From assembly GCF_020923435.1 (NCBI RefSeq), contig NZ_CP087263.1:1011970-1075969 (forward strand): a stretch of DNA of 64,000 bases. The letters run 5' to 3'. The translations under genes and the position numbers were made by a program. Shown here in pieces: positions 1 through 64,000 of this stretch; the stretch's first letter is position 1, and each line of letters begins with the position of its first letter. Below the pieces are notes generated by a model, which saw nothing but the letters and a program-made list of their open reading frames with translations, did not search any database and was not told the DNA's origin. This DNA is from Brevibacillus humidisoli. GTDB taxonomy: Bacteria > Bacillota > Bacilli > Brevibacillales > Brevibacillaceae.

Positions 1-1037
1 GAATTTGATCGATAGATACGGTACCCATCCTTGTTTGTTGTCTCATATGTTAAGATTTGCTCGTTCGGGCAGATGTAGCAGTCGAAATATTCATCATACA
101 CATATTCGTACTTTTTAAAAAAACCTTCTTTGGTGCGTGGTCTTGTGTAGGGCATAACGGGGCGAATCTGGTCATCAATCAGTGTTTTACTGATGTAAGG
201 CGTCTTGTATCCGGAGTCCACCGCCACAGCCTGAGGTTGTTCGAACGTCTGTCGCACTTGATTCAAAACATCCTCAAAAACCTGACTGTCATGCACATTG
301 CCTGGCGTTACCTTTGCGCCAAGCACAAATCCATTTCGATCACATGCCGTATGAAAACTATAGGCAAATACACGTTCCTTTTCCCCCTTTACAAACAATC
401 CGCAATCCGGGTCAGTTGTGCTGACCTTCACCTCCTTCTTCGAAGTTTCTGTCTTTTTTTCAAGGGGCTTCTTTCCATGTGCAATACGATCCTGATTGAT
501 TTCTTCGTCCAGTAGCTCTTGATATTTCTTGGCTTGTTCTTCAACGATTTCTTTCACGTATTTATGCTTATTCGCACTGGCTTTTACATGCGTAGCATCG
601 ATGAAAAGCACGTCAGGCTTCACGAATCCATGATGTACCGCCTCTTCCAATATTCGAAGGAAGATCGACTCGAAGAGTTGAGTATTCCGAAAACGGCGAA
701 CATAGTTCTTGCCTAGGGTCGTGAAATGGGGAATGGGCTGACTGAAGTCATAGCCAATGAACCACCGATAGGCAACATTGGTTTCGATCTCTTTAATCGT
801 TTGCCGCATGGAACGAATACCAAAAAGATATTGGATGAGAGCAATTTTGACTAAGACTACAGGGTCAACACTGGGTCTGCCGTTGTCATGACAGTAGAGG
901 CTTTCCACTAAGTCATAGATGAATGAAAAGTCGATTGCATTTTCGATTTTTCGTACGAGATGATCTTTTGGCACCAACTCATCTAACGAGAATGCAGATA
1001 TCTGATAACGGCCTTCGGCCTGTTGCTTATTAAGCAT
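1..1037 (-). CDS. IS1182-family transposase, partial (C-terminus outside window)
   Basis: A DDE transposase that cuts and joins the element's ends. Translating leftward from ATG at 1037 gives an open frame of about 345 codons running off the edge without a stop. It opens with MLNKQQAEGRYQIS and continues with GRPSVDPVVL, FGIRSMRQTIKEIETN and RWFIGYDFSQPIPHFT, all closely matched by the second copy at 47.3-48.8 kb. The first two catalytic Asp regions are visible (FIDATHVKA and AVDSGYKTPYISK); the Glu region would lie outside. Whether the full gene is intact cannot be seen. Confidence 0.88.
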   Translation of the reverse strand, partial: MLNKQQAEGRYQISAFSLDELVPKDHLVRKIENAIDFSFIYDLVESLYCHDNGRPSVDPVVLVKIALIQYLFGIRSMRQTIKEIETNVAYRWFIGYDFSQPIPHFTTLGKNYVRRFRNTQLFESIFLRILEEAVHHGFVKPDVLFIDATHVKASANKHKYVKEIVEEQAKKYQELLDEEINQDRIAHGKKPLEKKTETSKKEVKVSTTDPDCGLFVKGEKERVFAYSFHTACDRNGFVLGAKVTPGNVHDSQVFEDVLNQVRQTFEQPQAVAVDSGYKTPYISKTLIDDQIRPVMPYTRPRTKEGFFKKYEYVYDEYFDCYICPNEQILTYETTNKDGYRIYRSN

Positions 1038-1136
1038 AATGCCACCTCCAAAAATAACTATTGAAAACGTAACATGTTCTATATTCAACAAAAAAGCCTG
1101 CAGACCCTGTTCCTTACGGAACTTTGTCTACAGGCT
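1..1136 (-). mobile_element. IS1182-family element, cut by the window edge
   Basis: The 5' part of an insertion sequence whose transposase reads leftward off the window. Its right end, CTG at 1134-1136, is recognised by homology with the complete relative at 47332-48868: both have, just inside the end, a long hairpin with an internal shorter palindrome (here 1096-1135) and both end in CTG. Directly outside the end lies a terminator-like hairpin followed by a T run, the same arrangement as in the other copy. The two copies are clearly diverged, so they are related elements rather than recent duplicates. Confidence 0.85.
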
Positions 1137-1162
1137 GAGACGCGCTGAGGCGCGTTTTTTTG
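1137..1162 (+). terminator. Terminator hairpin abutting the IS end
   Basis: A perfect 6-bp stem ACGCGC/GCGCGT (1140-1145 and 1150-1155) with TGAG loop is followed by seven Ts. It would terminate rightward transcription from a gene that lay left of the IS before insertion. The IS end CTG stops at 1136, three bases before the stem. Confidence 0.7.
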
Positions 1163-1255
1163 TTGATGTTGAGCGGCCCCCTATTTTAGTCCATTCAAGC
1201 AAGGCTGAACGGACCTCACTCTGGTATCCGGTGAGTTGGCTTTTCCCTTTCCCTG

Positions 1256-1285
1256 TTTACAAATCTATTGTGTATCCGGGATAAT
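1256..1285 (+). promoter_or_regulatory. Likely sigma-A promoter of the propeller gene
   Basis: TTTACA (1256-1261), an 18-bp spacer and GATAAT (1280-1285) lie about 65 bp before the start at 1352. The rest of the 1163-1351 gap holds nothing else that I recognise. Confidence 0.55.
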
Positions 1286-1351
1286 AGTAAGGGATCTGCT
1301 AGAGTTTGTCATAGTACCATAGCAGTAAACAATAGGAGGAGGAATCGGAAC

Positions 1352-3451
1352 ATGAAGAAGAAACGCGTCCATGGATGGATGGCGGCTGCATTGCTGGCTT
1401 CATCCTTCTGGGTCGCTTCTCCTGCCCATGCGGAGTCGATCGGGCGGGAAGTGGAGATCAAGCCTTCCCTTGCAGTACCTTCCGACAAAGGGATCGATCT
1501 GTCGCGTGAATATGCGGTATGGATAAATGAAAACGATGACGATGACGCAATTGTGCTCTATGATGTGGATGAAGAAGAAGTGGCTAAGGAGATTGTTGGA
1601 GATGGTACTCGCAAAACATCTCCCAAAGTGAGCGGCGATTACGTGGCGTGGATTGATTTCCGCCACGGCGATGGGGCTGTATACCTGTACGATTTGGATC
1701 GCGAGCGGGAAATACGGGTGACGGATAGCAGTGCCAATGTGGTAGAACTTGATTTCGAAGGCGACACGGTTGTATGGGTCAGTGAGCACGGCGATAAGAC
1801 GGACGTATACGCCTACAGTATCGAAGCGGATGAATCAAAGCAGGTATCCTACAGTGGGGCGGCCAGTCATCCAACTGTTCACGGCTCTTACGTAGCTTGG
1901 GAAGATGACCGAAACGGGCATGCTGACATCTATGCCTACGATTTATCGACTGACGAGGAGATCCGGGCGACTACCAATTCCTATGATCAAACCAAGCCTT
2001 CTCTTTACAAGGACATAATCATCTATGAGGATGATCGGAACGGCAATACCGAATTATATCAATACGACTTGGACCGCGACGATGAAGATCAGGTAACGGA
2101 TGGCCGGGACGATAGGGAGAATCCGAAGGTATACGGTGATATTGTCGTTTACGAAAACGACGGCGATCTGGAGTACTACAACATGGACGATGACGATGAA
2201 GAACTGATTGAGCGGAAGATAGAGACGAAGATCGGATACGCGATCTATGGCGATTACGTTCTGTATGCAAAAGAAGATTCAGATGTGATGAAACTGTACT
2301 TGTACGATATCGATGAGGATGAAGAAGCGTCGATTGGATTGGCTAGCAAACCAGGGCAACCGGATGCAGACGACTGGCATATCGTGTACATAAGTGATAG
2401 TGGCACTGATGGTGTTGTCCTATATAATGTGGAGACTGAGAGCTCGATGGTGATTTCTGATGAAGATCAGGATCCGTCGCGTCCGCTTGTCAGTGGAAAC
2501 TGGGTCATCTATTACGATCAGGAGGAGGACGCCCTGTTTTCCTACTCAATCAAAAGCGGCAAGAGGAAGCAGGTGACGGATGAAGATGTGGCATCGGACG
2601 AGCTGTACGAGTTGAACAACAATCAGCTGGTATGGGTCGAGGATGATACCATCTATCTGACCAATCTCTCCACTGGAGATACTCGGAAGATCGACGAACT
2701 GTATCGGGAACCGAAAAGGATTGATATCAACGACGAGTACATTTTGTGGCTCACAGACGAAGGCCGCAACACCTCTGATTTGTATCTCTATGATTTGGAC
2801 GAGCAAAAAGGAGAGCGAATCCGCCGTGGGGAAATTGGACATGCTGCCTTGGGAGAGGAGTTCGTGATCTGGTCGGAAATGGGTGATGACAACTGGGATC
2901 TGTTTTATTACCAAACCGATCGGGATCGGATCTATTCCTTGTTCCGCAACAACGATGGTGATCAGATCAGGCCGCAAGCCTCGCGCAACTTCATCATCTA
3001 CGAAGATAACCGCTACACGAATGATGAGAACGACTACCTCTACCAGTTGTACGATTTGGAGGATTTTGACTACGTAGAGTCACTCTCAGCCGAAGCGGTA
3101 CCGACAGAACTGCGGATGGGCGGAAATCGGATTGTCTGGATCGACGAGCGTGAAGAAGAGGAAGCCTTGTACATGATGTCATTTGCTCAACCGCGGGACG
3201 AGATGCCGGAAGAACCAGAAGAGCCGGGGAATGAAGACGGGGAATACGTATTCTGGGACATTATTCATGACGGCAGCTTTGTCGACATCTTTAATGATCA
3301 TCCTTGGGACAAGGTATATCTCGTTTTCTACGCGAATACGGACGATGAGTTTGAGGTGCAATTCTTTACATTCGTGGAGAACAGCAAGGCGTTCCTCGAC
3401 CATATCAATGCAACACCGAGAGACAAGTTTCTTGTCCGGGTATACGACTAA
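1352..3451 (+). CDS. Secreted TolB-like beta-propeller protein
   Basis: Function unknown; predicted to be exported. The start is ATG 1352, behind the AGGAGGAGGA-type site at 1334-1343, rather than an upstream in-frame codon. The 699-residue product begins with a signal peptide (KKKR, hydrophobic core, cleavage near AHA-ES at about residue 27). Residues 30-610 consist of some 10-14 degenerate repeats of about 45 residues of the form Y-V-x-W-x-D-x-R-x-G-x-x-x-x-Y-x-Y-D-L, typical of TolB/WD40-like propeller blades. The repeats are very rich in Asp and Glu. After a proline/glutamate linker near residue 615, a separate C-terminal domain of about 75 residues starts at EYVFWDI. No enzyme motif is visible; cell-surface or ion-binding roles are guesses. 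Confidence 0.8.
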   Translation: MKKKRVHGWMAAALLASSFWVASPAHAESIGREVEIKPSLAVPSDKGIDLSREYAVWINENDDDDAIVLYDVDEEEVAKEIVGDGTRKTSPKVSGDYVAWIDFRHGDGAVYLYDLDREREIRVTDSSANVVELDFEGDTVVWVSEHGDKTDVYAYSIEADESKQVSYSGAASHPTVHGSYVAWEDDRNGHADIYAYDLSTDEEIRATTNSYDQTKPSLYKDIIIYEDDRNGNTELYQYDLDRDDEDQVTDGRDDRENPKVYGDIVVYENDGDLEYYNMDDDDEELIERKIETKIGYAIYGDYVLYAKEDSDVMKLYLYDIDEDEEASIGLASKPGQPDADDWHIVYISDSGTDGVVLYNVETESSMVISDEDQDPSRPLVSGNWVIYYDQEEDALFSYSIKSGKRKQVTDEDVASDELYELNNNQLVWVEDDTIYLTNLSTGDTRKIDELYREPKRIDINDEYILWLTDEGRNTSDLYLYDLDEQKGERIRRGEIGHAALGEEFVIWSEMGDDNWDLFYYQTDRDRIYSLFRNNDGDQIRPQASRNFIIYEDNRYTNDENDYLYQLYDLEDFDYVESLSAEAVPTELRMGGNRIVWIDEREEEEALYMMSFAQPRDEMPEEPEEPGNEDGEYVFWDIIHDGSFVDIFNDHPWDKVYLVFYANTDDEFEVQFFTFVENSKAFLDHINATPRDKFLVRVYD

Positions 3452-3455
3452 GGAT

Positions 3456-3497
3456 AAAAAAGCAGGTGGAAGCATCCATTCTCCACCTGCTTTTTTT
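3456..3497. terminator. Bidirectional terminator
   Basis: Stem AGCAGGTGGA (3461-3470) pairs with TCCACCTGCT (3482-3491), flanked by A and T runs. It separates the convergent propeller gene and DUF2071 gene. Confidence 0.9.
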
Positions 3498-3505
3498 ATG
3501 CCGTC

Positions 3506-4243
3506 TCAAAGGAAAAAGACCACACCCCGTTCCCAACGATACGGGATCGAATCGACGGCAATGGTCAGTTCATGGAGATGAGTAGAGTCCGTCAGCCTGT
3601 CCAGATAGCTCCAGCTCGCACTTACCTGGGTCAGCGGTCGTTCGTGCCAACGACGTTCGTCCCGCGTAACTTTCACCACGTTCACCGTATTGCTGCGTGG
3701 ATCGTAGGCCATCCCGTATGGTTCGTACCGAAGCACTTCCATCGCCTCCGCAACTGAGGCAAAACAAGAGTGTTCGCTCAACTGAGCCGGCGTCGCGGGA
3801 TCCAGTCTGGCTGAGGCGTCCGCGATACCCTGCTGCGTACGGGAAATGCTTAGGCAGATGCTGTTAGCTGACTCCTGCCAGTTCACATGGGCGAGGTGAA
3901 AGCGAAACGTTGACAGTACGTTGCCCGCGAGTGTCATCAGTCTGCTATCGGCATCGCTTCGCAAAAAATAGAGGCCCTCGATCGAGCTGCCTTGTGGCGT
4001 TGTAAAACGGACATAGACACGGTAGGCGATATGGCAGTACGAGACACCGAGCCAATCAGGAGTCATCCGCGGCCGCATCTCAGTTAGCTCGGAGACAACC
4101 ACGCCGATGATCGCCTGCCCATCCACCGTAACCAGTTGAAAACAGTTCGGCACATGAGGACGGATCTTGGCAGCTGGACAGCGGTACATAAACAGCAGGC
4201 AGCGTTTAAGCGTGCCTACCATCGTGACGAGATTTTTCCGCAC
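3506..4243 (-). CDS. DUF2071 / YqjF-like protein
   Basis: A conserved protein of unknown function, related to B. subtilis YqjF and the acetoacetate-decarboxylase-like DUF2071 family. The RPHVPNCFQLVTVDGQAIIGVV segment near residue 30 matches the family's usual P-x-x-L-x-x-x-x-x-x-G-x-A-x-V-G opening. I chose GTG 4243 (245 aa) because it lies 8 nt after GGGAGG; an in-frame GTG at 4252 is too close to that site. It is last in a leftward three-gene run, overlapping the preceding SRPBCC-DoxX gene by 38 bp, so translation is probably coupled. A bidirectional terminator follows. Confidence 0.72.
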   Translation of the reverse strand: MRKNLVTMVGTLKRCLLFMYRCPAAKIRPHVPNCFQLVTVDGQAIIGVVVSELTEMRPRMTPDWLGVSYCHIAYRVYVRFTTPQGSSIEGLYFLRSDADSRLMTLAGNVLSTFRFHLAHVNWQESANSICLSISRTQQGIADASARLDPATPAQLSEHSCFASVAEAMEVLRYEPYGMAYDPRSNTVNVVKVTRDERRWHERPLTQVSASWSYLDRLTDSTHLHELTIAVDSIPYRWERGVVFFL

Positions 4244-5174
4244 CAACAGCACCTCCCCCGCGATCGTTAGTCAGTGTGGAGCCAATCGGTTTGGTTCGGC
4301 ACCGACTCGCTGTCGGTACCTCCTGACTTACAAACAGCACAATCAGAGAACAGACGAGTAAGCCGAGGTTTTTGCTAAGCGCGCCATATGGATGGTAGAG
4401 CAGTTCTGGTGCAAACCAAGGCAGGACGGCGGTAAAAAAAAGCAACAGCAGAAGCGACGCTGTCGCGCATAAGCGAGGCAGCCAACCGATCAACAGGATC
4501 AATCCCAACAAGATTTCGCACACTCCGAGAAACGGGACAAAATGCGTTGCGTCCCACCACGCAAGTCCCGTATTCGCCACCAGTGCCAATTCCTCTGCTG
4601 AAGGGAACAGCAGCTTGGGCACCAGTCCTTCCCACAGCCAGACAAACCCCAGAGCAATCTTGGCGAAGGAGTAGATCAGCCAGAGTCGCAGAGAATGTTC
4701 TGGTGTCATCCCCCTCTCCAGCCAGAGGCGGAGGCGGTCAAAACTCCACGCTGTCGCCCAGCGCATCAAGGGCCGGAACAGCAGGCGATCGACGATGCGC
4801 CCGGGAGCTCCATAACGCGGTTGATAATCGTAGACCGTCCGAAACAGGATCCCATTCTGCTGGGGCAGGTATACCCAGGAACCGCTTCCCTCGACGATTA
4901 ATGATTTCCAGTCATCAGTAAAAAATTGCAGAGCGGAGGTTCGGCCGTCTTTCTGTCCGACCGTGACACCCGTACCGACAATTTTGATTCCAAAACCCAA
5001 TCTGGTCTCATAGTGGAAGTGAACAGGATCTGCCGGATTCTGCTGCGGCAGATAGGAAATGTTGGTAAAGCGGAGATCCCAACGCACATGCTCTGCCGGA
5101 TCCTGAGTCCGCTGCCATACCAGTTCCAGTGGGGCACGGATTGGAATCTCCACGAAGATGGGCTTTCTGTTCAT
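4206..5174 (-). CDS. SRPBCC domain fused to DoxX-like membrane domain
   Basis: Likely an inner-membrane protein of unknown function. Residues 1-155 read as a START/SRPBCC-type lipid- or hydrophobic-ligand-binding fold (FVEIPIRAPLELVWQRTQDP, then FHYETRLGFGIKIVG). Residues 165-290 hold four hydrophobic helices in DoxX style (KIALGFVWLWEGLVPKLL, EILLGLILLIGW). The start ATG 5174 sits behind TAGGAGGCGAG and overlaps the upstream stop as ATGA. The last 35 residues are polar and overlap the next gene. Domain names are by pattern, not by search. Confidence 0.75.
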   Translation of the reverse strand: MNRKPIFVEIPIRAPLELVWQRTQDPAEHVRWDLRFTNISYLPQQNPADPVHFHYETRLGFGIKIVGTGVTVGQKDGRTSALQFFTDDWKSLIVEGSGSWVYLPQQNGILFRTVYDYQPRYGAPGRIVDRLLFRPLMRWATAWSFDRLRLWLERGMTPEHSLRLWLIYSFAKIALGFVWLWEGLVPKLLFPSAEELALVANTGLAWWDATHFVPFLGVCEILLGLILLIGWLPRLCATASLLLLLFFTAVLPWFAPELLYHPYGALSKNLGLLVCSLIVLFVSQEVPTASRCRTKPIGSTLTNDRGGGAVGAEKSRHDGRHA

Positions 5175-5815
5175 TTCACTCGCCTCCTAACCGTAAAACG
5201 GCCACTGTACCCAAAGAAGTCGCCGATCCATGGATGATGCAGCCGGACATCCACTTTGATTTCGTCTGGCTGCATGCCATCTTCGGTCCATTCCCGAATC
5301 AAGGCGCGAGGGCTAAGCAAGCCTGGCACTCTCATCAAAAATCTCCCTAACCGCAAGCGGTAGCCGGAGGAGGAGATTTCGAGCCCCCCTGCGTCCCGCC
5401 CACCGAACGATTTCACCAGTAGGTCGGCTTCCAACCAGCCGCCTTTGCCGAAGTAGTCGACGATGATCTGACGGTCCGGATTGTATCTCATCAGGGCGTT
5501 GAAACGGCGTATCTTCCCGGGAAACGTAAAGGTGCGCCGCCATTCCATGCAGATGACGCCCTCTCGATCACAGTACGAGCTGTTTTCCAGAAGGAGCGGA
5601 ACCTCTTTCCCCGTCTCCGGAAAAAAGGTATCCATTTTACTGAGCAGCCAGAGCAAAGGCTTGATCCAGCGGGGGCGGTGCCAGATCTGCTCCATGTTGC
5701 CGTCCATGACGATCTGATACGGAGCGTCGGGCGGCAGCAAAACATGTAATTTGACGCCTTCCGGCAAATGTTCAGTTTGGTGCTGCAATGCCAACTCAAA
5801 TAATGATGGCTTCAT
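5171..5815 (-). CDS. DUF4166 domain protein
   Basis: First gene of the leftward operon DUF4166 / SRPBCC-DoxX / DUF2071. The start is ATG 5815 behind GGAGGGTTGGAA, giving 214 aa; the longer frame upstream runs through the speA terminator and is not used. DUF4166-like features are the WRRTFTFPGK segment and the C-terminal RLHHPWIGDFFGYSGRF. In other bacteria the domain is often joined to or next to saccharopine-dehydrogenase-like proteins; none is present here. The stop overlaps the next start by ATGA. Biochemical role unknown. Confidence 0.72.
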   Translation of the reverse strand: MKPSLFELALQHQTEHLPEGVKLHVLLPPDAPYQIVMDGNMEQIWHRPRWIKPLLWLLSKMDTFFPETGKEVPLLLENSSYCDREGVICMEWRRTFTFPGKIRRFNALMRYNPDRQIIVDYFGKGGWLEADLLVKSFGGRDAGGLEISSSGYRLRLGRFLMRVPGLLSPRALIREWTEDGMQPDEIKVDVRLHHPWIGDFFGYSGRFTVRRRVK

Positions 5816-5930
5816 TTCCAACCCTCCAAGCGTCCCAGCAGACCAGCGGATCGGGAGTTGATTCCTTTGCTCGCCTTCACTATACCATTGATGGAAACAG
5901 GGACAACAGTCTTCTTTTCGGAAAATAGCA

Positions 5931-5966
5931 GAAAAAGAGTGCCTCCCCGGGGCGGGTCGGCACTCT
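5931..5966 (-). terminator. Terminator of speA
   Basis: AGAGTGCC (5936-5943) and GGCACTCT (5959-5966) form the stem; read leftward it is followed by TTTTTC. It ends speA transcription before the DUF4166 operon. Confidence 0.85.
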
Positions 5967-5969
5967 CTG

Positions 5970-7442
5970 TTAATCGGATATGGCTGCTTGTCTTTTGACG
6001 ACCTTGATCGTCTGAATCGTTTCATCTTCCGGCCCTTGTACAGGCAGACCGACGCGCAAGTTTTCTTCGATATAGCTGATGTTTTCGTCGGTAATCACTT
6101 CACCAGGCAGAAAGATGGGAATGCCGGGTGGGTATACCATGATAAACTCCGTAATGATCCGCCCGGAGGCTTCACGCAGAGGGACTACCTCCGTTTCGGC
6201 GTAAAAGGCATCGCGCGGCGAGAGAGAGATGACCGGGATTTTTGGCAGCTTCACTTTTACCAGTTCTGCCACCGGCATGTGGGAGAATTCTACGGCCAAG
6301 TCCTGCAAGGCTTCGACGAGAATGTTCACTGTCTCTTCTGTGTCGCCGGAGGTGATAAAGCAGAGCACATTGTACAAGTCGCTTAACTCCACCTCGATAT
6401 TGTACTTCTCGCGCAGCCAGTTTTCTACTTCCCAGCCGGTGATGCCCAGTTCACGCACATGAATCAGGAGCTTCGTCGGGTCCATCGCGTACGTGGCTGG
6501 TTTGCCGAGAATCTCTCTGCCCAGACAGTGCAGACGCGGGATCTCATTAATCCGTTTCCGTGCCGACTCGGCCAACTGGATCGATCGCTCGGCCATTTCC
6601 CGTCCGTGCAGGGCCAACTGCTGCCGTGCCATGTCGAGAGAGGAGAGCAGAATGTAGGAAGTAGAAGTCGTCGTCATCATGCTCAGCACCGTCTTCACCC
6701 GGTTCACGTCGACCAGTCCTTCGCGCACGTTAAGGATGGAGCTTTGTGTGAGTGATCCTCCCAATTTGTGCATGCTGGTCGCGGCCATATCAGCCCCTGC
6801 CTGCATCGCGGACAGCGGAAGATCGTCATGAAAGTGAATGTGCACACCATGTGCTTCGTCAACCAGTACAGGCACTCCATAGCGGTGGGCGGTATGTACA
6901 ATCTGCTTCAAGTCGCCGGCTATCCCAAAGTAGGTCGGGTTGATCACCAGCAGGGCGGCTGCGTCGGGATGGGCGGTCAAAGCACGCTCCGCTGCTTTCA
7001 CCGTAATGCCGTGAGAGATCCCGTACTGCTCATCCATGACCGGATGGATGAAGACCGGGATCGCTCCGGCGAAGATGATCGCCGACATGACCGACTTATG
7101 CACGTTGCGAGGGACGATAATCTTGTCCCCTGGGGAACAGGTAGCCATGATCATGGCCATAATCGCACCGCTTGTCCCCTGTACGGAAAAAAAGGTATGG
7201 TCAGCCCCGAACGCGTCGGCGGCGAGTTCTTGAGCTTCTTTTATCATCCCCTTGGGATGGTGCAAGTCATCAAGCGGAGATATGTTGATCAGATCGATGG
7301 AAAGCGCATTCTCCCCGATAAACTGACGAAAAGCAGGGTTCATGCCAGTCCCTTTTTTATGTCCTGGGATGTGAAACTGGATCGGATTGCGCTTCACGTG
7401 GTCAAGGAGACCGCTGAACAGTGGGGTTTTCATTTGGTTCAT
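5970..7442 (-). CDS. speA: Arginine decarboxylase (PLP, aspartate-aminotransferase fold)
   Basis: Decarboxylates arginine to agmatine, the first step of polyamine synthesis in Bacillus-type bacteria; cytosolic and PLP-dependent. From ATG 7442 it is 490 aa, the length I recall for B. subtilis SpeA. Visible marks are QFHIPGHKKG near the N-terminus, the PLP-stacking region FSVQGTSGA, LVDEAHGVH, and SMHKLGGSLTQSS with the Schiff-base lysine. The C-terminal wing carries YPPGIPIFLPGE. Orn/Lys/Arg decarboxylases of this group are hard to tell apart by sequence, so lysine is a possible alternative substrate. speD at 12.7 kb supplies the aminopropyl donor route, supporting the polyamine role. A second ATG at 7433 is an alternative start. 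Confidence 0.88.
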   Translation of the reverse strand: MNQMKTPLFSGLLDHVKRNPIQFHIPGHKKGTGMNPAFRQFIGENALSIDLINISPLDDLHHPKGMIKEAQELAADAFGADHTFFSVQGTSGAIMAMIMATCSPGDKIIVPRNVHKSVMSAIIFAGAIPVFIHPVMDEQYGISHGITVKAAERALTAHPDAAALLVINPTYFGIAGDLKQIVHTAHRYGVPVLVDEAHGVHIHFHDDLPLSAMQAGADMAATSMHKLGGSLTQSSILNVREGLVDVNRVKTVLSMMTTTSTSYILLSSLDMARQQLALHGREMAERSIQLAESARKRINEIPRLHCLGREILGKPATYAMDPTKLLIHVRELGITGWEVENWLREKYNIEVELSDLYNVLCFITSGDTEETVNILVEALQDLAVEFSHMPVAELVKVKLPKIPVISLSPRDAFYAETEVVPLREASGRIITEFIMVYPPGIPIFLPGEVITDENISYIEENLRVGLPVQGPEDETIQTIKVVKRQAAISD

Positions 7443-7491
7443 CGCGCTTCGCCTCGCTTTGCCTGTGAGTAAATCAAAAACAAACAAATTG

Positions 7492-7519
7492 AGTATAGCA
7501 AAAAAAGGGGGGAAAGCAA
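7492..7519 (-). promoter_or_regulatory. Likely speA promoter
   Basis: On the minus strand TTGCTT (7519-7514), a 16-bp spacer and TATACT (7497-7492), about 50 bp before the speA start. Confidence 0.6.
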
Positions 7520-7593
7520 GCGTTTTTTATGTCAGGCCAGCCATCTGTCGGACGGGTTTCTCCTAGTATGTGCGAGAACGGGGGGATGTTTTG

Positions 7594-7622
7594 CCGACAG
7601 CCGCTGGAGGGTTTGGTATAAT
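7594..7622 (+). promoter_or_regulatory. Likely promoter of the nitronate monooxygenase gene
   Basis: CCGACA (7594-7599), a 17-bp spacer and a consensus TATAAT (7617-7622), followed 40 bp later by the AGGAGAAAGGGGAG ribosome-binding region. Confidence 0.5.
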
Positions 7623-7665
7623 TTACTGTAAAAGAACCTAGCAGGAGAAAGGGGAGAGCGAACCG

Positions 7666-8634
7666 ATGAAGACGAGAGTGACGGAATTACTGCAGATCCG
7701 CTATCCGATTGTGCAAGGGGGACTGGCCTATCTGGCCTATGCGGAATTGGCTGCGGCCGTCTCCAATGCAGGTGGTCTGGGTCAAATTACCGCGATGTCC
7801 CTCCCGTCGCCAGAAGCGCTGCGCGAGGAGATTCATCGTGTCCGGAGTCTCACTGACAAACCGTTTGGCGTCAACTTTGCGATCGGCCAGCATAACCGTC
7901 CTTATGAGCATATGTTGGATGTGGCGATTGAGGAGCGGGTAGAGGTAGTCAGCATTACCGGCGGCAATCCGGAGCCGTTGATTCGTCGATTGGAGCCCCA
8001 TAACATCAAGAAGCTGGTGCTGGTGGCTGCCGTGCGTCAGGCACAAAAGGCGGAAGCGGTTGGGGCTGATGCGGTGATGGCGGTGGGGCAGGAAGGAGGA
8101 GGCCACCTTGGGCGCGATGACGTCGGCACAATGGTATTGATTCCTCGAGTGGTCGATTCCGTCAAGATTCCCGTACTGGCCAGCGGTGGTATCGGTGACG
8201 GACGGGGGTTGATGGCGGCACTATCGCTGGGAGCGGATGGCATAGAGATGGGAACCCGTTTTATTGCCACACAAGAGTGCATTCATGCCCATCAAGCGTA
8301 TAAAGATTCACTGCTGAAAGGGACGGAGAGCGACACGTCCGTTATAAAGCAGTCATTGGGAACACCTGCACGAGTGGTACGAACCCCCGGTTCGGAGCAG
8401 ATCTTGGCCATGGAGCGGGAAGGAGCCGATTACGAACGGCTGAAGCCATACATAAGTGGAGAACGCAACCGTCGTTTTATTTACGAGGGAGACGCGCAGG
8501 AAGGGTTCGGATGGGCAGGCCAGGTGATCGGGTTGATCGACGACGTGCCAACTGTACATCAGCTGTTCGAGAGGATGATGGGGGAAGCAGAAAGCGTTTA
8601 TCGCCGCCTGCAGACGACGCTGATCAGCCCATAA
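7666..8634 (+). CDS. Nitronate monooxygenase / FabK-like flavoprotein
   Basis: An FMN-dependent TIM-barrel enzyme of the 2-nitropropane dioxygenase family, 322 aa. It probably oxidises propionate-3-nitronate or related nitronates; FabK-type enoyl-ACP reductases share the fold, so substrate is uncertain. The N-terminus RYPIVQGGLAYLAYAELAAAVSNAGGLG binds FMN; QEGGGHLGRDDVGT carries the conserved GGH; PVLASGGIGDGRGLMAALSLGADG is the phosphate-binding strand-loop; EMGTRFIAT follows. Single gene with its own promoter and a strong downstream terminator. Confidence 0.85.
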   Translation: MKTRVTELLQIRYPIVQGGLAYLAYAELAAAVSNAGGLGQITAMSLPSPEALREEIHRVRSLTDKPFGVNFAIGQHNRPYEHMLDVAIEERVEVVSITGGNPEPLIRRLEPHNIKKLVLVAAVRQAQKAEAVGADAVMAVGQEGGGHLGRDDVGTMVLIPRVVDSVKIPVLASGGIGDGRGLMAALSLGADGIEMGTRFIATQECIHAHQAYKDSLLKGTESDTSVIKQSLGTPARVVRTPGSEQILAMEREGADYERLKPYISGERNRRFIYEGDAQEGFGWAGQVIGLIDDVPTVHQLFERMMGEAESVYRRLQTTLISP

Positions 8635-8646
8635 CCTGTGAATTGC

Positions 8647-8697
8647 AAAAAAAGAACAGGTTCCGCTGATTTCAGATGAAAGCGGACCTGTTCTTTC
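8647..8697. terminator. Bidirectional terminator
   Basis: AAAGAACAGGTTCCGCT pairs with AGCGGACCTGTTCTTT across a 12-nt loop, between convergent genes. Confidence 0.9.
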
Positions 8698-8723
8698 GCA
8701 TATATTTAGGATTACCTGGCGTA

Positions 8724-9374
8724 TCAGGAAGTGGGTGACGAAACAGCCGGTTTGCTCAGATTATACAGTTTCGTCAAGACAGAAAAGGTGTGCTGCAAGC
8801 GTTCGAGCAGCTGCTTGCCATCGGCGAGTACCGGATCATGCCGATCAATCGTGATGCCGCACAATAGTTCTGCTTTCTTTACATTTTGCAGCCGTTCGAT
8901 CAACCGGAGCACCCCTTCTGGCCCCAACTCCGCCTGCGGGGTACTTTCCGGCTGAGTGTGATCGGGGGACCAGCGGTAGTCGTCGGGTACAATGGTCAGG
9001 AGCTGATCAAGCTGCCCTTTCAGTACCTGTCCGATTTCCTTTTTGTACGGTGATTCGTATATCAAAGCGAACCAGACGAATAAATGGGTGTTCCATATCC
9101 CGACTTGGAAATGGGGGTGTTTTTTGTAACCGCGTCTGTCACCCGCCCAGGCTACCCAGGTGTCATCTGGAGGATTTACCGTGCGACGGGCGTGCTTCGC
9201 AACATGATAAAACATCTCGTCTCCTGTCGCTGCTGACAATGATGGAGCGAAATGCTGTCCCAACCATTCAAGTTTGGGGCGGACAATGGTCTTGATGGCC
9301 TCCATCCGCTCATCCAGTCCATCGATTGTGAACACATTGAAATCTTCCTGCTGAAATCCGCTGAAGTTGTTCAA
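8724..9374 (-). CDS. UPF0637 / DUF1054 protein (YktB-like)
   Basis: A conserved Firmicute protein of unknown function, 216 aa from TTG 9374, which lies behind AAGGAGCGG; the upstream extension lacks a ribosome-binding site. Family-type segments are FSGFQQEDFNVFTIDGLDERM at the N-terminus, GDEMFYHVAKHARRTVNPP, and HFQVGIWNTHLFVWFALIYE. Monocistronic, facing a shared terminator with the nitronate monooxygenase gene. Confidence 0.8.
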   Translation of the reverse strand: MNNFSGFQQEDFNVFTIDGLDERMEAIKTIVRPKLEWLGQHFAPSLSAATGDEMFYHVAKHARRTVNPPDDTWVAWAGDRRGYKKHPHFQVGIWNTHLFVWFALIYESPYKKEIGQVLKGQLDQLLTIVPDDYRWSPDHTQPESTPQAELGPEGVLRLIERLQNVKKAELLCGITIDRHDPVLADGKQLLERLQHTFSVLTKLYNLSKPAVSSPTS

Positions 9375-9800
9375 TGAAGCCGCTCCTTTCCTATCTCTTG
9401 GCGGGCCGTGCACATACCGTCAGCAAAAAATGGGCAAGCAGTATGAGGCACTGTCGCCGTAACTTTCCATATGATAACATAACCGCTGGCAAAATGATAA
9501 GTGCAACTTGGGCAACAAACCCACTGGAAAAAACGCAAGAAAAGTTAGATAATAAGGATAAGGCAGACTTGTCTAAAAGCAGACTGGATCCGCTGCTTTG
9601 TCATCGGAAGAGCGTGGGGAGCTGAGATGCTTCCTGTAGAACGGAGGAGCGCAGTTCCAACTGGGCCCTGGATCTGTCTGAGTATTCTGTGAATCAGTTG
9701 GCAAGTCGCCGAAAAGACGTTCCTGCACAGCAAAACGTCACACAAACAAGTGTAATGGGAGGCCGTGAGAATTGTTTTTAAGAAAAAGGAGTTGAGAAAA
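9375..9800. other. Intergenic stretch without a recognised gene
   Basis: 425 bp between divergent genes. It must hold the promoter of the YktB-like gene and of the small gene at 9801. A short frame ending near 9780 has no start with a ribosome-binding site. I recognise no RNA family. Confidence 0.5.
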
Positions 9801-10019
9801 GTGATATACGAAAAAGCGTGTAATGTAACCATTGATCAGGTGATGGCAGCGTTGAAGCGAAGGGACGCAGAAGAACGAATCCCTGTTCTCCGGCTGGAGT
9901 TGGATTATGAGTTGGCTACGTTGTACGATGCGATGCAAGAGTGTGACACGGAGCAGATCAAACGCTCCAAACAGCGCCTCAAAAAACTGCGGCGCGAAAT
10001 GCTTCTCCTCGAGGTGTAA
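9801..10019 (+). CDS. Small hypothetical protein, 72 aa
   Basis: Not recognised. GTG 9801 follows AAAAAGGAGTTGAGAAAA with 9-nt spacing; an upstream GTG at 9765 is only 2 nt from GGAGG. The product is charged and helical, ending in a basic amphipathic stretch (QIKRSKQRLKKLRREMLLLEV), which suggests a coiled-coil or nucleic-acid contact, but no function is assigned. A good terminator at 10085-10126 supports a real transcript. Confidence 0.6.
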   Translation: MIYEKACNVTIDQVMAALKRRDAEERIPVLRLELDYELATLYDAMQECDTEQIKRSKQRLKKLRREMLLLEV

Positions 10020-10084
10020 AGTGAGGATATTACGAAAAGATTGGCAGGGTGAAGATGGAACAGATTGAATGGCATACGGGTTAG

Positions 10085-10126
10085 AAAAGCGGCGTACCCC
10101 AAAGTGGAGAGTACAGCCGCTTTTTT
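10085..10126 (+). terminator. Terminator after the 72-aa gene
   Basis: AAAGCGGC...GCCGC stem with inner GTAC/GTAC pairs, followed by six Ts. Confidence 0.85.
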
Positions 10127-10182
10127 CGTTGTTTCTGTTATGATGATGGCAGGAGTCTGGATGCGAACGGGAGGTTTTAAGC

Positions 10183-10836
10183 GTGTGGAAGTGGATCTTG
10201 AAACGGCTGGACGAGCAGTTCCCTGATTTTACTGTAGATCGCTGGTGGGGGATAACCAACCGATACGAGAGAATGATCGGTTCGGTGCTGGTGCAGAACA
10301 CCACCTGGACCAACGCTGCTAAGGCACTGGCCTCGTTGCGAGAGCAGGGCTTGCTTGATCCGGATGTCTTGGGGAAGCTCACGTTTGATCAAGTGGTGCC
10401 AGTCATCCATTCAGCCGGTTTCCAGCAGGCGAAAAGTCGTACCATCCTCTCCCTCACCCACTGGTTGCAGCGGCATGACGGTTTTGAAGGCAATCTCCGG
10501 CAGACGGCTACAGAACAGCTGCGTAATCAACTGCTCTCCATCAAAGGCGTGGGAGAAGAGACGGCTGACACGATCCTCGCTTACTGCTTCGAGCGACCGA
10601 CGATCTCCGGTGATGCCTATACCAGGCGGTTGTATGAGCGGATCAGCGGTCAGTCGCTTCGTTACGGCGATATTCGGCGTTTGATCATGGATCAGTTGAC
10701 AGAACGGGACCAACTAGCGCGACTGCACGGATTGATTGTGGAGCATGGGAAAACCATCTGCCGCAAAAGGGAACCGATGTGCAGCCAATGTCCGTTGAAG
10801 CAGCGCTGTCTGTATGCCAGTACAAAAGAGCCATGA
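10183..10836 (+). CDS. Endonuclease III-like DNA glycosylase (HhH-GPD, Fe-S)
   Basis: A base-excision-repair type glycosylase, 217 aa from GTG 10183 (site GGGAGGTTTTAAGC). The helix-hairpin-helix is LLSIKGVGEETADTIL at about residues 112-127, the general-base Asp lies in ISGDAYTRR, and four Cys near the C-terminus (C-x6-C-x2-C-x5-C) fit a 4Fe-4S cluster. The lysine that makes Nth bifunctional (GVGRKTA in E. coli) is Glu here, so I infer a monofunctional glycosylase. The sequence is nearer the 'endonuclease III-related / MagIII' type than true Nth. Substrate unknown. Confidence 0.8.
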   Translation: MWKWILKRLDEQFPDFTVDRWWGITNRYERMIGSVLVQNTTWTNAAKALASLREQGLLDPDVLGKLTFDQVVPVIHSAGFQQAKSRTILSLTHWLQRHDGFEGNLRQTATEQLRNQLLSIKGVGEETADTILAYCFERPTISGDAYTRRLYERISGQSLRYGDIRRLIMDQLTERDQLARLHGLIVEHGKTICRKREPMCSQCPLKQRCLYASTKEP

Positions 10837-10997
10837 TTTGCTTGGGTTAATCACTTGCGATTTGCGACATGGTTAGTTACGACAGAGAAGTAATGACGAG
10901 TCGCTGAAATCTTTGTACAATAGGAAAGGGTACCCACTAAACGCCGAATCATGTTATCTCTGAGTCGAATCATGTTACCTGAAAGGAAGACAAACCC

Positions 10998-11495
10998 ATG
11001 GAACAACTATTGGCTGCACTGGATGCTCCCATCATTTCACTGATTTTGCTGCTGCTCTTTACGTTATTATTTCTTTTGTTCATTATGGTTACCATACAAG
11101 TGGGACGTCTTCGCAAGCAATTGCGCAGATTTATGAGCGGGGGCAGTGGAGAGAGCTTGGAATCGAGCCTGCACCGATTGCTGGATGAAAATGATCAGTT
11201 GAAACAGGTGCAAAGTGACCAACAGTTCCAGTTGCACCGTCTCACAAAAAAGCTGGCTAGTCAAAGCGGCAATCTGGCCTTGATCCGTTACAATGCGTTT
11301 GGTGACCTCGGAAACGACTTGAGTTTTTCACTCGCATTGCTTGATGAACAGCAAAATGGGATTGTGATCACCAGCATCTACGGCCGTGAAGAATCGCGTG
11401 TCTATGCCAAACCGATCGCAGCGGGAACGTCATCTTATAACTTGTCCGAAGAAGAGAAAGCGGCAATCAAACAGGCAACGAACCCAAAAGCATGA
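10998..11495 (+). CDS. DUF4446 membrane-anchored protein
   Basis: 165 aa, with one N-terminal transmembrane helix (about residues 12-34, SLILLLLFTLLFLLFIMV), a basic stretch, a coiled-coil region (about 50-90) and the family's conserved core LALIRYNAFGDLGNDLSFSLALLD...GIVITSIYGREESRVYAKPI. DUF4446 proteins are common in Firmicutes and of unknown role. ATG 10998 follows AAAGGAAG. Neighbours give no clue. Confidence 0.82.
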   Translation: MEQLLAALDAPIISLILLLLFTLLFLLFIMVTIQVGRLRKQLRRFMSGGSGESLESSLHRLLDENDQLKQVQSDQQFQLHRLTKKLASQSGNLALIRYNAFGDLGNDLSFSLALLDEQQNGIVITSIYGREESRVYAKPIAAGTSSYNLSEEEKAAIKQATNPKA

Positions 11496-11858
11496 TACAA
11501 AGCGACAGCAGACAAAAAGCGGAGATAAAGCAACCATTTAGGATCATAATGTAGTCAAAACGGACGTCAACCGAAATAATCGCGATTTTTCACGAAATCC
11601 TCTATCTCGAAAGCATGATTTTTGCTCTTTTTTCGTGTATAATCGTGTATGAGGCAAAATGTCTACAATCTTAAAGTAGGTGATACGCCTTCTATACCCA
11701 ATATGAGTTTCGACTCACGGGGCAAGGTCAGGCTGTACAGCGATCATTTGCCGATACTTAGCTTCTTTCCATGATTGATTGTCACGTTGGGACATATATC
11801 AACGGATCGGATCCAACACCGGACGGGTTGGAAATCATGGAGAATTGAGGAGATAAGT
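11496..11858. other. Intergenic stretch, possible promoter only
   Basis: 363 bp. A TATAAT at 11638-11643 stands in AT-rich sequence but without a good -35 at 16-18 bp. No RNA family or gene recognised. Confidence 0.4.
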
Positions 11859-12461
11859 ATGGCACAGCGTTTGGCAACCAATTACGCGAGCGCCTATTTC
11901 ACAATGAACGAACGGGAGCTTGAGCAGTTCGTCAAGCTCTTTGCCAACGAAAAGATTGACGTAAAAGTTAAAATCACTGACAACGGAGATCGGGATGTCA
12001 TTATAGAAGACCGAAACGGTGACATACAGCTCACCTTTCGTCGCGTAGGCAATCGCTATTCGTGTGAGAGTTCTTATGTCATCAAGGACCTGACTCTTGC
12101 AAATGCGATGAGGAAAGCAATGAAGACATTTAGAGGGCACGGCATCGTCCATCGGATTTACGAAAGCTTTACAGTGGTCTATCATTACGATGAGGGTGCT
12201 GTTGTTCGGATCCATGAACTGTCTGACAATGGAGAAGCCGCGATTTTCCAAGCGGATACGCAGGTGCAGGAGCAGGCGCAAGAGTTAGATGCGTTGTTTC
12301 GCATGAACGGTTCGGAGCAGGAGATCGAGTTGATCCGGGAACAGGCGGATCGTTTGCTCGACCTTCGCAATTGGGCTAAGAAAGCCACGCCGGAGAGAGT
12401 TACCTCGATTGACGAAAAATTGACTGTTCTCTCACATCGGTTGTTTGTCTTAGAAGCATAG
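11859..12461 (+). CDS. Conserved hypothetical protein, 200 aa
   Basis: Function unknown. ATG 11859 follows TTGAGGAGATAAGT; the longer upstream frame is unsupported. It begins MAQRLATNYASAYF and is mixed alpha/beta with a charged C-terminal helical region. I recall similar Paenibacillaceae proteins that databases sometimes label misleadingly as a peptide-synthetase module; no adenylation or carrier motif is present here. Followed by its own terminator. Confidence 0.7.
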   Translation: MAQRLATNYASAYFTMNERELEQFVKLFANEKIDVKVKITDNGDRDVIIEDRNGDIQLTFRRVGNRYSCESSYVIKDLTLANAMRKAMKTFRGHGIVHRIYESFTVVYHYDEGAVVRIHELSDNGEAAIFQADTQVQEQAQELDALFRMNGSEQEIELIREQADRLLDLRNWAKKATPERVTSIDEKLTVLSHRLFVLEA

Positions 12462-12482
12462 AATTGGCATAGGTATTTGACG

Positions 12483-12510
12483 ATGGGCGCATGATGCGCC
12501 CATTTTCTTC
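12483..12510 (+). terminator. Terminator
   Basis: Palindrome ATGGGCGC...GCGCCCAT followed by TTTTCTTC. Confidence 0.8.
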
Positions 12511-12712
12511 TTTACCAAGATTTATTTTTGGAAAAGGTATTGTCATTTTGCTCGAAGCATGTTACTTTTATTGTCGTTGGATAAACAGGATTAGGAACCA
12601 GGATTCACTTTAAAGGGTGGAAAGCGCGAGAAGAAACCGCCCCCGTTAGTGAATGACGCAGGTCCTAGCGATGTTTCAGCACTACACTTGCTAGGAAGGG
12701 GGAAACCGAAAG

Positions 12713-13117
12713 ATGGAATACTCGACTTTCGGAAGACATGTTGCCATTGACACTTGGGGAGTACAGTTTGATCTGCTGAACGATGCGGAGTTTCTGAAGC
12801 GAGAGATGGTTGAGGCAGCTGAAGCTTGTGGAGCGACAGTGCTGGGTGTACAATCGAAGCAGTTCTCTCCTCAAGGAGCCACTGTTCTGGTTCTTCTCTC
12901 AGAAAGCCACTTGTCCATCCACACCTATCCTGAGCGCGGTTTTGCCGCTCTGGACTGCTACACTTGCGGAGACACGGTTGATCCTCAAATCGCGATCGAT
13001 TACCTGATTTCCGTTCTAAAACCCGAGAAAGTGTACGCGAAAAAACTGATTCGCGGCCTCGGTGAGCTCGAAGTGGTGGAGCCAGAGTGCAAAGTGCTGC
13101 AAGAAGTGAAAAAGTAA
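12713..13117 (+). CDS. speD: S-adenosylmethionine decarboxylase proenzyme
   Basis: A pyruvoyl enzyme giving decarboxylated AdoMet for spermidine synthesis. 134 aa, the small prokaryotic class. Self-cleavage should occur in SESHLSIHTYPERG, with Ser65 becoming the pyruvoyl group; His70 and the Cys of DCYTCGD are the expected processing and catalytic residues. ATG 12713 follows GGAAGGGGGAAACCGAAAG. Monocistronic, two terminators follow. Spermidine synthase itself is not in the window. A weak imperfect hairpin (12665-12697) precedes the ribosome-binding site, of unknown meaning. Confidence 0.93.
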   Translation: MEYSTFGRHVAIDTWGVQFDLLNDAEFLKREMVEAAEACGATVLGVQSKQFSPQGATVLVLLSESHLSIHTYPERGFAALDCYTCGDTVDPQIAIDYLISVLKPEKVYAKKLIRGLGELEVVEPECKVLQEVKK

Positions 13118-13124
13118 CGGATAC

Positions 13125-13156
13125 AAAAAAGAGGTGCTTTCTACACCTCTTTTTTT
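13125..13156. terminator. Terminator of speD (bidirectional)
   Basis: AAAAAAGAGGTG...CACCTCTTTTTTT; A and T runs on both sides let it serve the convergent YhcN gene. Confidence 0.9.
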
Positions 13157-13164
13157 AATCGGTC

Positions 13165-13203
13165 GGCCCGGGTGCAGTCTCACTGCACCCGGGCCACTTT
13201 TTT
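13165..13203 (+). terminator. Second strong terminator
   Basis: A 13-bp perfect GC-rich stem GGCCCGGGTGCAG/CTGCACCCGGGCC followed by ACTTTTTTT, directly behind the first terminator. Confidence 0.88.
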
Positions 13204-13217
13204 GTGCGGTTCCCCGC

Positions 13218-13922
13218 TTAGCGGAAGGGGGCGGTTACCGTGCGGCCCAAATCGCGCAGCAAGGCGTTAAAATCTTCGCCTGCATTAGCCAAATTTCCAC
13301 CTACCGTGGTCGGTCCGGTGGTTACACTGCCGTTGATATTGTTGTTGTTGCGCATGTTTTGATCCATGTTGCGGATGCGTGACAGCATGTTCCTGTCAGA
13401 TGTTACCCGGACGTTCAACGTCGGATCAACAGATCGGACAGCTGCTTGGACACGCCGCTCAAGTGACTGCCGCTGTCTCGGGTTATTGGCAGTCAAGCGA
13501 CTGTTTACCCCGATCACGGCGTCGTTGCCGCGAACGATTGCTGTAGCTCCATCCACACCCGCCACGTCGTCGGCAACGCGGGCCAGTTGATCTGCCTTTT
13601 GGCGGTTAAAGGCAAAATCGTTTCTGGCTGCCATGCCGTTCGCGCCAAAGTTGTTGCGGTTAAAGGCGGTGCCGCCGCGCAAATTGCGATCGTAGACACC
13701 TGGCGTGGCATTCAGACCATCCATTCCGTCATTGAAGGTGTTGTAACCAAAGGTGTTGTTGCCATAGGTGTTATAACCAAAGGTGTTGTTGCCAAATGGT
13801 CGTGTTTGGTTAATGGTTGGATTTTGACCGTCGGCATTGGGACCAGCAGCGTTATTCGTTCCACAGGCAGCCAACATGGAGACAAGCGCTAAACAAGACA
13901 GCGGATAGAGCCACTTTTTCAT
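13218..13922 (-). CDS. YhcN/YlaJ-family sporulation lipoprotein
   Basis: A membrane-anchored lipoprotein of the spore-associated YhcN/YlaJ family, 234 aa. ATG 13922 lies 10 nt after GGAGGT. Lipobox LAAC ends the signal peptide at about residue 20. Residues 35-90 are an Asn/Thr/Gly/Tyr-rich low-complexity region with a tandem repeat. The conserved domain follows: KADQLARVADDVAGVDGATAIVRGNDAVIGVNSR, then VQAAVRSVDPTLNVRVTSD. It may be the last gene of a run with the TldD/PmbA-like pair upstream (51 bp gap, no terminator seen). Confidence 0.85.
   Translation of the reverse strand: MKKWLYPLSCLALVSMLAACGTNNAAGPNADGQNPTINQTRPFGNNTFGYNTYGNNTFGYNTFNDGMDGLNATPGVYDRNLRGGTAFNRNNFGANGMAARNDFAFNRQKADQLARVADDVAGVDGATAIVRGNDAVIGVNSRLTANNPRQRQSLERRVQAAVRSVDPTLNVRVTSDRNMLSRIRNMDQNMRNNNNINGSVTTGPTTVGGNLANAGEDFNALLRDLGRTVTAPFR
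13741..13800 (-). repeat. Two tandem 30-bp repeats inside the YhcN gene
   Basis: Units 13741-13770 and 13771-13800 differ at few positions and encode about NTFGYNTYGN per unit. Confidence 0.8.
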
Positions 13923-13972
13923 TGGAATCGCCACCTCCGTTAGGTATTGTACGACGGAGTGGCCTTAAATAC

Positions 13973-15184
13973 TCAGGAATGATCCCCCATAACATGGACT
14001 GGGACCGCAACACCCGCCCCGTCCCAACCTACCCGATGCACAAGCAGTAAATCCCTGCAGGTAAGCAGCTGTGCCAGTGTTAGCTGAAGCGGCATCAGCC
14101 CTCTCAATACGGGACGGCCGCAGCGATAACGGATCGCTTGTGGAGCCCAGGCCATCACTGGAGCAAATGGAGAGAACTGTTCTGGCAGTTGAAGCTCGGT
14201 GATTAGACAAAGATCATCGGCGCTTTGCATCAGTTGGCGAAAAGACTCACTGCGGTGGTGCAGCCAGTGCAGAGATTGCCGGTTGTAGCTCGCCTTGAGT
14301 GCAGTCCCCTCGGCTGCAGGCCCGGTCATCGCGACAGACGCAGCAGGAGTACCGGCAGGTGTAAAACGATAACTCCCTAGCGACCAAGGCTGTAGCGGGT
14401 CTAACTGAATTGACAGCACATGAGGAGATTGGCGCCACCTGATCACAGATTGGATCAGCCGATCCGTCTCATCCGGCGCATCGGAGTACAGATGAACACC
14501 TAACCCATGATGAATCAGCGTACGGAATGCTTCAGGGGAAAACAACAGTAAGGTATCAAGGGAATCGTCATCATCTAGTTGCAGTTGAAGCAGCGGTGTG
14601 TCCATTGGCGGACACGAACGGTACCACTCCGACTCCATCTGCAGGTAAGTCAGTTCCTCCTCTGTCGGATACTTGCGGCTGCGATAAGATAGGGCTGCTC
14701 CAAAGCGACTGTGAAGCAACTCCACTTCAGTCAAAACGGCCATCAGTTGCGGGCCGCGAGAATGGACTGTCCACTGCCGTCTGAGAGAGAGGTGCATGCG
14801 GAAGTGCTCCGGCAGAGGTGGAAGGTTGTTGTTTTTGACCCAGTATGCCGCCTGTTCATCGAACAGACTGAGATGGGGATAGGTTGTTTCCTGATCTGCC
14901 AAGTATACGTGCGGGGGATCTTGTGGAAAGCAGCGGACCGAGCGCCACGCTGCGATCGGCAGCTCTGCCCCGCTGAAGACATGACGGTCGATCTGATGGA
15001 TCGAGCTGCTTCCATCCCGCCAGGCGATTCTAAGCAAGCCACTACTGCTTTCTTGTCGCCCGCTGTTGCTGGATAACGAATCCGTTTCTTCATAAAACAA
15101 ATGGAAGTCGCAAATACCATGGGTGTGGGCGATGTTTGTCAAACGTTCGCGCAGTAGGTCGGCCATGTTTTTGAGATCAGGCAT
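13973..15184 (-). CDS. TldD/PmbA-like protein with degenerate zinc motif
   Basis: 403 aa, ATG 15184 behind AGAGGAGGACC. I place it in the TldD/PmbA superfamily from overall plan: an N-terminal domain, a central LLLFSPEAFRTLIHHGLGVHLYSDAP segment that aligns with TldD's LSPEAAGxLLHEAxGHGLEGD, and a C-terminal domain with DLCLITELQLP resembling GLxVTEL. The catalytic HExxxH is not conserved: the Glu is His and the second His is Val, so protease activity is unlikely. It starts 19 bp after the PmbA-like gene, as in normal tldD/tldE pairs. Assignment is by eye and needs a profile search. Confidence 0.55.
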   Translation of the reverse strand: MPDLKNMADLLRERLTNIAHTHGICDFHLFYEETDSLSSNSGRQESSSGLLRIAWRDGSSSIHQIDRHVFSGAELPIAAWRSVRCFPQDPPHVYLADQETTYPHLSLFDEQAAYWVKNNNLPPLPEHFRMHLSLRRQWTVHSRGPQLMAVLTEVELLHSRFGAALSYRSRKYPTEEELTYLQMESEWYRSCPPMDTPLLQLQLDDDDSLDTLLLFSPEAFRTLIHHGLGVHLYSDAPDETDRLIQSVIRWRQSPHVLSIQLDPLQPWSLGSYRFTPAGTPAASVAMTGPAAEGTALKASYNRQSLHWLHHRSESFRQLMQSADDLCLITELQLPEQFSPFAPVMAWAPQAIRYRCGRPVLRGLMPLQLTLAQLLTCRDLLLVHRVGWDGAGVAVPVHVMGDHS

Positions 15185-15203
15185 GCAAGGTCCTCCTCTT
15201 TCG

Positions 15204-16523
15204 TCAGTCGATTTGCAGCAGCGTATACTGCTGCGCGGAGACTGTCCAGTGCAAGCGATAATCCGGCCATTCCAGCATGACCGGCCCGACTCCCCCCAGG
15301 CAGCCGGACAACCAGCCGGAAAACGAACAGTATAGCCAAGACGGAGGTCGCGGGATCAACCGTCCTTGCTGCCAACGATAGGAGGATGCAGGAAGCAGCA
15401 CAAACAGATCAGAGTCCGGATCCCAGTGGAAACGAGCAACGCCGCGCAGTACCTGCAGTTCATTGATAAGACCGCGGGCGCTGAGTTGTGCACAAATCTC
15501 GGCAGGATCATGTTCATTTTCGTCACTCCCCAAGGAAGGTAGACGAAAGGTTAAGTGAGAAGCGAACAATTGGATATTTTGGTGCAGTGCCTGGACATAG
15601 GGGCGGTCGTGTTTTTTTGGCGAACAGATGACCTCAGGTGTTAGCAGATATCCGTACGGATGCAGCGGATAGTACCCTGGAATCCCCTCGTTTGGTTCTA
15701 TCGTTACGGATGCAGCAGTTGGCGGCGGATCATTCAATGTCCCTGTCAGAAACGCTGCAAACAAGATTGCGGTCGTTGCTTCTGCATCGAGAATCATTGT
15801 GCTTGGCTCTGTTGTGACGCGAACCGGATCGGCTTCGGGGATAGCCGCACGCGAAACCAGACGGCGCAACTTGCTGACGGAGGGTGCAGCCAGTTGTTCG
15901 GCGTTAAGCAGCCGTGCTGACGGAGCAGATGTACTGGAACGCAGCTTTTGGAGCGTTTGGCTCTTCTGGTCCTGCCACTCGTTGAGGAAATCAGCCCGCC
16001 AGACCGATACCTGGTGATAAGTGCCGTCGCTGCGACCTGCCGCAAACTGATCGCAGTTAACCGTACAGATCGTGGTGACAGGTTGGGGAGCGAGCAAGTT
16101 CTGACATTGTCGATGGTGCTGTTCCACTTCTCGGAAAAAGTTGGGCGGCAGCTTGTCCTGCTTCTCTTCATCCGCAAGTAGGGGGAGAGAACGCTCTTCC
16201 AGCTTGCCCAGCCGCTCCAACTGCTCCAACAGAGCGGGATTCTGTACGGCTGTATCTTTAGCCAGGTGAAAGGCACGTTCAACCGCGGTCAGCGACCAAT
16301 CATCGGTGCACATTCGTCCTACTTCGCCGGATGGAGTCAATACGATTACTGAGATATACCGCTCTAATGCCGACTTTCGATAGTCAAATCCGCTTTTCTT
16401 CCAACAAACAATCCGGGAATCACGGACTGTTGTGTACACAGATGCGAAAACACCAAATGTGTCAGCCAACTGCAGGACAGCATCAATCAGTTGTTTTGCG
16501 GTTGGGTCCACTATCAGGCTCAT
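15204..16523 (-). CDS. PmbA/TldE-like protein
   Basis: 439 aa, ATG 16523 behind GAGAGGTGGAATC. The N-terminal part has ERYISVIVLTPSGEVGRMCTDD and SLTAVERAFHLAKDTA, resembling the TldD/PmbA R-G-x-S-V-R-V...G-x-x-G...T-x-D...A-V-x-x-A-x-x-x-A signature. The centre has STMILDAEATTAILFAAFLTGTL where TldD would carry HExxxH; as in PmbA it is absent. The C-terminus GLINELQVLRGVARFHWDPDSDLFVLLPASSYRWQQG matches the PmbA pattern G-L-x-x-x-E-L...D-P...G-D-F-x-L...G-x-x-x-x-N-G. First gene of a leftward run with the TldD-like gene and possibly the YhcN lipoprotein. Confidence 0.55.
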   Translation of the reverse strand: MSLIVDPTAKQLIDAVLQLADTFGVFASVYTTVRDSRIVCWKKSGFDYRKSALERYISVIVLTPSGEVGRMCTDDWSLTAVERAFHLAKDTAVQNPALLEQLERLGKLEERSLPLLADEEKQDKLPPNFFREVEQHHRQCQNLLAPQPVTTICTVNCDQFAAGRSDGTYHQVSVWRADFLNEWQDQKSQTLQKLRSSTSAPSARLLNAEQLAAPSVSKLRRLVSRAAIPEADPVRVTTEPSTMILDAEATTAILFAAFLTGTLNDPPPTAASVTIEPNEGIPGYYPLHPYGYLLTPEVICSPKKHDRPYVQALHQNIQLFASHLTFRLPSLGSDENEHDPAEICAQLSARGLINELQVLRGVARFHWDPDSDLFVLLPASSYRWQQGRLIPRPPSWLYCSFSGWLSGCLGGVGPVMLEWPDYRLHWTVSAQQYTLLQID

Positions 16524-16672
16524 GATTCCACCTCTCAAATCCGATCAGGCCCTCCTCACCGCCCTTTTTATGGTGGCGGAAGGAAGTAGCAGCGAGATTT
16601 TACATGTATGACGTTGTCGTGCGGGGAACTACCTGTTATCATGGAAGGTATGCACAAACAGAGGAGGACAAA

Positions 16673-18514
16673 ATGAAACGTCAAGATATACGCAATATTG
16701 CCATTATTGCTCACGTCGATCATGGAAAAACAACCCTGGTCGACAAGTTGCTGATTCAATCGGGCACATTTCGCAGCAACCAGCATGTGGAAGAACGGAT
16801 GATGGACTCGAACGATCTGGAGCGGGAACGCGGCATTACGATCCTGGCCAAGACTACTTCCGTCAAGTACGAAGAGTACACGATCAACATTCTTGATACG
16901 CCCGGCCACGCCGATTTTGGTGGAGAAGTAGAGCGGATCATGCGGATGGTCGATGGCGTGCTGTTGATCGTTGATGCCTTTGAAGGTTGTATGCCGCAAA
17001 CCCGTTTTGTTCTGAAAAAGGCGCTGGAAGCTGATGTGACTCCCATTGTCGTGGTCAATAAAATCGACCGGGACAATGCTCGTCCACAAGAAGTGATTAA
17101 TGAAGTATATGATTTGTTCATCGACCTTGATGCCTCTGAAGAGCAACTTGAGTTTCCGATCGTCTACGCATCGGGCCTCCAGGGGATTGCAGGGATGGAG
17201 CCGGATCAACTGCAGAGCGACCTTCGTCCGCTGTTCGAGACGATTATCTCGACCATTCCGGCACCGGACGCGGACGAGGATGCTCCGCTTCAGATGCAGG
17301 TGACGATGCTTGATTACAATGATTTCCTTGGCCGCATCGGGATCGGCCGCATTTATCGCGGTACGATGCAGGTGAACGATCAGGTGGCTGTGGTGAAGCG
17401 AGATGGTTCTGTCAAACGGATGCGCATACAGAAGCTATTCGGATTCTCCGGCTTACAGCGCGTAGAGTGGAAGGCGGCACGTGCAGGGGACATTGTAGCG
17501 GTTGCCGGGCTGGAGGAGATCAATGTCGGAGAAACCGTCTGCGACACTGAACACCCTAATCCTTTGCCGCTGTTAAAAATCGATGAGCCTACGCTGCAAA
17601 TGACCTTCCTTGTCAACAACAGTCCCTTCGCCGGACGGGAAGGCAAACACGTCACATCCCGCAAACTGCGCGATCGACTGTTAAGCGAGTTGGAGACGGA
17701 TGTATCCCTCCGGGTAGAGGAGACGGATTCGGCCGATGCGTTTATTGTCTCCGGACGCGGCGAACTCCACCTGTCCATCCTCGTTGAGAACATGCGCCGG
17801 GAAGGCTATGAACTGGCTGTCTCCAAGCCGGAAGTAATCATTCGCGAGATAGACGGACAGAAAATGGAGCCGACTGAACGGCTGATTATCGACGTGCCGG
17901 AGGAGTACACCGGCTCCGTGATGGAGACCCTCGGGATGCGGAAGGCAGAAATGGTCAACATGATTAACAACGGATACGGACAGGTTCGTCTCGAGTTCCT
18001 GATTCCCTCGCGCGGGCTGATCGGCTATCGTACAGAGTTTCTGACGATCACGCGTGGTTACGGAATCATGAACCATTCCTTTGACAGCTACCGGCCGCTG
18101 GTGCCAGGAGAAGTCGGCGGACGACATGCGGGCGTACTCATCTCCAGTGAAAGCGGTACAGCTACCACGTATGGTCTGATGTCTGTCGAGGACCGGGGCG
18201 TCATGTTTATCAATCCGGGAACAGAAGTGTACGAAGGCATGATTGTGGGCGAACATAACCGTGACAACGATCTGACCGTAAACGTCTGCAAAGAGAAGCA
18301 TGCTACCAATGTCCGCTCGGCAACCAAGGAAGAGACGGTAAAAATGAAGACGCCGCGCTTGCTCACGCTGGAAGAGGCTCTGGAATACCTGAATGACGAC
18401 GAGTTGTGCGAGGTTACACCACAGTCAATCCGACTGCGCAAAAAGTATCTGAGCAAGTCAGAGCGGGAGCGCTATGCCAAACAGAAACGGTGGGAGGCGC
18501 AGCCTCAATCGTAA
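16673..18514 (+). CDS. typA: Ribosome-binding GTPase TypA/BipA
   Basis: A translational GTPase of the EF-G class acting in ribosome assembly and stress adaptation. 613 aa from ATG 16673 (GAGGAGGACAAA site). G1 is AHVDHGKTT, switch II DTPGHADFGGE, G4 NKIDRD. Elongation-factor domain 2 and the two alpha/beta domains follow (GRGELHLSILVENMRREGYE), with the BipA-specific C-terminus. B. subtilis ylaG is the counterpart; ylaH lies two genes on, as in that organism's yla region. Strong terminator downstream. Confidence 0.96.
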   Translation: MKRQDIRNIAIIAHVDHGKTTLVDKLLIQSGTFRSNQHVEERMMDSNDLERERGITILAKTTSVKYEEYTINILDTPGHADFGGEVERIMRMVDGVLLIVDAFEGCMPQTRFVLKKALEADVTPIVVVNKIDRDNARPQEVINEVYDLFIDLDASEEQLEFPIVYASGLQGIAGMEPDQLQSDLRPLFETIISTIPAPDADEDAPLQMQVTMLDYNDFLGRIGIGRIYRGTMQVNDQVAVVKRDGSVKRMRIQKLFGFSGLQRVEWKAARAGDIVAVAGLEEINVGETVCDTEHPNPLPLLKIDEPTLQMTFLVNNSPFAGREGKHVTSRKLRDRLLSELETDVSLRVEETDSADAFIVSGRGELHLSILVENMRREGYELAVSKPEVIIREIDGQKMEPTERLIIDVPEEYTGSVMETLGMRKAEMVNMINNGYGQVRLEFLIPSRGLIGYRTEFLTITRGYGIMNHSFDSYRPLVPGEVGGRHAGVLISSESGTATTYGLMSVEDRGVMFINPGTEVYEGMIVGEHNRDNDLTVNVCKEKHATNVRSATKEETVKMKTPRLLTLEEALEYLNDDELCEVTPQSIRLRKKYLSKSERERYAKQKRWEAQPQS

Positions 18515-18541
18515 ATAGTTGGACGGCAAAGAGTGTTGGCA

Positions 18542-18581
18542 GCCGCTTTTGTCCGTAGGACCAAAAGCGGCTTTTCCTTTT
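18542..18581 (+). terminator. Terminator of typA
   Basis: GCCGCTTTTG/CAAAAGCGGC stem with inner TCC/GGA pairs and TTTTCCTTTT tail. Confidence 0.9.
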
Positions 18582-18664
18582 GACAGCCTGTATGGCAATT
18601 GGTACAGTATGAGTAACATGTACTGGTTATGCTTGCAACGAATTATCTACATAGAGGTGAAATT

Positions 18665-19510
18665 GTGAAAATAGGATGTCATATCAGTGTGGGCAAGGGT
18701 CTGGAGCACGCTGCCCGACGTGCAGTAGAGCTGGGGGCGGAATCGTTTCAAGTGTTTACCAAAAACCCGCGCGGATTAAAACCGAAAAAACTAGACCGGG
18801 AAGATGCTGCAAAAGGCGTAGCAGTGATGCAGGAACACGAGATAACATTAGTATGTCACACCCCTTATATCACCAATCTCTCTACACCAAAGCCGGATCT
18901 GCAGGAAGTAACGATACGGTCGATCCTGGAAGATCTGAACATTGCAGAAGCATATGGAGCGGTAGGCGCTGTAGTGCATTGCGGCAAACACGTCGGCGAG
19001 GGAGAAGAGTATGGTACCCGGCGGATGGTGGAGACACTGGACTTGATTCTAGAGCAATACGATGGACCGGTGAAGTTGCTATTGGAAAACACGGCTGGTC
19101 AAGGATCTGAGCTTGGTCTGACGATCCCTTCGTTAATGGAGATTCGCGGAGCCACTCGCTATCCGGAGAAGATAGGCTTTTGCTTTGACACCTGCCACTC
19201 CTTTGCAGCGGGTCAATGGAGTTTGGAGACGTTTGAACAGTTGGTAGAGCAGATGAAATCAAGCGGTTATCTGGAACATCTCGTTGCGATCCACTTCAAC
19301 GACAGCAAGGCTCCGTTCGCCAGCCAAAAGGATCGTCACGAGAAGATCGGCAAAGGCGAGATCGGCAGTGAAGCATTGGCCAAGTTCCTCACGGCAGATT
19401 CTTTCGAGCACCTGCCGGTAGTGTTGGAGACGCCGGTTGACGATGAACAGGAATACGCCGAAGAGATTGTCTACCTGCACCAACTGCGGCAGGCCGGACA
19501 GCTCTCCTGA
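18665..19510 (+). CDS. nfo: Deoxyribonuclease IV (AP endonuclease)
   Basis: Cleaves DNA 5' to abasic sites in base-excision repair; a three-zinc TIM barrel. 281 aa from GTG 18665 behind AGAGGTGAAATT; the upstream ATG at 18629 adds 12 unrelated residues. Zinc-ligand signatures are VCHTPYITNL, AVVHCGKHVGEGEE, LLENTAGQGSELG, FCFDTCHSFAAG, IHFNDSKAPFASQKDRHEKIGKGEIG and VLETP. Followed after 17 bp by ylaH, likely in one transcript through to the 90-aa gene. Confidence 0.95.
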   Translation: MKIGCHISVGKGLEHAARRAVELGAESFQVFTKNPRGLKPKKLDREDAAKGVAVMQEHEITLVCHTPYITNLSTPKPDLQEVTIRSILEDLNIAEAYGAVGAVVHCGKHVGEGEEYGTRRMVETLDLILEQYDGPVKLLLENTAGQGSELGLTIPSLMEIRGATRYPEKIGFCFDTCHSFAAGQWSLETFEQLVEQMKSSGYLEHLVAIHFNDSKAPFASQKDRHEKIGKGEIGSEALAKFLTADSFEHLPVVLETPVDDEQEYAEEIVYLHQLRQAGQLS

Positions 19511-19527
19511 TTCAAGGGGGATGCGTC

Positions 19528-19848
19528 ATGGAATGGTTTGAACTGGCCTCCACCTATCAGCCTCCCAACCCTGACCTGCTCTCAGCATATGATCGATTTC
19601 GAATGTGGGCAGATGACTATCGTTTCTGGGTTATTTTTGTTTATCTAGTACTGGTGTACTACCTTGGTTTTGCCACCCGCTTTCGCATGCCGATTCTGAA
19701 AACGCTGCTGCTTTACGTCCTGTTGGCTGTGGGAGCGATTGTCTTTACCTTCCTCGATACAACCTTGCCGGTAAAAGGTGCGCTGCTTGCAGCGGTGATT
19801 ATCTTGGTCATCATCCGCCTGCGGATAAAACCGAATGCTCAAAAGTAG
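19528..19848 (+). CDS. ylaH: YlaH-like membrane protein
   Basis: 106 aa with three hydrophobic helices (about residues 32-50, 57-76, 80-97), a small YlaH-family membrane protein of unknown role. ATG 19528 follows AAGGGGGATGCGTC. Position close to typA matches the B. subtilis typA-ylaH neighbourhood. A basic tail (RLRIKPNAQK) likely faces the cytoplasm. Confidence 0.78.
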   Translation: MEWFELASTYQPPNPDLLSAYDRFRMWADDYRFWVIFVYLVLVYYLGFATRFRMPILKTLLLYVLLAVGAIVFTFLDTTLPVKGALLAAVIILVIIRLRIKPNAQK

Positions 19849-19887
19849 TCTGCACCGTACTTCTGTATTAAGAAGGGAAGTGGCGCG

Positions 19888-20160
19888 ATGAAACTGGCTG
19901 ATGCGTTGTTTAACTGGCTGCAGATCAAAGTGGTTGCTGACGCGCGACCGGATGATCGTTCGGCTGATGAGACCGTTCGCTTCTTCCAGGAGATCCTGAC
20001 GGAGGATCATCAAGTGGAGCAATTGGACTACAGAAAAGACGATACGATGTATACGATCCGCTACCGTGCAAACGGCAAATCAAACATGCAGATGTTTCCT
20101 ATTGAGGCAGTCGAACAATTGCTGGAGTCGATTCAAAACGAGCCAAAGTACAACCTATAG
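19888..20160 (+). CDS. Small hypothetical protein, 90 aa
   Basis: Not recognised. ATG 19888 follows AGAAGGGAAGTGGCGCG. Soluble, mixed alpha/beta (QIKVVADARPDD, TMYTIRYRANGKSNMQMFPIEAVEQLLESI). Forty bases after ylaH, so probably co-transcribed with nfo-ylaH; ilvE follows after a short gap. Confidence 0.65.
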   Translation: MKLADALFNWLQIKVVADARPDDRSADETVRFFQEILTEDHQVEQLDYRKDDTMYTIRYRANGKSNMQMFPIEAVEQLLESIQNEPKYNL

Positions 20161-20238
20161 GCGTTCGGGTTGTATCAGCCATCGGGTCCTGAAATTCTGC
20201 CCGGCACCATTTACCTAAATACAGAAAGGATGAGGAGC

Positions 20239-21171
20239 TTGTCGGATCGCACGTCATACGCCTATTTTGAGGGCAAGATCGTACCGATCGAAGAGGCAAA
20301 AGTGAGCATCATGACTCATGCTCTCAACTATGGAACGGGTGTGTTCGAGGGAATTCGCGCGTACTGGAATCAAGAGCACAATCAGCTCTATGTGCTGAAA
20401 GGGCCAGAGCACTACGAGCGAATGCTGCAGTCCTGCCGGATTCTCAAGATTCACCTCGATCAGAACATTGATCAGATGATGAACGTTACCCTGCAAATTT
20501 TGCGTCAGACAGGCTATCAGGAAGATGTGTACATCAGACCATTGGCTTATAAAGCGGATCCGCTGATTAAGGTGAAGCTGAGCGGAATGCGCGACGAACT
20601 GGCCATCTTCACCGTTCCTCTCGGCGAGTATCTTGATGTGAACAAAGGGCTTCATATTGGGGTTTCTCCATGGCGCAGACTAGACGATAATGCGATCCCG
20701 ACACGAGCCAAGGCGACTGGAAGCTACATCAATACGGCACTCGCTGTCGACGATTTGATGGACAGTGGATTTGACGACGGGGTCATGCTCACCCCTGACG
20801 GACATGTGGCCGAGGGCACGGCGGCCAACCTGTTTATGATTCGCGGCGGAAAGCTGATCACTTCCCCTGTGTCTGATGCGATCCTGGAGGGGATCACCCG
20901 CGCCTTACTGCTTGATATCGCTCAGGATGCTGGTTTCCAAGTAGAAATTCGTCCGATTGATCGGACGGAGCTCTATGTGGCTGATGAACTGTTTTTGTGT
21001 GGAACGGGCGTCCAAGTAGCTCCCGTGACCAAAGTAGATCACCGTCCGGTCGGTGACGGCCGCCCAGGTGACAAGACGCTAACCCTGCAAAAACTATATT
21101 TTGATGCGGTACGCGGGTATAATCCAGCTTACCAGCATTGGCTGACTCCGGTATATCCAGAGAATCGCTAA
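20239..21171 (+). CDS. ilvE: Branched-chain amino acid aminotransferase
   Basis: PLP class IV aminotransferase interconverting Leu, Ile, Val and their 2-oxo acids. TTG 20239 is chosen because AAAGGA sits 8 nt upstream, while ATG 20230 directly abuts that site; it gives 310 aa. Motifs are LNYGTGVFEGIRAY, the PLP lysine in RAKATGSYINTALA, and EGTAANLFMIRGGKLITSP...GITRALLLDIA. Of the long class IV subtype. Its products could feed the leucine-degradation carboxylase cluster at 38-43 kb. Terminator downstream. Confidence 0.9.
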   Translation: MSDRTSYAYFEGKIVPIEEAKVSIMTHALNYGTGVFEGIRAYWNQEHNQLYVLKGPEHYERMLQSCRILKIHLDQNIDQMMNVTLQILRQTGYQEDVYIRPLAYKADPLIKVKLSGMRDELAIFTVPLGEYLDVNKGLHIGVSPWRRLDDNAIPTRAKATGSYINTALAVDDLMDSGFDDGVMLTPDGHVAEGTAANLFMIRGGKLITSPVSDAILEGITRALLLDIAQDAGFQVEIRPIDRTELYVADELFLCGTGVQVAPVTKVDHRPVGDGRPGDKTLTLQKLYFDAVRGYNPAYQHWLTPVYPENR

Positions 21172-21179
21172 AAACGACA

Positions 21180-21218
21180 GGTTGCTTTTCCATCTAGGAA
21201 AAGTGGCCTATTTTTTTG
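21180..21218 (+). terminator. Terminator of ilvE
   Basis: GGTTGCTTTTCC and GGAAAAGTGGCC pair with several G-U pairs, followed by seven Ts. Confidence 0.8.
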
Positions 21219-21295
21219 TTTTTGCAACCTTCCGTCATCAGGTCCCGTCTTGAGGGTTGAACGGCCGTTACAAGCAAGAAGGGAGTGTTCAGGTA

Positions 21296-22723
21296 ATGAA
21301 ACAGTTAAAGAAGTCATGGAATAAACCGGTTGTGGCCGTCCTGGCAGTTGCGACGATCGCCGGTGGTATCACCCCTGTATGGGCAAATGCGGATAAGGGG
21401 AGCAAGGCGAAAGACGCAGCGGATGTGAAAGTGGATCAAGAGCACAAAATCGTACTGGGGGCCGATGGCGACGGTTATACTCGTTACGAGTTAAAGGATC
21501 TGCTGGAGAATGAAGCACTGTTCAATTTGCTGCTCAGCACTCATGCAGACGATCTGTATCTGATCATTGATGAGATCAACTTCGAGATGAAGCTGACGAC
21601 GTTTATGGAGGAGTACGAGGACAACTGGGAAGAACTTCTCGCTGAGTACGACGGAGACATCTATGTGGAAGTTCGATTTGATGAAGAAGAAGGCTTCATC
21701 AAACTGGAGCAGGAAATCAAAGATGACAATGTCTACATAAAAGGGAAAGTGGCCGCTGATGTAAACAAAGTTGTAATCACCAAACCGTCCGGTGACAAGA
21801 TTGAGATCGTAAATTTTGAAGATCAGCAATTTAGCGTAAGCTTCCCAGCTTCGGACAGCGAAGACGATGAGTACGTCACGTTGCAGGCATACGTATATGA
21901 CCAGCTGGTCGAGACAGAGAAGCTCAAGGTAAACAATGATGACCAGGTTGAAGAAGATACCATCATCTACACCATGGGGCTGTATGACCAGACCAAACAA
22001 GAAGTAAAAGTAAAGGGTATCGTCTCAGCTGAGGCCGATCAGGTATACGTGCGTTACGGGGATAAGGAAAAAGAGGCGACGCTGAACAGCGTCTGGGAAG
22101 GCGTGGCATCTTTCTCTGCCGCTTTTGAAGCCGATGAGGATGGAGACATCGATGAGGCTACTGTCGAAGCATATAAAGACGGCGATAAAATCGATGCGCA
22201 GACAGTTGCCTTGCTCACAGTCAACCAGCCGGATGGCGACGACGATGATCAACTGGAAGGCCAGTTTGAGATTGAGGCTAGCGCTTCGATTACCCCCCGC
22301 TACAAGCAAGTTCATGTAGAAGGGAGTATCACAGAGTCAGAAGAGGAAGAGCTGGGTGATCTGGAGGGAGAGTTGGAGCTGTATGCGACCGCTCCAGACG
22401 GTCAGCGCCATCAGATCACGCTGACCGAAGATGGGACGTTTAAAGCGGATCTTTCCTACCGCAATCGCTCGTTCAGCGCAAAAGCGGTTCATCTCCAACT
22501 CTACAGCGGAACCACACTCGTCGCCGAGAAATACGTCCCTCATGGTGAACCGCTCAACCCGCCTGGGCCGGGCAAGCTGATTCCCGGTAAAGGGAAAGGC
22601 AAGGTTGAAGGAAAAAGCGAAGTGAAAGTGGAGGTAAATGGAAAATCGAAAAAGAAAGCCGAGAAAAAGAATGGGAAATGGCAAGTGAAGTCAGAAGGCG
22701 GCCTTGCCATTGAACTGAAGTAG
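21296..22723 (+). CDS. Secreted acidic protein with basic tail
   Basis: Unknown function, predicted exported. ATG 21296 with GGGAGTGTTCAGGTA upstream; 475 aa. Signal peptide to about residue 33 (VVAVLAVATIAGGITPVWANA). The body is Asp/Glu rich and holds three or four beta-sandwich-like repeats of about 90 residues (for example DNVYIKGKVAADVNKVVI, KQEVKVKGIVSAEADQVYVR, YKQVHVEGSITESEEEELG), each starting V-x-V-x-G-x-V. After a PPGPG linker the last 45 residues are Lys rich. Opposite charges suggest wall or polymer binding; this is inference. Confidence 0.72.
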   Translation: MKQLKKSWNKPVVAVLAVATIAGGITPVWANADKGSKAKDAADVKVDQEHKIVLGADGDGYTRYELKDLLENEALFNLLLSTHADDLYLIIDEINFEMKLTTFMEEYEDNWEELLAEYDGDIYVEVRFDEEEGFIKLEQEIKDDNVYIKGKVAADVNKVVITKPSGDKIEIVNFEDQQFSVSFPASDSEDDEYVTLQAYVYDQLVETEKLKVNNDDQVEEDTIIYTMGLYDQTKQEVKVKGIVSAEADQVYVRYGDKEKEATLNSVWEGVASFSAAFEADEDGDIDEATVEAYKDGDKIDAQTVALLTVNQPDGDDDDQLEGQFEIEASASITPRYKQVHVEGSITESEEEELGDLEGELELYATAPDGQRHQITLTEDGTFKADLSYRNRSFSAKAVHLQLYSGTTLVAEKYVPHGEPLNPPGPGKLIPGKGKGKVEGKSEVKVEVNGKSKKKAEKKNGKWQVKSEGGLAIELK

Positions 22724-22761
22724 GAAGATAAGAGCGGTGACAAGTAACAGTTCGGCGAACG

Positions 22762-23100
22762 TTATTGGCGATAGGCGTTGACATAATCAATCAACTGCCT
22801 CACGTATTCACCAATAATCGGCACGGACAGAAACGGCTTGAGAAACCAGCCAAACACGCCCAGGATGATAGCAGTACCAATCGTTAATCCGAGACCCCTC
22901 GCAAGACCTGCCAAGAAGTTGGTGAACAGCAGTCTGCGGGGGGTCGTATAGTTTTGCAGCACATCGACGAGTTGGATTTCCTGCAAAAAGATGGCGATCT
23001 TGTCCAGCCTTTTGTTTAAGCCGCGGACTTCTTCCAGATGTTTCAGCAGTTGGTCAACCTTATCAATCAACTCTTCGGTCGGCGTTGAACTTCGCGACAT
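22762..23100 (-). CDS. DUF5665-like membrane protein
   Basis: 112 aa from ATG 23100 behind GCGAGGGTGGCCA. N-terminal half is a soluble helical/coiled region (EELIDKVDQLLKHLEEVRGLNKRLDKIA), then one or two hydrophobic helices at about residues 57-90 (FLAGLARGLGLTIGTAIILGVFGWFLKP). Matches the DUF5665 pattern. No functional clue from neighbours. Confidence 0.65.
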   Translation of the reverse strand: MSRSSTPTEELIDKVDQLLKHLEEVRGLNKRLDKIAIFLQEIQLVDVLQNYTTPRRLLFTNFLAGLARGLGLTIGTAIILGVFGWFLKPFLSVPIIGEYVRQLIDYVNAYRQ

Positions 23101-23184
23101 TGGCCACCCTCGCTTTCTGATTAACCTCCCTACTGTTATATGCAAAATGGGCGGCAGCCAACCACCTGAATCAGGAAGACGTGT

Positions 23185-23213
23185 TTGCCTATTTGGTTGG
23201 CCGACGGTACAAT
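23185..23213 (+). promoter_or_regulatory. Likely sigma-A promoter
   Basis: TTGCCT (23185-23190), 17-bp spacer, TACAAT (23208-23213), 35 bp before the split-barrel gene. Confidence 0.6.
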
Positions 23214-23247
23214 AGACGTACGATGATTTCTTAAGGGAGGAATTGGC

Positions 23248-23700
23248 ATGGCTGAAACAGTGGCCCAGTCACTGTCGGATGAGTTATACAACCTCCTCCA
23301 ACAGGAGCGGTTCATCTTGCTCGGTACGGTTGACCACGAGTCGGGAGCGCCGTCAACCAACGCGATTTCCTGGGTGTATGCCCCCTCGGCAGCACGTATT
23401 TGCTTTGCCGTAGACAGCCGATCACGAATTGTTGCCAATATACGCAAGGAGCCGAGAGTGGTTCTGACGTTGATTGGAGCCGGCTCGTCCTATGCGATCA
23501 GTGGAAAGGCAATCATTGCTGAGGAGCGGATGGAGACGGTTCCCCTGAAGTTGTGCAAGATCGAAGTTGCGATAGAGTCCGTTCGTGATGTCATGTTCTA
23601 CGGATCACGGATTTCAGTCGATCCACAGTACGAAAAGACGTACGACAAGCAAGCGGCTGCAAAGTTGGATCACCAGGTCATGACAGCACTGCGGGGATGA
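23248..23700 (+). CDS. Pyridoxamine 5'-phosphate oxidase-like split-barrel protein
   Basis: A small FMN-binding split-barrel protein, 150 aa, behind AAGGGAGGAATTGGC. Strands FILLGTVDHESGAPSTNAISWVY and RICFAVDSRSRIVANIRKEPRVVLTLIG are typical of the general-stress or PNPOx-like family; the exact substrate is unknown. Its terminator lies within the 3' end of the convergent HTH gene. Confidence 0.72.
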   Translation: MAETVAQSLSDELYNLLQQERFILLGTVDHESGAPSTNAISWVYAPSAARICFAVDSRSRIVANIRKEPRVVLTLIGAGSSYAISGKAIIAEERMETVPLKLCKIEVAIESVRDVMFYGSRISVDPQYEKTYDKQAAAKLDHQVMTALRG

Positions 23701-23734
23701 GAAGAACGTGATGTGTGCAGGCTCGCAGAAATGT

Positions 23735-25033
23735 TCAGATCATTGAATCGGGGAGCGGCCCCGATTTTTTTATTTCTTCCGACCATTCTTCAAAAGACGT
23801 TGTAAACCAGGTCACAGCCGGGCGATATTGTTCAAGACGTGCATATATGGTTCCTGTTGTTTGGAAGGCGCGCAAGTGGAGATGTCGCTGTTCAGGAGAT
23901 GGCGATTCTGTGAGGCTCTTTTTTAGAGAATAGGCCACTGCTTCAGCACGCAAAGGGTCGTTGGTAGCGTTGGCCAGCAGCAGTTCCGCTTCAATCCGAA
24001 CTCGCTTACTGGAAGACCGAAGCATTCTGTGGCACAGTTCGGTCGCCTGTTCAACGCGATCCGTCTCAACATACAACTTGGCCAGTTCCAGTGAGGCACT
24101 CTCGAAAACAGCCTCTTTTGCCGGGCGGTTCAAGTCGGTTGCTTTAGACAAATGCTTCTCAGCGAGTCGGTACCGGTTCTGTTTTCTATAGAGCCAGCCC
24201 AACATATAGTGAGACTCGGGCAGCCGCTTATGGGTCGGTAAGAGGGAAAAGGCTGCTAGTGATCGTTTCAGTTCTTCTTCCGCATCGCGATCATACCTCA
24301 AATGCAGATAGCATCTTCCTAGTTCTAAGCTGAGCTCGCCACTGCGGTAATAGGTGTTGTACAACTGGTTCAACTGTATCGCCTGTTTAAACTGCTCAGC
24401 AGCCGAGTACCACTCTCTTAATTGGCTGTGCATCACACCCGTATAGTACAGGATTTCGATCCGCAGCAGGCCGTTCACCTGATGGAGAGTGATCAAGTGG
24501 TACGCCTCCCGCAAGCATGGGCATGCCTTTTCCGGCTGTGCGGCTTGCAAGCAGCAGGAACCGAGGGACAACAGCGCACGGATCAACGGAAATGGGTCGT
24601 CAAACTCCCGCACCAGTTGAACACTTCTTTCGTAAAGCGACTCTGCTTCCCGAAGAGATGTTGCGGCTTGCGCCAGCCGCCCACGGGCCCAGCAGTAAAT
24701 CCCTTCGTCCATAGGGGCGAGAGGGGCGCCGTCCAGTTTCTGCAGCCATTTTTTGACGCTCTCCCAATCCTGTTCCTCGATCCGATTCTGGATGTGGCGA
24801 AGTGCGTTTTTGATCTCAATTTGCGTAAATGTAGGATTGGGCGATTCGTTCCACAATTCCTGCAAGTTGATGCCCAGGCGTTTTGCCAGTTGATCAAGGA
24901 TTTCAGGTGAGGGGATCACTTGTCCTTTTTCTATCTGGCTAACGTAACTCCGGTTGCAAATGCCGGCTGCCAATTCCTCCTGTGTCATCCGCAAACGTTT
25001 TCGCTGTTCCCGCAATCGCTTTCCCACCAACAT
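23735..25033 (-). CDS. HTH regulator with TPR domain
   Basis: 432 aa from ATG 25033 (AAAGGGTGGAACGC upstream). Residues 5-60 form an XRE-type helix-turn-helix (RMTQEELAAGICNRSYVSQIEKGQVIPSPEILDQLAKRLG). The remainder is about eight tetratricopeptide-like helical pairs (YYTGVMHSQLREWYSAAEQFKQAIQL, YMLGWLYRKQNRYRLAEKHLSKA). This layout is that of RRNPP-type (Rap/NprR/PlcR) peptide-sensing regulators, though no peptide gene is evident on either side, so peptide control is inference. Confidence 0.78.
   Translation of the reverse strand: MLVGKRLREQRKRLRMTQEELAAGICNRSYVSQIEKGQVIPSPEILDQLAKRLGINLQELWNESPNPTFTQIEIKNALRHIQNRIEEQDWESVKKWLQKLDGAPLAPMDEGIYCWARGRLAQAATSLREAESLYERSVQLVREFDDPFPLIRALLSLGSCCLQAAQPEKACPCLREAYHLITLHQVNGLLRIEILYYTGVMHSQLREWYSAAEQFKQAIQLNQLYNTYYRSGELSLELGRCYLHLRYDRDAEEELKRSLAAFSLLPTHKRLPESHYMLGWLYRKQNRYRLAEKHLSKATDLNRPAKEAVFESASLELAKLYVETDRVEQATELCHRMLRSSSKRVRIEAELLLANATNDPLRAEAVAYSLKKSLTESPSPEQRHLHLRAFQTTGTIYARLEQYRPAVTWFTTSFEEWSEEIKKSGPLPDSMI
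23746..23771 (+). terminator. Terminator of the split-barrel gene
   Basis: AATCGGGG/CCCCGATT stem followed by Ts. It overlaps the last codons of the convergent HTH-TPR gene. Confidence 0.85.
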
Positions 25034-25228
25034 GCGTTCCACCCTTTGTTTCTATTTCTGTTTCTATCCATCTGCCTGCTGCTTCCATCTATTCTTGTCG
25101 GAACCTTGGGACTTTTGGACCGATTTGTCAATGATATAGGTAATAGTTCGATTAGCCTGTATGATTTCCTGCCAAAGAGAGACGGAAATAAGGAATGGTT
25201 GGCAAGTGGGAAACGAAAAGAAGGAATA

Positions 25229-25255
25229 AAAGAAGACCAGCACAGAGCTGGTCTT
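25229..25255 (-). terminator. Terminator of the aldo/keto reductase gene
   Basis: AAGACCAGC/GCTGGTCTT stem; read leftward it is followed by CTTTTATT. Confidence 0.8.
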
Positions 25256-25268
25256 GAAGGGGGCTTGC

Positions 25269-26309
25269 TTATTGGTGAAGAACGGGGGTCGGCTTTGTCT
25301 TGGTATCGGACATGGGCTGCTTCAGACGCTCGTTGTATCCATTCACCCACAGTTCTTCCAGTGTGGAAAACTCTTCATTTGTCAGCGGGGTCACGTCGGA
25401 TGCGAGTGCAAATTCCCGCAAGTTGTGGTCATTGGTGAAGTTAGGCAGTACGGTGGCGACACTGGGACGATACAAAGAGAACTGAATAGCCAGTTGCCCG
25501 ATTGTGCGTCCCTCCCCGTCGAACAGCCCTTTCGCTTTCATCTCTCTCACCACATCCACTCCTGCTTGCATCCATTCTACCGGACGATGGCTGCGGTGGT
25601 CGCTCTTGTCAAAATGCTTGTCAGGATCATAGCTGCCGTCCAACAGTCCAGATGCGTGCGGGACACGAACGATGAGACTGCGCTGTTCCGCTTCCGCTAC
25701 CGGAAACAAGTCACGAGCGGGATCCTGTTCGACAATATTGTTAATGATTTGAATGGCAGCATAGCCCGGGCGTTTTAATGCCGCGATCGACTCGTCCCGC
25801 CAGCCGATATCAGGCCCCATGGCAGCACCGTAGTAGCGGATTTTTCCTTCTGTCTTGAGCTGTTCCAGCACGTCGCATATTTCGTCGCTGAGCACTGCCT
25901 CCATTCGCGGGTTGTGCAGTTGATAAAAATCGATGTAATCGGTGCCCAGACGCTTGAGGCTCTGTTCGCATGCATAGCGAATGTGTTCCTTGCTCCAGTT
26001 CTGCGGCAGCTCGGAGTGGCCCTTGCGCTCACCGGGAAGATTGTATATGTCGTAACCAAACTTGGTAGCAATCACCACTTTGTCGCGGATGTCTTTCAGC
26101 GTATCGGCCAGTATCGTCTCACCCAGTCCATTCCCGTATACGTCGGCGGTATCGAAAAAGGTAATGCCGTACTCTTCATAGGCCGAACGTAGCAGACGCT
26201 TCCCGACTTCCACATCAGTGACGCCCCACCATTTTGTCGCAACCGACCATACGCCGAAGCCAATCTCTGACACGTTCAAATCGGTTCCTGCGAGGGTTCT
26301 GTACTTCAT
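25269..26309 (-). CDS. Aldo/keto reductase
   Basis: NADPH-dependent TIM-barrel oxidoreductase, 346 aa from ATG 26309 (GGAGAGAGTCGGG). Motifs: [27 protein letters not shown] with catalytic Asp and Tyr, [10 protein letters not shown] with the Lys, and FYQLHNPR with His. [24 protein letters not shown] is typical of the YhdN/IolS-like group. Substrate unknown. Monocistronic. Confidence 0.85.
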
Positions 26310-26420
26310 CCCGACTCTCTCCTTCGATTGTTTTGGTAACCTCGTCCTTATCTTAACACGTTCTGAACGGAGAGAAAAATCGGAAACAAAAGTGTTTCTT
26401 ACAGCTTTGTGACGGAGGGG

Positions 26421-26461
26421 CAAAAAGAAAAGACCTTTGTGCTCTTGGGGCAAAAGGTCTT
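26421..26461 (-). terminator. Terminator of ylaJ
   Basis: AAGACCTTTG/CAAAAGGTCTT stem; leftward tail TTCTTTTTG. Confidence 0.8.
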
Positions 26462-26470
26462 GTAGCAGGA

Positions 26471-27070
26471 CTAGCGGTTTACGGGGATTTTTTTGTTTCC
26501 TTCAGGTTTGGCATTGGTGTCCTGATTGATCCGCTGTTCGTTCTCCCGTGTATCGGGGCGTTCCCGACGCTCTACATTACGCGGGGCTTGTGGCATGATG
26601 CGGCCGACAATATCGGCCAGTTCTTCAGCGAATCCCGCCACGGGACGACCTTGTCGAATATCGGTGGCCATTTCCTGCAGCCGCTGCACAATATCTGGAT
26701 CAGCTGTGACGACTGCGGTCGCACCCTGTGGGTCTTCCTTCAGTGCTTCAGCTACCGAGTATTTGACTACGCCTACTTCCGGACGATCCAAGTGTGCGTT
26801 TACATCGATCCCGACTACTGCCCAGCGGCCGATGACAACTGCCGTTGCATCCTTTACGTTGCGCACTTTGCTGGCCAACTGCACCAGACGATCCGCTTTT
26901 GCCTGTGGAGATTGATCGTGCTTGGGTGAAGGAGCAGTCTGCTTGACTCGCTGTGTCTGCGGTGCTTCTTGATTTGGCTGAGGGGCCGCCTCGTTCGCTG
27001 GTGGATTGTTTTCGGTATTGCAAGCCGTGAGGAGTAGACTTAAACTGATGACCACTGCAATCCGCTTCAC
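26471..27070 (-). CDS. ylaJ: YlaJ/YhcN-family sporulation lipoprotein
   Basis: 199 aa from GTG 27070 behind GAAAGGATGGGTTATAC. Lipobox LLTAC near residue 16, a Pro/Gln-rich linker, then the family domain [38 protein letters not shown] and a charged Arg/Asn-rich tail. YlaJ is implicated in spore germination or coat-associated functions in Bacillus. It lies next to phoH2 (ylaK) but on the opposite strand. Second member of this family in the window. Confidence 0.85.
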
Positions 27071-27324
27071 GTATAACCCATCCTTTCTGGTTAATCAACA
27101 TGGCCGTCGTTCTTTGTTTCGGCCGATCATAAAACGGGTACTGGAAAAGTAAAAAGTATAGTAGTCGTATTGTTTGCCTCTATGCCAGATTTCATTCCAA
27201 AACAGATCCTTCTATCTCTTCCGATGGCTTCATACACTTTCAATGCCATCACCCAAAGGCAGACCAGTCAACGCTGCTGCCTCTGCATAAACTATATTAA
27301 GATGGGTGAATAGGAGGCGAAACT

Positions 27325-28659
27325 TTGAAGAAGATCTACGTGCTGGATACCAACGTACTTTTGCAGGATCCGCTGGCTTTATTTACGTTTCGCGACAACG
27401 AAATTGTGATTCCGGCGGTTGTTTTGGAAGAGATCGATTCAAAAAAGCGCTACATGGATGAGATTGGACGTAACGCCAGGCATGTTGCGCGATTGTTGGA
27501 CAGTTTCCGCGAATTGGGGCAGCTTCATCAGGGAGTCGTGCTAAAAACTGGTGGAGTGATTCGGGTCGAACTGAACCACTCATCGATCAGCCGGTTGCAG
27601 AAACAGTTTCACGAGATGACCAATGATAACCGAATCCTGGCTGTTGCCCTCAACCTCCAGGATGAAGAAATCCAGTCTCCCTTACAAAGACCGGTGATCT
27701 TGGTCAGCAAGGATGCCTTGATGCGCATCAAGGCAGAGGCCCTGGGATTGAAAGCGGAAGATTTTCTGTCAGACCGGGTAGTGAGAGAGGATTCAGGCAT
27801 TTATCCCGGGTACGAGAAACTGTCCGTTGCCTCCGAAGTGATCCAATCGTACTACGCTGGCCGCAAATTGATGATGAGACAACTTTATCCGCAACGTTCG
27901 TTCTTTCCCCATCAATTTATCATTTTAAAAGATGAGCTGAACCCATCTGTTTCGGCAATCGGAAAAATGGATGCAGAGGCCGACATGTTAGAGATGTTGG
28001 TGATAGATGACGATCTGGTCTGGGGGATCAAAGCACGAAATGCCCAGCAGCGGATGGCCTTGGAACTGCTGCTGCGCGAAGACATACCTCTTGTTACGAT
28101 GACCGGCAAAGCGGGCACGGGCAAGACCTTGTTAGCCTTGGCAGCTGGCCTTTTGCAGATTGAAGATCTGCAGATCTACAAGAAGCTGCTTGTGGCCAGG
28201 CCAATCGTTCCGCTAGGAAAAGATATCGGTTTTCTGCCGGGGGAAAAAGAAGAGAAATTACGCCCGTGGATGCAGCCCATCTATGACAATCTGGAATATT
28301 TGTTTAATACAAAAAAAGCAGGTGATCTCGACAAGATTTTGGCCGGTATGGGCAGTATTCAGGTAGAAGCTCTCACCTATATCCGTGGTCGTTCCCTGCC
28401 CGACCAGTTTATCATCGTAGATGAGGCGCAAAATTTGACCAAGCATGAAGTAAAAACGATCCTGACACGTGTAGGGGAGGGCTCGAAGATCGTCCTGATG
28501 GGCGATCCGGACCAGATCGATCACCCTTATCTCGATCAGAGCAACAACGGGTTAACCTATGTAGTGGAATTGTTCAAGAACGAGAAGCTGGCTGGCCATA
28601 TCAAGCTGGAAAAAGGGGAGCGAAGTGTGCTGGCACAACTGGCCGCAGACCTGTTGTGA
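27325..28659 (+). CDS. phoH2: PhoH2-type PIN domain-ATPase (YlaK-like)
   Basis: A fusion of an N-terminal PIN-like ribonuclease domain with a PhoH ATPase, 444 aa. TTG 27325 follows AGGAGGCGAAACT. PIN residues: VLDTNVLLQDP, PAVVLEEIDSKKR, and VSKDALMRIKAEALG. PhoH domain: Walker A MTGKAGTGKTLLALAAG at about residue 259 and Walker B FIIVDEAQNLTKHEVKTILTRVGEGSKIVLMGDPDQID. Related proteins have helicase/RNase activity. B. subtilis YlaK is the counterpart, next to ylaJ as here. Confidence 0.9.
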   Translation: MKKIYVLDTNVLLQDPLALFTFRDNEIVIPAVVLEEIDSKKRYMDEIGRNARHVARLLDSFRELGQLHQGVVLKTGGVIRVELNHSSISRLQKQFHEMTNDNRILAVALNLQDEEIQSPLQRPVILVSKDALMRIKAEALGLKAEDFLSDRVVREDSGIYPGYEKLSVASEVIQSYYAGRKLMMRQLYPQRSFFPHQFIILKDELNPSVSAIGKMDAEADMLEMLVIDDDLVWGIKARNAQQRMALELLLREDIPLVTMTGKAGTGKTLLALAAGLLQIEDLQIYKKLLVARPIVPLGKDIGFLPGEKEEKLRPWMQPIYDNLEYLFNTKKAGDLDKILAGMGSIQVEALTYIRGRSLPDQFIIVDEAQNLTKHEVKTILTRVGEGSKIVLMGDPDQIDHPYLDQSNNGLTYVVELFKNEKLAGHIKLEKGERSVLAQLAADLL

Positions 28660-28814
28660 CGCTGACCAGCAGCGGTGCATAAACCTAGGCAGTCCGTTCA
28701 TACTAAGCACATCGAGCCCGGTGATCAAACACTGATTCACGAACAAGCCATAGGCGAGGTAGTGAGTCGAACGTCCCGATGGCAGCCCGACCTAACTCGT
28801 AGGAGGCGATAGCC

Positions 28815-28877
28815 GTGGATACCATTGATCACTCGCTGACAGATCAGCATGGGAACCGGATCTCTTTAAGCATCTAA
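28815..28877 (+). CDS. Possible very small peptide
   Basis: GTG at about 28815 behind a perfect AGGAGG (spacing 9) opens a frame beginning MDTIDHSLTDQHGNRISL and ending in TAA near 28877. Only the ribosome-binding site supports it. Its stop lies in the second copy of the repeated motif. Confidence 0.3.
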   Translation: MDTIDHSLTDQHGNRISLSI

Positions 28878-28948
28878 CTCGGTTAGGAGGTAGATCGCCA
28901 AAGAGCAGCATCGGTAATTCCCCAGACCAACGGGCTCGATAACAACGG

Positions 28949-28978
28949 GTCGTCTCCGGTAACGGAGACGGCCTTTTC
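28949..28978 (+). terminator. Hairpin, probable terminator
   Basis: A 10-bp stem GTCGTCTCCG/CGGAGACGGC capped by a GTAA loop, followed by CTTTTCC. The T run is short, so it may instead be a structured RNA element. Confidence 0.55.
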
Positions 28979-29067
28979 CGGTGGTATGGCTTCTCCTGCA
29001 TGGCCATTGCGGGGATGGTAAGGCAGTGGTTTTATATAGAGAGGCTGTTCATGGTTTGAGTTGTTAC

Positions 29068-29583
29068 CTAAGGTTCGGAATGAAGGGAAGGGAAATCGGT
29101 CAGCCACTCCAGTTTTACTTGGAACGCACGGGCAATTCCCTCGATCAAATCGGTCTGGGCACGGTCGACTATATAGACCACCTCTCCGCTTTCCGCCTTG
29201 ACGGGTGTGATGAGGTGCTCTTCCATTTGTTGCAGAGCGGCCCACCGATCTTCAGCGGTACCGACCTGAGGCAGGAAGCGGAAAAAAGCAACAAGTGTGT
29301 CGTAGAGATAAGCGCGCCCGGAAAGGCTGACGAAGCCGTAATCATCGATTTCCGCTTCACTGTCAGGAAGCAGCCACAAATCAAATAATTCTCCAGCCAT
29401 CTGTCGATCCTGCAGGATGTTGAACAGTTTTTGCCGCTCTTCTTCTGATTGAACGATGAACAACTGTTGGTCTCGATCAAACACCTGCACCGAATCTCCA
29501 ATTTTGTGCACGATTTGTGCGTAAAATCCGGGTAATTTTCCACCTGAGACATCCACCTCCACACCGTACATACGCTTCAACAT
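29068..29583 (-). CDS. Hypothetical protein, 171 aa
   Basis: Not recognised. ATG 29583 follows TTTAGGGGGTGAAACA. Soluble, acidic, with an N-terminal beta-rich part (VEVDVSGGKLPGFYAQIVHKIGDSVQVF) and helical centre. Divergent from the MBL-fold gene at 29676, sharing a 92-bp intergenic. It lies near phoH2 where B. subtilis has ylaL, but I cannot show homology. Confidence 0.6.
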   Translation of the reverse strand: MLKRMYGVEVDVSGGKLPGFYAQIVHKIGDSVQVFDRDQQLFIVQSEEERQKLFNILQDRQMAGELFDLWLLPDSEAEIDDYGFVSLSGRAYLYDTLVAFFRFLPQVGTAEDRWAALQQMEEHLITPVKAESGEVVYIVDRAQTDLIEGIARAFQVKLEWLTDFPSLHSEP

Positions 29584-29675
29584 TGTTTCACCCCCTAAAA
29601 CTCTGGTACCATAAAAGGAATGGTATTATTTTACCGCAAGCATCCTTTGACAAACAAGGAAAGGAGCTGAATTTG

Positions 29676-30305
29676 ATGAAGATACGTGCCTTCAGCTTGG
29701 GATCTTTTCAGACCAACGCCTATTTGCTGACAAACGAACAGACAGGAGAATCGATCGTGATTGATCCCGGCATGGACCCCCAACCGCTGCTGGAAGCGGT
29801 CAGCGACGAACATGTATCGGCCATTTTACTGACACATGCCCATCTTGATCACATCGGTGGTTTAAACGAACTGCGCAATCGGACAAAGGCACCCGTCTAT
29901 ATTCACCCACAAGAACAGTCGTGGCTGACCGATCCCAACCTGAACGGTTCCGGGTATTTTGGTCTGGATCCGATCATCTGTGAGCCTGCAGAACACGAGC
30001 TGGCGGATCATCAGCTGTTGTCAATTGCAGGATTACAGATCCGGGTTCTGCATACTCCTGGCCACTCTCCAGGAAGCTGTTCATTTGTAATCGGGCAGCA
30101 CTGCTTTGGCGGCGATGTGTTGTTTGCCCAGTCGATCGGTCGCACCGATCTGCCAGGTGGAAACTTTGAGACGCTGATGATCAGCATTCAAGACAAGCTG
30201 TTTGAATTGGATGACGACACGATCATCTATCCAGGTCACGGTCCCAAGACGACCATTGAAGCGGAGAAGATGTACAATCCTTTTGTCACCGGACTGCTCC
30301 GTTGA
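29676..30305 (+). CDS. MBL-fold hydrolase (YqgX-like, glyoxalase II type)
   Basis: A metallo-beta-lactamase-fold thioesterase or hydrolase, 209 aa from ATG 29676 behind AAAGGAGCTGAATTTG. Metal ligands: THAHLDHIGG, TPGHSPGS, FGGDVLF and PGHGP. Length and opening MKIRAFSLGSFQTNAYLL match B. subtilis YqgX. In bacillithiol-producing bacteria such enzymes can act on thiol-bound glyoxal adducts; substrate here is inferred only. yqgY- and yqgZ-like genes follow at 34-36 kb. Confidence 0.85.
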   Translation: MKIRAFSLGSFQTNAYLLTNEQTGESIVIDPGMDPQPLLEAVSDEHVSAILLTHAHLDHIGGLNELRNRTKAPVYIHPQEQSWLTDPNLNGSGYFGLDPIICEPAEHELADHQLLSIAGLQIRVLHTPGHSPGSCSFVIGQHCFGGDVLFAQSIGRTDLPGGNFETLMISIQDKLFELDDDTIIYPGHGPKTTIEAEKMYNPFVTGLLR

Positions 30306-30350
30306 GTGTGATCCGGCTGACCCATTGACCAATCATCTCTCATCCTTGAG

Positions 30351-30392
30351 CAACCTTAGGCCCACATTCTGTTGGACTAAGGTTGTTTGTTT
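30351..30392 (+). terminator. Terminator of the YqgX-like gene
   Basis: CAACCTTAG/CTAAGGTTG stem with T-rich tail TTTGTTTA. Confidence 0.75.
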
Positions 30393-30515
30393 ATATGGAA
30401 AGCCTTTTTGCCTCCTGGGTTCCGTGCAAAAGCTGACATAGGAAAAGAAGGAAATATGTCGTATGATGTAGAAAGGAGCAACTCATTTGACTGTTCATAA
30501 AGGAGTATTATTGCT

Positions 30516-31781
30516 GTGAAAAAAGTACTTGTTTGTTTACTCATCATTCTCTTGGCAGGAGTGGTCATGGCTGGCTGCTCACTGCCCACCTATGTTCATC
30601 CCGATGATGCGCCTGCAGCAGCAGATGCTGTACCGCTTGCCGTTTCGACTGCCCCTGAGACCGACACGGCAGCAGAGAACACATCTGCCGGGGACGAGTC
30701 GCTTCCGCAAGAAGCACCACCGCCTGAACAGCGGGTAACGCTAATGGCCGTAGGGGATATCATGGTGCATCAGGCACAGTTGGAAGCTGCTTGGGATCCA
30801 ACCAGTCAGACGTACCAGTTTGACCCTTTTTTTGCCCGAGTCAAGCCAATCCTGCAATCAGCCGACTTGGTGGTAGGCAATCTGGAAACGACGCTGGCAG
30901 GGAAAGATCTCCGCTTCACTGGATATCCACAGTTCAACTCGCCGGAATCGCTGGCCTCTGCGCTGAAAGCAGCGGGCTTTACCGCTCTGACCACGGCCAA
31001 CAATCATTCGCTTGACCGCCGGGAAGCAGGAGTGCTGCGCACCCTCCAACACCTCGATCAGTCGGGTCTTGCCCATACTGGCACATTTCGCACCCCGGAG
31101 GAACGCAATCTTCCGCTCATACTGGAGAAGAACGGGATACGTCTGGGATTAATCGCCTACACGTACGGGACCAACGGCATTCCATTGCCCAAAGGAAAAC
31201 CGTATCTGGTCAATCTGATCCAACCTGAAACGATTCAACAGGATATCGCCACGGCGCGGGCAATGGGGGTAGATTTGGTGGCGGTGTCGCTCCACTTTGG
31301 GGCAGAATACCAGCGTCTCCCCAACCAGGCGCAACGGACGTTAGTCGATCAGTGTTTCAGCTACGGTGCCGATCTCATCCTGGGACACCATCCACATGTC
31401 CTGCAGCCGTACGAATGGCGAACATTGACTGACGAAGCGGGCAGGACGAGAAAAGGGCTGGTCATCTATTCGCTTGGCAACTTTATCTCTGCGCAACGTG
31501 GCGATTACAAAGATGTCGGCGGCATCTTGTCCGTCACTTTGCTGAAGCGGGGAGATGAGCCGGCGGTACTGGAGGAGGCATCGTTGATCCCGACCTATGT
31601 CCACTACAATCGGAGCAAAGGAAAGCGCCAGTATGTGATCTATCCGCTGGCGGAGACACTTGATCCAGCTTCCGGGCAGGATCCGCAGATTAGTACGGAA
31701 GTATACAAAAAGATGGAACGACTGTACAAAGAGATCACGATTCACACTACTCAGTATCTTTCGGAAAAGAAACCCGGTTGA
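30516..31781 (+). CDS. CapA-family lipoprotein
   Basis: A surface lipoprotein of the CapA/PgsA calcineurin-like phosphoesterase family, 421 aa. GTG 30516 follows AAAGGAGTATTATTGCT. Lipobox VMAGC near residue 21, then a 45-residue Ala/Pro/Glu linker. The domain shows MAVGDIMVH, DLVVGNLETTL, TTANNHSLDR (typical NNH), VSLHFGAEYQRLPN, and LILGHHPHVLQPYEW. CapA proteins act in polyglutamate capsule handling but many stand alone; no pgsBC partner is present, so the substrate is unknown. Confidence 0.88.
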   Translation: MKKVLVCLLIILLAGVVMAGCSLPTYVHPDDAPAAADAVPLAVSTAPETDTAAENTSAGDESLPQEAPPPEQRVTLMAVGDIMVHQAQLEAAWDPTSQTYQFDPFFARVKPILQSADLVVGNLETTLAGKDLRFTGYPQFNSPESLASALKAAGFTALTTANNHSLDRREAGVLRTLQHLDQSGLAHTGTFRTPEERNLPLILEKNGIRLGLIAYTYGTNGIPLPKGKPYLVNLIQPETIQQDIATARAMGVDLVAVSLHFGAEYQRLPNQAQRTLVDQCFSYGADLILGHHPHVLQPYEWRTLTDEAGRTRKGLVIYSLGNFISAQRGDYKDVGGILSVTLLKRGDEPAVLEEASLIPTYVHYNRSKGKRQYVIYPLAETLDPASGQDPQISTEVYKKMERLYKEITIHTTQYLSEKKPG

Positions 31782-31841
31782 GCAGCTTTCAGAGAGAGCT
31801 TGGTGAACAAGCAAACAGATCAATGCTGCCAACAGTAGAAG

Positions 31842-31875
31842 GCCCGGAACCTGCGGATGGTTCCGGGCTTTTGCT
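31842..31875 (+). terminator. Terminator of the CapA-like gene
   Basis: GCCCGGAACC/GGTTCCGGGC stem and TTTTGCTT tail. Confidence 0.88.
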
Positions 31876-32981
31876 TACGAAGAGGATGGAGGGGAGGAAG
31901 GGTTGTTGCCGCCCAGTTGAAACGGCAGATCAAGTGACAGGTTCAATTTCAACTGTTGATCGCCTAACGACAAGCTCTCCACCCGTATATTGGGATTGAT
32001 CAGGCTGGGATAAAAGCCGAGATCGTACTCCTGTTCCAGTTCGTCAACGGTCGACTCCGGCAGTTCGAAGCCGTCAAACATCAGTTGGTTGATATGGAAC
32101 TTCAACTCTGTGGGTGAGACCAACTCGTACTCTCCCACAATTCGCAGGTTGATCTGGTCGTAGGAGCCCTCGACGATCAGTTGATCATCGGCAAACTGAA
32201 AGTACGATTGCTCAAACAGCTCATTCTTGGAAATGAGAAACTTGTTAAATTCTTTCTCTCCAATGGTTAATGTATGGGAGAATAAGCCATTTGACTGAAT
32301 ATGGTCGGGAGTGGCCAACTCTGGAATCTGTCCCATCACACCAGCCAAGACACCGAAAAACTTGCGGAAGGTGGGGAGTCCCCGTTCACGCCAATCAGCC
32401 ACAAGGTGATCCATTAGAGCCTGAACCGATGTTGGGTCGTCCACCTGCTCTAAATTTTTTTCTTTTTCCATCTTGATCGCAATCATTTCTTTCAATCGCT
32501 CTTCATAGTGCTGACGGATTCGCTTCACTTGCTGTAGTCGGTCGCGCGTCTCGGAACGGAGCGCTTCTGCTTTGGCTCGTGCTTGCTGAAATGTTTCTAA
32601 TTTTTCCATATCCCGTTCGAATAGTAATTGCAAGAATTCTGCGGCCATCAAGAAGTTATTAAAATTGCGCGCCTCCAGCAACAGCACCAGCAGGGATGCC
32701 CGCTCACCGGTGTAATAGGCTCGCGCCACATCTCCTGCATGCCGTTTCATCGCATCGATCACGAGTGCCTGTCGATTCAATTCCAGCTCAAGCTGGGCCA
32801 TCTCCGACAACAAATCTTTTTCTTCCTGTTTCAGCAACGCCAGGTTGCGCTCTAACTCTTTTTGGGTAAAGTGTTGTTGCAGAATCAACTGCTCCAGCGG
32901 CAGATCTTTTTCTGCCGAGGCAGGGATAAACTGGATCACCAACAAGAGGGTGATCCCGATGAAGTACAGCCATCTACGCAT
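31875..32981 (-). CDS. Secreted coiled-coil protein, unknown
   Basis: 368 aa from ATG 32981 (AGGTGAACCTT upstream). Signal peptide to about residue 24 (IPASA-EK). Residues 25-170 are a long coiled coil (QKELERNLALLKQEEKDLLSEMAQLELELNRQ, then TRDRLQQVKRIRQHYEERLKEM) with ARAYYTGERASLLVLLLEARNFNNFLMAAEFL between, resembling the N-terminal regulatory coiled coil of EnvC/PcsB-type murein hydrolase activators. No LytM or NlpC/P60 domain follows; the C-terminal half is a beta-rich unknown domain, ending in Pro/Ser. Confidence 0.7.
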   Translation of the reverse strand: MRRWLYFIGITLLLVIQFIPASAEKDLPLEQLILQQHFTQKELERNLALLKQEEKDLLSEMAQLELELNRQALVIDAMKRHAGDVARAYYTGERASLLVLLLEARNFNNFLMAAEFLQLLFERDMEKLETFQQARAKAEALRSETRDRLQQVKRIRQHYEERLKEMIAIKMEKEKNLEQVDDPTSVQALMDHLVADWRERGLPTFRKFFGVLAGVMGQIPELATPDHIQSNGLFSHTLTIGEKEFNKFLISKNELFEQSYFQFADDQLIVEGSYDQINLRIVGEYELVSPTELKFHINQLMFDGFELPESTVDELEQEYDLGFYPSLINPNIRVESLSLGDQQLKLNLSLDLPFQLGGNNPSSPPSSS

Positions 32982-33127
32982 AAGGTTCACCTAAACTGTT
33001 CTTTTTAGTATGGAAGCGTGACAGAACCGCCAACCATTTGCTACAGTTTCATTATAGCGGTAGTTTTACTGTTTGTGGCCCAAAATTTCCAGGGCGGATG
33101 ATACGATTAGGACAGGAGACGGGAACA

Positions 33128-34294
33128 ATGGGGCAAGAATTGCAAGCAATCATACGCGACGAAATCGCGGATGCAGGCGGGGTGATCCCGTTCGTCCGCT
33201 TCATGGAGTTGGCACTGTATCATCCTGGTTACGGCTATTATATGACCGATAAGCCAAAAGTAGGCAAGCAAGGGGATTTTTACACCAGCCCGTCGGTTCA
33301 TCCGGTATTTGCCGAGACCGTCGCTGACGCAGTTGTTGACATGCTGGACCATTGCTCGTTCGAGCGTCCTGTGCTGGTGGAAGCTGGTGCAGGGCCAGGC
33401 AGCTTGCTGGCAGCCATGCTGGAGGAGATCAGGCAGAAAGCACCCCAATGGTTTGAGCTGCTGCAGGTCGTGCTGATAGAGACATCGGAGTACCATCGAG
33501 ATTTGCAGCGTAGCGCGCTCGCCTCGTTTGACGGTGAAAAGCGGTGGTATCCATCCGTTGAAGCGGCAGCCAAACACGAGGCGGTAACAGGAGTGATCCT
33601 CTCTAATGAGTGGTTTGACGCATTACCTGTACACTTGCTGGACAAGCAGCAGCACGGTTGGCGGGAGGTGGGGGTTGCCTGGGATCCGATTGGCGGCCGT
33701 TTTGTGGAGCGATACCTACCGGAGCTAACCTCTATGGCTGAGGTGTACCTGTCGGAAAAGCAGCCGGATCTGCCAAACGGTGCCCGGATAGAGGCGAATC
33801 CGCTGGCGCGTGAGGTAGTGGAGGCCCTCTCGCGGATGTTGGTGAAGGGGTACGTGATCACCATTGATTATGGGGACACCGACGAGGGATTGTATCACCC
33901 GAGCCGACGGGACGGAACCGTTATGTGTTACTATCGGCATCGGGCTCATGACAATCCCCTGATCCATGTCGGAGAGCAGGACATTACTGCACACGTGAAC
34001 TACTCCGATCTGATCAGATGGGGGGAAGCGGCAGGTCTTTTGCCAGTCACGCTGACCAGTCAAGAGCAGTTCTTGTTGGGGAGCGGGATATTGGAGAAGC
34101 TGATGGACCATATGGACCGTGATCCGTTTACAAGTCCGGCGATGCGCCGGAACAGGGCTATTCAGCAGTTGGTATCACCGGGAGGAATGGGGGGAGTCTT
34201 TCGTGTGCTGGTGCAGCGAAAGGATTTATCGGAGTCGATTCCCCTTCGTTTTCTTGCACAACGGGGTTCGCTGCCCTTCGAACCGAATTCGTGA
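33128..34294 (+). CDS. MidA-family (DUF185/NDUFAF7) SAM-dependent methyltransferase
   Basis: 388 aa from ATG 33128 behind ACAGGAGACGGGAACA. Opening IPFVRFMELALYHPGYGYYM and GDFYTSPSVHPVFAETVAD are hallmarks of the family. SAM-binding motif I VLVEAGAGPGSLLAAML, then ILSNEWFDALPVHLL and VITIDYGDTDEGLYHPSRRDGTVMCYYRHRAHDNPL. Mitochondrial NDUFAF7 dimethylates a complex I arginine; the bacterial target is not known. A bidirectional terminator follows. Confidence 0.88.
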   Translation: MGQELQAIIRDEIADAGGVIPFVRFMELALYHPGYGYYMTDKPKVGKQGDFYTSPSVHPVFAETVADAVVDMLDHCSFERPVLVEAGAGPGSLLAAMLEEIRQKAPQWFELLQVVLIETSEYHRDLQRSALASFDGEKRWYPSVEAAAKHEAVTGVILSNEWFDALPVHLLDKQQHGWREVGVAWDPIGGRFVERYLPELTSMAEVYLSEKQPDLPNGARIEANPLAREVVEALSRMLVKGYVITIDYGDTDEGLYHPSRRDGTVMCYYRHRAHDNPLIHVGEQDITAHVNYSDLIRWGEAAGLLPVTLTSQEQFLLGSGILEKLMDHMDRDPFTSPAMRRNRAIQQLVSPGGMGGVFRVLVQRKDLSESIPLRFLAQRGSLPFEPNS

Positions 34295-34313
34295 AAAGAA
34301 ACCTGCTAAAAAT

Positions 34314-34350
34314 AAAAAAAGATGCCCGTGTCAAGCGGAGCATCTTTTTT
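34314..34350. terminator. Bidirectional terminator
   Basis: AAAAAAGATGC/GCATCTTTTTT stem between convergent genes. Confidence 0.9.
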
Positions 34351-34352
34351 CT

Positions 34353-34625
34353 TTACAGAAGCGTTTGAAATACAAGCGAGTGTTCAGCAGAGCCGGGAGC
34401 CGGCATCAGGAAGAACGTGTAGTATGTGAAGCCGACGAAAGAAATAAACATAAAACCAAAGAAGAGCTGAATGTACGTCTTCTCGGACAGCCCCATGTAA
34501 CTCAGCGCCACAAAGATGGCGGTGAGCCCGAAGAACAACAGAGCCATATTCATCAGGGAACCCCAGTAGGCCATGATGGCGATCATCAGGGTCCAGAAGC
34601 CAAGCACGCGATACATGCGATCCAT
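34353..34625 (-). CDS. DUF2626 membrane protein (YqgY-like)
   Basis: 90 aa, three hydrophobic helices, start ATG 34625 behind AAAGGGGGGATACGA. MDRMYRVLGFWTLMIAIMAYWG and YMGLSEKTYIQLFFGFMFISFVGFTYYTFF fit the DUF2626 family, to which B. subtilis YqgY belongs. Role unknown. Location between a YqgX-like gene and mgsR agrees with that assignment. Confidence 0.82.
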   Translation of the reverse strand: MDRMYRVLGFWTLMIAIMAYWGSLMNMALLFFGLTAIFVALSYMGLSEKTYIQLFFGFMFISFVGFTYYTFFLMPAPGSAEHSLVFQTLL

Positions 34626-34766
34626 TCGTATCCCCCCTTTGAAGCTGATCGAGCCTGTTTTCCTTTTCCAATTATAATGGACACAACCCGACGTGTAAAC
34701 GGGTTAGGTATGGCGGTTTTATGACGCTGTGCAAACCCGGGCGAAAAAGGGGATTTGACATTGTCG

Positions 34767-35480
34767 TCAGGAACCACCTCGATCGAGCCGAATGACGGTG
34801 TAACTGCAGCAGCGGCAGCCATCCTGCATCGACTCTTGCTCCTGTAACTCAATTTCTCCAAAGTACACCTCGAATATTCCCGCCAGCAACGCGTTATGCA
34901 TTTTGCAGATGCTGTTCGGATATCGTTTGGCGATTTCCGAAAACGTACAGTTGTACACGCGAAAGCGAATGTTTTCTTTGCCCAGCAGTTCGATCTCCGG
35001 ATTAAGTCCCTGGGCTACGATCAACCGCTGTATACTTTCGATCATCTCTTCGGTGGTCAATTGCTCCAGGGCTGAGCCGCTCTCCTGCAATGCCCTTTTG
35101 GCCGCTTCTACTCCGATGCGGTGCCCCATCCGAACAAGGGCTTTTTCTCCTGCTTCCCCAAATGAAAGCAGACTCTCCACTGCGATGTCGGCGATCAACT
35201 GATAATCGCGTGGGGGGAACTGCAGGCTAACAACCTGGTCGGAAAGCGAGTACAAGCGGCTTGGACGCCCTCCCTTTCCGCTTTTGTCGGAGGCAGATTG
35301 CAGCAAGTTGACATCTTCCAGCTTGCACAGATGAAGTCGTGCAACATTGGGGTGTATGGAAAAACGGTTTGCGATTTCCTGAACAGTAACCTGTTTTTTC
35401 TGATTGGCAACATACTGGTATATCGAAAAACGTGTGGGGTCGGCCAGCGCAGTTGTCAGTTTGTGGGCTCCAGTATCCAT
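34767..35480 (-). CDS. Winged-helix regulator with Cys-rich C-terminus (SufR-like)
   Basis: 237 aa, ATG 35480 behind GAAAGGGGGACCAC. N-terminal ArsR/DeoR-like winged helix (ALADPTRFSIYQYVANQKKQVTVQEIANRFSIHPNVARLHLCKLEDVNLL), then a helical domain and Cys at YNCTF, NSICKMH and CRCCSY. The spacing recalls the Fe-S-binding regulators SufR. I infer a metal or Fe-S sensing repressor. It is divergent from mgsR, with overlapping regulatory DNA. Confidence 0.75.
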   Translation of the reverse strand: MDTGAHKLTTALADPTRFSIYQYVANQKKQVTVQEIANRFSIHPNVARLHLCKLEDVNLLQSASDKSGKGGRPSRLYSLSDQVVSLQFPPRDYQLIADIAVESLLSFGEAGEKALVRMGHRIGVEAAKRALQESGSALEQLTTEEMIESIQRLIVAQGLNPEIELLGKENIRFRVYNCTFSEIAKRYPNSICKMHNALLAGIFEVYFGEIELQEQESMQDGCRCCSYTVIRLDRGGS

Positions 35481-35560
35481 GTGGTCCCCCTTTCGACATG
35501 CATTTCGTTTTTTAGTTTAGCTGATTTTCTGGCCTTTGTTAAGCGGAATCTACAGTTACA

Positions 35561-35575
35561 TGAAAGTTATTCTCA
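35561..35575. promoter_or_regulatory. Fur-box-like 7-1-7 element
   Basis: TGAAAGT-T-ATTCTCA matches 11 of 14 positions of the Fur 7-1-7 consensus TGATAAT-N-ATTATCA. On the minus strand it overlaps a possible -35 TTGAGA (35576-35571) with TAGATT 18 bp on, the likely promoter of the SufR-like gene. Confidence 0.4.
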
Positions 35576-35599
35576 ATAAAGATATTATATTTAATACTA

Positions 35600-35629
35600 T
35601 TGACATAGTGTTAATATGAGATCTATAAT
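35600..35629 (+). promoter_or_regulatory. mgsR promoter, near consensus
   Basis: Perfect TTGACA (35600-35605), 18-bp spacer and perfect TATAAT (35624-35629), about 50 bp before the start of mgsR in AT-rich DNA. Confidence 0.85.
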
Positions 35630-35687
35630 TTACTTGAAAAAAGTAAGGGAGTAAGGAAACCAACTTACCGGTGTGGAGGGAATGAAG

Positions 35688-36065
35688 ATGGCGACAGCGA
35701 CCGCTGTGCAAACACAAAAGTTGACCTTTTTCACATACCCGAGCTGTACATCCTGTCGTAAGGCGAAGGCGTGGCTAAATGCAAATGGAGTAGAGTACGA
35801 AGAACGACACTTGTTCAGAAACCCGCCTTCTGTGGAAGAGCTTCTGGATATCGTGAAGAAGACGAACAATGGAATGGATGAAATCTTGTCGACGCGCAGT
35901 CAACGGTTTAAGCAGTTGGAGATCGACATAAACGAGTTGACGGTTTCTGAACTGCTGGAGTTGTTAAGTGAGGAGCCGCGCCTGCTGAAACGTCCGATTC
36001 TGACCAATGGAGAAAACTTGATTATCGGGTACAACCAGACAGCGATGAAAGAACTGCTGGCCTAA
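35688..36065 (+). CDS. mgsR: Spx/MgsR-family regulator (ArsC fold)
   Basis: 125 aa from ATG 35688, 8 nt after GGAGG; upstream in-frame GTG and ATG are too close to or in the site. A thioredoxin-fold RNA-polymerase-binding regulator with redox CxxC in YPSCTSCRKAKAWLN and a KRPI segment near the C-terminus. In B. subtilis MgsR (YqgZ) controls a stress sub-regulon and follows yqgY, as roughly here. Spx, a paralogue, is an alternative identity; position favours MgsR. Confidence 0.82.
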   Translation: MATATAVQTQKLTFFTYPSCTSCRKAKAWLNANGVEYEERHLFRNPPSVEELLDIVKKTNNGMDEILSTRSQRFKQLEIDINELTVSELLELLSEEPRLLKRPILTNGENLIIGYNQTAMKELLA

Positions 36066-36069
36066 CCAC

Positions 36070-36101
36070 GGGAGACGCTTTTGGGCGTCTCCCTCTTTCT
36101 T
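36070..36101 (+). terminator. Terminator of mgsR
   Basis: GGGAGACGC/GCGTCTCCC stem with TCTTTCTTG tail. Confidence 0.8.
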
Positions 36102-36183
36102 GTTCAACCCAAAAACGGTACGATAAACCACAGTAGAGGCATTTCATACGTTTCACATTGTGGTACGGGGAAGGGTGGAGAAG

Positions 36184-36942
36184 ATGGACGCGATTGTAAC
36201 GGAAGTGACAGAGGGTGTGGCCATTGTCACGCTCAATCGGCCAGAGGTTCGCAACGCGATCAATCTGCAGATGATCGAGCAGTTGGGTGAGGTACTGGAT
36301 GTTTTTCACGACGATCCCGCAGTAAAAGTGGTGATCTTTACGGGGGCAGGCGACACGTTCATCTCCGGCGGAGACTTGGAGCAGTTTGGGGCTGCCCGCA
36401 ATCGCACGAGCGTACTTCCGCTGCTGCAGAAAGCAGCAGATTTGCTGGAAAAAATCGATCGCTATCCCAAGCCGACCATTGCCATGATCAACGGTACGGC
36501 CGTAGGAGGAGGCTGTGAATTCGCGATTTCCTGCCATTTTCGCTTCGCCAGTGAGACGGCGAAGGTTGGATTCGTCCAAATCGGTTTGCACATCACGACC
36601 GGTTGGGGCGGCGGCAGTCGCTTGTTGGACAAGCTTGGCGAATCTCAAGCGCTGTCGATGCTGTTGACCGGAGAGCGGTTCAGTGCCAGGGAAGCAGAGC
36701 GGCTCGGGTTTATCGACGCTGTAAGCTCCCCCGACAGGCTGCGAGATGACGTGCTCAGCTTTGCCAGCAAGATTGCCGCGCAACCGCTGACAGGAATCGA
36801 AGCGTACCTGCGGCTCTTGGCCTGGAAGCGTTCAGGAGCGAGGCAGTCGCAGCGCATCCAGAGGGAGATTGAGCAGTGTGCGGGATTGTGGGGATCCGAA
36901 CAGCACACCGCCGCCGTCAATCGTTTTTTGCATAAAAGCTAG
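36184..36942 (+). CDS. Enoyl-CoA hydratase/isomerase family protein
   Basis: Crotonase-fold enzyme, 252 aa from ATG 36184 (GGGTGGAGAAG). Motifs: NRPEVRNAINLQM, FTGAGDTFISGGDLEQF (oxyanion hole) and GTAVGGGCEFAISCHFRFAS. One usual catalytic Glu position reads TTGWGGG rather than the PEV/PGxGG type, and IGLHITTGWGGGSRLLDKLG is the distal part, so activity type is uncertain. Monocistronic, not part of the carboxylase operon. Confidence 0.82.
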   Translation: MDAIVTEVTEGVAIVTLNRPEVRNAINLQMIEQLGEVLDVFHDDPAVKVVIFTGAGDTFISGGDLEQFGAARNRTSVLPLLQKAADLLEKIDRYPKPTIAMINGTAVGGGCEFAISCHFRFASETAKVGFVQIGLHITTGWGGGSRLLDKLGESQALSMLLTGERFSAREAERLGFIDAVSSPDRLRDDVLSFASKIAAQPLTGIEAYLRLLAWKRSGARQSQRIQREIEQCAGLWGSEQHTAAVNRFLHKS

Positions 36943-37090
36943 CCTGTTCTACCGCGACAAAATAGAGTCCTTCTCGTTTAAATCACGAGGTGCTTGGAGA
37001 TACTTTTCTAGTAGACAGCGATTCTACGAGAGTAGGCAAAAGCATAGAATGAAGTACAACAACCTCAATAGCCGACGGGAGGGACTCCAT

Positions 37091-37726
37091 ATGGTAGCTT
37101 CAAGACAGGATGCATGGACCGAAGATGACGACTTGGTATTGGCCGAGGTAACGCTTCGTCATATACGGGAAGGCGGTACACAACTGGCCGCGTTTGAAGA
37201 GGTGGGACAGCGCTTGGGACGCACGGCTGCTGCCTGCGGCTTTCGCTGGAACAGCACGGTGCGCAAACGATATGAGCAGGCGATCGCGATCGCCAAAAGC
37301 CAGCGTCAGCAGTTGAAAAAGACAGGCAAGCTGCCCCAGGGGGAGCCAGCCGTGGAGTTCTCCAAAGAACTTACACTGCAGGATTATGATGGCCACATAA
37401 GCAAACGCATGGATACCGGAAAACTAGATGAAGAACAGCAGTTGGAGACGGCGATTCGTGTGCTGAGCAACCAGCGGGAACTGCTGCGCAGGATGAAGCA
37501 GTTGGAACGGGAACTCGGCAGCAAACACCAGGAAGTAAAGGAGTTGAAAGAGGAGAACAGCAAGCTGAAAAAGGAACTGAGCGAAATCCACGGTGTGAAC
37601 GAAGATTACAAAGCTCTTATCCAAATTATGGAGCGTGCTCGAAAACTAGCTTTTTTACAAGAAGAGGAAGCTGCAAAACCTGTTTTCAAAATGGACGCAA
37701 ACGGAAATCTGGAGCGGGTGGAGTAG
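37091..37726 (+). CDS. ylbO: RsfA/YlbO-family Myb-like regulator
   Basis: 211 aa from ATG 37091 behind GGGAGGGACTCCAT. Residues 6-60 form a Myb/SANT-like DNA-binding domain (DAWTEDDDLVLAEVTLRHIREGG, TAAACGFRWNSTVRKRYEQAI). Residues 115-180 are a coiled coil. RsfA and YlbO are sporulation (prespore) regulators in Bacillus. The next genes ylbP and, after an inserted block, panE (ylbQ) match what I recall of the B. subtilis order, favouring ylbO. Confidence 0.85.
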   Translation: MVASRQDAWTEDDDLVLAEVTLRHIREGGTQLAAFEEVGQRLGRTAAACGFRWNSTVRKRYEQAIAIAKSQRQQLKKTGKLPQGEPAVEFSKELTLQDYDGHISKRMDTGKLDEEQQLETAIRVLSNQRELLRRMKQLERELGSKHQEVKELKEENSKLKKELSEIHGVNEDYKALIQIMERARKLAFLQEEEAAKPVFKMDANGNLERVE

Positions 37727-37753
37727 GCGGGGAAACCCCGCCTCTCTTTTTTT
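37726..37753 (+). terminator. Terminator of ylbO
   Basis: GGCGGGG/CCCCGCC stem with a three-A loop, TCTC, then seven Ts. Confidence 0.85.
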
Positions 37754-37761
37754 GTTTGCCG

Positions 37762-38229
37762 CTACTCCTGCATTCCCACGTTTTCCGGGAGCCAAACGTA
37801 TGGATTTTCCCCGCGATCGCGCATGGGGTTGTACTTTACCGGTTTAAAGTCCATTTTCAGCCAAAAATCATCAGCCCGGCAGCGGGAGTTGGTTTTGATC
37901 GGCAGCCCGAAGCTCTTGGCATGATTAACCAGAGCGGTACCGTAATCCTTGTTGCGGTAGTCCGGCAGCACCTCCAACTTCCACAGCTCAAAATAATCCT
38001 GCGGTGGATCAAAATATCGATCATACTTTCCGTCAATCTTGTACAAGCTCATCCTGGCGATTAGACGGTTATCTTCGTATATCCCGTAAAAAGGGGATTC
38101 CGAATCGTTTTCGATAAAGTTTGCTTCCAAATCTTCCTTCATCGACAGCTCTTCCAAGCCGTATTCACGGAATTTTTGAAACTGTTCCAGAGTCTTGTAG
38201 TTGATCTGCAGACGTTTCACTTCGTACAT
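37762..38229 (-). CDS. ylbP: GNAT N-acetyltransferase YlbP-like
   Basis: 155 aa from ATG 38229, with AAGGAG 10 nt upstream. GNAT fold: MYEVKRLQINYKTLEQFQKFREYG, IYEDNRLIARMSLY and motif A LEVLPDYRNKDYGTALVNHAKSFG, followed by CRADDFWLKMDFKPV. The sequence closely resembles what I recall of B. subtilis YlbP. Acceptor unknown. Convergent with ylbO. Confidence 0.82.
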   Translation of the reverse strand: MYEVKRLQINYKTLEQFQKFREYGLEELSMKEDLEANFIENDSESPFYGIYEDNRLIARMSLYKIDGKYDRYFDPPQDYFELWKLEVLPDYRNKDYGTALVNHAKSFGLPIKTNSRCRADDFWLKMDFKPVKYNPMRDRGENPYVWLPENVGMQE

Positions 38230-38438
38230 ATGTGTGCCGCTCCTTTCCAAGCAGTGCCTCAGAAATTCTCCATTCTATTATACACAACCAGGTAACAAAT
38301 TCTCCACTTTGTTTGACTCGACCTAAGCATAACAGGAAATGATTTCGTTTCCCTGCAAGGATTTTGAAAATTCCTGCTAGAACATTGACAGAAAGCATGG
38401 CAAAATAAGTGGTATCAAGGACAGAAGGGAGAGTAGCC

Positions 38439-39773
38439 ATGCAAAAAGTGCTCATCGCCAATCGAGGCGAAATTGCGAGACGGATTATTCGTACCTGTAA
38501 AGCGATGGGGATGGCTACAGTAGCCGTCTACTCGGAAGCTGATAAACAGATGCCTTACGTGCGTGAAGCGGATGAAGCGGTATGGATCGGACCGCCACCC
38601 GTCCCCCAGAGTTACCTGAACGTAGAGGCGATTTTGGAAGCAGCTCGTTCTGTTAGGGCAGATGCCGTCCATCCTGGTTATGGCCTGCTGTCGGAGAACG
38701 CATCTTTTGCCCAACGATGTCAGGAAGCGGGACTCGTCTTTATTGGGCCAGCACCGGACGTGATTGCCAAGATGGGGGATAAACTGACGGCACGAGAGAT
38801 CATGCGCCAGGCCGGAGTGCCGGTTGTACCCGGCAGCGGAGGGATGTTGGTGGACGCCGATGAAGCGGTGGATCGTGCCCGCCAGATCGGCTATCCGGTG
38901 ATGCTCAAGGCCACGGCTGGCGGGGGCGGGATCGGCATGCAGGTCGTCCACAGCGATGAAGAACTTCGTCAGGCATACCAATCCGCAAAAGGCAGGGCGA
39001 AGGCGTATTTTGGCAATGATGCGATGTTTCTTGAAAAGTACGTGCAAAATCCGCATCACATCGAAGTGCAGATCGCAGCCGATCAGCATGGGCAGATCCT
39101 GCACGTACTGGAGCGAGAGTGCTCGATTCAGCGGAGGCATCAGAAAGTGCTGGAGGAAAGTCCATCGCCATTTCTCGATGAAGAGACGAGACAGAAGATC
39201 TGTCAGTCAGCTGTCGATGCCGCTCGAGCCGTAGGGTATACGGGTGTTGGAACGGTCGAGTTCATTATGGATGAGAGGAAGGATTTCTACTTCCTGGAGA
39301 TGAACACCCGCCTGCAGGTGGAGCACCCCGTGACCGAGGAAATGACGGGCCTTGATCTGGTTGCCCTGCAGTTCGACATTGCCTGCAACCGACCGCTCAG
39401 CGTGCGGCAGGAAGAGATCAAAGCGCATAGGCATGCGATCGAAGTGCGCGTCTATGCCGAAGATCCGGAGACATTTCTTCCTTGCCCGGGTAAAATAGAA
39501 GAGTACCGAGTACCGGAGATAGAGCATGTGCGCATCGACGACGGAGTAGAGGCAGGAACACAGGTAACGCCGTTTTACGACCCGATGATTGCCAAGGTGA
39601 TCGCTTCGGGTGTGACACGTGAGGAAGCGATTCAACGTCTGTCAGAAGCTTTGAAAGCGTTTTATATTGGCGGTATCAAGACTAACCTGCCATTCCTCCG
39701 GGAGATTCTGGACGATGATTCCTTCCGCGCTGGTATGTACACCACTCATTTTGTGCAGAACAGGAAAAAGTAA
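38439..39773 (+). CDS. Biotin carboxylase subunit of an acyl-CoA carboxylase
   Basis: Carboxylates the biotin of the carrier protein with ATP and bicarbonate. 444 aa from ATG 38439 behind AAGGGAGAGTAGCC. ATP-grasp features: IANRGEIARRIIRTC, MLKATAGGGGIGM, ERECSIQRRHQKVLEESPSP, and FLEMNTRLQVEHPVTE. First of five genes with an acyl-CoA carboxyltransferase, a 70-residue biotin carrier, HMG-CoA lyase and enoyl-CoA hydratase, so it serves a catabolic acyl-CoA carboxylase (methylcrotonyl-CoA most likely) rather than acetyl-CoA carboxylase. Confidence 0.9.
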   Translation: MQKVLIANRGEIARRIIRTCKAMGMATVAVYSEADKQMPYVREADEAVWIGPPPVPQSYLNVEAILEAARSVRADAVHPGYGLLSENASFAQRCQEAGLVFIGPAPDVIAKMGDKLTAREIMRQAGVPVVPGSGGMLVDADEAVDRARQIGYPVMLKATAGGGGIGMQVVHSDEELRQAYQSAKGRAKAYFGNDAMFLEKYVQNPHHIEVQIAADQHGQILHVLERECSIQRRHQKVLEESPSPFLDEETRQKICQSAVDAARAVGYTGVGTVEFIMDERKDFYFLEMNTRLQVEHPVTEEMTGLDLVALQFDIACNRPLSVRQEEIKAHRHAIEVRVYAEDPETFLPCPGKIEEYRVPEIEHVRIDDGVEAGTQVTPFYDPMIAKVIASGVTREEAIQRLSEALKAFYIGGIKTNLPFLREILDDDSFRAGMYTTHFVQNRKK

Positions 39774-39805
39774 CCAAACGAACTGGTAAAGGAGAGTAGG
39801 TAGCG

Positions 39806-40018
39806 ATGAAACAAGTAACGGCAAACATGGCTGGAACCGTAATCAACGTTTTGGTCAAGGCAGGTGACTCGGTGCAGTCCGGACAGGATGTGGTCGTGCT
39901 GGAGTCGATGAAAATGGAAGTTCCGGTTCAGGCGGAAGCAGGCGGCACAGTCGCTGAAGTGAAGGTGAACACAGGAGACTTTGTCAACGATGGAGATGTC
40001 TTATTGGTTCTGGAATGA
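39806..40018 (+). CDS. Biotin carrier protein
   Basis: A stand-alone biotinyl domain, 70 aa, carrying carboxyl-biotin between the carboxylase and transferase. VLESMKMEVPVQAEAGG contains the biotinylated lysine of MKM. ATG 39806 follows GGAGAGTAGGTAGCG. B. subtilis yngHB in the yng leucine-degradation operon is the obvious counterpart. Confidence 0.93.
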   Translation: MKQVTANMAGTVINVLVKAGDSVQSGQDVVVLESMKMEVPVQAEAGGTVAEVKVNTGDFVNDGDVLLVLE

Positions 40019-40074
40019 TCGTTGTGACCAGATTCTGAGCGCCCGCTAGGTTTGGCTGGAGAGGAGGAACGGAG

Positions 40075-40998
40075 ATGGAGGTTCGCATCTATGAAGTAGG
40101 GCCGCGGGATGGTTTGCAAAACGAATCACAGATTGTACCCACCAGGGTGAAGATCGGACTGATTGAGCGACTGGCAGATGCGGGGTTGCGCTGGATCGAG
40201 GCAAGTTCATTTGTCAATCCCAAGTGGATTCCCCAACTGGCTGACGCAGCGGAGGTATTGGCTGGCATCCGGCAGCAGTCCGATGTCACCTACAGCGCAC
40301 TGGTTCCCAATCTGCGCGGGCTAGAGAGAGCGACGCAGGCAGGGATGCGTGAGATCGCAGTATTTATGTCGGCAAGCGAGACGCACAACCAAAAGAACAT
40401 CAACAAATCGATCGCGGAAACGCTACCTGTGCTGGCGGAAGTAGTCAGTCGAGCCTCGGCCAGCGGCATCCGCGTCCGCGGTTATGTTTCCACTGTTTTC
40501 GGCTGCCCGTACGAAGGAGAGGTCAGCATCACCAGCACACTAAAGGTAACCGAATCGCTGCTGGCGATGGGTGTCTACGAAGTGTCAATAGGGGATACCA
40601 TCGGTGTAGCCACTCCCAAGCAGGTGCATGAGATCTTTTCAGTACTTGTGAAAGAATTTACGACTGAGCGCTTGGCCGCCCATTTTCACGATACCCGTGG
40701 AACCGGTCTGGCCAACGTAGCGGCTGCCCTCGCCGAAGGAATTCGCACGTTTGACAGCTCGATTGGCGGATTGGGAGGATGTCCTTATGCACCTGGAGCT
40801 GCCGGCAATATCTCCACCGAAGACCTGGTCTACATGCTGACCGGTATGGGGTATCAGACAGGGATCGACCAAGAAAAGCTGGCGGGAGCGGGCAGCTATA
40901 TTCAGCAGGCGTTGGGACGGGAACTCCCTTCGAAAATGTTGAAAGCCTGCCGTGCTGCCGCCGATGGCACGTTGCAAAAGGAGGGAAACCAGTCATGA
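40075..40998 (+). CDS. mvaB: Hydroxymethylglutaryl-CoA lyase
   Basis: Splits HMG-CoA to acetoacetate and acetyl-CoA, the last step of leucine breakdown. 307 aa, GAGGAGGAACGGAG upstream. TIM-barrel signatures: YEVGPRDGLQNES, SSFVNPKWIPQLADA, YVSTVFGCPYEGEV, and GGLGGCPYAPGAAGN with the catalytic Cys. B. subtilis counterpart yngG. The stop overlaps the next start (ATGA). Confidence 0.92.
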   Translation: MEVRIYEVGPRDGLQNESQIVPTRVKIGLIERLADAGLRWIEASSFVNPKWIPQLADAAEVLAGIRQQSDVTYSALVPNLRGLERATQAGMREIAVFMSASETHNQKNINKSIAETLPVLAEVVSRASASGIRVRGYVSTVFGCPYEGEVSITSTLKVTESLLAMGVYEVSIGDTIGVATPKQVHEIFSVLVKEFTTERLAAHFHDTRGTGLANVAAALAEGIRTFDSSIGGLGGCPYAPGAAGNISTEDLVYMLTGMGYQTGIDQEKLAGAGSYIQQALGRELPSKMLKACRAAADGTLQKEGNQS

Positions 40999-41768
40999 CA
41001 GTTGGGCTGCGCAAGGAAGGTCAGGTTGCCGTTCTTACCATCCAGCGTCCAGAGGTTCACAACTGTTTAAACCTTGAAACACTCCTCATGATGCGGGAGC
41101 AGATCGTAAAGATTGCTGCTGACCGGGAGATTCGCGTTGTCATCGTTACTGGAGAGGGAGAAAAGTCATTTTGCGCCGGGGCTGATCTGAAAGAGCGAAG
41201 CACGATGACGGATGAGCAGGTGCAGCAGTTCATCCGCACCATTCGCGACACCTTTTCCGACTTGGAGCGACTGCCAAAGCCGGTGATCGCAGCACTTAAC
41301 GGTGCCGCCTATGGCGGTGGGACGGAACTGGCTCTCGCCTGCGACCTGCGTGTAGCCAGTGAGACGGTACGGATGGGATTGACGGAGACGTCTCTTGGGA
41401 TTATTCCGGGGGCAGGGGGCACACAGCGGCTGCCTCGTCTGATCGGCAGGGCCAAAGCGAAAGAACTGATTTTTACTTCCCGTCGCATCACTGCCGCAGA
41501 AGCGTTGGAAATCGGGCTCGTCAACCGTGTGGTACCATCTGAGCAACTGTTGAGCGCGGCAATGGAGTTGGCGGATGAGATTGCGGCGAACGCTCCGATC
41601 GCACTTGCACAGGCCAAGTACGCGATTGACTGCGGCATGGAAGTGGATCTTACAACGGGTCTGTCGATTGAGAGCAGCGCCTATCAGATTCTGATCCCGA
41701 CTAAAGACCGGCTGGAAGGCCTGGCTGCGTTTAGAGAGAAACGCAAGCCGATCTATCGAGGAGAATGA
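40995..41768 (+). CDS. Enoyl-CoA hydratase, probably methylglutaconyl-CoA hydratase
   Basis: 257 aa from ATG 40995, overlapping the HMG-CoA lyase stop. Crotonase motifs: TGEGEKSFCAGADLKER (oxyanion hole), ALNGAAYGGGTELALACDLRVAS, and GLTETSLGIIPGAGGTQRLPRLIG with the usual Glu pair. Position next to HMG-CoA lyase and the carboxylase points to hydration of 3-methylglutaconyl-CoA, as proposed for B. subtilis YngF. Confidence 0.87.
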   Translation: MTVGLRKEGQVAVLTIQRPEVHNCLNLETLLMMREQIVKIAADREIRVVIVTGEGEKSFCAGADLKERSTMTDEQVQQFIRTIRDTFSDLERLPKPVIAALNGAAYGGGTELALACDLRVASETVRMGLTETSLGIIPGAGGTQRLPRLIGRAKAKELIFTSRRITAAEALEIGLVNRVVPSEQLLSAAMELADEIAANAPIALAQAKYAIDCGMEVDLTTGLSIESSAYQILIPTKDRLEGLAAFREKRKPIYRGE

Positions 41769-41781
41769 GGAGGTTGCAGAC

Positions 41782-43320
41782 ATGAGTCAGCTAGAGCAGA
41801 CGTTGCAGGAGAGAATCGCCCAGGTCAAAAAGGGCGGAGACGAAAAGTACCATCAGAAAGCCAAGGAGCAGAACAAGCTGTTTGTTCGTGACCGGTTGGC
41901 CCTTTTGTTTGATGATGAAGAGTTTGTGTTGGAAGATGGATTGTTTGCCAACTTCACCGCTGAAGATCTGCCTGCTGACGGAGTAGTCACAGCGATTGGA
42001 CGGGTAGGTGGCCAGACCGTCTGTGTCATGGCCAACGATTCTACGGTAAAAGCAGGTTCCTGGGGTGCGCGAACCGTAGAGAAGATCATCCGTATCCAGG
42101 AGACAGCAGAGAAGATGCGTGTGCCGCTGATTTACCTGGTCGACTCCGCAGGTGCACGGATAACCGATCAGTTGGAGATGTTTCCGGGACGGCGGGGGGC
42201 TGGACGGATCTTTTACAATCAGGTCAAGCTATCGGGAAAAATTCCACAAGTATGCATCCTGTTCGGTCCTTCAGCGGCGGGCGGAGCGTATATACCCGCG
42301 TTTTGTGATATCGTCATCATGGTCGAACACAACGCCAGCATGTACCTCGGTTCGCCGCGAATGGCAGAGATGGTGATAGGGGAAAAGGTGACATTGGAAG
42401 AGTTGGGCGGTGCGCGGATGCATTGTTCGGTCAGCGGCTGTGGTGATGTGTTGGCTGCTGACGAACGGGAGGCTATAGAGGCCGCTCGCAGCTATCTCTC
42501 TTACTTCCCGGGCAACTACGAGGAGTCGCCACCTGCTGCAGCAGGAAGAGAGTCGGCTGCAAACGCCAGGGAGATTGCTGAGATCGTGCCGGAGAATCAA
42601 AACGCGCCGTTCAACATGTACGAACTGATCGAAGCGCTGGTGGACGAAGGTTCCTTTTTTGAAGTGAAAAAACTGTTTGCGCAGGAGTTGATCACCGGGC
42701 TTGCTCGCCTCGACGGAAAGCCGGTCGGCATCGTGGCCAACCAGCCGCGGGTCAAAGGCGGGGTTCTGTTTGTCGATTCTGCCGACAAAGCGGCGCGGTT
42801 TGTCACGCTGTGTGATGCTTTTCGCATCCCGCTGCTCTTTTTGGCTGACGTACCCGGATTTATGATCGGTACCGCTGTAGAGCGGGCAGGGATTATCCGC
42901 CACGGAGCCAAGATGATCTCCGCGATGGCGGAAGCCACCGTGCCCAAGATTTCGGTGATTGTGCGAAAAGCATATGGAGCGGGTCTCTATGCGATGGCCA
43001 GTTCCGCATTTGAACCGGACGCATGTCTGGCACTGCCCTCTGCTCAGATCGCTGTAATGGGTCCGGAGGCCGCCGTAAATGCCGTGTACAGCAACAAGAT
43101 CCAGGCGATTGAAGACTCGCAGGAGCGGCAGGCGTTTATCATGGAGAAGCGTCGTGAGTATCAGAAAGATATCGATATTTACCTGCTCGCTTCCGAGCTG
43201 ATCGTGGACGGAATTGTGCCGCCTAGTCAACTGCGCCGTGAACTGATCAACCGTTTTGCTGCCTATGCAAACAAACGGCAGCATTTTTCCGATCGGAAAC
43301 ACCCGGTATATCCCGTCTAG
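41782..43320 (+). CDS. Acyl-CoA carboxylase, carboxyltransferase subunit
   Basis: Transfers carboxyl from biotin to an acyl-CoA. 512 aa, AATGAGGAGGTTGCAGAC upstream. Full-length beta subunit with N- and C-terminal crotonase-like halves: YLVDSAGARITDQLEMFPGRRGAGRIF, FGPSAAGGAYIPAFCD, then LADVPGFMIGTAVERAGIIRHGAKM and ASSAFEPDACLALPSAQIAVMGPEAAVNAVY. Operon content points to methylcrotonyl-CoA; propionyl-CoA is the alternative. Last gene; a strong terminator follows. Confidence 0.9.
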   Translation: MSQLEQTLQERIAQVKKGGDEKYHQKAKEQNKLFVRDRLALLFDDEEFVLEDGLFANFTAEDLPADGVVTAIGRVGGQTVCVMANDSTVKAGSWGARTVEKIIRIQETAEKMRVPLIYLVDSAGARITDQLEMFPGRRGAGRIFYNQVKLSGKIPQVCILFGPSAAGGAYIPAFCDIVIMVEHNASMYLGSPRMAEMVIGEKVTLEELGGARMHCSVSGCGDVLAADEREAIEAARSYLSYFPGNYEESPPAAAGRESAANAREIAEIVPENQNAPFNMYELIEALVDEGSFFEVKKLFAQELITGLARLDGKPVGIVANQPRVKGGVLFVDSADKAARFVTLCDAFRIPLLFLADVPGFMIGTAVERAGIIRHGAKMISAMAEATVPKISVIVRKAYGAGLYAMASSAFEPDACLALPSAQIAVMGPEAAVNAVYSNKIQAIEDSQERQAFIMEKRREYQKDIDIYLLASELIVDGIVPPSQLRRELINRFAAYANKRQHFSDRKHPVYPV

Positions 43321-43355
43321 ATTCGTTGTTTGCGTGGAGTAGATAAACGGACATG

Positions 43356-43398
43356 AAAAAAGCTGCTGCCCGGTGAGGCAGCAGCTTTACTGTTTTTT
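43356..43398. terminator. Bidirectional terminator
   Basis: AAAGCTGCTGCC/GGCAGCAGCTTT stem with A and T runs, ending the carboxylase operon and the convergent GbsR-like gene. Confidence 0.9.
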
Positions 43399-43947
43399 GG
43401 GAACGTATTGGAAGATCTCGTGTGATTCCATCAGATCGATCAGGCGGGAGAGCCAGTCGTAATAGGCAAGCGCATTTTGCAGCTTTTCCAGATCCGTCTC
43501 TACCAACTGGTGCAGCTCTTCACTGAGGTCTTCTTTTTCCTTCAGCGAGCTGAGGTCGTTTAAGGATCGACGCAGGGCGTGCACATTCAGATCGATCGCC
43601 TTTCGCCACTTGGTTGAAAAGTAATCAATGAAGTTCTGGTACCAGTCCTGGTCCACTTCGTAGTGATCCTTGCGCGCTCCTTTCATCCACACCTTGTTGA
43701 CCATTTTTTGTTCCATCAACTGGCGGACGCCAGTGCTCATACTCGTTTTACTCATTCCCATCGCTTCGCCCATCTCATCGAGCGTCATGGGCTTGTCCTG
43801 AAACAGCATCGTACCGTATAAATGTCCGATTGATAACGTAATACCATAAAGATCCATATTTTTTGCAAGTGCTTCAATCACACGTTCACGAGCCTTCTTG
43901 ATGATCAGTTCATACTGACTGACGGCTGTTTCATTATGAGTGCTCAT
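43387..43947 (-). CDS. GbsR/OpcR-family regulator (MarR-like)
   Basis: 186 aa from ATG 43947, with AGGAGGG 10 nt upstream. Winged helix: YGITLSIGHLYGTMLFQDKPMTLDEMGEAMGMSKTSMSTGVRQLMEQKMVNKVWMKGARKDHYEV, the GbsR family hallmark. In B. subtilis GbsR/OpcR repress choline/betaine genes. Divergent from opuAABC, so it is the likely regulator of that operon. It may respond to choline or betaine; the ligand is inferred. Confidence 0.85.
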   Translation of the reverse strand: MSTHNETAVSQYELIIKKARERVIEALAKNMDLYGITLSIGHLYGTMLFQDKPMTLDEMGEAMGMSKTSMSTGVRQLMEQKMVNKVWMKGARKDHYEVDQDWYQNFIDYFSTKWRKAIDLNVHALRRSLNDLSSLKEKEDLSEELHQLVETDLEKLQNALAYYDWLSRLIDLMESHEIFQYVPKKQ

Positions 43948-44065
43948 GGGGGTACAACCCTCCTGACATTATTGCTGTTTCACATTCTACTCGTTCCCAG
44001 GCGGGAAGTAAATGGAGCGATAGGGAACCATATACGAGGAATCCTGAGAATTTGGAATGAAAAGT

Positions 44066-44094
44066 TTGTAAAGTTTTTTCGTAACGTATTATAC
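44066..44094 (+). promoter_or_regulatory. opuA promoter
   Basis: TTGTAA (44066-44071), 17-bp spacer, TTATAC (44089-44094). The -10 lies within a perfect palindrome. Confidence 0.65.
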
Positions 44095-44097
44095 GTT
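44083..44097. promoter_or_regulatory. Perfect 15-bp palindrome, candidate GbsR operator
   Basis: AACGTAT-T-ATACGTT is a perfect 7-1-7 dyad covering the -10 region of the opuA promoter, between the divergent regulator and transporter genes. Confidence 0.6.
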
Positions 44098-44192
44098 CAA
44101 ATATTGCGGATTTCCAGCTTTGAGGAAAAAAAACGCCCACGATACAATCAAATAGTCAGATCAATCAGGTGCGACCAATGGGAGGTGAAAGC

Positions 44193-45476
44193 ATGTCGAA
44201 GATAAAAGTGGAATCAGTGACCAAAATCTTTGGCCGCCATCCGGAAAAGGCGATTGAGTTGTTGGAAAAAGGGTGGGGCAAACAAAAAATCGTCGAGGAG
44301 ACCGGGATGACGGTTGGCGTGAACCAGGCGAGCTTTGAGGTAAAGGCCGGTGAGATCTTTGTGATCATGGGTCTGTCCGGCAGCGGGAAATCTACCTTGG
44401 TACGCTTGTTTAACCGACTGATCGAGCCTACCGCGGGCCGTATCTTGATCGATGGGGAAGATATCGTCAAGATGAACCCGGAGCAGCTCCGCAACGTACG
44501 GCGGAAGAAGCTGAGCATGGTATTTCAGCGATTTGCCCTGTTTCCCCACCGGACCGTACTGGAAAACGTGGAGTACGGACTGGAGGTTCAGGGGATTGAG
44601 AAACAAGCCCGTCAGACCAAGGCCAAAGAGGCACTCGCCCTCGTCGGTCTGAAAGGCTGGGAAAGCAGCTATCCGGACCAGTTGAGCGGCGGTATGCAGC
44701 AGCGGGTAGGATTGGCGCGAGCACTGGCCAACGACCCTGACGTGCTGCTGATGGACGAGGCGTTCAGCGCACTCGACCCGCTGATCCGCAAAGACATGCA
44801 GGATGAATTGTTGGAACTTCAAGAAACGATGCAGAAAACGATCGTTTTTATTACGCACGATTTGGATGAAGCGTTGAAACTAGGTGATCGAATCGCTTTG
44901 ATGAAAGACGGTTCCATCCAACAAATCGGCACACCGGAAGAGATTTTGACCAACCCGGCAAACGAATACGTGGAACGGTTTGTCGTAGATGTCGATCTAT
45001 CCAAGGTACTTACCGCTGAGCGTGTGATGAAGCGTGCCGAGACCATCACACTGGACAAGGGGCCGCGGGTGGCCATGCAGATGATGCGGGATCGCGGGGT
45101 GTCCAGCCTGTTTGTGGTAGACAAGAAGAAATCTCTTCTGGGTGTACTAACGGCTGATGCGGTGAAAAAAGCACATTCAGAAGAGGTCTCTTTGGAGACA
45201 GTGATGGAAACGGATGTCCTGGTTGTGGAACCAAATCGGATACTGCATGAGATGTTTGACCTCGTTGCGTTTTCGCAGTTCCCGGTGGCAGTAGTGGGAG
45301 AAAACCGCCGTCTGCTGGGGGTTGTGGTCAAAGGAGCGGTGCTCGGCAGTCTCGCGGGGAAGACCGAAGAAGAATTCAACATGGAGGTTCAGGCAGTCAA
45401 TCAAGACAGCGATACCGAAACACAGGTTGACAGCGATGTCTCTGCTTCGCCTCAGGAGGTGAAGCGCAGTGGGTAG
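44193..45476 (+). CDS. opuAA: Glycine betaine ABC transporter, ATP-binding protein
   Basis: Energises uptake of the osmoprotectant glycine betaine. 427 aa from ATG 44193 (GGGAGGTGAAAGC). N-terminal 50 residues are typical of OpuAA/ProV (KIFGRHPEKAIELLEKGWGKQKIVEETG). Walker A GLSGSGKSTLVRL, signature LSGGMQQRVGLARAL, Walker B VLLMDEAFSALDP. Two CBS domains follow (about residues 280-395), which in OpuA sense ionic strength. An acidic tail ends the protein. Overlaps opuAB by 8 bp. Confidence 0.95.
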   Translation: MSKIKVESVTKIFGRHPEKAIELLEKGWGKQKIVEETGMTVGVNQASFEVKAGEIFVIMGLSGSGKSTLVRLFNRLIEPTAGRILIDGEDIVKMNPEQLRNVRRKKLSMVFQRFALFPHRTVLENVEYGLEVQGIEKQARQTKAKEALALVGLKGWESSYPDQLSGGMQQRVGLARALANDPDVLLMDEAFSALDPLIRKDMQDELLELQETMQKTIVFITHDLDEALKLGDRIALMKDGSIQQIGTPEEILTNPANEYVERFVVDVDLSKVLTAERVMKRAETITLDKGPRVAMQMMRDRGVSSLFVVDKKKSLLGVLTADAVKKAHSEEVSLETVMETDVLVVEPNRILHEMFDLVAFSQFPVAVVGENRRLLGVVVKGAVLGSLAGKTEEEFNMEVQAVNQDSDTETQVDSDVSASPQEVKRSG

Positions 45477-46323
45477 TCTATTGCCGAAGCTGCCGTTGGA
45501 TGTGTGGATTGACGCATTGGTAGACGGCATGCAGGACTCGCTGGAAGGGCTGTTTGACCTGATTGGCGCCATCATCGGTACGACAGTTGATGGCCTGGAA
45601 TTCGGGTTAACCTACTTTCCGTCTTGGGTCTACATAATTCTCTTCACTGCCATTGCATGGCTGATCAGTACCCGTTCCATCGCACTGTTTACCTTGATCG
45701 GTCTATTTCTGATCGATAACCTCGGATACTGGGAAAACACGATGTTCACACTGGCACTGGTGCTAACTTCTGCCCTTATATCCATCATTGTCGGCATTCC
45801 GCTTGGCATTCTCTGCGGTAAAAGTGACAGAACACAGCAAATCGTCACACCTGTTCTCGACTTCATGCAGACGATGCCTGCATTCGTCTATCTGATACCG
45901 GCGGTCACCTTTTTTAGTCTTGGTGCCGTACCAGGTGTCATCGCGTCGGTAATCTTTGCCATGCCGCCGACGATACGCCTGACTAACCTGGGGATTCGCC
46001 AGGTGCCGAAAGACCTGGTAGAGGCGGCCGATTCATTCGGTTCGACAGGCGGACAGAAGCTGGTGAAGGTACAGCTTCCGATGGCCAAGGCGACGATCAT
46101 GGCCGGGATCAACCAGAGCATCATGCTCAGTCTGTCGATGGTGGTCATCGCCTCGATGATCGGGGCAAAAGGACTTGGAGCAGACGTGTATCGAGCTGTC
46201 ACCCAGCTGAAAATAGGGGAGGGGTTCGAAGCCGGACTGGCCATTGTCATCCTGGCAATCATGCTGGATCGGCTTACCCAATATATAGGAAATCAAAAAG
46301 AATCGAGGGGGAGAGTATCTTGA
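45469..46323 (+). CDS. opuAB: Glycine betaine ABC transporter, permease
   Basis: 284 aa from GTG 45469 behind AGGAGGTGAAGCGCA inside the opuAA 3' end. About seven membrane helices and the EAA-type loop VPKDLVEAADSFGSTGGQKLVKVQLPMA that contacts the ATPase. ProW-like. The stop overlaps the TTG start of opuAC. Confidence 0.94.
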   Translation: MGSLLPKLPLDVWIDALVDGMQDSLEGLFDLIGAIIGTTVDGLEFGLTYFPSWVYIILFTAIAWLISTRSIALFTLIGLFLIDNLGYWENTMFTLALVLTSALISIIVGIPLGILCGKSDRTQQIVTPVLDFMQTMPAFVYLIPAVTFFSLGAVPGVIASVIFAMPPTIRLTNLGIRQVPKDLVEAADSFGSTGGQKLVKVQLPMAKATIMAGINQSIMLSLSMVVIASMIGAKGLGADVYRAVTQLKIGEGFEAGLAIVILAIMLDRLTQYIGNQKESRGRVS

Positions 46324-47279
46324 AAAAAACGATGAAACATTCTCTGTTTGCACTGTTAAGTGCTGTACTGCTGGTGGCTGGTTGTGGAAACGGAACCGAA
46401 ACCACCAACACATCCGCCAACAACACGACGTCAGAAAACAACTCGCAGGGGGAAGCGGCTGAACAGCAATCGGAGGCCAAGCCGGTTGGCGAGCTGGTTG
46501 ACTACAAGATTGTCGGGATTGACCCAGGAGCCGGTCTCATGAAATCGACCGCCAAGGTGATTGAAGAATACGGCTTGGAAAAATGGGAGTTGGTTGAAGG
46601 TTCTGGTGCGGCCATGACCGCTGCTCTGAAAGATGCATATGAAGACAAAAAACCGATCATCGTGACCGGTTGGACACCGCACTGGAAATTTTCCAAGTTT
46701 GATCTGAAGTACTTGGAAGACCCGAAAGGGATTTATGGTGCAGCCGAGCAAATCCATACTATCGTGAAAAAAGGCTTGAAAGAGGAGCAGCCGAGCGCGC
46801 ATGCCTTCCTGGACAACTTCTCCTGGGAGCCGTCCGATATGGAAACGGTGATGGTGGAAGTCATGGAAGGAAAAGAGCCCCAACAGGCAGCCAAAGACTG
46901 GATTGCCAACAATGAAGAGAAAGTGAACAAATGGATTGAAGGCGTGGAGCCAGTCGACGGCGCTACCATTACCCTTGGTTATGTGGCGTGGGATTCCGAG
47001 ATTGCCAGCACCAACGTGGTGAAGGCAGTGTTGGAAGACAAGCTGGGTTACAAAGTAGAGATGAGTCAGGTGGAAGCTGGACCGATGTGGGTTGGTGTGG
47101 CAGAAGGCGATCTGGATGCTATCGTGGCTGCATGGCTGCCGACCACGCATGCCGACTACTACAAAGAATACGAAGGCAAGTTTGAGGATCTCGGTCCCAA
47201 CTTGGACGGCACAAAAATCGGTCTGGTCGTTCCTGCCTACATGGAGATCGATTCGATCGAGGATCTGAAAGCAGAATAA
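46320..47279 (+). CDS. opuAC: Glycine betaine-binding lipoprotein
   Basis: 319 aa from TTG 46320 (GAGGGGGAGAGTATC). Lipobox LLVAGC near residue 22, a Thr/Asn/Glu-rich linker, then the OpuAC/ProX ligand-binding domain: KKPIIVTGWTPHWKFSKFDLKYLEDPKG and VAEGDLDAIVAAWLPTTHADYYKEYEG, holding Trp residues that form the betaine aromatic box. Order OpuAC last is as in B. subtilis. The operon's terminator was split by the IS insertion. Confidence 0.95.
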   Translation: MKKTMKHSLFALLSAVLLVAGCGNGTETTNTSANNTTSENNSQGEAAEQQSEAKPVGELVDYKIVGIDPGAGLMKSTAKVIEEYGLEKWELVEGSGAAMTAALKDAYEDKKPIIVTGWTPHWKFSKFDLKYLEDPKGIYGAAEQIHTIVKKGLKEEQPSAHAFLDNFSWEPSDMETVMVEVMEGKEPQQAAKDWIANNEEKVNKWIEGVEPVDGATITLGYVAWDSEIASTNVVKAVLEDKLGYKVEMSQVEAGPMWVGVAEGDLDAIVAAWLPTTHADYYKEYEGKFEDLGPNLDGTKIGLVVPAYMEIDSIEDLKAE

Positions 47280-47306
47280 GCAAAGAGCAAACCAGAAGCA
47301 AAGCAA

Positions 47307-47331
47307 AAAGGACGGGTAGATCCCGTCCTTT
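47307..47331. repeat. 25-bp palindromic target duplication, left copy
   Basis: Stem GGACGGG/CCCGTCC with loop TAGAT, flanked by AAA and TTT; identical to 48869-48893. It is the opuA terminator hairpin but the T run beyond three is lost to the IS. Confidence 0.92.
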
Positions 47332-48776
47332 CAGATTGCTGACAAACCCCCTCTCTGCCAGAGCAGAAGTGGGGGTTTGTCGTGAAATATGCAAAAAACT
47401 AAGGTGCCCGTAAGGGCAAATCGCCCTCCATTCCCTTTATTCCAGAGCCAATTGGCCAGCTTTTTTAGATTCATAGCAGCAAAAGCGAGCATCGCCTGCA
47501 TTGTCACTTTTTTCAATCCACGCAAAGTGGTCCAACGCAAACCATGCTTTTCCTTTAAATTAGCAAATACACGCTCAATGGTTTCCTTTCGGCGTGTATA
47601 CAGCCGTTTATTCACTTCTGTATGTCTCAGATGTTCCACTTCTTCCAGATAGTCTGCCCATATATGGCGACTGATACGTTTTACAGCCTCACGGCTTTCC
47701 GTACATTGGAAGCGAAGGGGACAATGGCTACATATCTCAGAATCAGAACGGTACATGCGGTACCCTTCTCGGGTAGTCGTTTCGTAGGACAAAACCTGTC
47801 CGGCAGGACAGATAGAACAATCGAAATATTCATCATACACATAGTCGTGTTTGCGGAAAAAACCTTTCTTCGTGTGAGAGCGGGTATAGGGCATAACAGG
47901 ACGAACGCCTTCGTCCAAGAGATATTTGCTTATGTATGGGGTTTTATATCCGGCATCTACCGCTACGGCATTCGGCTTCCCCACGTTTTCAATCGCTTGT
48001 TCAAACACATTGGTAAACACTTGGCTGTCATGGATGTTGGCGGCTGTAACGACCGCGCTCACGACAAAGCCATGTTCGTCACTTGCGGCATGGAACGAGT
48101 AAGCAAATGTCTGCTCTTTCTCGTTTTTGACAAACCATCCGCTGTCGGGGTCAGTCGTGCTCTGCTTCACCTCCTTCCACTTTGTATCCGACTTTTTTGG
48201 CAACGGCTTTTTTCCATGTTCGATGCGGTCTTGATTCAGTTCATCGTGCAGCTGCTGCTGGTACTTCTTTTGCTCTTCCTGAACCCGCTGCTTGCTGTAC
48301 TTTCTTTTGTTGGCATGGGCCTTGACGTGGGTGGAATCGATGTAGAGGGCAGAAGGATCAACAAAGCCATGACGACATGCTTCTTCGAGAATGCGAGTAA
48401 AAATTTGTTCAAACAAGTCCGTACCTTGAAAACGGCGGACATAGTTTTTTCCGAATGTGGTGAAGTGAGGGATTGGTTGGGTAAAATCGTATCCCAAAAA
48501 CCAACGATAAGCGACATTGGTTTCGATTTCTTTAATCGTTTGGCGCATGGAGCGAATGCCGAACAGATACTGAATAAATACCATTTTGATGAGTACAACG
48601 GGGTCGATACTGGGTCTGCCGTTGTCCGGAGAATACCGATCTTTCACCAAATCGTAGATGAAGGAAAAATCAATGGCTTTTTCGATTTTCCGAACTAAAT
48701 GATCACGAGGAACCAATTCATCCAGTGAAACAACCGATACTTGATAACGGCCTTCGCCCTGTTGTTTCGAAAGCAT
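47331..48776 (-). CDS. IS1182-family transposase
   Basis: 481 aa from ATG 48776 behind AGAGGTGTCATGT. Opens MLSKQQGEGRYQVSVVSLDELVPRDHLVRKIE; N-terminal IS1182 domain with RPSIDPVVLIKMVFIQYLFGIRSMRQTIKEIE, DDE residues in LYIDSTHVKAHANK, AVAVDAGYKTPYISK and ETIERVFANLKEKHG. Appears intact. The last TGA uses TG from the IS terminus and A from the duplicated target, so the stop is created by the insertion site. About 75-80% similar by eye to the partial copy at 1-1037. Confidence 0.95.
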   Translation of the reverse strand: MLSKQQGEGRYQVSVVSLDELVPRDHLVRKIEKAIDFSFIYDLVKDRYSPDNGRPSIDPVVLIKMVFIQYLFGIRSMRQTIKEIETNVAYRWFLGYDFTQPIPHFTTFGKNYVRRFQGTDLFEQIFTRILEEACRHGFVDPSALYIDSTHVKAHANKRKYSKQRVQEEQKKYQQQLHDELNQDRIEHGKKPLPKKSDTKWKEVKQSTTDPDSGWFVKNEKEQTFAYSFHAASDEHGFVVSAVVTAANIHDSQVFTNVFEQAIENVGKPNAVAVDAGYKTPYISKYLLDEGVRPVMPYTRSHTKKGFFRKHDYVYDEYFDCSICPAGQVLSYETTTREGYRMYRSDSEICSHCPLRFQCTESREAVKRISRHIWADYLEEVEHLRHTEVNKRLYTRRKETIERVFANLKEKHGLRWTTLRGLKKVTMQAMLAFAAMNLKKLANWLWNKGNGGRFALTGTLVFCIFHDKPPLLLWQRGGLSAI

Positions 48777-48868
48777 ACATGACACCTCTTGGCAATTATT
48801 TTCCACATACATTATTCTACAAAAAAACGTGTAGACCTTGTACCTTGCGGTACTTTGTCTACACGCTG
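47332..48868 (-). mobile_element. Complete IS1182-family element, 1537 bp
   Basis: Ends are imperfect inverted repeats beginning CAG (CAGATTGCTGACAAA and CAGCGTGTAGACAAA, 11 of 15 identical). Each end carries a hairpin just inside: left GACAAACCCCC/GGGGGTTTGTC (47341-47351 and 47371-47381), right CGTGTAGAC/GTCTACACG (48828-48836 and 48857-48865) with inner GTACC/GGTAC. These could insulate the transposase from outside transcription. Flanked by an exact 25-bp palindromic duplication. Lies in the opuA terminator. Confidence 0.93.
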
Positions 48869-48900
48869 AAAGGACGGGTAGATCCCGTCCTTTTTTTATC
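48869..48900 (+). terminator. 25-bp target duplication, right copy, with T run
   Basis: 48869-48893 repeats 47307-47331 exactly and is followed here by four more Ts and ATC, the original terminator tail of opuAABC. Confidence 0.9.
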
Positions 48901-49040
48901 TCTGCCATTCATCGGGCTTTTCCATCCTTTTTCTTCAAAATTGCGCCATGATTTGTTATGCTGGACATAACGGGAACAACTGTACGGTTATTGGGCTGAA
49001 GATGGGATACACCGATCGAAAACAATAGGGAGGGACAGCC

Positions 49041-49994
49041 ATGCGGATTGTTGTCGTTGGCGGTGGGGCCGTGGGATTATTGCTGGCTGGCCGACTCGCG
49101 ATTGCGGGTCTCCGCGTACAGCTGGTGACACGCGGGGAAGAGCAGGCGAACAAGCTGGCCACGGAACCGTTCAGACTGCAGATGCTGACAGGTAAAGTGG
49201 CGGAGATCAGCGTTGAGACGATATCCTTTGCCGGCAGCTTGCCTGCCGCTGATATCTACTTCCTGGCAGTCAAGCAACCGGCACTGCCGCAGCTGCTGTC
49301 CGCCCTCTCAACGATTCCCCGTTCCGCATGCGTGGTTGCTCTGCAGAACGGCATGGGGCATGATGAACTGCTGGCCACTGTGTTGAAACCGGATCAGCTC
49401 TTGTTTGCTGTAAATACGGAGGGGGTGCGGCGTCATTCGCCAACGTTCGTCGAGCATACTGGACAAGGGTCGCTGCGGATGGGGCCCATGGACAGGCCGG
49501 GTGAACCGGATCGACAGATCAGTCGGTTGATGCGGATGATGCAGGTGGCGGGGATTGACTGTTTGTATGAGCAGGCGATGCGACCGGTGATGTGGCGCAA
49601 GCTGCTTGCCAATGCGCTGATCAATCCGCTAACAGCACTTTATGAAGTGCCAAATGGCGCATTAGTAGAGCACAGGTTCCTGCTAGAACTGATGCGAGTG
49701 TTGTTTTACGAAGCATCTGAAGTGGCCCGAGCAGTCGCTCTGAAAATCACAGATGTCGATTGGCAGGATATTTTGACAATTTGCCGAAATACTTCCCGAA
49801 ACCAATCATCGATGCTGCAGGATTTGTTGAGCGGTAGGCAGACCGAGATTGAGTCAATCAACGGTTATATCATGCGAACGAGCAAGCGGTACGGGATTGC
49901 CGTACCCGCGCATGAGGCGCTTTATCGGTCAATCCTCTTGAAAACGAGTCTTCGGCAGGCGAGGAGAGAGGCTTTCGATGACCATTCTAGCTAA
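49041..49994 (+). CDS. panE: 2-dehydropantoate 2-reductase
   Basis: NADPH-dependent reduction of ketopantoate to pantoate for coenzyme A synthesis. 317 aa, AGGGAGGGACAGCC upstream. Rossmann motif VVGGGAVGLLLAGRLA, LAVKQPALPQLL, ALQNGMGH (catalytic region) and WRKLLANALINPLTALYEVPNG with the catalytic Lys. B. subtilis ylbQ has the same place before bshC. Overlaps the DUF3397 gene by 17 bp. Confidence 0.9.
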   Translation: MRIVVVGGGAVGLLLAGRLAIAGLRVQLVTRGEEQANKLATEPFRLQMLTGKVAEISVETISFAGSLPAADIYFLAVKQPALPQLLSALSTIPRSACVVALQNGMGHDELLATVLKPDQLLFAVNTEGVRRHSPTFVEHTGQGSLRMGPMDRPGEPDRQISRLMRMMQVAGIDCLYEQAMRPVMWRKLLANALINPLTALYEVPNGALVEHRFLLELMRVLFYEASEVARAVALKITDVDWQDILTICRNTSRNQSSMLQDLLSGRQTEIESINGYIMRTSKRYGIAVPAHEALYRSILLKTSLRQARREAFDDHSS

Positions 49995-50364
49995 TCTGTG
50001 GGGACTAATGATTGTTTTGCCGTTTTTCGGCTTTATACTGGTGTATGTCGTACTGCGTCTTTGGACCAAAGACCGACGGAAGTCCCTGTACTGGTCGTTA
50101 AATGTAACCAATATATTTTTGATCGAAGCGGTCGTTGTCTTCTATGCTGAGATATGGCCTCAAGCCGTGTCGGCATGGTGGTGGATCGTACTGCTTTTTC
50201 TATCATTGGCCTCGTTGCTGGGCTGGTTGCAGCTCCGCCTGCGCGGAAAGCTTTCCCTTGTCAAAATCGGGTTCTCCACTTGGAGACTTTCATTTGTCAT
50301 TTTGTGTTTTGCGTACTTCTTGTTGTTTACAACAGGAATCTGGAAACAGATGCAGGTGGGATGA
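49978..50364 (+). CDS. DUF3397 membrane protein
   Basis: 128 aa with four hydrophobic helices; ATG 49978 within the panE 3' end, behind GAGGAGAGAGG. DUF3397 proteins are small Firmicute membrane proteins of unknown role that lie near bshC, as here. Likely translationally coupled to panE. Confidence 0.75.
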   Translation: MTILANLWGLMIVLPFFGFILVYVVLRLWTKDRRKSLYWSLNVTNIFLIEAVVVFYAEIWPQAVSAWWWIVLLFLSLASLLGWLQLRLRGKLSLVKIGFSTWRLSFVILCFAYFLLFTTGIWKQMQVG

Positions 50365-50434
50365 TCCGTTTTGATCGAAACGGGGGAATCCCTTCAACAC
50401 CTCTGACAAAACAAAGTTGAAAGAAGGTGAAGTG

Positions 50435-50992
50435 ATGCGGCTGCCGATTGAAGCGATTGGTCAAAAAATTCGCACGATCCGCAAGGAAAAGGGGTATACA
50501 CTGGAAATTCTTGCAGTGAAAACCGGCCTCAGCAAGGGACTTCTCAGTCAAGTGGAGCGGGGGATTTCCCAACCGTCTCTCGATTCGCTGTGGAAGATTA
50601 CCAGAGCATTGGAAGCCTCGCTGGTCCACTTCTTCGAAGATGTCGACCAGAAGCACGTGCATCTGATCCGCAGGAAAGATCGACGTCAACTGCTGTTTCC
50701 TCACTCCAGCGGCATGTACTCACTGCTGGCGACTGGTGGCAAAGCAAAGCTGGGGATGATGCAAGTAAGGCTGATGCCGGGAGAACAGACCCGGGATCAG
50801 TTTGTGCAGGCGGAAGGAGAAGAGTGCCTGTTCGTGATGAAGGGGAAGATATCTGTCTATGTGGGCGATGACGTATTTCAACTGGAACCGGAAGACAGTT
50901 TGTACTTCGACAGTTCTCAACCACATGTGGTAGCCAACGAAGGAGAAGAGGAAGCGGTTATCCTGTGGGCACTGACGCCCCCGCAGTTTTAA
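50435..50992 (+). CDS. XRE-family regulator with cupin domain
   Basis: 185 aa from ATG 50435 (GAAGGTGAAGTG). N-terminal HTH (IGQKIRTIRKEKGYTLEILAVKTGLSKGLLSQVERGISQPSLDSLWKIT) and C-terminal cupin (LMPGEQTRDQFVQAEGEECLFVMKGKISVYVGDDVFQLEPEDSLYFDSSQPHVVANEG). This fusion is widespread as single-domain metabolite-sensing repressors (PuuR, SinR-like). Ligand unknown; no neighbouring catabolic operon indicates a target. A short terminator-like hairpin follows near 51015-51050. Confidence 0.85.
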   Translation: MRLPIEAIGQKIRTIRKEKGYTLEILAVKTGLSKGLLSQVERGISQPSLDSLWKITRALEASLVHFFEDVDQKHVHLIRRKDRRQLLFPHSSGMYSLLATGGKAKLGMMQVRLMPGEQTRDQFVQAEGEECLFVMKGKISVYVGDDVFQLEPEDSLYFDSSQPHVVANEGEEEAVILWALTPPQF

Positions 50993-51110
50993 CATCCTTT
51001 CACTGATTATCAATGTGCAGAACAGCCGATTTCAGCCGGTTGTTCTGTTTTTCGTTTAAAGACAGCGTGCTATAATGCTATAAGGTGACGGAGAAGGAAG
51101 GAACAGACTT

Positions 51111-52742
51111 ATGTTATTTGAAAGCATTTCACTACCAGTCGCCAATCGGCTGACCGAAGATTTTCTTGCGGGCAACCCGCAGGTAGGGCGTTTGTTCACG
51201 TACCAGCCATTTCAACTCTCGTCATACCGGGAGCGTTTGTCGTGGCTTGAGCAGCGGGAGTACCCGCATCGTGACAGACTTGCCGCCGGGCTTATGGAGT
51301 ACAACCGCCGGATCGGCAATCACTCTGCCGCGATGGCTGCGATAGAAAAACTGCAACAACCTCATACATACGTGATCATTGGCGGGCAGCAGCCGGGCGT
51401 GCTGACGGGGCCGCTCTATACCGTCCACAAAGCGATCAGCCTGATGCATACGGCTCGTCGTTTGACAGCCAAGCTGGGGACAGAGGTGGTTCCTGTATTC
51501 TGGATCGCGGGAGAAGATCATGATTTGGACGAGATGAATCACGTCTACCTTCCTGTTGCAGGAGATCGTCTGGAGAAAAGGAAACTGCCGTTATCCGTAC
51601 GCGGCCGGGTATCAGCCAGTATGCTCCCGGTAGAGCGACAGTCGATGATTCGCTTTGCCGAGTCTTTTTTTGCCGAGCACGCAGAAACTCCCTACACGGA
51701 TGATTTGCGGCAACTGGTACGGCATGCGGCAGAGCAATCAGACACGCTATCCGACTGGTTCGCTCGTCTGATGGCGCACTTGTTCGGCAAACATGGCTTA
51801 ATTCTGGTGGAATCCTCGCTGCCATTTGTACGGGAATTGGAACAGCCGGTTTTCCGGGACGTACTGCTCAATAATGAACGGATCGCTGCCGTGCTGCGAG
51901 CGGCCGAAACCCAGATTCGAGGTCTTGGCTATCCACCACAGTTGGAACTGGATGAGACCCAAGCACACCTCTTCCTCTACGAAAATGGAGAGCGGCAAGC
52001 CCTTCACCGCAGCGGGGACCAGTTTTCTCTCAAGGATGGGCGACTTCTGTTTAGCCGGGAGGAGCTGTTGGCACGGCTTGAGGAATATCCCGATCAGTTT
52101 AGCGCAAACGTAGTCACTCGTCCTTTGATGCAAGAGCGTTTGTTTCCCACACTTGCCTTTATCGGAGGGTCCAGTGAGGTTGCATACTGGGCGTTTTACC
52201 GGGAATACTTCAGCCAGTTTGGCTGCGAGATGCCTGTCGTGCAGCCCCGGACCTCGATCACATTTCTGGATGGAGCTGTGAGCCGTATCCTTGAAGGGTT
52301 CGGCCTCAGTCCGGAAGAGGCGCTACGTGACCTAAAGGGATGGAAGCAGCGGTGGATAGACGGGTTGCCGCCGATAGGCGTTGGCGAACGCTTTGAGCAA
52401 GCCCGGCGTTCTATTTCCCAGTTGTACCAACCACTGGTTGACGAAGTGAGTCAAATCGATCCAGGGCTTAGCAAGCTGGCTGACAAAAATCTGAATATCC
52501 TGTTGGACCAGGTTCGTTTCCTGCAGCGGCGGACAGAGAGCAGTATTCTCGCCAAACATGAGACATCGGTAAAACGAATAGAGCGGATTGAAGCTGAACT
52601 CCAGCCGTTTGGCACCTTGCAAGAGCGGACGTACAATGTATTCAGCTATCTCAACAAATACGGACTTGATCTGCTTGATCGGCTGGTGGATGCTGACCTG
52701 CCATTTGATGCGACGCACAAGCTGATCTACCTCCAAGGATGA
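51111..52742 (+). CDS. bshC: Bacillithiol synthase, cysteine-adding enzyme
   Basis: Adds cysteine to glucosaminyl malate, the last step of bacillithiol synthesis. 543 aa, GAGAAGGAAGGAACAGACTT upstream. Family segments: VIIGGQQPGVLTGPLYTVHKAISLMHTARRL, VPVFWIAGEDHDLDEMNH, and FIGGSSEVAYWAFYREYFSQF; a C-terminal coiled coil (VRFLQRRTESSILAKHETSVKRIERIEAELQPFG). Normally just upstream of mraZ; here a 4-kb block intervenes. Confidence 0.95.
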   Translation: MLFESISLPVANRLTEDFLAGNPQVGRLFTYQPFQLSSYRERLSWLEQREYPHRDRLAAGLMEYNRRIGNHSAAMAAIEKLQQPHTYVIIGGQQPGVLTGPLYTVHKAISLMHTARRLTAKLGTEVVPVFWIAGEDHDLDEMNHVYLPVAGDRLEKRKLPLSVRGRVSASMLPVERQSMIRFAESFFAEHAETPYTDDLRQLVRHAAEQSDTLSDWFARLMAHLFGKHGLILVESSLPFVRELEQPVFRDVLLNNERIAAVLRAAETQIRGLGYPPQLELDETQAHLFLYENGERQALHRSGDQFSLKDGRLLFSREELLARLEEYPDQFSANVVTRPLMQERLFPTLAFIGGSSEVAYWAFYREYFSQFGCEMPVVQPRTSITFLDGAVSRILEGFGLSPEEALRDLKGWKQRWIDGLPPIGVGERFEQARRSISQLYQPLVDEVSQIDPGLSKLADKNLNILLDQVRFLQRRTESSILAKHETSVKRIERIEAELQPFGTLQERTYNVFSYLNKYGLDLLDRLVDADLPFDATHKLIYLQG

Positions 52743-52797
52743 AGAACAAGGGCCACCTCATCGTCTATCTTGCTGACGATAGGTGGCCCTTGTTCTT
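52742..52797 (+). terminator. Long hairpin after bshC
   Basis: A 17-bp perfect outer stem (52742-52758 with 52781-52797) and a 6-bp inner stem ATCGTC/GACGAT separated by one bulged base; the T run after it is poor (TGTTCTTGTG). Likely a terminator shared by the convergent genes. Confidence 0.65.
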
Positions 52798-52914
52798 GTG
52801 AAAGGAACAGTATTGCAAAACTGGTTGGGTTCTTGATGTATCATTTTCACCGTATCTTCCACACGTATGTGAAGGAATCCGCAGCGGAGTACATACGGTA
52901 GAGGAGATTGGCCA

Positions 52915-53031
52915 ATGCGGCGTACGATCTCCTTCATTCGGATGCAAGAACTGTCGATGTCCCTATTCAACCAAGATCAGCGACAAGGCACGCAACGCTA
53001 TTATAATCCCTATCTCCGACTCCTCCGATGA
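52915..53031 (+). CDS. Possible small peptide, 38 aa
   Basis: ATG 52915 with GAGGAGATTGGCCA upstream encodes a basic peptide beginning MRRTISFIRMQELSMS and ending LRLLR; the stop overlaps the 3' end of the YjeH-like pseudogene on the other strand. Only the ribosome-binding site supports it. Low confidence. Confidence 0.25.
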   Translation: MRRTISFIRMQELSMSLFNQDQRQGTQRYYNPYLRLLR

Positions 53032-54283
53032 ACGCGTCTCTGCCAGAAAGTAAGCATGACAATGACGACCACCGGGTAAAGAGCCGACCAGCCGAGAAAG
53101 GGATACAGCAACAGCGTGACGACAAGCGATATCCAAGCCGCTGCTTTCCCCTGTCTGTGGCCTGACAACAGGCGTACCCCTGCAAAACATCCACCGAGAT
53201 AAGTAGCAAAGAACGTCGCATTGGGAAGTTCGATCAATTGAGCGAGAGTAAGCGTCTCTGTTACCAGGACGAGCAAGACGACTGCGAAACACAGGGCAAG
53301 GAAGCCAAGGCCGCCGATGGGCGTGCCATACCTGGAATGAAGGATCCCAAACCACTTTGGAGCAAAGTTGGCCTGCGCCAGTGCGTATGCGGTGCGGGCT
53401 GCGGCACTAATATAGGCATTGGCTGTAGCGATGCAGATAAACAGTGCGGCAACACCGACAAGCCAACTGCCGATCGGACCAAGCGACAATTGGACCATCG
53501 CACTGAGCGAAGCCTCTGATATACCACTTCCGTAACTGCCGGTACCGACGGTCATAACCGCCACGGCGAAGTACAGCAGGGCGATGATGCCGGCACTCCA
53601 GATGACACCGCGAATCGCGTTTCGCTTGGGGTCGACAAACTCCTGCGAGAGATGAGTCACTGCTTCCCATCCGATAAAACACCAAAACAGCAGTCCGGCT
53701 GCTTTCCCTACACTGAGCCAGCCGTGCGGTGCAAACGGAGTCAGATTGTTCACTGAGAAATGGGGAAGCGAAGCAGCGACAGCCACCAGCAGAATCGCCA
53801 AGATCAGTGAGACGACCAGTGTCTGCACTTTACCTGCCACCTGCATGCCGAATACGTTCATCACCAGTACCGCAAGCAGGATCAGTGAAGCGATGACGTA
53901 GGTCTGCGATGGATCATAGCCAAGCGGGACGGTGAGATAGTTGGCGCCGGTTACGGCCACGATCGGAGCGCCGACCGGCACAGAGAGCAAAAAGAACCAG
54001 CCCACCGCATTGGCCGGCCCATCGCCGTAGGCCAGCCGGACAAAGTGAGATACCCCCCGGCATGAGGGTGATGGGCGGCCAGCAGTCCCATTGTGATCGC
54101 CATCGGCAGGACGAGCAGAGACATGGCCGACCAGGCGATGATCGAAGCGGGACCGGCGATATCAGCAGCGAGCCCTGGAATTAACAAGATGCCTGATCCA
54201 AGGACGGCACCGATGTACAGGGTGACGATTTGCGGCAGTGATAGCGTTTCTTTCCAGGCAGTTGGTTTTGAAGTCGTTGTCAT
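53010..54283 (-). pseudogene. yjeH: YjeH-like amino acid exporter, frameshifted
   Basis: An APC-superfamily permease split in two frames. The N-terminal part (from ATG 54283) reads SLPQIVTLYIGAVLGSGILLIPGLAADIAGP to HPHAGG; the rest continues in another frame as VSHFVRLAYGDGPANAVGWFFLL through to the end at 53010. One missing base in a run of six Cs (54053-54058) explains it. Restored length would be about 424 aa, with 11-12 helices, and PxAGGVxHFVxxAxG matches E. coli YjeH, a methionine/branched-chain amino-acid exporter. Could be a real mutation or a sequencing error. Confidence 0.8.
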
Positions 54284-54317
54284 AGCCTTTCCTCTTTTCC
54301 CTCGTTGGTGAGCCAAG

Positions 54318-54345
54318 TGTAACATAGACAGAACGATCGGTTACA
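54318..54345. promoter_or_regulatory. TGTAAC-N16-GTTACA dyad, candidate LysR-regulator site
   Basis: A perfect 6-bp inverted repeat in the 117-bp gap between the divergent permease and LysR genes, the usual place for a LysR binding site. A direct repeat ATCGGT occurs nearby (54336 and 54369). Confidence 0.4.
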
Positions 54346-54400
54346 GCTATAATTTTGAATAACAACAATCGGTATTTTCGATAGAAAAGAGGGAAGAGGA

Positions 54401-55306
54401 ATGGACACGCAGCTCTTTTTAACCTTCCGTGAAGTAGCCAAATGGCAGAACTTCAGCCGAGCGGCCGAGGCGTTGGGATATGCCCAGTCCAGTGTAACAG
54501 CCCATATCCAGAATCTGGAGAACAAGTTTCAAGTCGAATTGTTTGAACGACGGGGCCGTAAAATCAGGCTTACTCCGGCAGGAGAACAATTGCTGCGCTA
54601 TGCTGATCAAGTATTAGCGCTGCTTGAGGAGGCAAAAGCCTGTCTGGCTGAGAGCGCGCATATACCGGCAACGACGACGATTGGTACAGTGGAGTCGCTG
54701 GCTGCCTTTTACCTGCCACCCTATGTGCAGACCTTTCGCCGCCAGTATCCGGAGACCAAACTGCTGCTTCGGCCTGGCATCTGCAGCGATTTGCGTCAGG
54801 GCGTGAAAGAGGGGAGTTACGACTTTGCGATCATCCTCGACGAGTTGCAAACCCATCCTGATCTGGAGATCATCCCGCTGCAGGAGGAGGAACTGGTGCT
54901 GATTGCTCCTCCTGACCACCGTCTTGCTTGTGCCGAGCGTGTACTGCCGCAAGATTTGGCAGGGGAGACCCTGATTGTAACTGAATCGGGCTGCAGTTAC
55001 CGGACGATGATGGAAAATGTGCTGCGGGATACTGATACCGTACTGGAGACATCACTGGAATTCGGGAGCCTGGAAGCGATCAAACAGTGTGTGGCTTACG
55101 GGCTGGGCATCGCTCACTTGCCTCGCATAGCGGTGCAGGAGGAAGTGGACAAGGGGGCGTTGAGCGTCCTGCCGTTTGAACACCCCGATATCCGTGTGTT
55201 CCGGCAACTGGTCTATCACAAAAAGAAGTGGATACCGCGGGCAGTCCATCACTTTTTTCAACTACTCTTGGCAGATGCCGACCAGAACGGAGCGGCTGCG
55301 GTATAG
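54401..55306 (+). CDS. LysR-family regulator
   Basis: 301 aa from ATG 54401 behind AGAGGGAAGAGGA. Helix-turn-helix: FREVAKWQNFSRAAEALGYAQSSVTAHIQNLENKFQVELFERRGRKIRLTPAGEQLL; then a periplasmic-binding-like effector domain (TIGTVESLAAFYLPPYVQTFRRQYPETKLLL). Probably controls the divergent exporter; position next to ahcY suggests methionine or homocysteine as effector, by inference. Confidence 0.88.
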   Translation: MDTQLFLTFREVAKWQNFSRAAEALGYAQSSVTAHIQNLENKFQVELFERRGRKIRLTPAGEQLLRYADQVLALLEEAKACLAESAHIPATTTIGTVESLAAFYLPPYVQTFRRQYPETKLLLRPGICSDLRQGVKEGSYDFAIILDELQTHPDLEIIPLQEEELVLIAPPDHRLACAERVLPQDLAGETLIVTESGCSYRTMMENVLRDTDTVLETSLEFGSLEAIKQCVAYGLGIAHLPRIAVQEEVDKGALSVLPFEHPDIRVFRQLVYHKKKWIPRAVHHFFQLLLADADQNGAAAV

Positions 55307-55393
55307 AAGCGTCAAAGTGCCACAAAATAGGTGAAGCATAAACAACCATGTGTTAAGATATGGGATGAGCATGTATATGAAGGAGGAAAACGG

Positions 55394-56653
55394 ATGAATG
55401 CAGTAGCAGAAAGCATCATTAAGGATATCGGTCTGGCCCACAATGGACACCTGAAAATCGATTGGGTAAAAGAGCACATGCCCGTGCTCAACCGGATCCG
55501 CGAACGGTTCGAGAAAGAACAGCCGTTTGCTGGCCTGAAAGTGGCCATCTCTCTGCATTTGGAAGCAAAAACGGCCTACCTGGCCAAGGTGATTCAGGCA
55601 GGAGGAGCGGAAGTAACGATTACCGGCTCCAACCCGCTGTCTACCCAAGACGACGTCTGTGCGGCACTGGTGGAAGACGGGATTCGCGTCTATGCGAAAT
55701 ACAACCCTGCGCCTGAGGAGTACAAGAGTCACCTGCTGAAAACGCTGGAGACACGTCCGGATCTGATCATCGACGATGGCGGCGATTTGGTCACGATTTT
55801 ACATAGTGAAAAACGTGATCTGCTCCCGCAGGTTCGCGGCGGCGCGGAAGAGACAACGACTGGTATCCTCCGTTTGAAAGCACTGGAAAACGAGGGTAAG
55901 CTGGAGTTCCCGATGGTAGCTGTCAATGACGCTTTCTGCAAATATTTGTTCGACAATCGTTACGGCACCGGCCAATCTGTCTGGGATGGGATCAATCGTA
56001 CGACCAACCTGGTAGTGGCGGGTAAAACCGTCGTTGTCACCGGTTACGGTTGGTGCGGAAAAGGTGTGGCGATGCGCGCCAAAGGTCTCGGCGCCAAGGT
56101 AATCGTCACCGAAGTGGACGCGATCAAAGCAGTAGAGGCGTACATGGACGGTTTTGAAGTGATGCCGATGAGCGAAGCGGCCAAACACGGTGACTACTTC
56201 GTCACGGTGACAGGAAATCGTGACGTGATTCGCAAAGAGCACTTCGCGGTGATGAAAGATGGCGCAATCCTGTCAAATGCTGGTCACTTCGATGTCGAAG
56301 TGAACAAAGTAGAGTTGGAAGCTCTCTCGACAGCAAAACGCGTCGTTCGCAAAGATATTGAAGAGTTCCAGATGGAGGACGGACGCAAAATCTACCTGCT
56401 GGCTGAGGGACGTCTGGTCAATCTTGCCGCAGGGGACGGGCACCCGGCAGAGATCATGGACATGACCTTTGCCCTGCAGGCAGTGGCATTGGAATATGTG
56501 AACAAAAACTACCAACAGATCGGGAAAAAAGTACTGAACGTGCCGTACGAACTGGACGAGTCGGTTGCCCGCTACAAACTGGAAGCGCTCGGGATCAAAA
56601 TCGACAGCCTGACCGCCGAACAAAAAGAGTATCTGGAAAGCTGGGTCGAATAA
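55394..56653 (+). CDS. ahcY: S-adenosylhomocysteine hydrolase
   Basis: Splits SAH to homocysteine and adenosine, removing the inhibitory product of methylation. 419 aa from ATG 55394 (AAGGAGGAAAACGG). Motifs: SLHLEAKTAYLAKVI, NPLSTQDDVCAAL, DDGGDLVTIL, GAEETTTGILRLK, NAF-like NDAFCKYLFDNRYGTGQSVWDGINRTTN with NAD-site VVVTGYGWCGKGVAMRAKGLGA. It lacks the C-terminal extension KPDHYRY of the eukaryotic type, fitting the archaeal/thermophile-like form. Many Bacillus use Pfs/LuxS instead, so its presence is notable. Own terminator. Confidence 0.94.
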   Translation: MNAVAESIIKDIGLAHNGHLKIDWVKEHMPVLNRIRERFEKEQPFAGLKVAISLHLEAKTAYLAKVIQAGGAEVTITGSNPLSTQDDVCAALVEDGIRVYAKYNPAPEEYKSHLLKTLETRPDLIIDDGGDLVTILHSEKRDLLPQVRGGAEETTTGILRLKALENEGKLEFPMVAVNDAFCKYLFDNRYGTGQSVWDGINRTTNLVVAGKTVVVTGYGWCGKGVAMRAKGLGAKVIVTEVDAIKAVEAYMDGFEVMPMSEAAKHGDYFVTVTGNRDVIRKEHFAVMKDGAILSNAGHFDVEVNKVELEALSTAKRVVRKDIEEFQMEDGRKIYLLAEGRLVNLAAGDGHPAEIMDMTFALQAVALEYVNKNYQQIGKKVLNVPYELDESVARYKLEALGIKIDSLTAEQKEYLESWVE

Positions 56654-56691
56654 TCAGCGAAACTGCTGCCAGATCGCAAGGAAAGATGCGG

Positions 56692-56727
56692 AAAAAATCC
56701 TGCTTACAAAAAGCAGGATTTTTTTTA
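56692..56727 (+). terminator. Terminator of ahcY
   Basis: AAAAAATCCTGCTT/AAAGCAGGATTTTTTTT, ACAA loop. Confidence 0.92.
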
Positions 56728-56748
56728 TAATAGCAAATAGAAGTTTGA

Positions 56749-56797
56749 GTGGGGAAAAGTGGGGGAAAGTGGAGGATAACGGGAGGAAAGTGGGGGA
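56749..56797 (+). promoter_or_regulatory. MraZ-binding repeats before mraZ
   Basis: GTGG boxes at 56749, 56759, 56769 and 56790, with a degenerate one (ACGG) at 56779. Spacing of 10, 10, 10 and 11 bp places them on one helix face. This matches the MraZ operator type described for other bacteria (repeated TGGG-type boxes ahead of mraZ). The last box lies in the ribosome-binding region. Confidence 0.75.
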
Positions 56798-56803
56798 AGC
56801 GGC

Positions 56804-57235
56804 ATGTTCATGGGTGAATATCAGCACAGCATCGACGACAAAGGCCGCTTAACCATTCCCGCCAAGTTCCGCGATGGACTCGGCACCTCCTTTGTGATGA
56901 CCCGCGGTTTGGACAAGTGTTTGTTCATCTATCCCATGAATGAATGGAAAGTCATCGAAGAGAAGCTAAAAAGCCTCCCCTTCACCAAGGCGGATGCGCG
57001 TGCGTTTACCCGTTTCTTCTTTTCCGGTGCCACTGAATGCGAGTGGGACAAGCAGGGAAGGGTAAATATACCTGCCAATCTGCGGGAGCACGCCCAATTG
57101 GCCAAGGACTGTGTGGTGATCGGCGTATCCAGCCGGGTTGAGGTCTGGAGCAAAGAGCTGTGGGAGCAGTACTTTGCCGAATCTGAGAGTTCGTTTGGCG
57201 AGATCGCCGAAAAGCTGGTCGATTTCGACCTGTAG
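56804..57235 (+). CDS. mraZ: Transcriptional regulator MraZ
   Basis: 143 aa, first gene of the division and cell wall cluster. Two AbrB-like SpoVT domains: [26 protein letters not shown] and [20 protein letters not shown]. MraZ binds its own promoter repeats and represses the operon. The start ATG 56804 is the usual MFMGEY. Followed by rsmH after about 20 bp. Confidence 0.96.
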
Positions 57236-57254
57236 AGCGGGAGGTTCCAGCGAA

Positions 57255-58187
57255 TTGTTTCATCATATCACAGTATTAAAACAAGAAGCGGTTGACGGAC
57301 TAGCCGTACGACCGGATGGCGTATACGTCGACTGTACACTGGGTGGGGCAGGACACAGCAGTCTGATCGCCTCGCGATTGGGCCCTGATGGTCGGCTGAT
57401 CGCGATTGATCAGGATGACGCTGCGCTGGAAAATGCCCGGCAGCGTCTGTCAGCCTACGGGGAAAACGTCACACTGGTCAAAAGCAACTTTCGTCAGTTG
57501 CGGGAAGTTGTGAGCGAACAAGGGCTCCAACAGGTGGACGGTGTCCTGTACGATCTCGGTGTCTCATCCCCCCAGTTGGATGAAGCGGAAAGAGGCTTCA
57601 GCTATAACGCCGATGCCGAACTGGACATGCGGATGGACCGGGAGGCGCCGCTTTCGGCTTATGATATTGTCAATCAGTGGGAGGAAGCGGAGATTGCCAG
57701 ATTGATCTGGGAGTATGGCGAGGAGAAGTTCTCTCGCCGGATTGCCCGGCAAATCGAGATCCACCGCAAGCAGGCACCGATCGAAACCACCGGACAGTTA
57801 GTCGAGATTATCAAAGAGGCGATCCCGTCTCCTGCCCGACGCACTGGTCCGCACCCGGCCAAACGCACGTTTCAGGCGCTGCGGATCGCCGTCAACGACG
57901 AACTAGGAGCGTTTAAAGAAAGTTTGCAGCAAGCGATTGAATTGCTTCGTCCCAGCGGACGGATCAGTGTGATTACCTTTCACTCGCTGGAAGATCGGAT
58001 CTGCAAGCAGATGTTTCAGGAGCACGCCAAAGGGTGCATCTGCCCCCCTTCGTTTCCGCAGTGTGCATGCGGTCATCAGCCGACGCTACAGATCGTCACA
58101 CGCAAGCCGATCACGCCATCGGAAGCGGAGTTGAGCGAAAATCCGCGGGCAAGATCGGCCAAACTGCGCGTTGCAGAGAAATTGTAA
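57255..58187 (+). CDS. rsmH: 16S rRNA (cytosine1402-N4)-methyltransferase
   Basis: 310 aa from TTG 57255, 10 nt after GGGAGG; the longer upstream frame overlaps mraZ. SAM-binding: [62 protein letters not shown]; and C-terminal [16 protein letters not shown] with Cys-rich [13 protein letters not shown]. Usual place after mraZ. Confidence 0.95.
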
Positions 58188-58260
58188 CCTTTCAGGAATC
58201 GTTGCCTTCCGTGTGAAGAATGTCCGCCTGCGCTAAAGCGGTGTGGAAAGGAGGAGTATC

Positions 58261-58659
58261 ATGGCCTATTATTACCGAGGAAATCTGGCTGTTGACGTTG
58301 ACAAGTCTCGATCATCTGTGGTGAAGAAGAAAAAGACGATCGTGATCCGCTCGGCAATTCCCACTGGGGAAAAACTGCTGTACTTGTTCTTGATTATGGT
58401 GCTGGTTGCGGGCGTTGGATTTGTCGGTCTCAGATACATCCAGATCTCCGAGTACAACTACCAGATTCAGGCGACCAAGAACGAGATGGCCAGACTCCAG
58501 GGAGAGAACGCTGACCTGTTGTTGAAAATCGAGCAGATGAGCAATCGGGAACGGATCGAACAGGAGGCAAAAGCGATGGGAATGTCTCCGGCCGAATCGG
58601 TTCACGTCATCGGCGCAGCAGAGCCGGGACAGAAAGATCAGCTCGCCCAAAAGGAATAA
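58261..58659 (+). CDS. ftsL: Cell division protein FtsL
   Basis: 132 aa from ATG 58261 (AAAGGAGGAGTATC). Basic N-terminus, one membrane helix (about residues 40-60, LLYLFLIMVLVAGVGFVGL), then a coiled coil (NYQIQATKNEMARLQGENADLLLKIEQM) for DivIC/FtsB binding. Divergent in sequence but position and architecture are decisive. Confidence 0.9.
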   Translation: MAYYYRGNLAVDVDKSRSSVVKKKKTIVIRSAIPTGEKLLYLFLIMVLVAGVGFVGLRYIQISEYNYQIQATKNEMARLQGENADLLLKIEQMSNRERIEQEAKAMGMSPAESVHVIGAAEPGQKDQLAQKE

Positions 58660-58735
58660 CCGCGTTACGCCTGGTTGTCGGGGTAACGTTTTTCTTTTCG
58701 CGTAAACAGAATCTGGATCAAAGAGGTGAAGGCGG

Positions 58736-61060
58736 ATGGAGACGAAACAGCGGCTTAACATACGAACCCTATGTCTGGGGATTAGTCTCCTTTTGCTGTT
58801 TTCCGGCTTGATCGGACGTCTCTGGTGGATCCAGTCCGTCGACGCCGCGTGGATTATGGAGAAGGGAAAAAAACAGTGGGAAAGAGAGCGAATCTTGCAG
58901 CCGCGGCGCGGGTCCATCCTTGATCGCAACGGTCATGTGCTGGCCTATGAGGGGAAAGCGTATAAGGTGGAGGCTCAGTTAAAGCAAAAAGGGGAAGAGC
59001 CCCCATGGTGGATGAACGATAATTACGTTAAAGATCCCTACGACACGGCCTTAAAGCTGGCGCCAATTCTCGACGTGCCGGTAGAAAAACTGGTTAAATA
59101 CCTGACCGCCGATGATGTGAACGTAACCGAGCTAGGCGCCAACTCCAAAAAAATAACCGAAGAACAGAAAGAGGAGATCTACAATCTACAGTACCCGATC
59201 GGGCCCGACGGCAAGCGTTCTGAAGTGAACCAACTGCCTGGTATCGTGCTGCACGAGACGACCCGCCGCTACTATCCCAACAATGACTTTGCAGCCCATG
59301 TGTTGGGCTATTTGAACTATGACGATACAGCGATGATGGGGATTGAACTGCAGTTTGACCCTGTGCTGCGCGGGGAGAAGGGCGAACTTCAGGTGATCCA
59401 GGATGCGGCCGGCTATCCGCTGCCGCAGGGTGAGCGGAAGTACAAACCGGCCAAGGACGGTAAAAATGTCGTTCTCACCCTTGATCAGCAGATCCAGGAT
59501 TATGTCGAGCAGGCTCTTGATAAGACCGTCGAGCAGTATAACCCGAAGCGCGCGACGGTGATTGTGTCTGATCCCCAAAGTGGCGAAATCCTGGCGATGG
59601 CCACTCGGCCGCAGTTTGATCCCAATGATTACGGAAAGATTCAGAACCATCTCAACTACAGCATCAGTATGAACTTTGAACCTGGTTCCACGTTTAAGAT
59701 CATTACGCTGGCGGCGGCGATCGAAGAGGGGCTGTTTCATCCTGAAGAGGATTACCAGTCAGGTTCCTACACCAAAGTGCCCGGCAAACCGATCAACGAC
59801 CACAACAACGGGCAAGGTTGGGGCAGAATCAGCTTTCTGGAGGGCGTCCAGCGTTCCAGTAACGTGGCCTTCGTCATTCTTGGGTATGAACGACTGCAGC
59901 AGAAGCGGCTGTATGAGTATTTCAAGCGATTCGGGATCGGGCAAGAGACGGGGATTGAACTCCCAGGCGAAGAAGAAGGGATTATGCGCGACCTGCTGCA
60001 TCCCAACTCGCCGCGCGACGTAGCGGTGACCACCTTTGGACAAGGGGTGGCGGTCACTGCGATTCAACAGGTAGCGGCCGTTGGGGCAATTGCCAATGGT
60101 GGCGAGTTGTTAAAGCCGCAGATCGTCAAAGAGCTGCGCGATCCTCATACGGGGCAGGTGGTGCAGCGCAATCAACGAGAAGTAGTGCGCCGCGTCGTGT
60201 CAGAGGAGACCAGCAAGCAGGTGCGTGATATTCTGGAAACCGTCGTCACCGGGGAGCATGGCACCGGAAAGGAGTTCAAGGTTGAAGGCTACCGGGTGGC
60301 CGGGAAGACGGGGACAGCCCAGAAATACGATCCCAAAACGGGTGAGATCTTACCGGGCAGCTATATCGCCTCGTTTATCGGATTTGCTCCAAAGGATGAT
60401 CCGCGCCTTCTGGTTTACGTTGTGATTGACGAACCGGAAGCAAAATACGAGGAGTTGGGGCGTTACGTCGTCGCACCCGTATTCAAATCGGTAATGGAAA
60501 GCAGCCTTCTCTACTTGCAGCAGCAGCCTGAACTGACCGAATCAAAGGCAGCACCGATCGTAAAAGAGGAGGTACTGCCCAACTTTGTCGGGATGGCTGC
60601 CTCCGTGGCCAAACAGAAAGCGCAGGAAGCGGGATTTCAGGCAGAGACGATCGGGACGGGTACCAAGATTGTCAGTCAGTCACCAGGTGCTTTTGAAAAG
60701 GTGCTGCCCAACAGCAAAGTGACGTTGGTGACGGATCGCGTAGAAGGTGTGCGGATGCCCGACTTTACGGGCGAGTCGCTGCGTGAGGTGATGGAGTTTG
60801 CTGCCCACACCGGATTGCAGGTATCCGTTGCGGGGAGCGGATTTGTCACCGAACAGAGCATCAAGCCAGGTACCGTACTGTCAGGCCAGCAGGAATTATT
60901 TGTCACGCTGGTCCCTGCTTCTGGCCCGCCAGGACCCGCAACGGGAGAAGAGAATGACGCGAATGATGGCGAAGAAACCGAGATTGCCCAGACATCTGCG
61001 GGGGCTTCCGACAGTGAGACGGCGTCAGTCGATTCCGGGGAAAAAAGAGACTGGCAATGA
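58736..61060 (+). CDS. pbpB: Septal penicillin-binding protein (FtsI/PBP 2B-like)
   Basis: Septal peptidoglycan transpeptidase, 774 aa, AGAGGTGAAGGCGG upstream. N-terminal membrane helix (about 9-30), dimerisation domain with RRGSILDRNGHVLAYEG, transpeptidase SxxK in EPGSTFKIITLAAAI, SxN in RSSNVAFVIL and KTG in VAGKTGTAQKYD. Two PASTA-type repeats near the end (LPNFVGMAASVAKQKAQEAGF, MPDFTGESLREVMEFAAHTGL) and an acidic tail. Co-located with ftsL as in B. subtilis. Confidence 0.93.
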   Translation: METKQRLNIRTLCLGISLLLLFSGLIGRLWWIQSVDAAWIMEKGKKQWERERILQPRRGSILDRNGHVLAYEGKAYKVEAQLKQKGEEPPWWMNDNYVKDPYDTALKLAPILDVPVEKLVKYLTADDVNVTELGANSKKITEEQKEEIYNLQYPIGPDGKRSEVNQLPGIVLHETTRRYYPNNDFAAHVLGYLNYDDTAMMGIELQFDPVLRGEKGELQVIQDAAGYPLPQGERKYKPAKDGKNVVLTLDQQIQDYVEQALDKTVEQYNPKRATVIVSDPQSGEILAMATRPQFDPNDYGKIQNHLNYSISMNFEPGSTFKIITLAAAIEEGLFHPEEDYQSGSYTKVPGKPINDHNNGQGWGRISFLEGVQRSSNVAFVILGYERLQQKRLYEYFKRFGIGQETGIELPGEEEGIMRDLLHPNSPRDVAVTTFGQGVAVTAIQQVAAVGAIANGGELLKPQIVKELRDPHTGQVVQRNQREVVRRVVSEETSKQVRDILETVVTGEHGTGKEFKVEGYRVAGKTGTAQKYDPKTGEILPGSYIASFIGFAPKDDPRLLVYVVIDEPEAKYEELGRYVVAPVFKSVMESSLLYLQQQPELTESKAAPIVKEEVLPNFVGMAASVAKQKAQEAGFQAETIGTGTKIVSQSPGAFEKVLPNSKVTLVTDRVEGVRMPDFTGESLREVMEFAAHTGLQVSVAGSGFVTEQSIKPGTVLSGQQELFVTLVPASGPPGPATGEENDANDGEETEIAQTSAGASDSETASVDSGEKRDWQ

Positions 61061-61257
61061 CCCAGGGCAGAGCGCGGAAAACGATAGCGGGCGGTGATGA
61101 CCGTCTCATCCCGTCCCAATAGAAGCGCGATCATCTCATAGGACAGCGTCGAAACCCGTCAGCATCGGTAGTTCTAACCCATCCCGACCCCGAATAGGGT
61201 AAAAGAGACAAACTATTTGAGATACTTGTTCATGTTCTCACAAGGGAGGGTGTGCTA

Positions 61258-63177
61258 GTGCGGGTTTCCAGTGTCACCGTGCGGCGCCGCATCTTTCTCG
61301 CACTGGTGGTCGGCATCATTCTCTATGCGTCTCTGATCACCCGTTTGGGTTATATCCAGATTGTCCAGGGACAATGGCTGCTTGACAAGGCAAACGATCT
61401 TTGGAAACGCGATATCCCTTTTGAAGCCAAGCGAGGCCAGATCCTGGACAGGAATGGCAATGTGCTGGTGGAAAACATCAGCGTGCCGTCCGTATTGGCC
61501 ATCCCAGCCCAGATCACGGACCCGCGTGAGACGGCCAAAAAACTGGCAGTCGTTCTCGGCAGATCGGAGCAAGAGATTTATGAGGCGATTACCAAACGGC
61601 AGATGATTAACCGCGTCCCCGGTGGACGAAAGATATCGGCAGAGAAAGCGCGGGAGGTTCAAAAGTTGGGCCTTCCCGGCATTGAGGTCGCCGAGGATAC
61701 GAAGCGGTTTTACCCCCATGGTTCGCTTGCCGCCCATATTCTCGGTTTTACAGGAATTGACAACCAAGGGTTGATTGGCTTAGAGCGGGTCTACCATGAG
61801 TTTTTACAGGGGACGCCAGGCTACGTCTCGTTTCCCGCTGATGCCGGGGGCAGAACGATGCCGGGTGAACCGGAAAAATACGTCCCGCCAATTGACGGTA
61901 TGGACATGTACCTGACGATCGACAGTACGATCCAGACCTTCCTCGAGCGGGAGTTGGATCAGGCGATGATCAGCTATCAGCCAGCTGATGCGCTGGCTAT
62001 TGCGATGGATCCGAACACAGGAGAGATTTTGGGGATGAGTAGCCGCCCCACTTTTGATCCCAGCAGATACCAGGAGTATCCGAGCGAGATCTACAATCGG
62101 AATTTGCCGATCTGGAAAACGTACGAGCCGGGCTCCACCTTCAAGATTGTCACCCTTGCCGCTGCCCTCAACGAAGGAGTGGTTAGCCTAAACGAGACAT
62201 TTCACGATCCGGGTTACATAACCGTAGCTGGCGCACGCCTGCGCTGCTGGAAACGGTCAGGGCACGGCCAGGAGACCATGCTTGAGGTAGTGGAGAATTC
62301 CTGCAACCCGGGATTTGTCACCATGGGCCAGCGTTTGGGCAAAGAAACCTTATTTGACTATATTCATAAATTTGGGTTCGGCAAAAAGACGGGCATTGAT
62401 TTGCTCGGGGAGTCGACCGGACTGCTGTTTAAGTTGGATCGGGTTGGTCCGGTAGAACTTGGAACCACCTCATTCGGACAGGGGGTATCGGTTACCCCGA
62501 TTCAGCAGATGGCAGCAGTTGCCGCAGCGATCAATGGCGGCAAGCTCTACAAACCGTATATTGCCAAAGAGTGGCGGAGCAGCATTACCCAGGATGTTGT
62601 CGGTCGTGTTGAACCTACACTGGTACGACAGGTGATCAAGCCGGAGACCTCAGAAAAAGTGCGGTATGCTCTGGAAAGCGTGGTGGCCAGGGGAACAGGA
62701 CGGAACGCCTTTATCGACGGCTACCGGGTCGGCGGCAAAACGGGCACAGCGCAAAAGGTAAAAGATGGGAAATATTCACAAGGAGAATACATTGTCTCCT
62801 TCATCGGCTTTGCCCCTGCCGACGATCCCAAGATCCTCGTCTATGTCGCCATAGACAATCCGAAAGCAACCGCGTTTGGAGGGCTGATTGCCGCACCGAT
62901 AGTACGCAACATACTGGAATCGTCCCTGCCGTATCTGGAAGTGCCGAAGCGGAGCAACCAGATTGAGCGGGAATACAAATACGGGGACAAAAAATATGTG
63001 GAAGTGCCCGATCTGACCGGGATGACCATGCGCGAGATTACAGCATCTTACTATACGATGCCGCTAGAGGTGGCGGGATACGGCACTCACGTGATCAAAC
63101 AGTCTCCCGAGCCGGGCAGCAAAGTGGAAGAGGGATCAAAAATTCGCGTATACCTTGGTGACAAAATGGTTAATTAG
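61258..63177 (+). CDS. spoVD: Sporulation penicillin-binding protein SpoVD
   Basis: Cortex-forming transpeptidase of the developing spore. 639 aa from GTG 61258 (CAAGGGAGGGTGTGCTA); an in-frame GTG at 61252 is closer to the site. Membrane helix about 12-32, FEAKRGQILDRNGNVLVEN, SxxK in EPGSTFKIVTLAAAL, SCN in VENSCNPGFVTMG, KTG in VGGKTGTAQKVKDG, and one C-terminal PASTA domain (EVPDLTGMTMREITASYY). A separate 190-bp gap before it probably holds a sporulation promoter; none is clear. Confidence 0.93.
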   Translation: MRVSSVTVRRRIFLALVVGIILYASLITRLGYIQIVQGQWLLDKANDLWKRDIPFEAKRGQILDRNGNVLVENISVPSVLAIPAQITDPRETAKKLAVVLGRSEQEIYEAITKRQMINRVPGGRKISAEKAREVQKLGLPGIEVAEDTKRFYPHGSLAAHILGFTGIDNQGLIGLERVYHEFLQGTPGYVSFPADAGGRTMPGEPEKYVPPIDGMDMYLTIDSTIQTFLERELDQAMISYQPADALAIAMDPNTGEILGMSSRPTFDPSRYQEYPSEIYNRNLPIWKTYEPGSTFKIVTLAAALNEGVVSLNETFHDPGYITVAGARLRCWKRSGHGQETMLEVVENSCNPGFVTMGQRLGKETLFDYIHKFGFGKKTGIDLLGESTGLLFKLDRVGPVELGTTSFGQGVSVTPIQQMAAVAAAINGGKLYKPYIAKEWRSSITQDVVGRVEPTLVRQVIKPETSEKVRYALESVVARGTGRNAFIDGYRVGGKTGTAQKVKDGKYSQGEYIVSFIGFAPADDPKILVYVAIDNPKATAFGGLIAAPIVRNILESSLPYLEVPKRSNQIEREYKYGDKKYVEVPDLTGMTMREITASYYTMPLEVAGYGTHVIKQSPEPGSKVEEGSKIRVYLGDKMVN

Positions 63178-63296
63178 CTATACAATGGTGTTTCGGAGAG
63201 AAGCGTTGCCGATCTGCTGCACGCTCTCTTCTGCCAGTTTTAAAAACAGGCGTGATTCGTCTATACTAGACTTGAGAAAGATGGGGTGCCATTGTC

Positions 63297-64000
63297 ATGC
63301 TGCTCAAGGATTTGCTCGCTCCACTGCTAGTCGTCTCCCTGCATGGGAAGCAACAGTTGGAGATCACCGGACTGACTGCGGATTCACGACGCGTAAAGCC
63401 AGGTGACCTGTTCATCTGTCTGAGCGGATTCACTGTTGATGGACATACATACGCAGCCGAAGCGGTGGAGCGTGGTGCAGTCGCGGTCCTGGCAGAGCGG
63501 GAAGTGGCTGGGGTCGAGGCAGGAACAGTCGCCATCGTCCCCGACACACGCCGGGCAATGGCTATCCTCGCCGACCGTTTTTACGGTTCGCCTACGCATG
63601 AGTTGAAGTTGATTGGGGTGACCGGAACCAACGGGAAAACGACAACCACCCATTTGATCGACAAGATTTTGCGAGACCAGAAGAAGCATACCGGATTGAT
63701 CGGAACCATACACATGCGAATTGGAGAAGAATACGAGGAGATAAAGAACACCACGCCTGACATCCTTGAACTGCAGCGCAGTTTTCGCAGGATGCGCGAT
63801 GTGGATACCGAGTACGGGATCATGGAAGTCTCCTCGCATGCACTTGACATCGGTCGTGTGCACGGATGCAACTTTCACACCGCCGTATTTACCAACTTGA
63901 CCCAGGATCATCTCGACTACCATCAGACGATGGAAAACTATCGGCTTGCAAAGTCGCTGCTTTTTGCGCAGTTGGGCAACAGTTATGACCCGCAGCGGAT
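63297..64000 (+). CDS. murE: UDP-N-acetylmuramyl-tripeptide synthetase MurE, partial
   Basis: Adds the third amino acid (meso-diaminopimelate in Bacillus relatives) to the peptidoglycan precursor. About 234 codons from ATG 63297, open to the window edge. N-terminal ITGLTADSRRVKPGDLFICLSGFTVDGHTYAAEAVERGA, ATP-binding GVTGTNGKTTTTHLIDKIL, TTPDILELQRSFRRM, EVSSHALDIGRVHGCNFHTAVFTNLTQDHLDYH. Substrate choice lies in the missing C-terminus. Confidence 0.95.
   Translation, partial: MLLKDLLAPLLVVSLHGKQQLEITGLTADSRRVKPGDLFICLSGFTVDGHTYAAEAVERGAVAVLAEREVAGVEAGTVAIVPDTRRAMAILADRFYGSPTHELKLIGVTGTNGKTTTTHLIDKILRDQKKHTGLIGTIHMRIGEEYEEIKNTTPDILELQRSFRRMRDVDTEYGIMEVSSHALDIGRVHGCNFHTAVFTNLTQDHLDYHQTMENYRLAKSLLFAQLGNSYDPQR

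Follow-up and report, generated by a model that had tools for sequence, protein, structure and literature searches.

A TldD/TldE-type gene pair without a recognisable zinc site in Brevibacillus humidisoli and other Brevibacillaceae

The gene pair and the predicted fold of its products

The gene pair lies in a 64,000-nucleotide stretch of the Brevibacillus humidisoli genome (contig NZ_CP087263.1, positions 1,011,970 to 1,075,969; hereafter the window), where the ORF list places it between typA and yhcN. The first gene, P0002 (15204..16523, minus strand), encodes 439 amino acids and the second, P0001 (13973..15184, minus strand), encodes 403; the two are separated by 19 bp. An earlier note, made from the DNA letters alone, had described them as adjacent leftward ORFs, and its coordinates and lengths hold. 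Divergent from the pair on the upstream side is typA/bipA (16604..18514, plus strand, longest ORF). Downstream is the gene for a spore lipoprotein of the YhcN/YlaJ type (13218..13934, minus strand, longest ORF; PF09580, E 8.3e-17), preceded by a sigma-G-like promoter (13945..13975, minus strand). A tandem repeat of 30 bp with a 15-bp sub-unit is present inside yhcN at window positions 13735-13794, in the part of the lipoprotein that is rich in Asn, Tyr, Phe and Gly.

The two products were likened in the earlier note to TldD and PmbA (TldE), and this resemblance is borne out by fold searches and profile scores, although the direct sequence signals are weak. P0001 matches the Pfam family PF19289 with an E value of 0.087 and 12.4 bits, against a cut-off of 22, and P0002 matches no Pfam family, so that neither protein reaches the curated cut-offs of PF01523 or PF19289. 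The top PF19289 score among the orthologues scanned, 19.8 bits for the B. dissolubilis orthologue of P0001 (L092), is also below the cut-off. An NCBIfam scan of the pair and a phmmer search of the PDB sequences returned nothing informative.

AlphaFold2 models were built on shallow alignments of 7 (P0001) and 8 (P0002) sequences. The P0002 model has a pLDDT of 87 and a pTM of 0.84. The P0001 model has a pLDDT of 72 and a pTM of 0.70, its pLDDT falling below 50 in residues 90-105 and in the greater part of 244-305. Both models are predicted to have the two-domain fold of TldD/TldE, with PDB matches near full length. In Foldseek searches of the PDB, TldD/TldE chains account for all 16 matches of P0002 at E≤0.001 (best E 9.3e-20) and for all 14 matches of P0001 at the same threshold. 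VIA-align aligns P0002 to TldD/TldE structures with Z scores of 20-22 and rmsd values of 3.9-4.7 over 377-393 residues, the next unrelated row having a Z score of 4.3; for P0001 the Z scores are 13-15 with TldE structures and about 10 with those of TldD. The P0002 model ends in two predicted C-terminal strands, residues 408-418 and 427-437. Profile-profile comparisons of the two families with canonical TldD/TldE gave scores of 38-58, and the maximum among decoys, 31 for each comparison, was 22.0. Predicted fold, profile homology and gene order together place P0001 and P0002 in the TldD/TldE (PmbA) superfamily. TldD/TldE-type pairs can slip past standard family models.

Subunit assignment and the missing zinc site

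Twenty canonical TldD/TldE pairs, picked by the author, served as controls, and in all 20 the HExxxH-bearing gene comes first. Ten further control loci, mostly divergent pairs from Bacilli, were also inspected. Eight have a TldD with HExxxH, and the other two gave only a TldE-like protein (L180:862-2121 and L182:1114-2475), with no TldD on the fetched stretch. When only canonical profiles are used, the P0002 family is nearer to TldE (p 1.6e-6) than to TldD (p 7.5e-4) over its whole length, as is the P0001 family (p 2.4e-5 and 3.5e-4, respectively); the C-terminal half of P0001 is slightly nearer to TldD (p 7.1e-5 versus 3.4e-4 to TldE). Because the canonical comparison placed both proteins nearest TldE, it left their roles unsettled, and it was a second, divergent lineage that settled them.

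This lineage was encountered when the P0002-family profile was run against 398 genomes of the phylum, where it matched its own genome and at least six distant Bacillota (L190-L195); four or five candidates were scored per genome in this search and in those of two class samples, of 299 and 398 genomes, so that neither absences nor the count of six are exhaustive. All six encode a divergent TldD with HEAFGH and TCGK..GQ. On the fetched stretch of five of them there is a second gene, TldE-like and without HExxxH, which the P0001-family profile matches; the sixth contig (L193) breaks off behind the TldD gene, which puts the second out of view. The HEAFGH-type pairs form a lineage separate from the canonical pairs. 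In two of these loci (L192 and L195) the pair has similar neighbours, an ORF for a membrane protein and one of about 255 amino acids, the latter presumably, judged by eye, a PHP-type hydrolase.

The relation to this lineage holds subunit by subunit. In hhalign comparisons, the P0002 family matches the HEAFGH TldD (99.2%, p 1.2e-19) and hardly its TldE (p 0.026), whereas the P0001 family matches the TldE (99.1%, p 1.1e-18) and not the TldD (p 0.28). The two matching comparisons scored 154 and 142, respectively, and column shuffles, 20 for each of the four family/subunit comparisons, never exceeded 22.3. Chance resemblance was rejected as an explanation: decoys stayed at or below 22.3, against real scores of 38-58 for canonical TldD/TldE (31 decoys each) and 142-154 for the HEAFGH lineage (20 each). 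Single sequences give modest matches to the HEAFGH profiles (P0002, 27.9 bits; P0001, 22.3 bits), and those of the B. laterosporus group give no significant match. The HEAFGH TldD profile, run by itself against 259 genomes of the class, had a single match in the genome of the window, and that match lies inside P0002 (E 7.0e-7).

Phylogenetic reconstructions (FastTree, SH-like support, rooted on a canonical tip) place the family and the HEAFGH group in one clade in both the TldD tree (17 of 17 sequences, support 0.92) and the TldE tree (14 of 14, support 0.94). Under midpoint rooting the root of the TldD tree falls inside this grouping, which is then no clade, and the branch leading to the P0002 family measures about 2 substitutions per site, so long-branch effects are possible. 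Taken together, profiles, phylogeny and operon order identify P0002 as descended from TldD and P0001 as descended from TldE. The earlier note had taken the 403-aa protein as the TldD-like partner; the same three lines of evidence swap its labels and make the 439-aa protein the TldD.

The loss of the metal site can be read in P0002. In the alignment with the HEAFGH lineage, residues 255-260 (15744..15761, minus strand) read FAAFLT at the position of HEAFGH, and both the stretch that follows HEAFGH and the GTCGK..GQ loop, source of the Cys ligand, are missing. In TldD the peptide cleft is built from two insertions, the clamp and the brace; by this alignment the CGK part of the clamp is absent from P0002. 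RSDG at residues 164-167 (16023..16034, minus strand) is retained; it is invariant in 11/11 family sequences, and the TldD proteins of L190-L195 have RSDG in five cases and RTDG in one. No sequence of either family, the window included, has HExxxH at the homologous site (0/11 for P0002, 0/9 for P0001). A fortuitous HExxxH occurs in the N-terminal domain of the P0002-family member of B. migulae (L085), at residue 55.

The earlier note was correct that neither protein carries a zinc-protease motif, a statement that extends to the orthologues, and that P0001 contains the string HHGLGVH (residues 225-231; 14492..14512, minus strand). Its reading of that string as a degraded HExxxH is not borne out. 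HHGLGVH aligns with the central helix of TldE, which has no HExxxH there; since P0001 is derived from TldE, the string is not a mutated form of the motif. The site varies among orthologues, with the exact string in none of the eight aligned, and the P0001-like protein of B. fluminis has a deletion directly after it. The idea that P0001 is a TldD whose motif has mutated was therefore rejected: its family profile matches the HEAFGH-lineage TldE and not the TldD, and the local sequence varies. The zinc site of the TldD-like partner has indeed been lost, as claimed, but in P0002 and not in P0001. That neither predicted subunit has a zinc site holds for all orthologues examined. As HExxxH is missing from the homologous site throughout, the pair is not filed as an M103 peptidase and is best classed as a putative non-peptidase homologue.

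The pair was also considered as inactive partner to a second TldD of the cell. This was rejected because its own genome, a single 4.9-Mb contig, gave no hit to PF01523 or PF19289 at E≤0.001, a search that a TldD as divergent as P0002 could escape. PF19289 matches over the cut-off were found in 2 of 39 family genomes (G003 and G027). The latter, B. daliensis, has a canonical TldD/TldE pair with HEACGH elsewhere in its genome (L184).

Distribution, the link to yhcN and selection

By profile search, 10 of the 39 Brevibacillaceae genomes have a P0002-family member and 9 have one of the P0001 family. In the two class samples the family was seen in at least 8 of 299 and at least 8 of 398 genomes and, among the candidates scored, only in Brevibacillaceae. 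A search for related loci with P0002 as query found no relative, and a search of plasmids found no match. Of the 25 named loci (L068-L092), six have both genes (L068, L070, L079, L085, L088 and L092); the B. daliensis locus (L087) has only a P0002-like gene, with no P0001-family match; and in 16 yhcN adjoins typA without the pair. At L082 typA follows speD with no yhcN between them, and in B. massiliensis (L069), where the locus contains 647 N bases, neither typA nor yhcN was recognised within 10 kb to the right of speD. L082 is titled Anoxybacillus sediminis PCH 117 and groups with Brevibacillus thermoruber on the tree of neighbouring genes; the name looks wrong.

The window and seven orthologous loci carry both genes as full-length ORFs. 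The P0001-like gene of B. fluminis has an internal deletion and that of genome G029 is truncated, its 3' part alone matching. Together with the lack of a match in B. daliensis, this indicates that the P0001-family gene is dispensable in places. On a tree of four neighbouring genes, from which L069 is absent and in which some nodes, including the placement of B. fulvus, are weakly supported, the pair is scattered, a pattern more easily reconciled with ancestral presence and subsequent losses than with repeated insertion at a single site. The pair was probably ancestral in Brevibacillaceae and then lost completely at least three times. The hexamer ACTTCC, which several P0001-like genes carry at their 3' end, also stands directly before the -35 box in 8 of the 16 pairless loci, and the pairless locus L075 retains a frame ending in DLVMTP, where its sister ends in DLVYTP. 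These traces look like a deletion scar, although they could be part of the promoter instead.

One explanation of the pair is that it forms a sporulation unit with yhcN, being expressed in the forespore together with it and handling a spore lipoprotein or peptide. The gene yhcN is directly downstream in the complete pairs examined, and in six of seven checked (the exception is B. fluminis) the P0001-like gene's stop codon supplies the first three letters of the yhcN -35 box. In B. subtilis, YhcN is a spore protein of the cortex and inner membrane, as described in part of PMC12239749. Against this explanation stands the retention of yhcN without the pair in the 16 loci noted above.

The promoter evidence points the same way. 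A site close to TGAGTA-N17-CATACTA is conserved upstream of yhcN in pairless genomes; in 13 of the 16 pairless loci it lies no more than 120 nt from the ORF start and has 0-2 mismatches and a spacing of 17 or 18, and at L073, L076 and L089 a scan across the ORF start shows that it overlaps the start of the longest ORF. This site resembles the sigma-G consensus of B. subtilis. The window version, whose -35 box TGAGTA starts with the P0001 stop codon, has a poor -10 box and three mismatches in all at a spacing of 18 (p 0.02). It appears that yhcN has its own promoter, independent of the pair. Scans for sigma-factor sites in eight regions upstream of the pair, including that of B. daliensis, which has the first gene only, found no common site and hence no shared sporulation promoter. 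B. fluminis has a perfect sigma-E-like match and B. laterosporus one with a single mismatch, in different places, and there is none in the window. With its own promoter, and retained where the pair is gone, yhcN does not need the pair, and the link is weak. The sporulation role that the earlier note drew from adjacency to yhcN is weakened accordingly, and a joint sporulation unit is unlikely.

A second explanation is that the pair is a functionless relic, a HEAFGH-type pair that lost its substrate in Brevibacillaceae and erodes gene by gene. The complete losses, along with several partial ones within a single family, would be expected of such decay, as would the very long tree stems. In the B. 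laterosporus group, dN/dS values (NG86) are 0.32 for P0001-like genes (one comparison) and 0.24-0.34 for P0002-like genes (three comparisons), about ten times those of typA (0.02-0.03). The same values are, however, well below 1 and close to those of the retained neighbour yhcN (0.20-0.25). The intact ORFs at eight loci, invariant positions and motifs such as RSDG, and the confidently predicted fold of P0002 also argue against decay. Taken together, these comparisons indicate that the pair evolves fast yet constrained, under loose purifying selection, and decay without function is rather improbable, somewhat more so than the sporulation unit. That a different, non-zinc catalytic site has arisen in the old cavity is the least probable explanation and very unlikely: the P0002 family does have a few invariant polar residues (among them H86, H137, R164, D166 and H288), but RSDG is common to the zinc-bearing relatives and is at least not a new active site, and no other point favours catalysis.

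A putative non-catalytic shell compared with known TldD/TldE systems

TldE is taken to be an inactive helper to an active TldD. The explanation that we favour, and consider likely, is that the pair consists of the TldD and TldE of a divergent HEAFGH-type lineage in which catalysis was lost in Brevibacillaceae, leaving a non-catalytic shell. The predicted fold, the pairing, the tldD-tldE order, the loss of the metal site and the constraint are shown by sequence or structure prediction. From P0002, HExxxH, the residues directly behind it and the Cys-Gly-Lys ligand loop are gone, and P0001 is of the subunit type that has no site. The two proteins may still assemble into a hollow heterodimer comparable to TldD/E or to the catalytically empty TldE homodimers, and this shell would bind a peptide or protein partner instead of cutting it. 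More tentatively, a whole protease complex may have become a pseudo-enzyme whose shell was recruited in Brevibacillaceae as a peptide- or protein-binding chamber, possibly during spore formation; we regard this wider reading as possible but doubtful. If the favoured explanation is true, the site has gone from the active partner as well and the genes have stayed together, which would mean that the TldD/TldE shell is useful apart from proteolysis, and the pair would be a natural separation-of-function case. In the titles, opening lines of abstracts and some passages of the TldD literature, no report of a pair without the motif in both subunits was recognised.

Three known systems come close to the pair. 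The HEAFGH-type pairs (L190-L195) share with the Brevibacillus pair the subunit-by-subunit relation in profiles and trees, the gene order, and RSDG or RTDG, and differ from it in retaining HEAFGH and TCGK..GQ in TldD (6/6) and in their genomic settings. TldD/TldE (PmbA) of Escherichia coli, a heterodimeric metalloprotease (MEROPS M103), is described in passages of PMC5810440 as a spherical shell in which the metal is held by His262, His267 and Cys454 of TldD and TldE has no metal. Both Brevibacillus subunits have the same predicted fold as these proteins, and the two-gene unit, the order tldD-tldE and a TldE-type subunit without a metal site are likewise the same, whereas in the Brevibacillus TldD subunit HExxxH and the Cys ligand loop are missing, and the sequences fall under the Pfam cut-offs. 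The same passages of PMC5810440 describe TldE homodimers without a recognisable catalytic site. Such TldE/PmbA homodimers from structural genomics (1VL4, 1VPB, 3QTD and 3TV9) are likened to the pair as hollow shells without a catalytic site, and each of the four turns up as a structural match of the predicted P0001 and P0002 models. Those are TldE alone, whereas the Brevibacillus pair encodes two different subunits; by analogy, the pair would be a two-subunit version of the empty TldE-homodimer shell.
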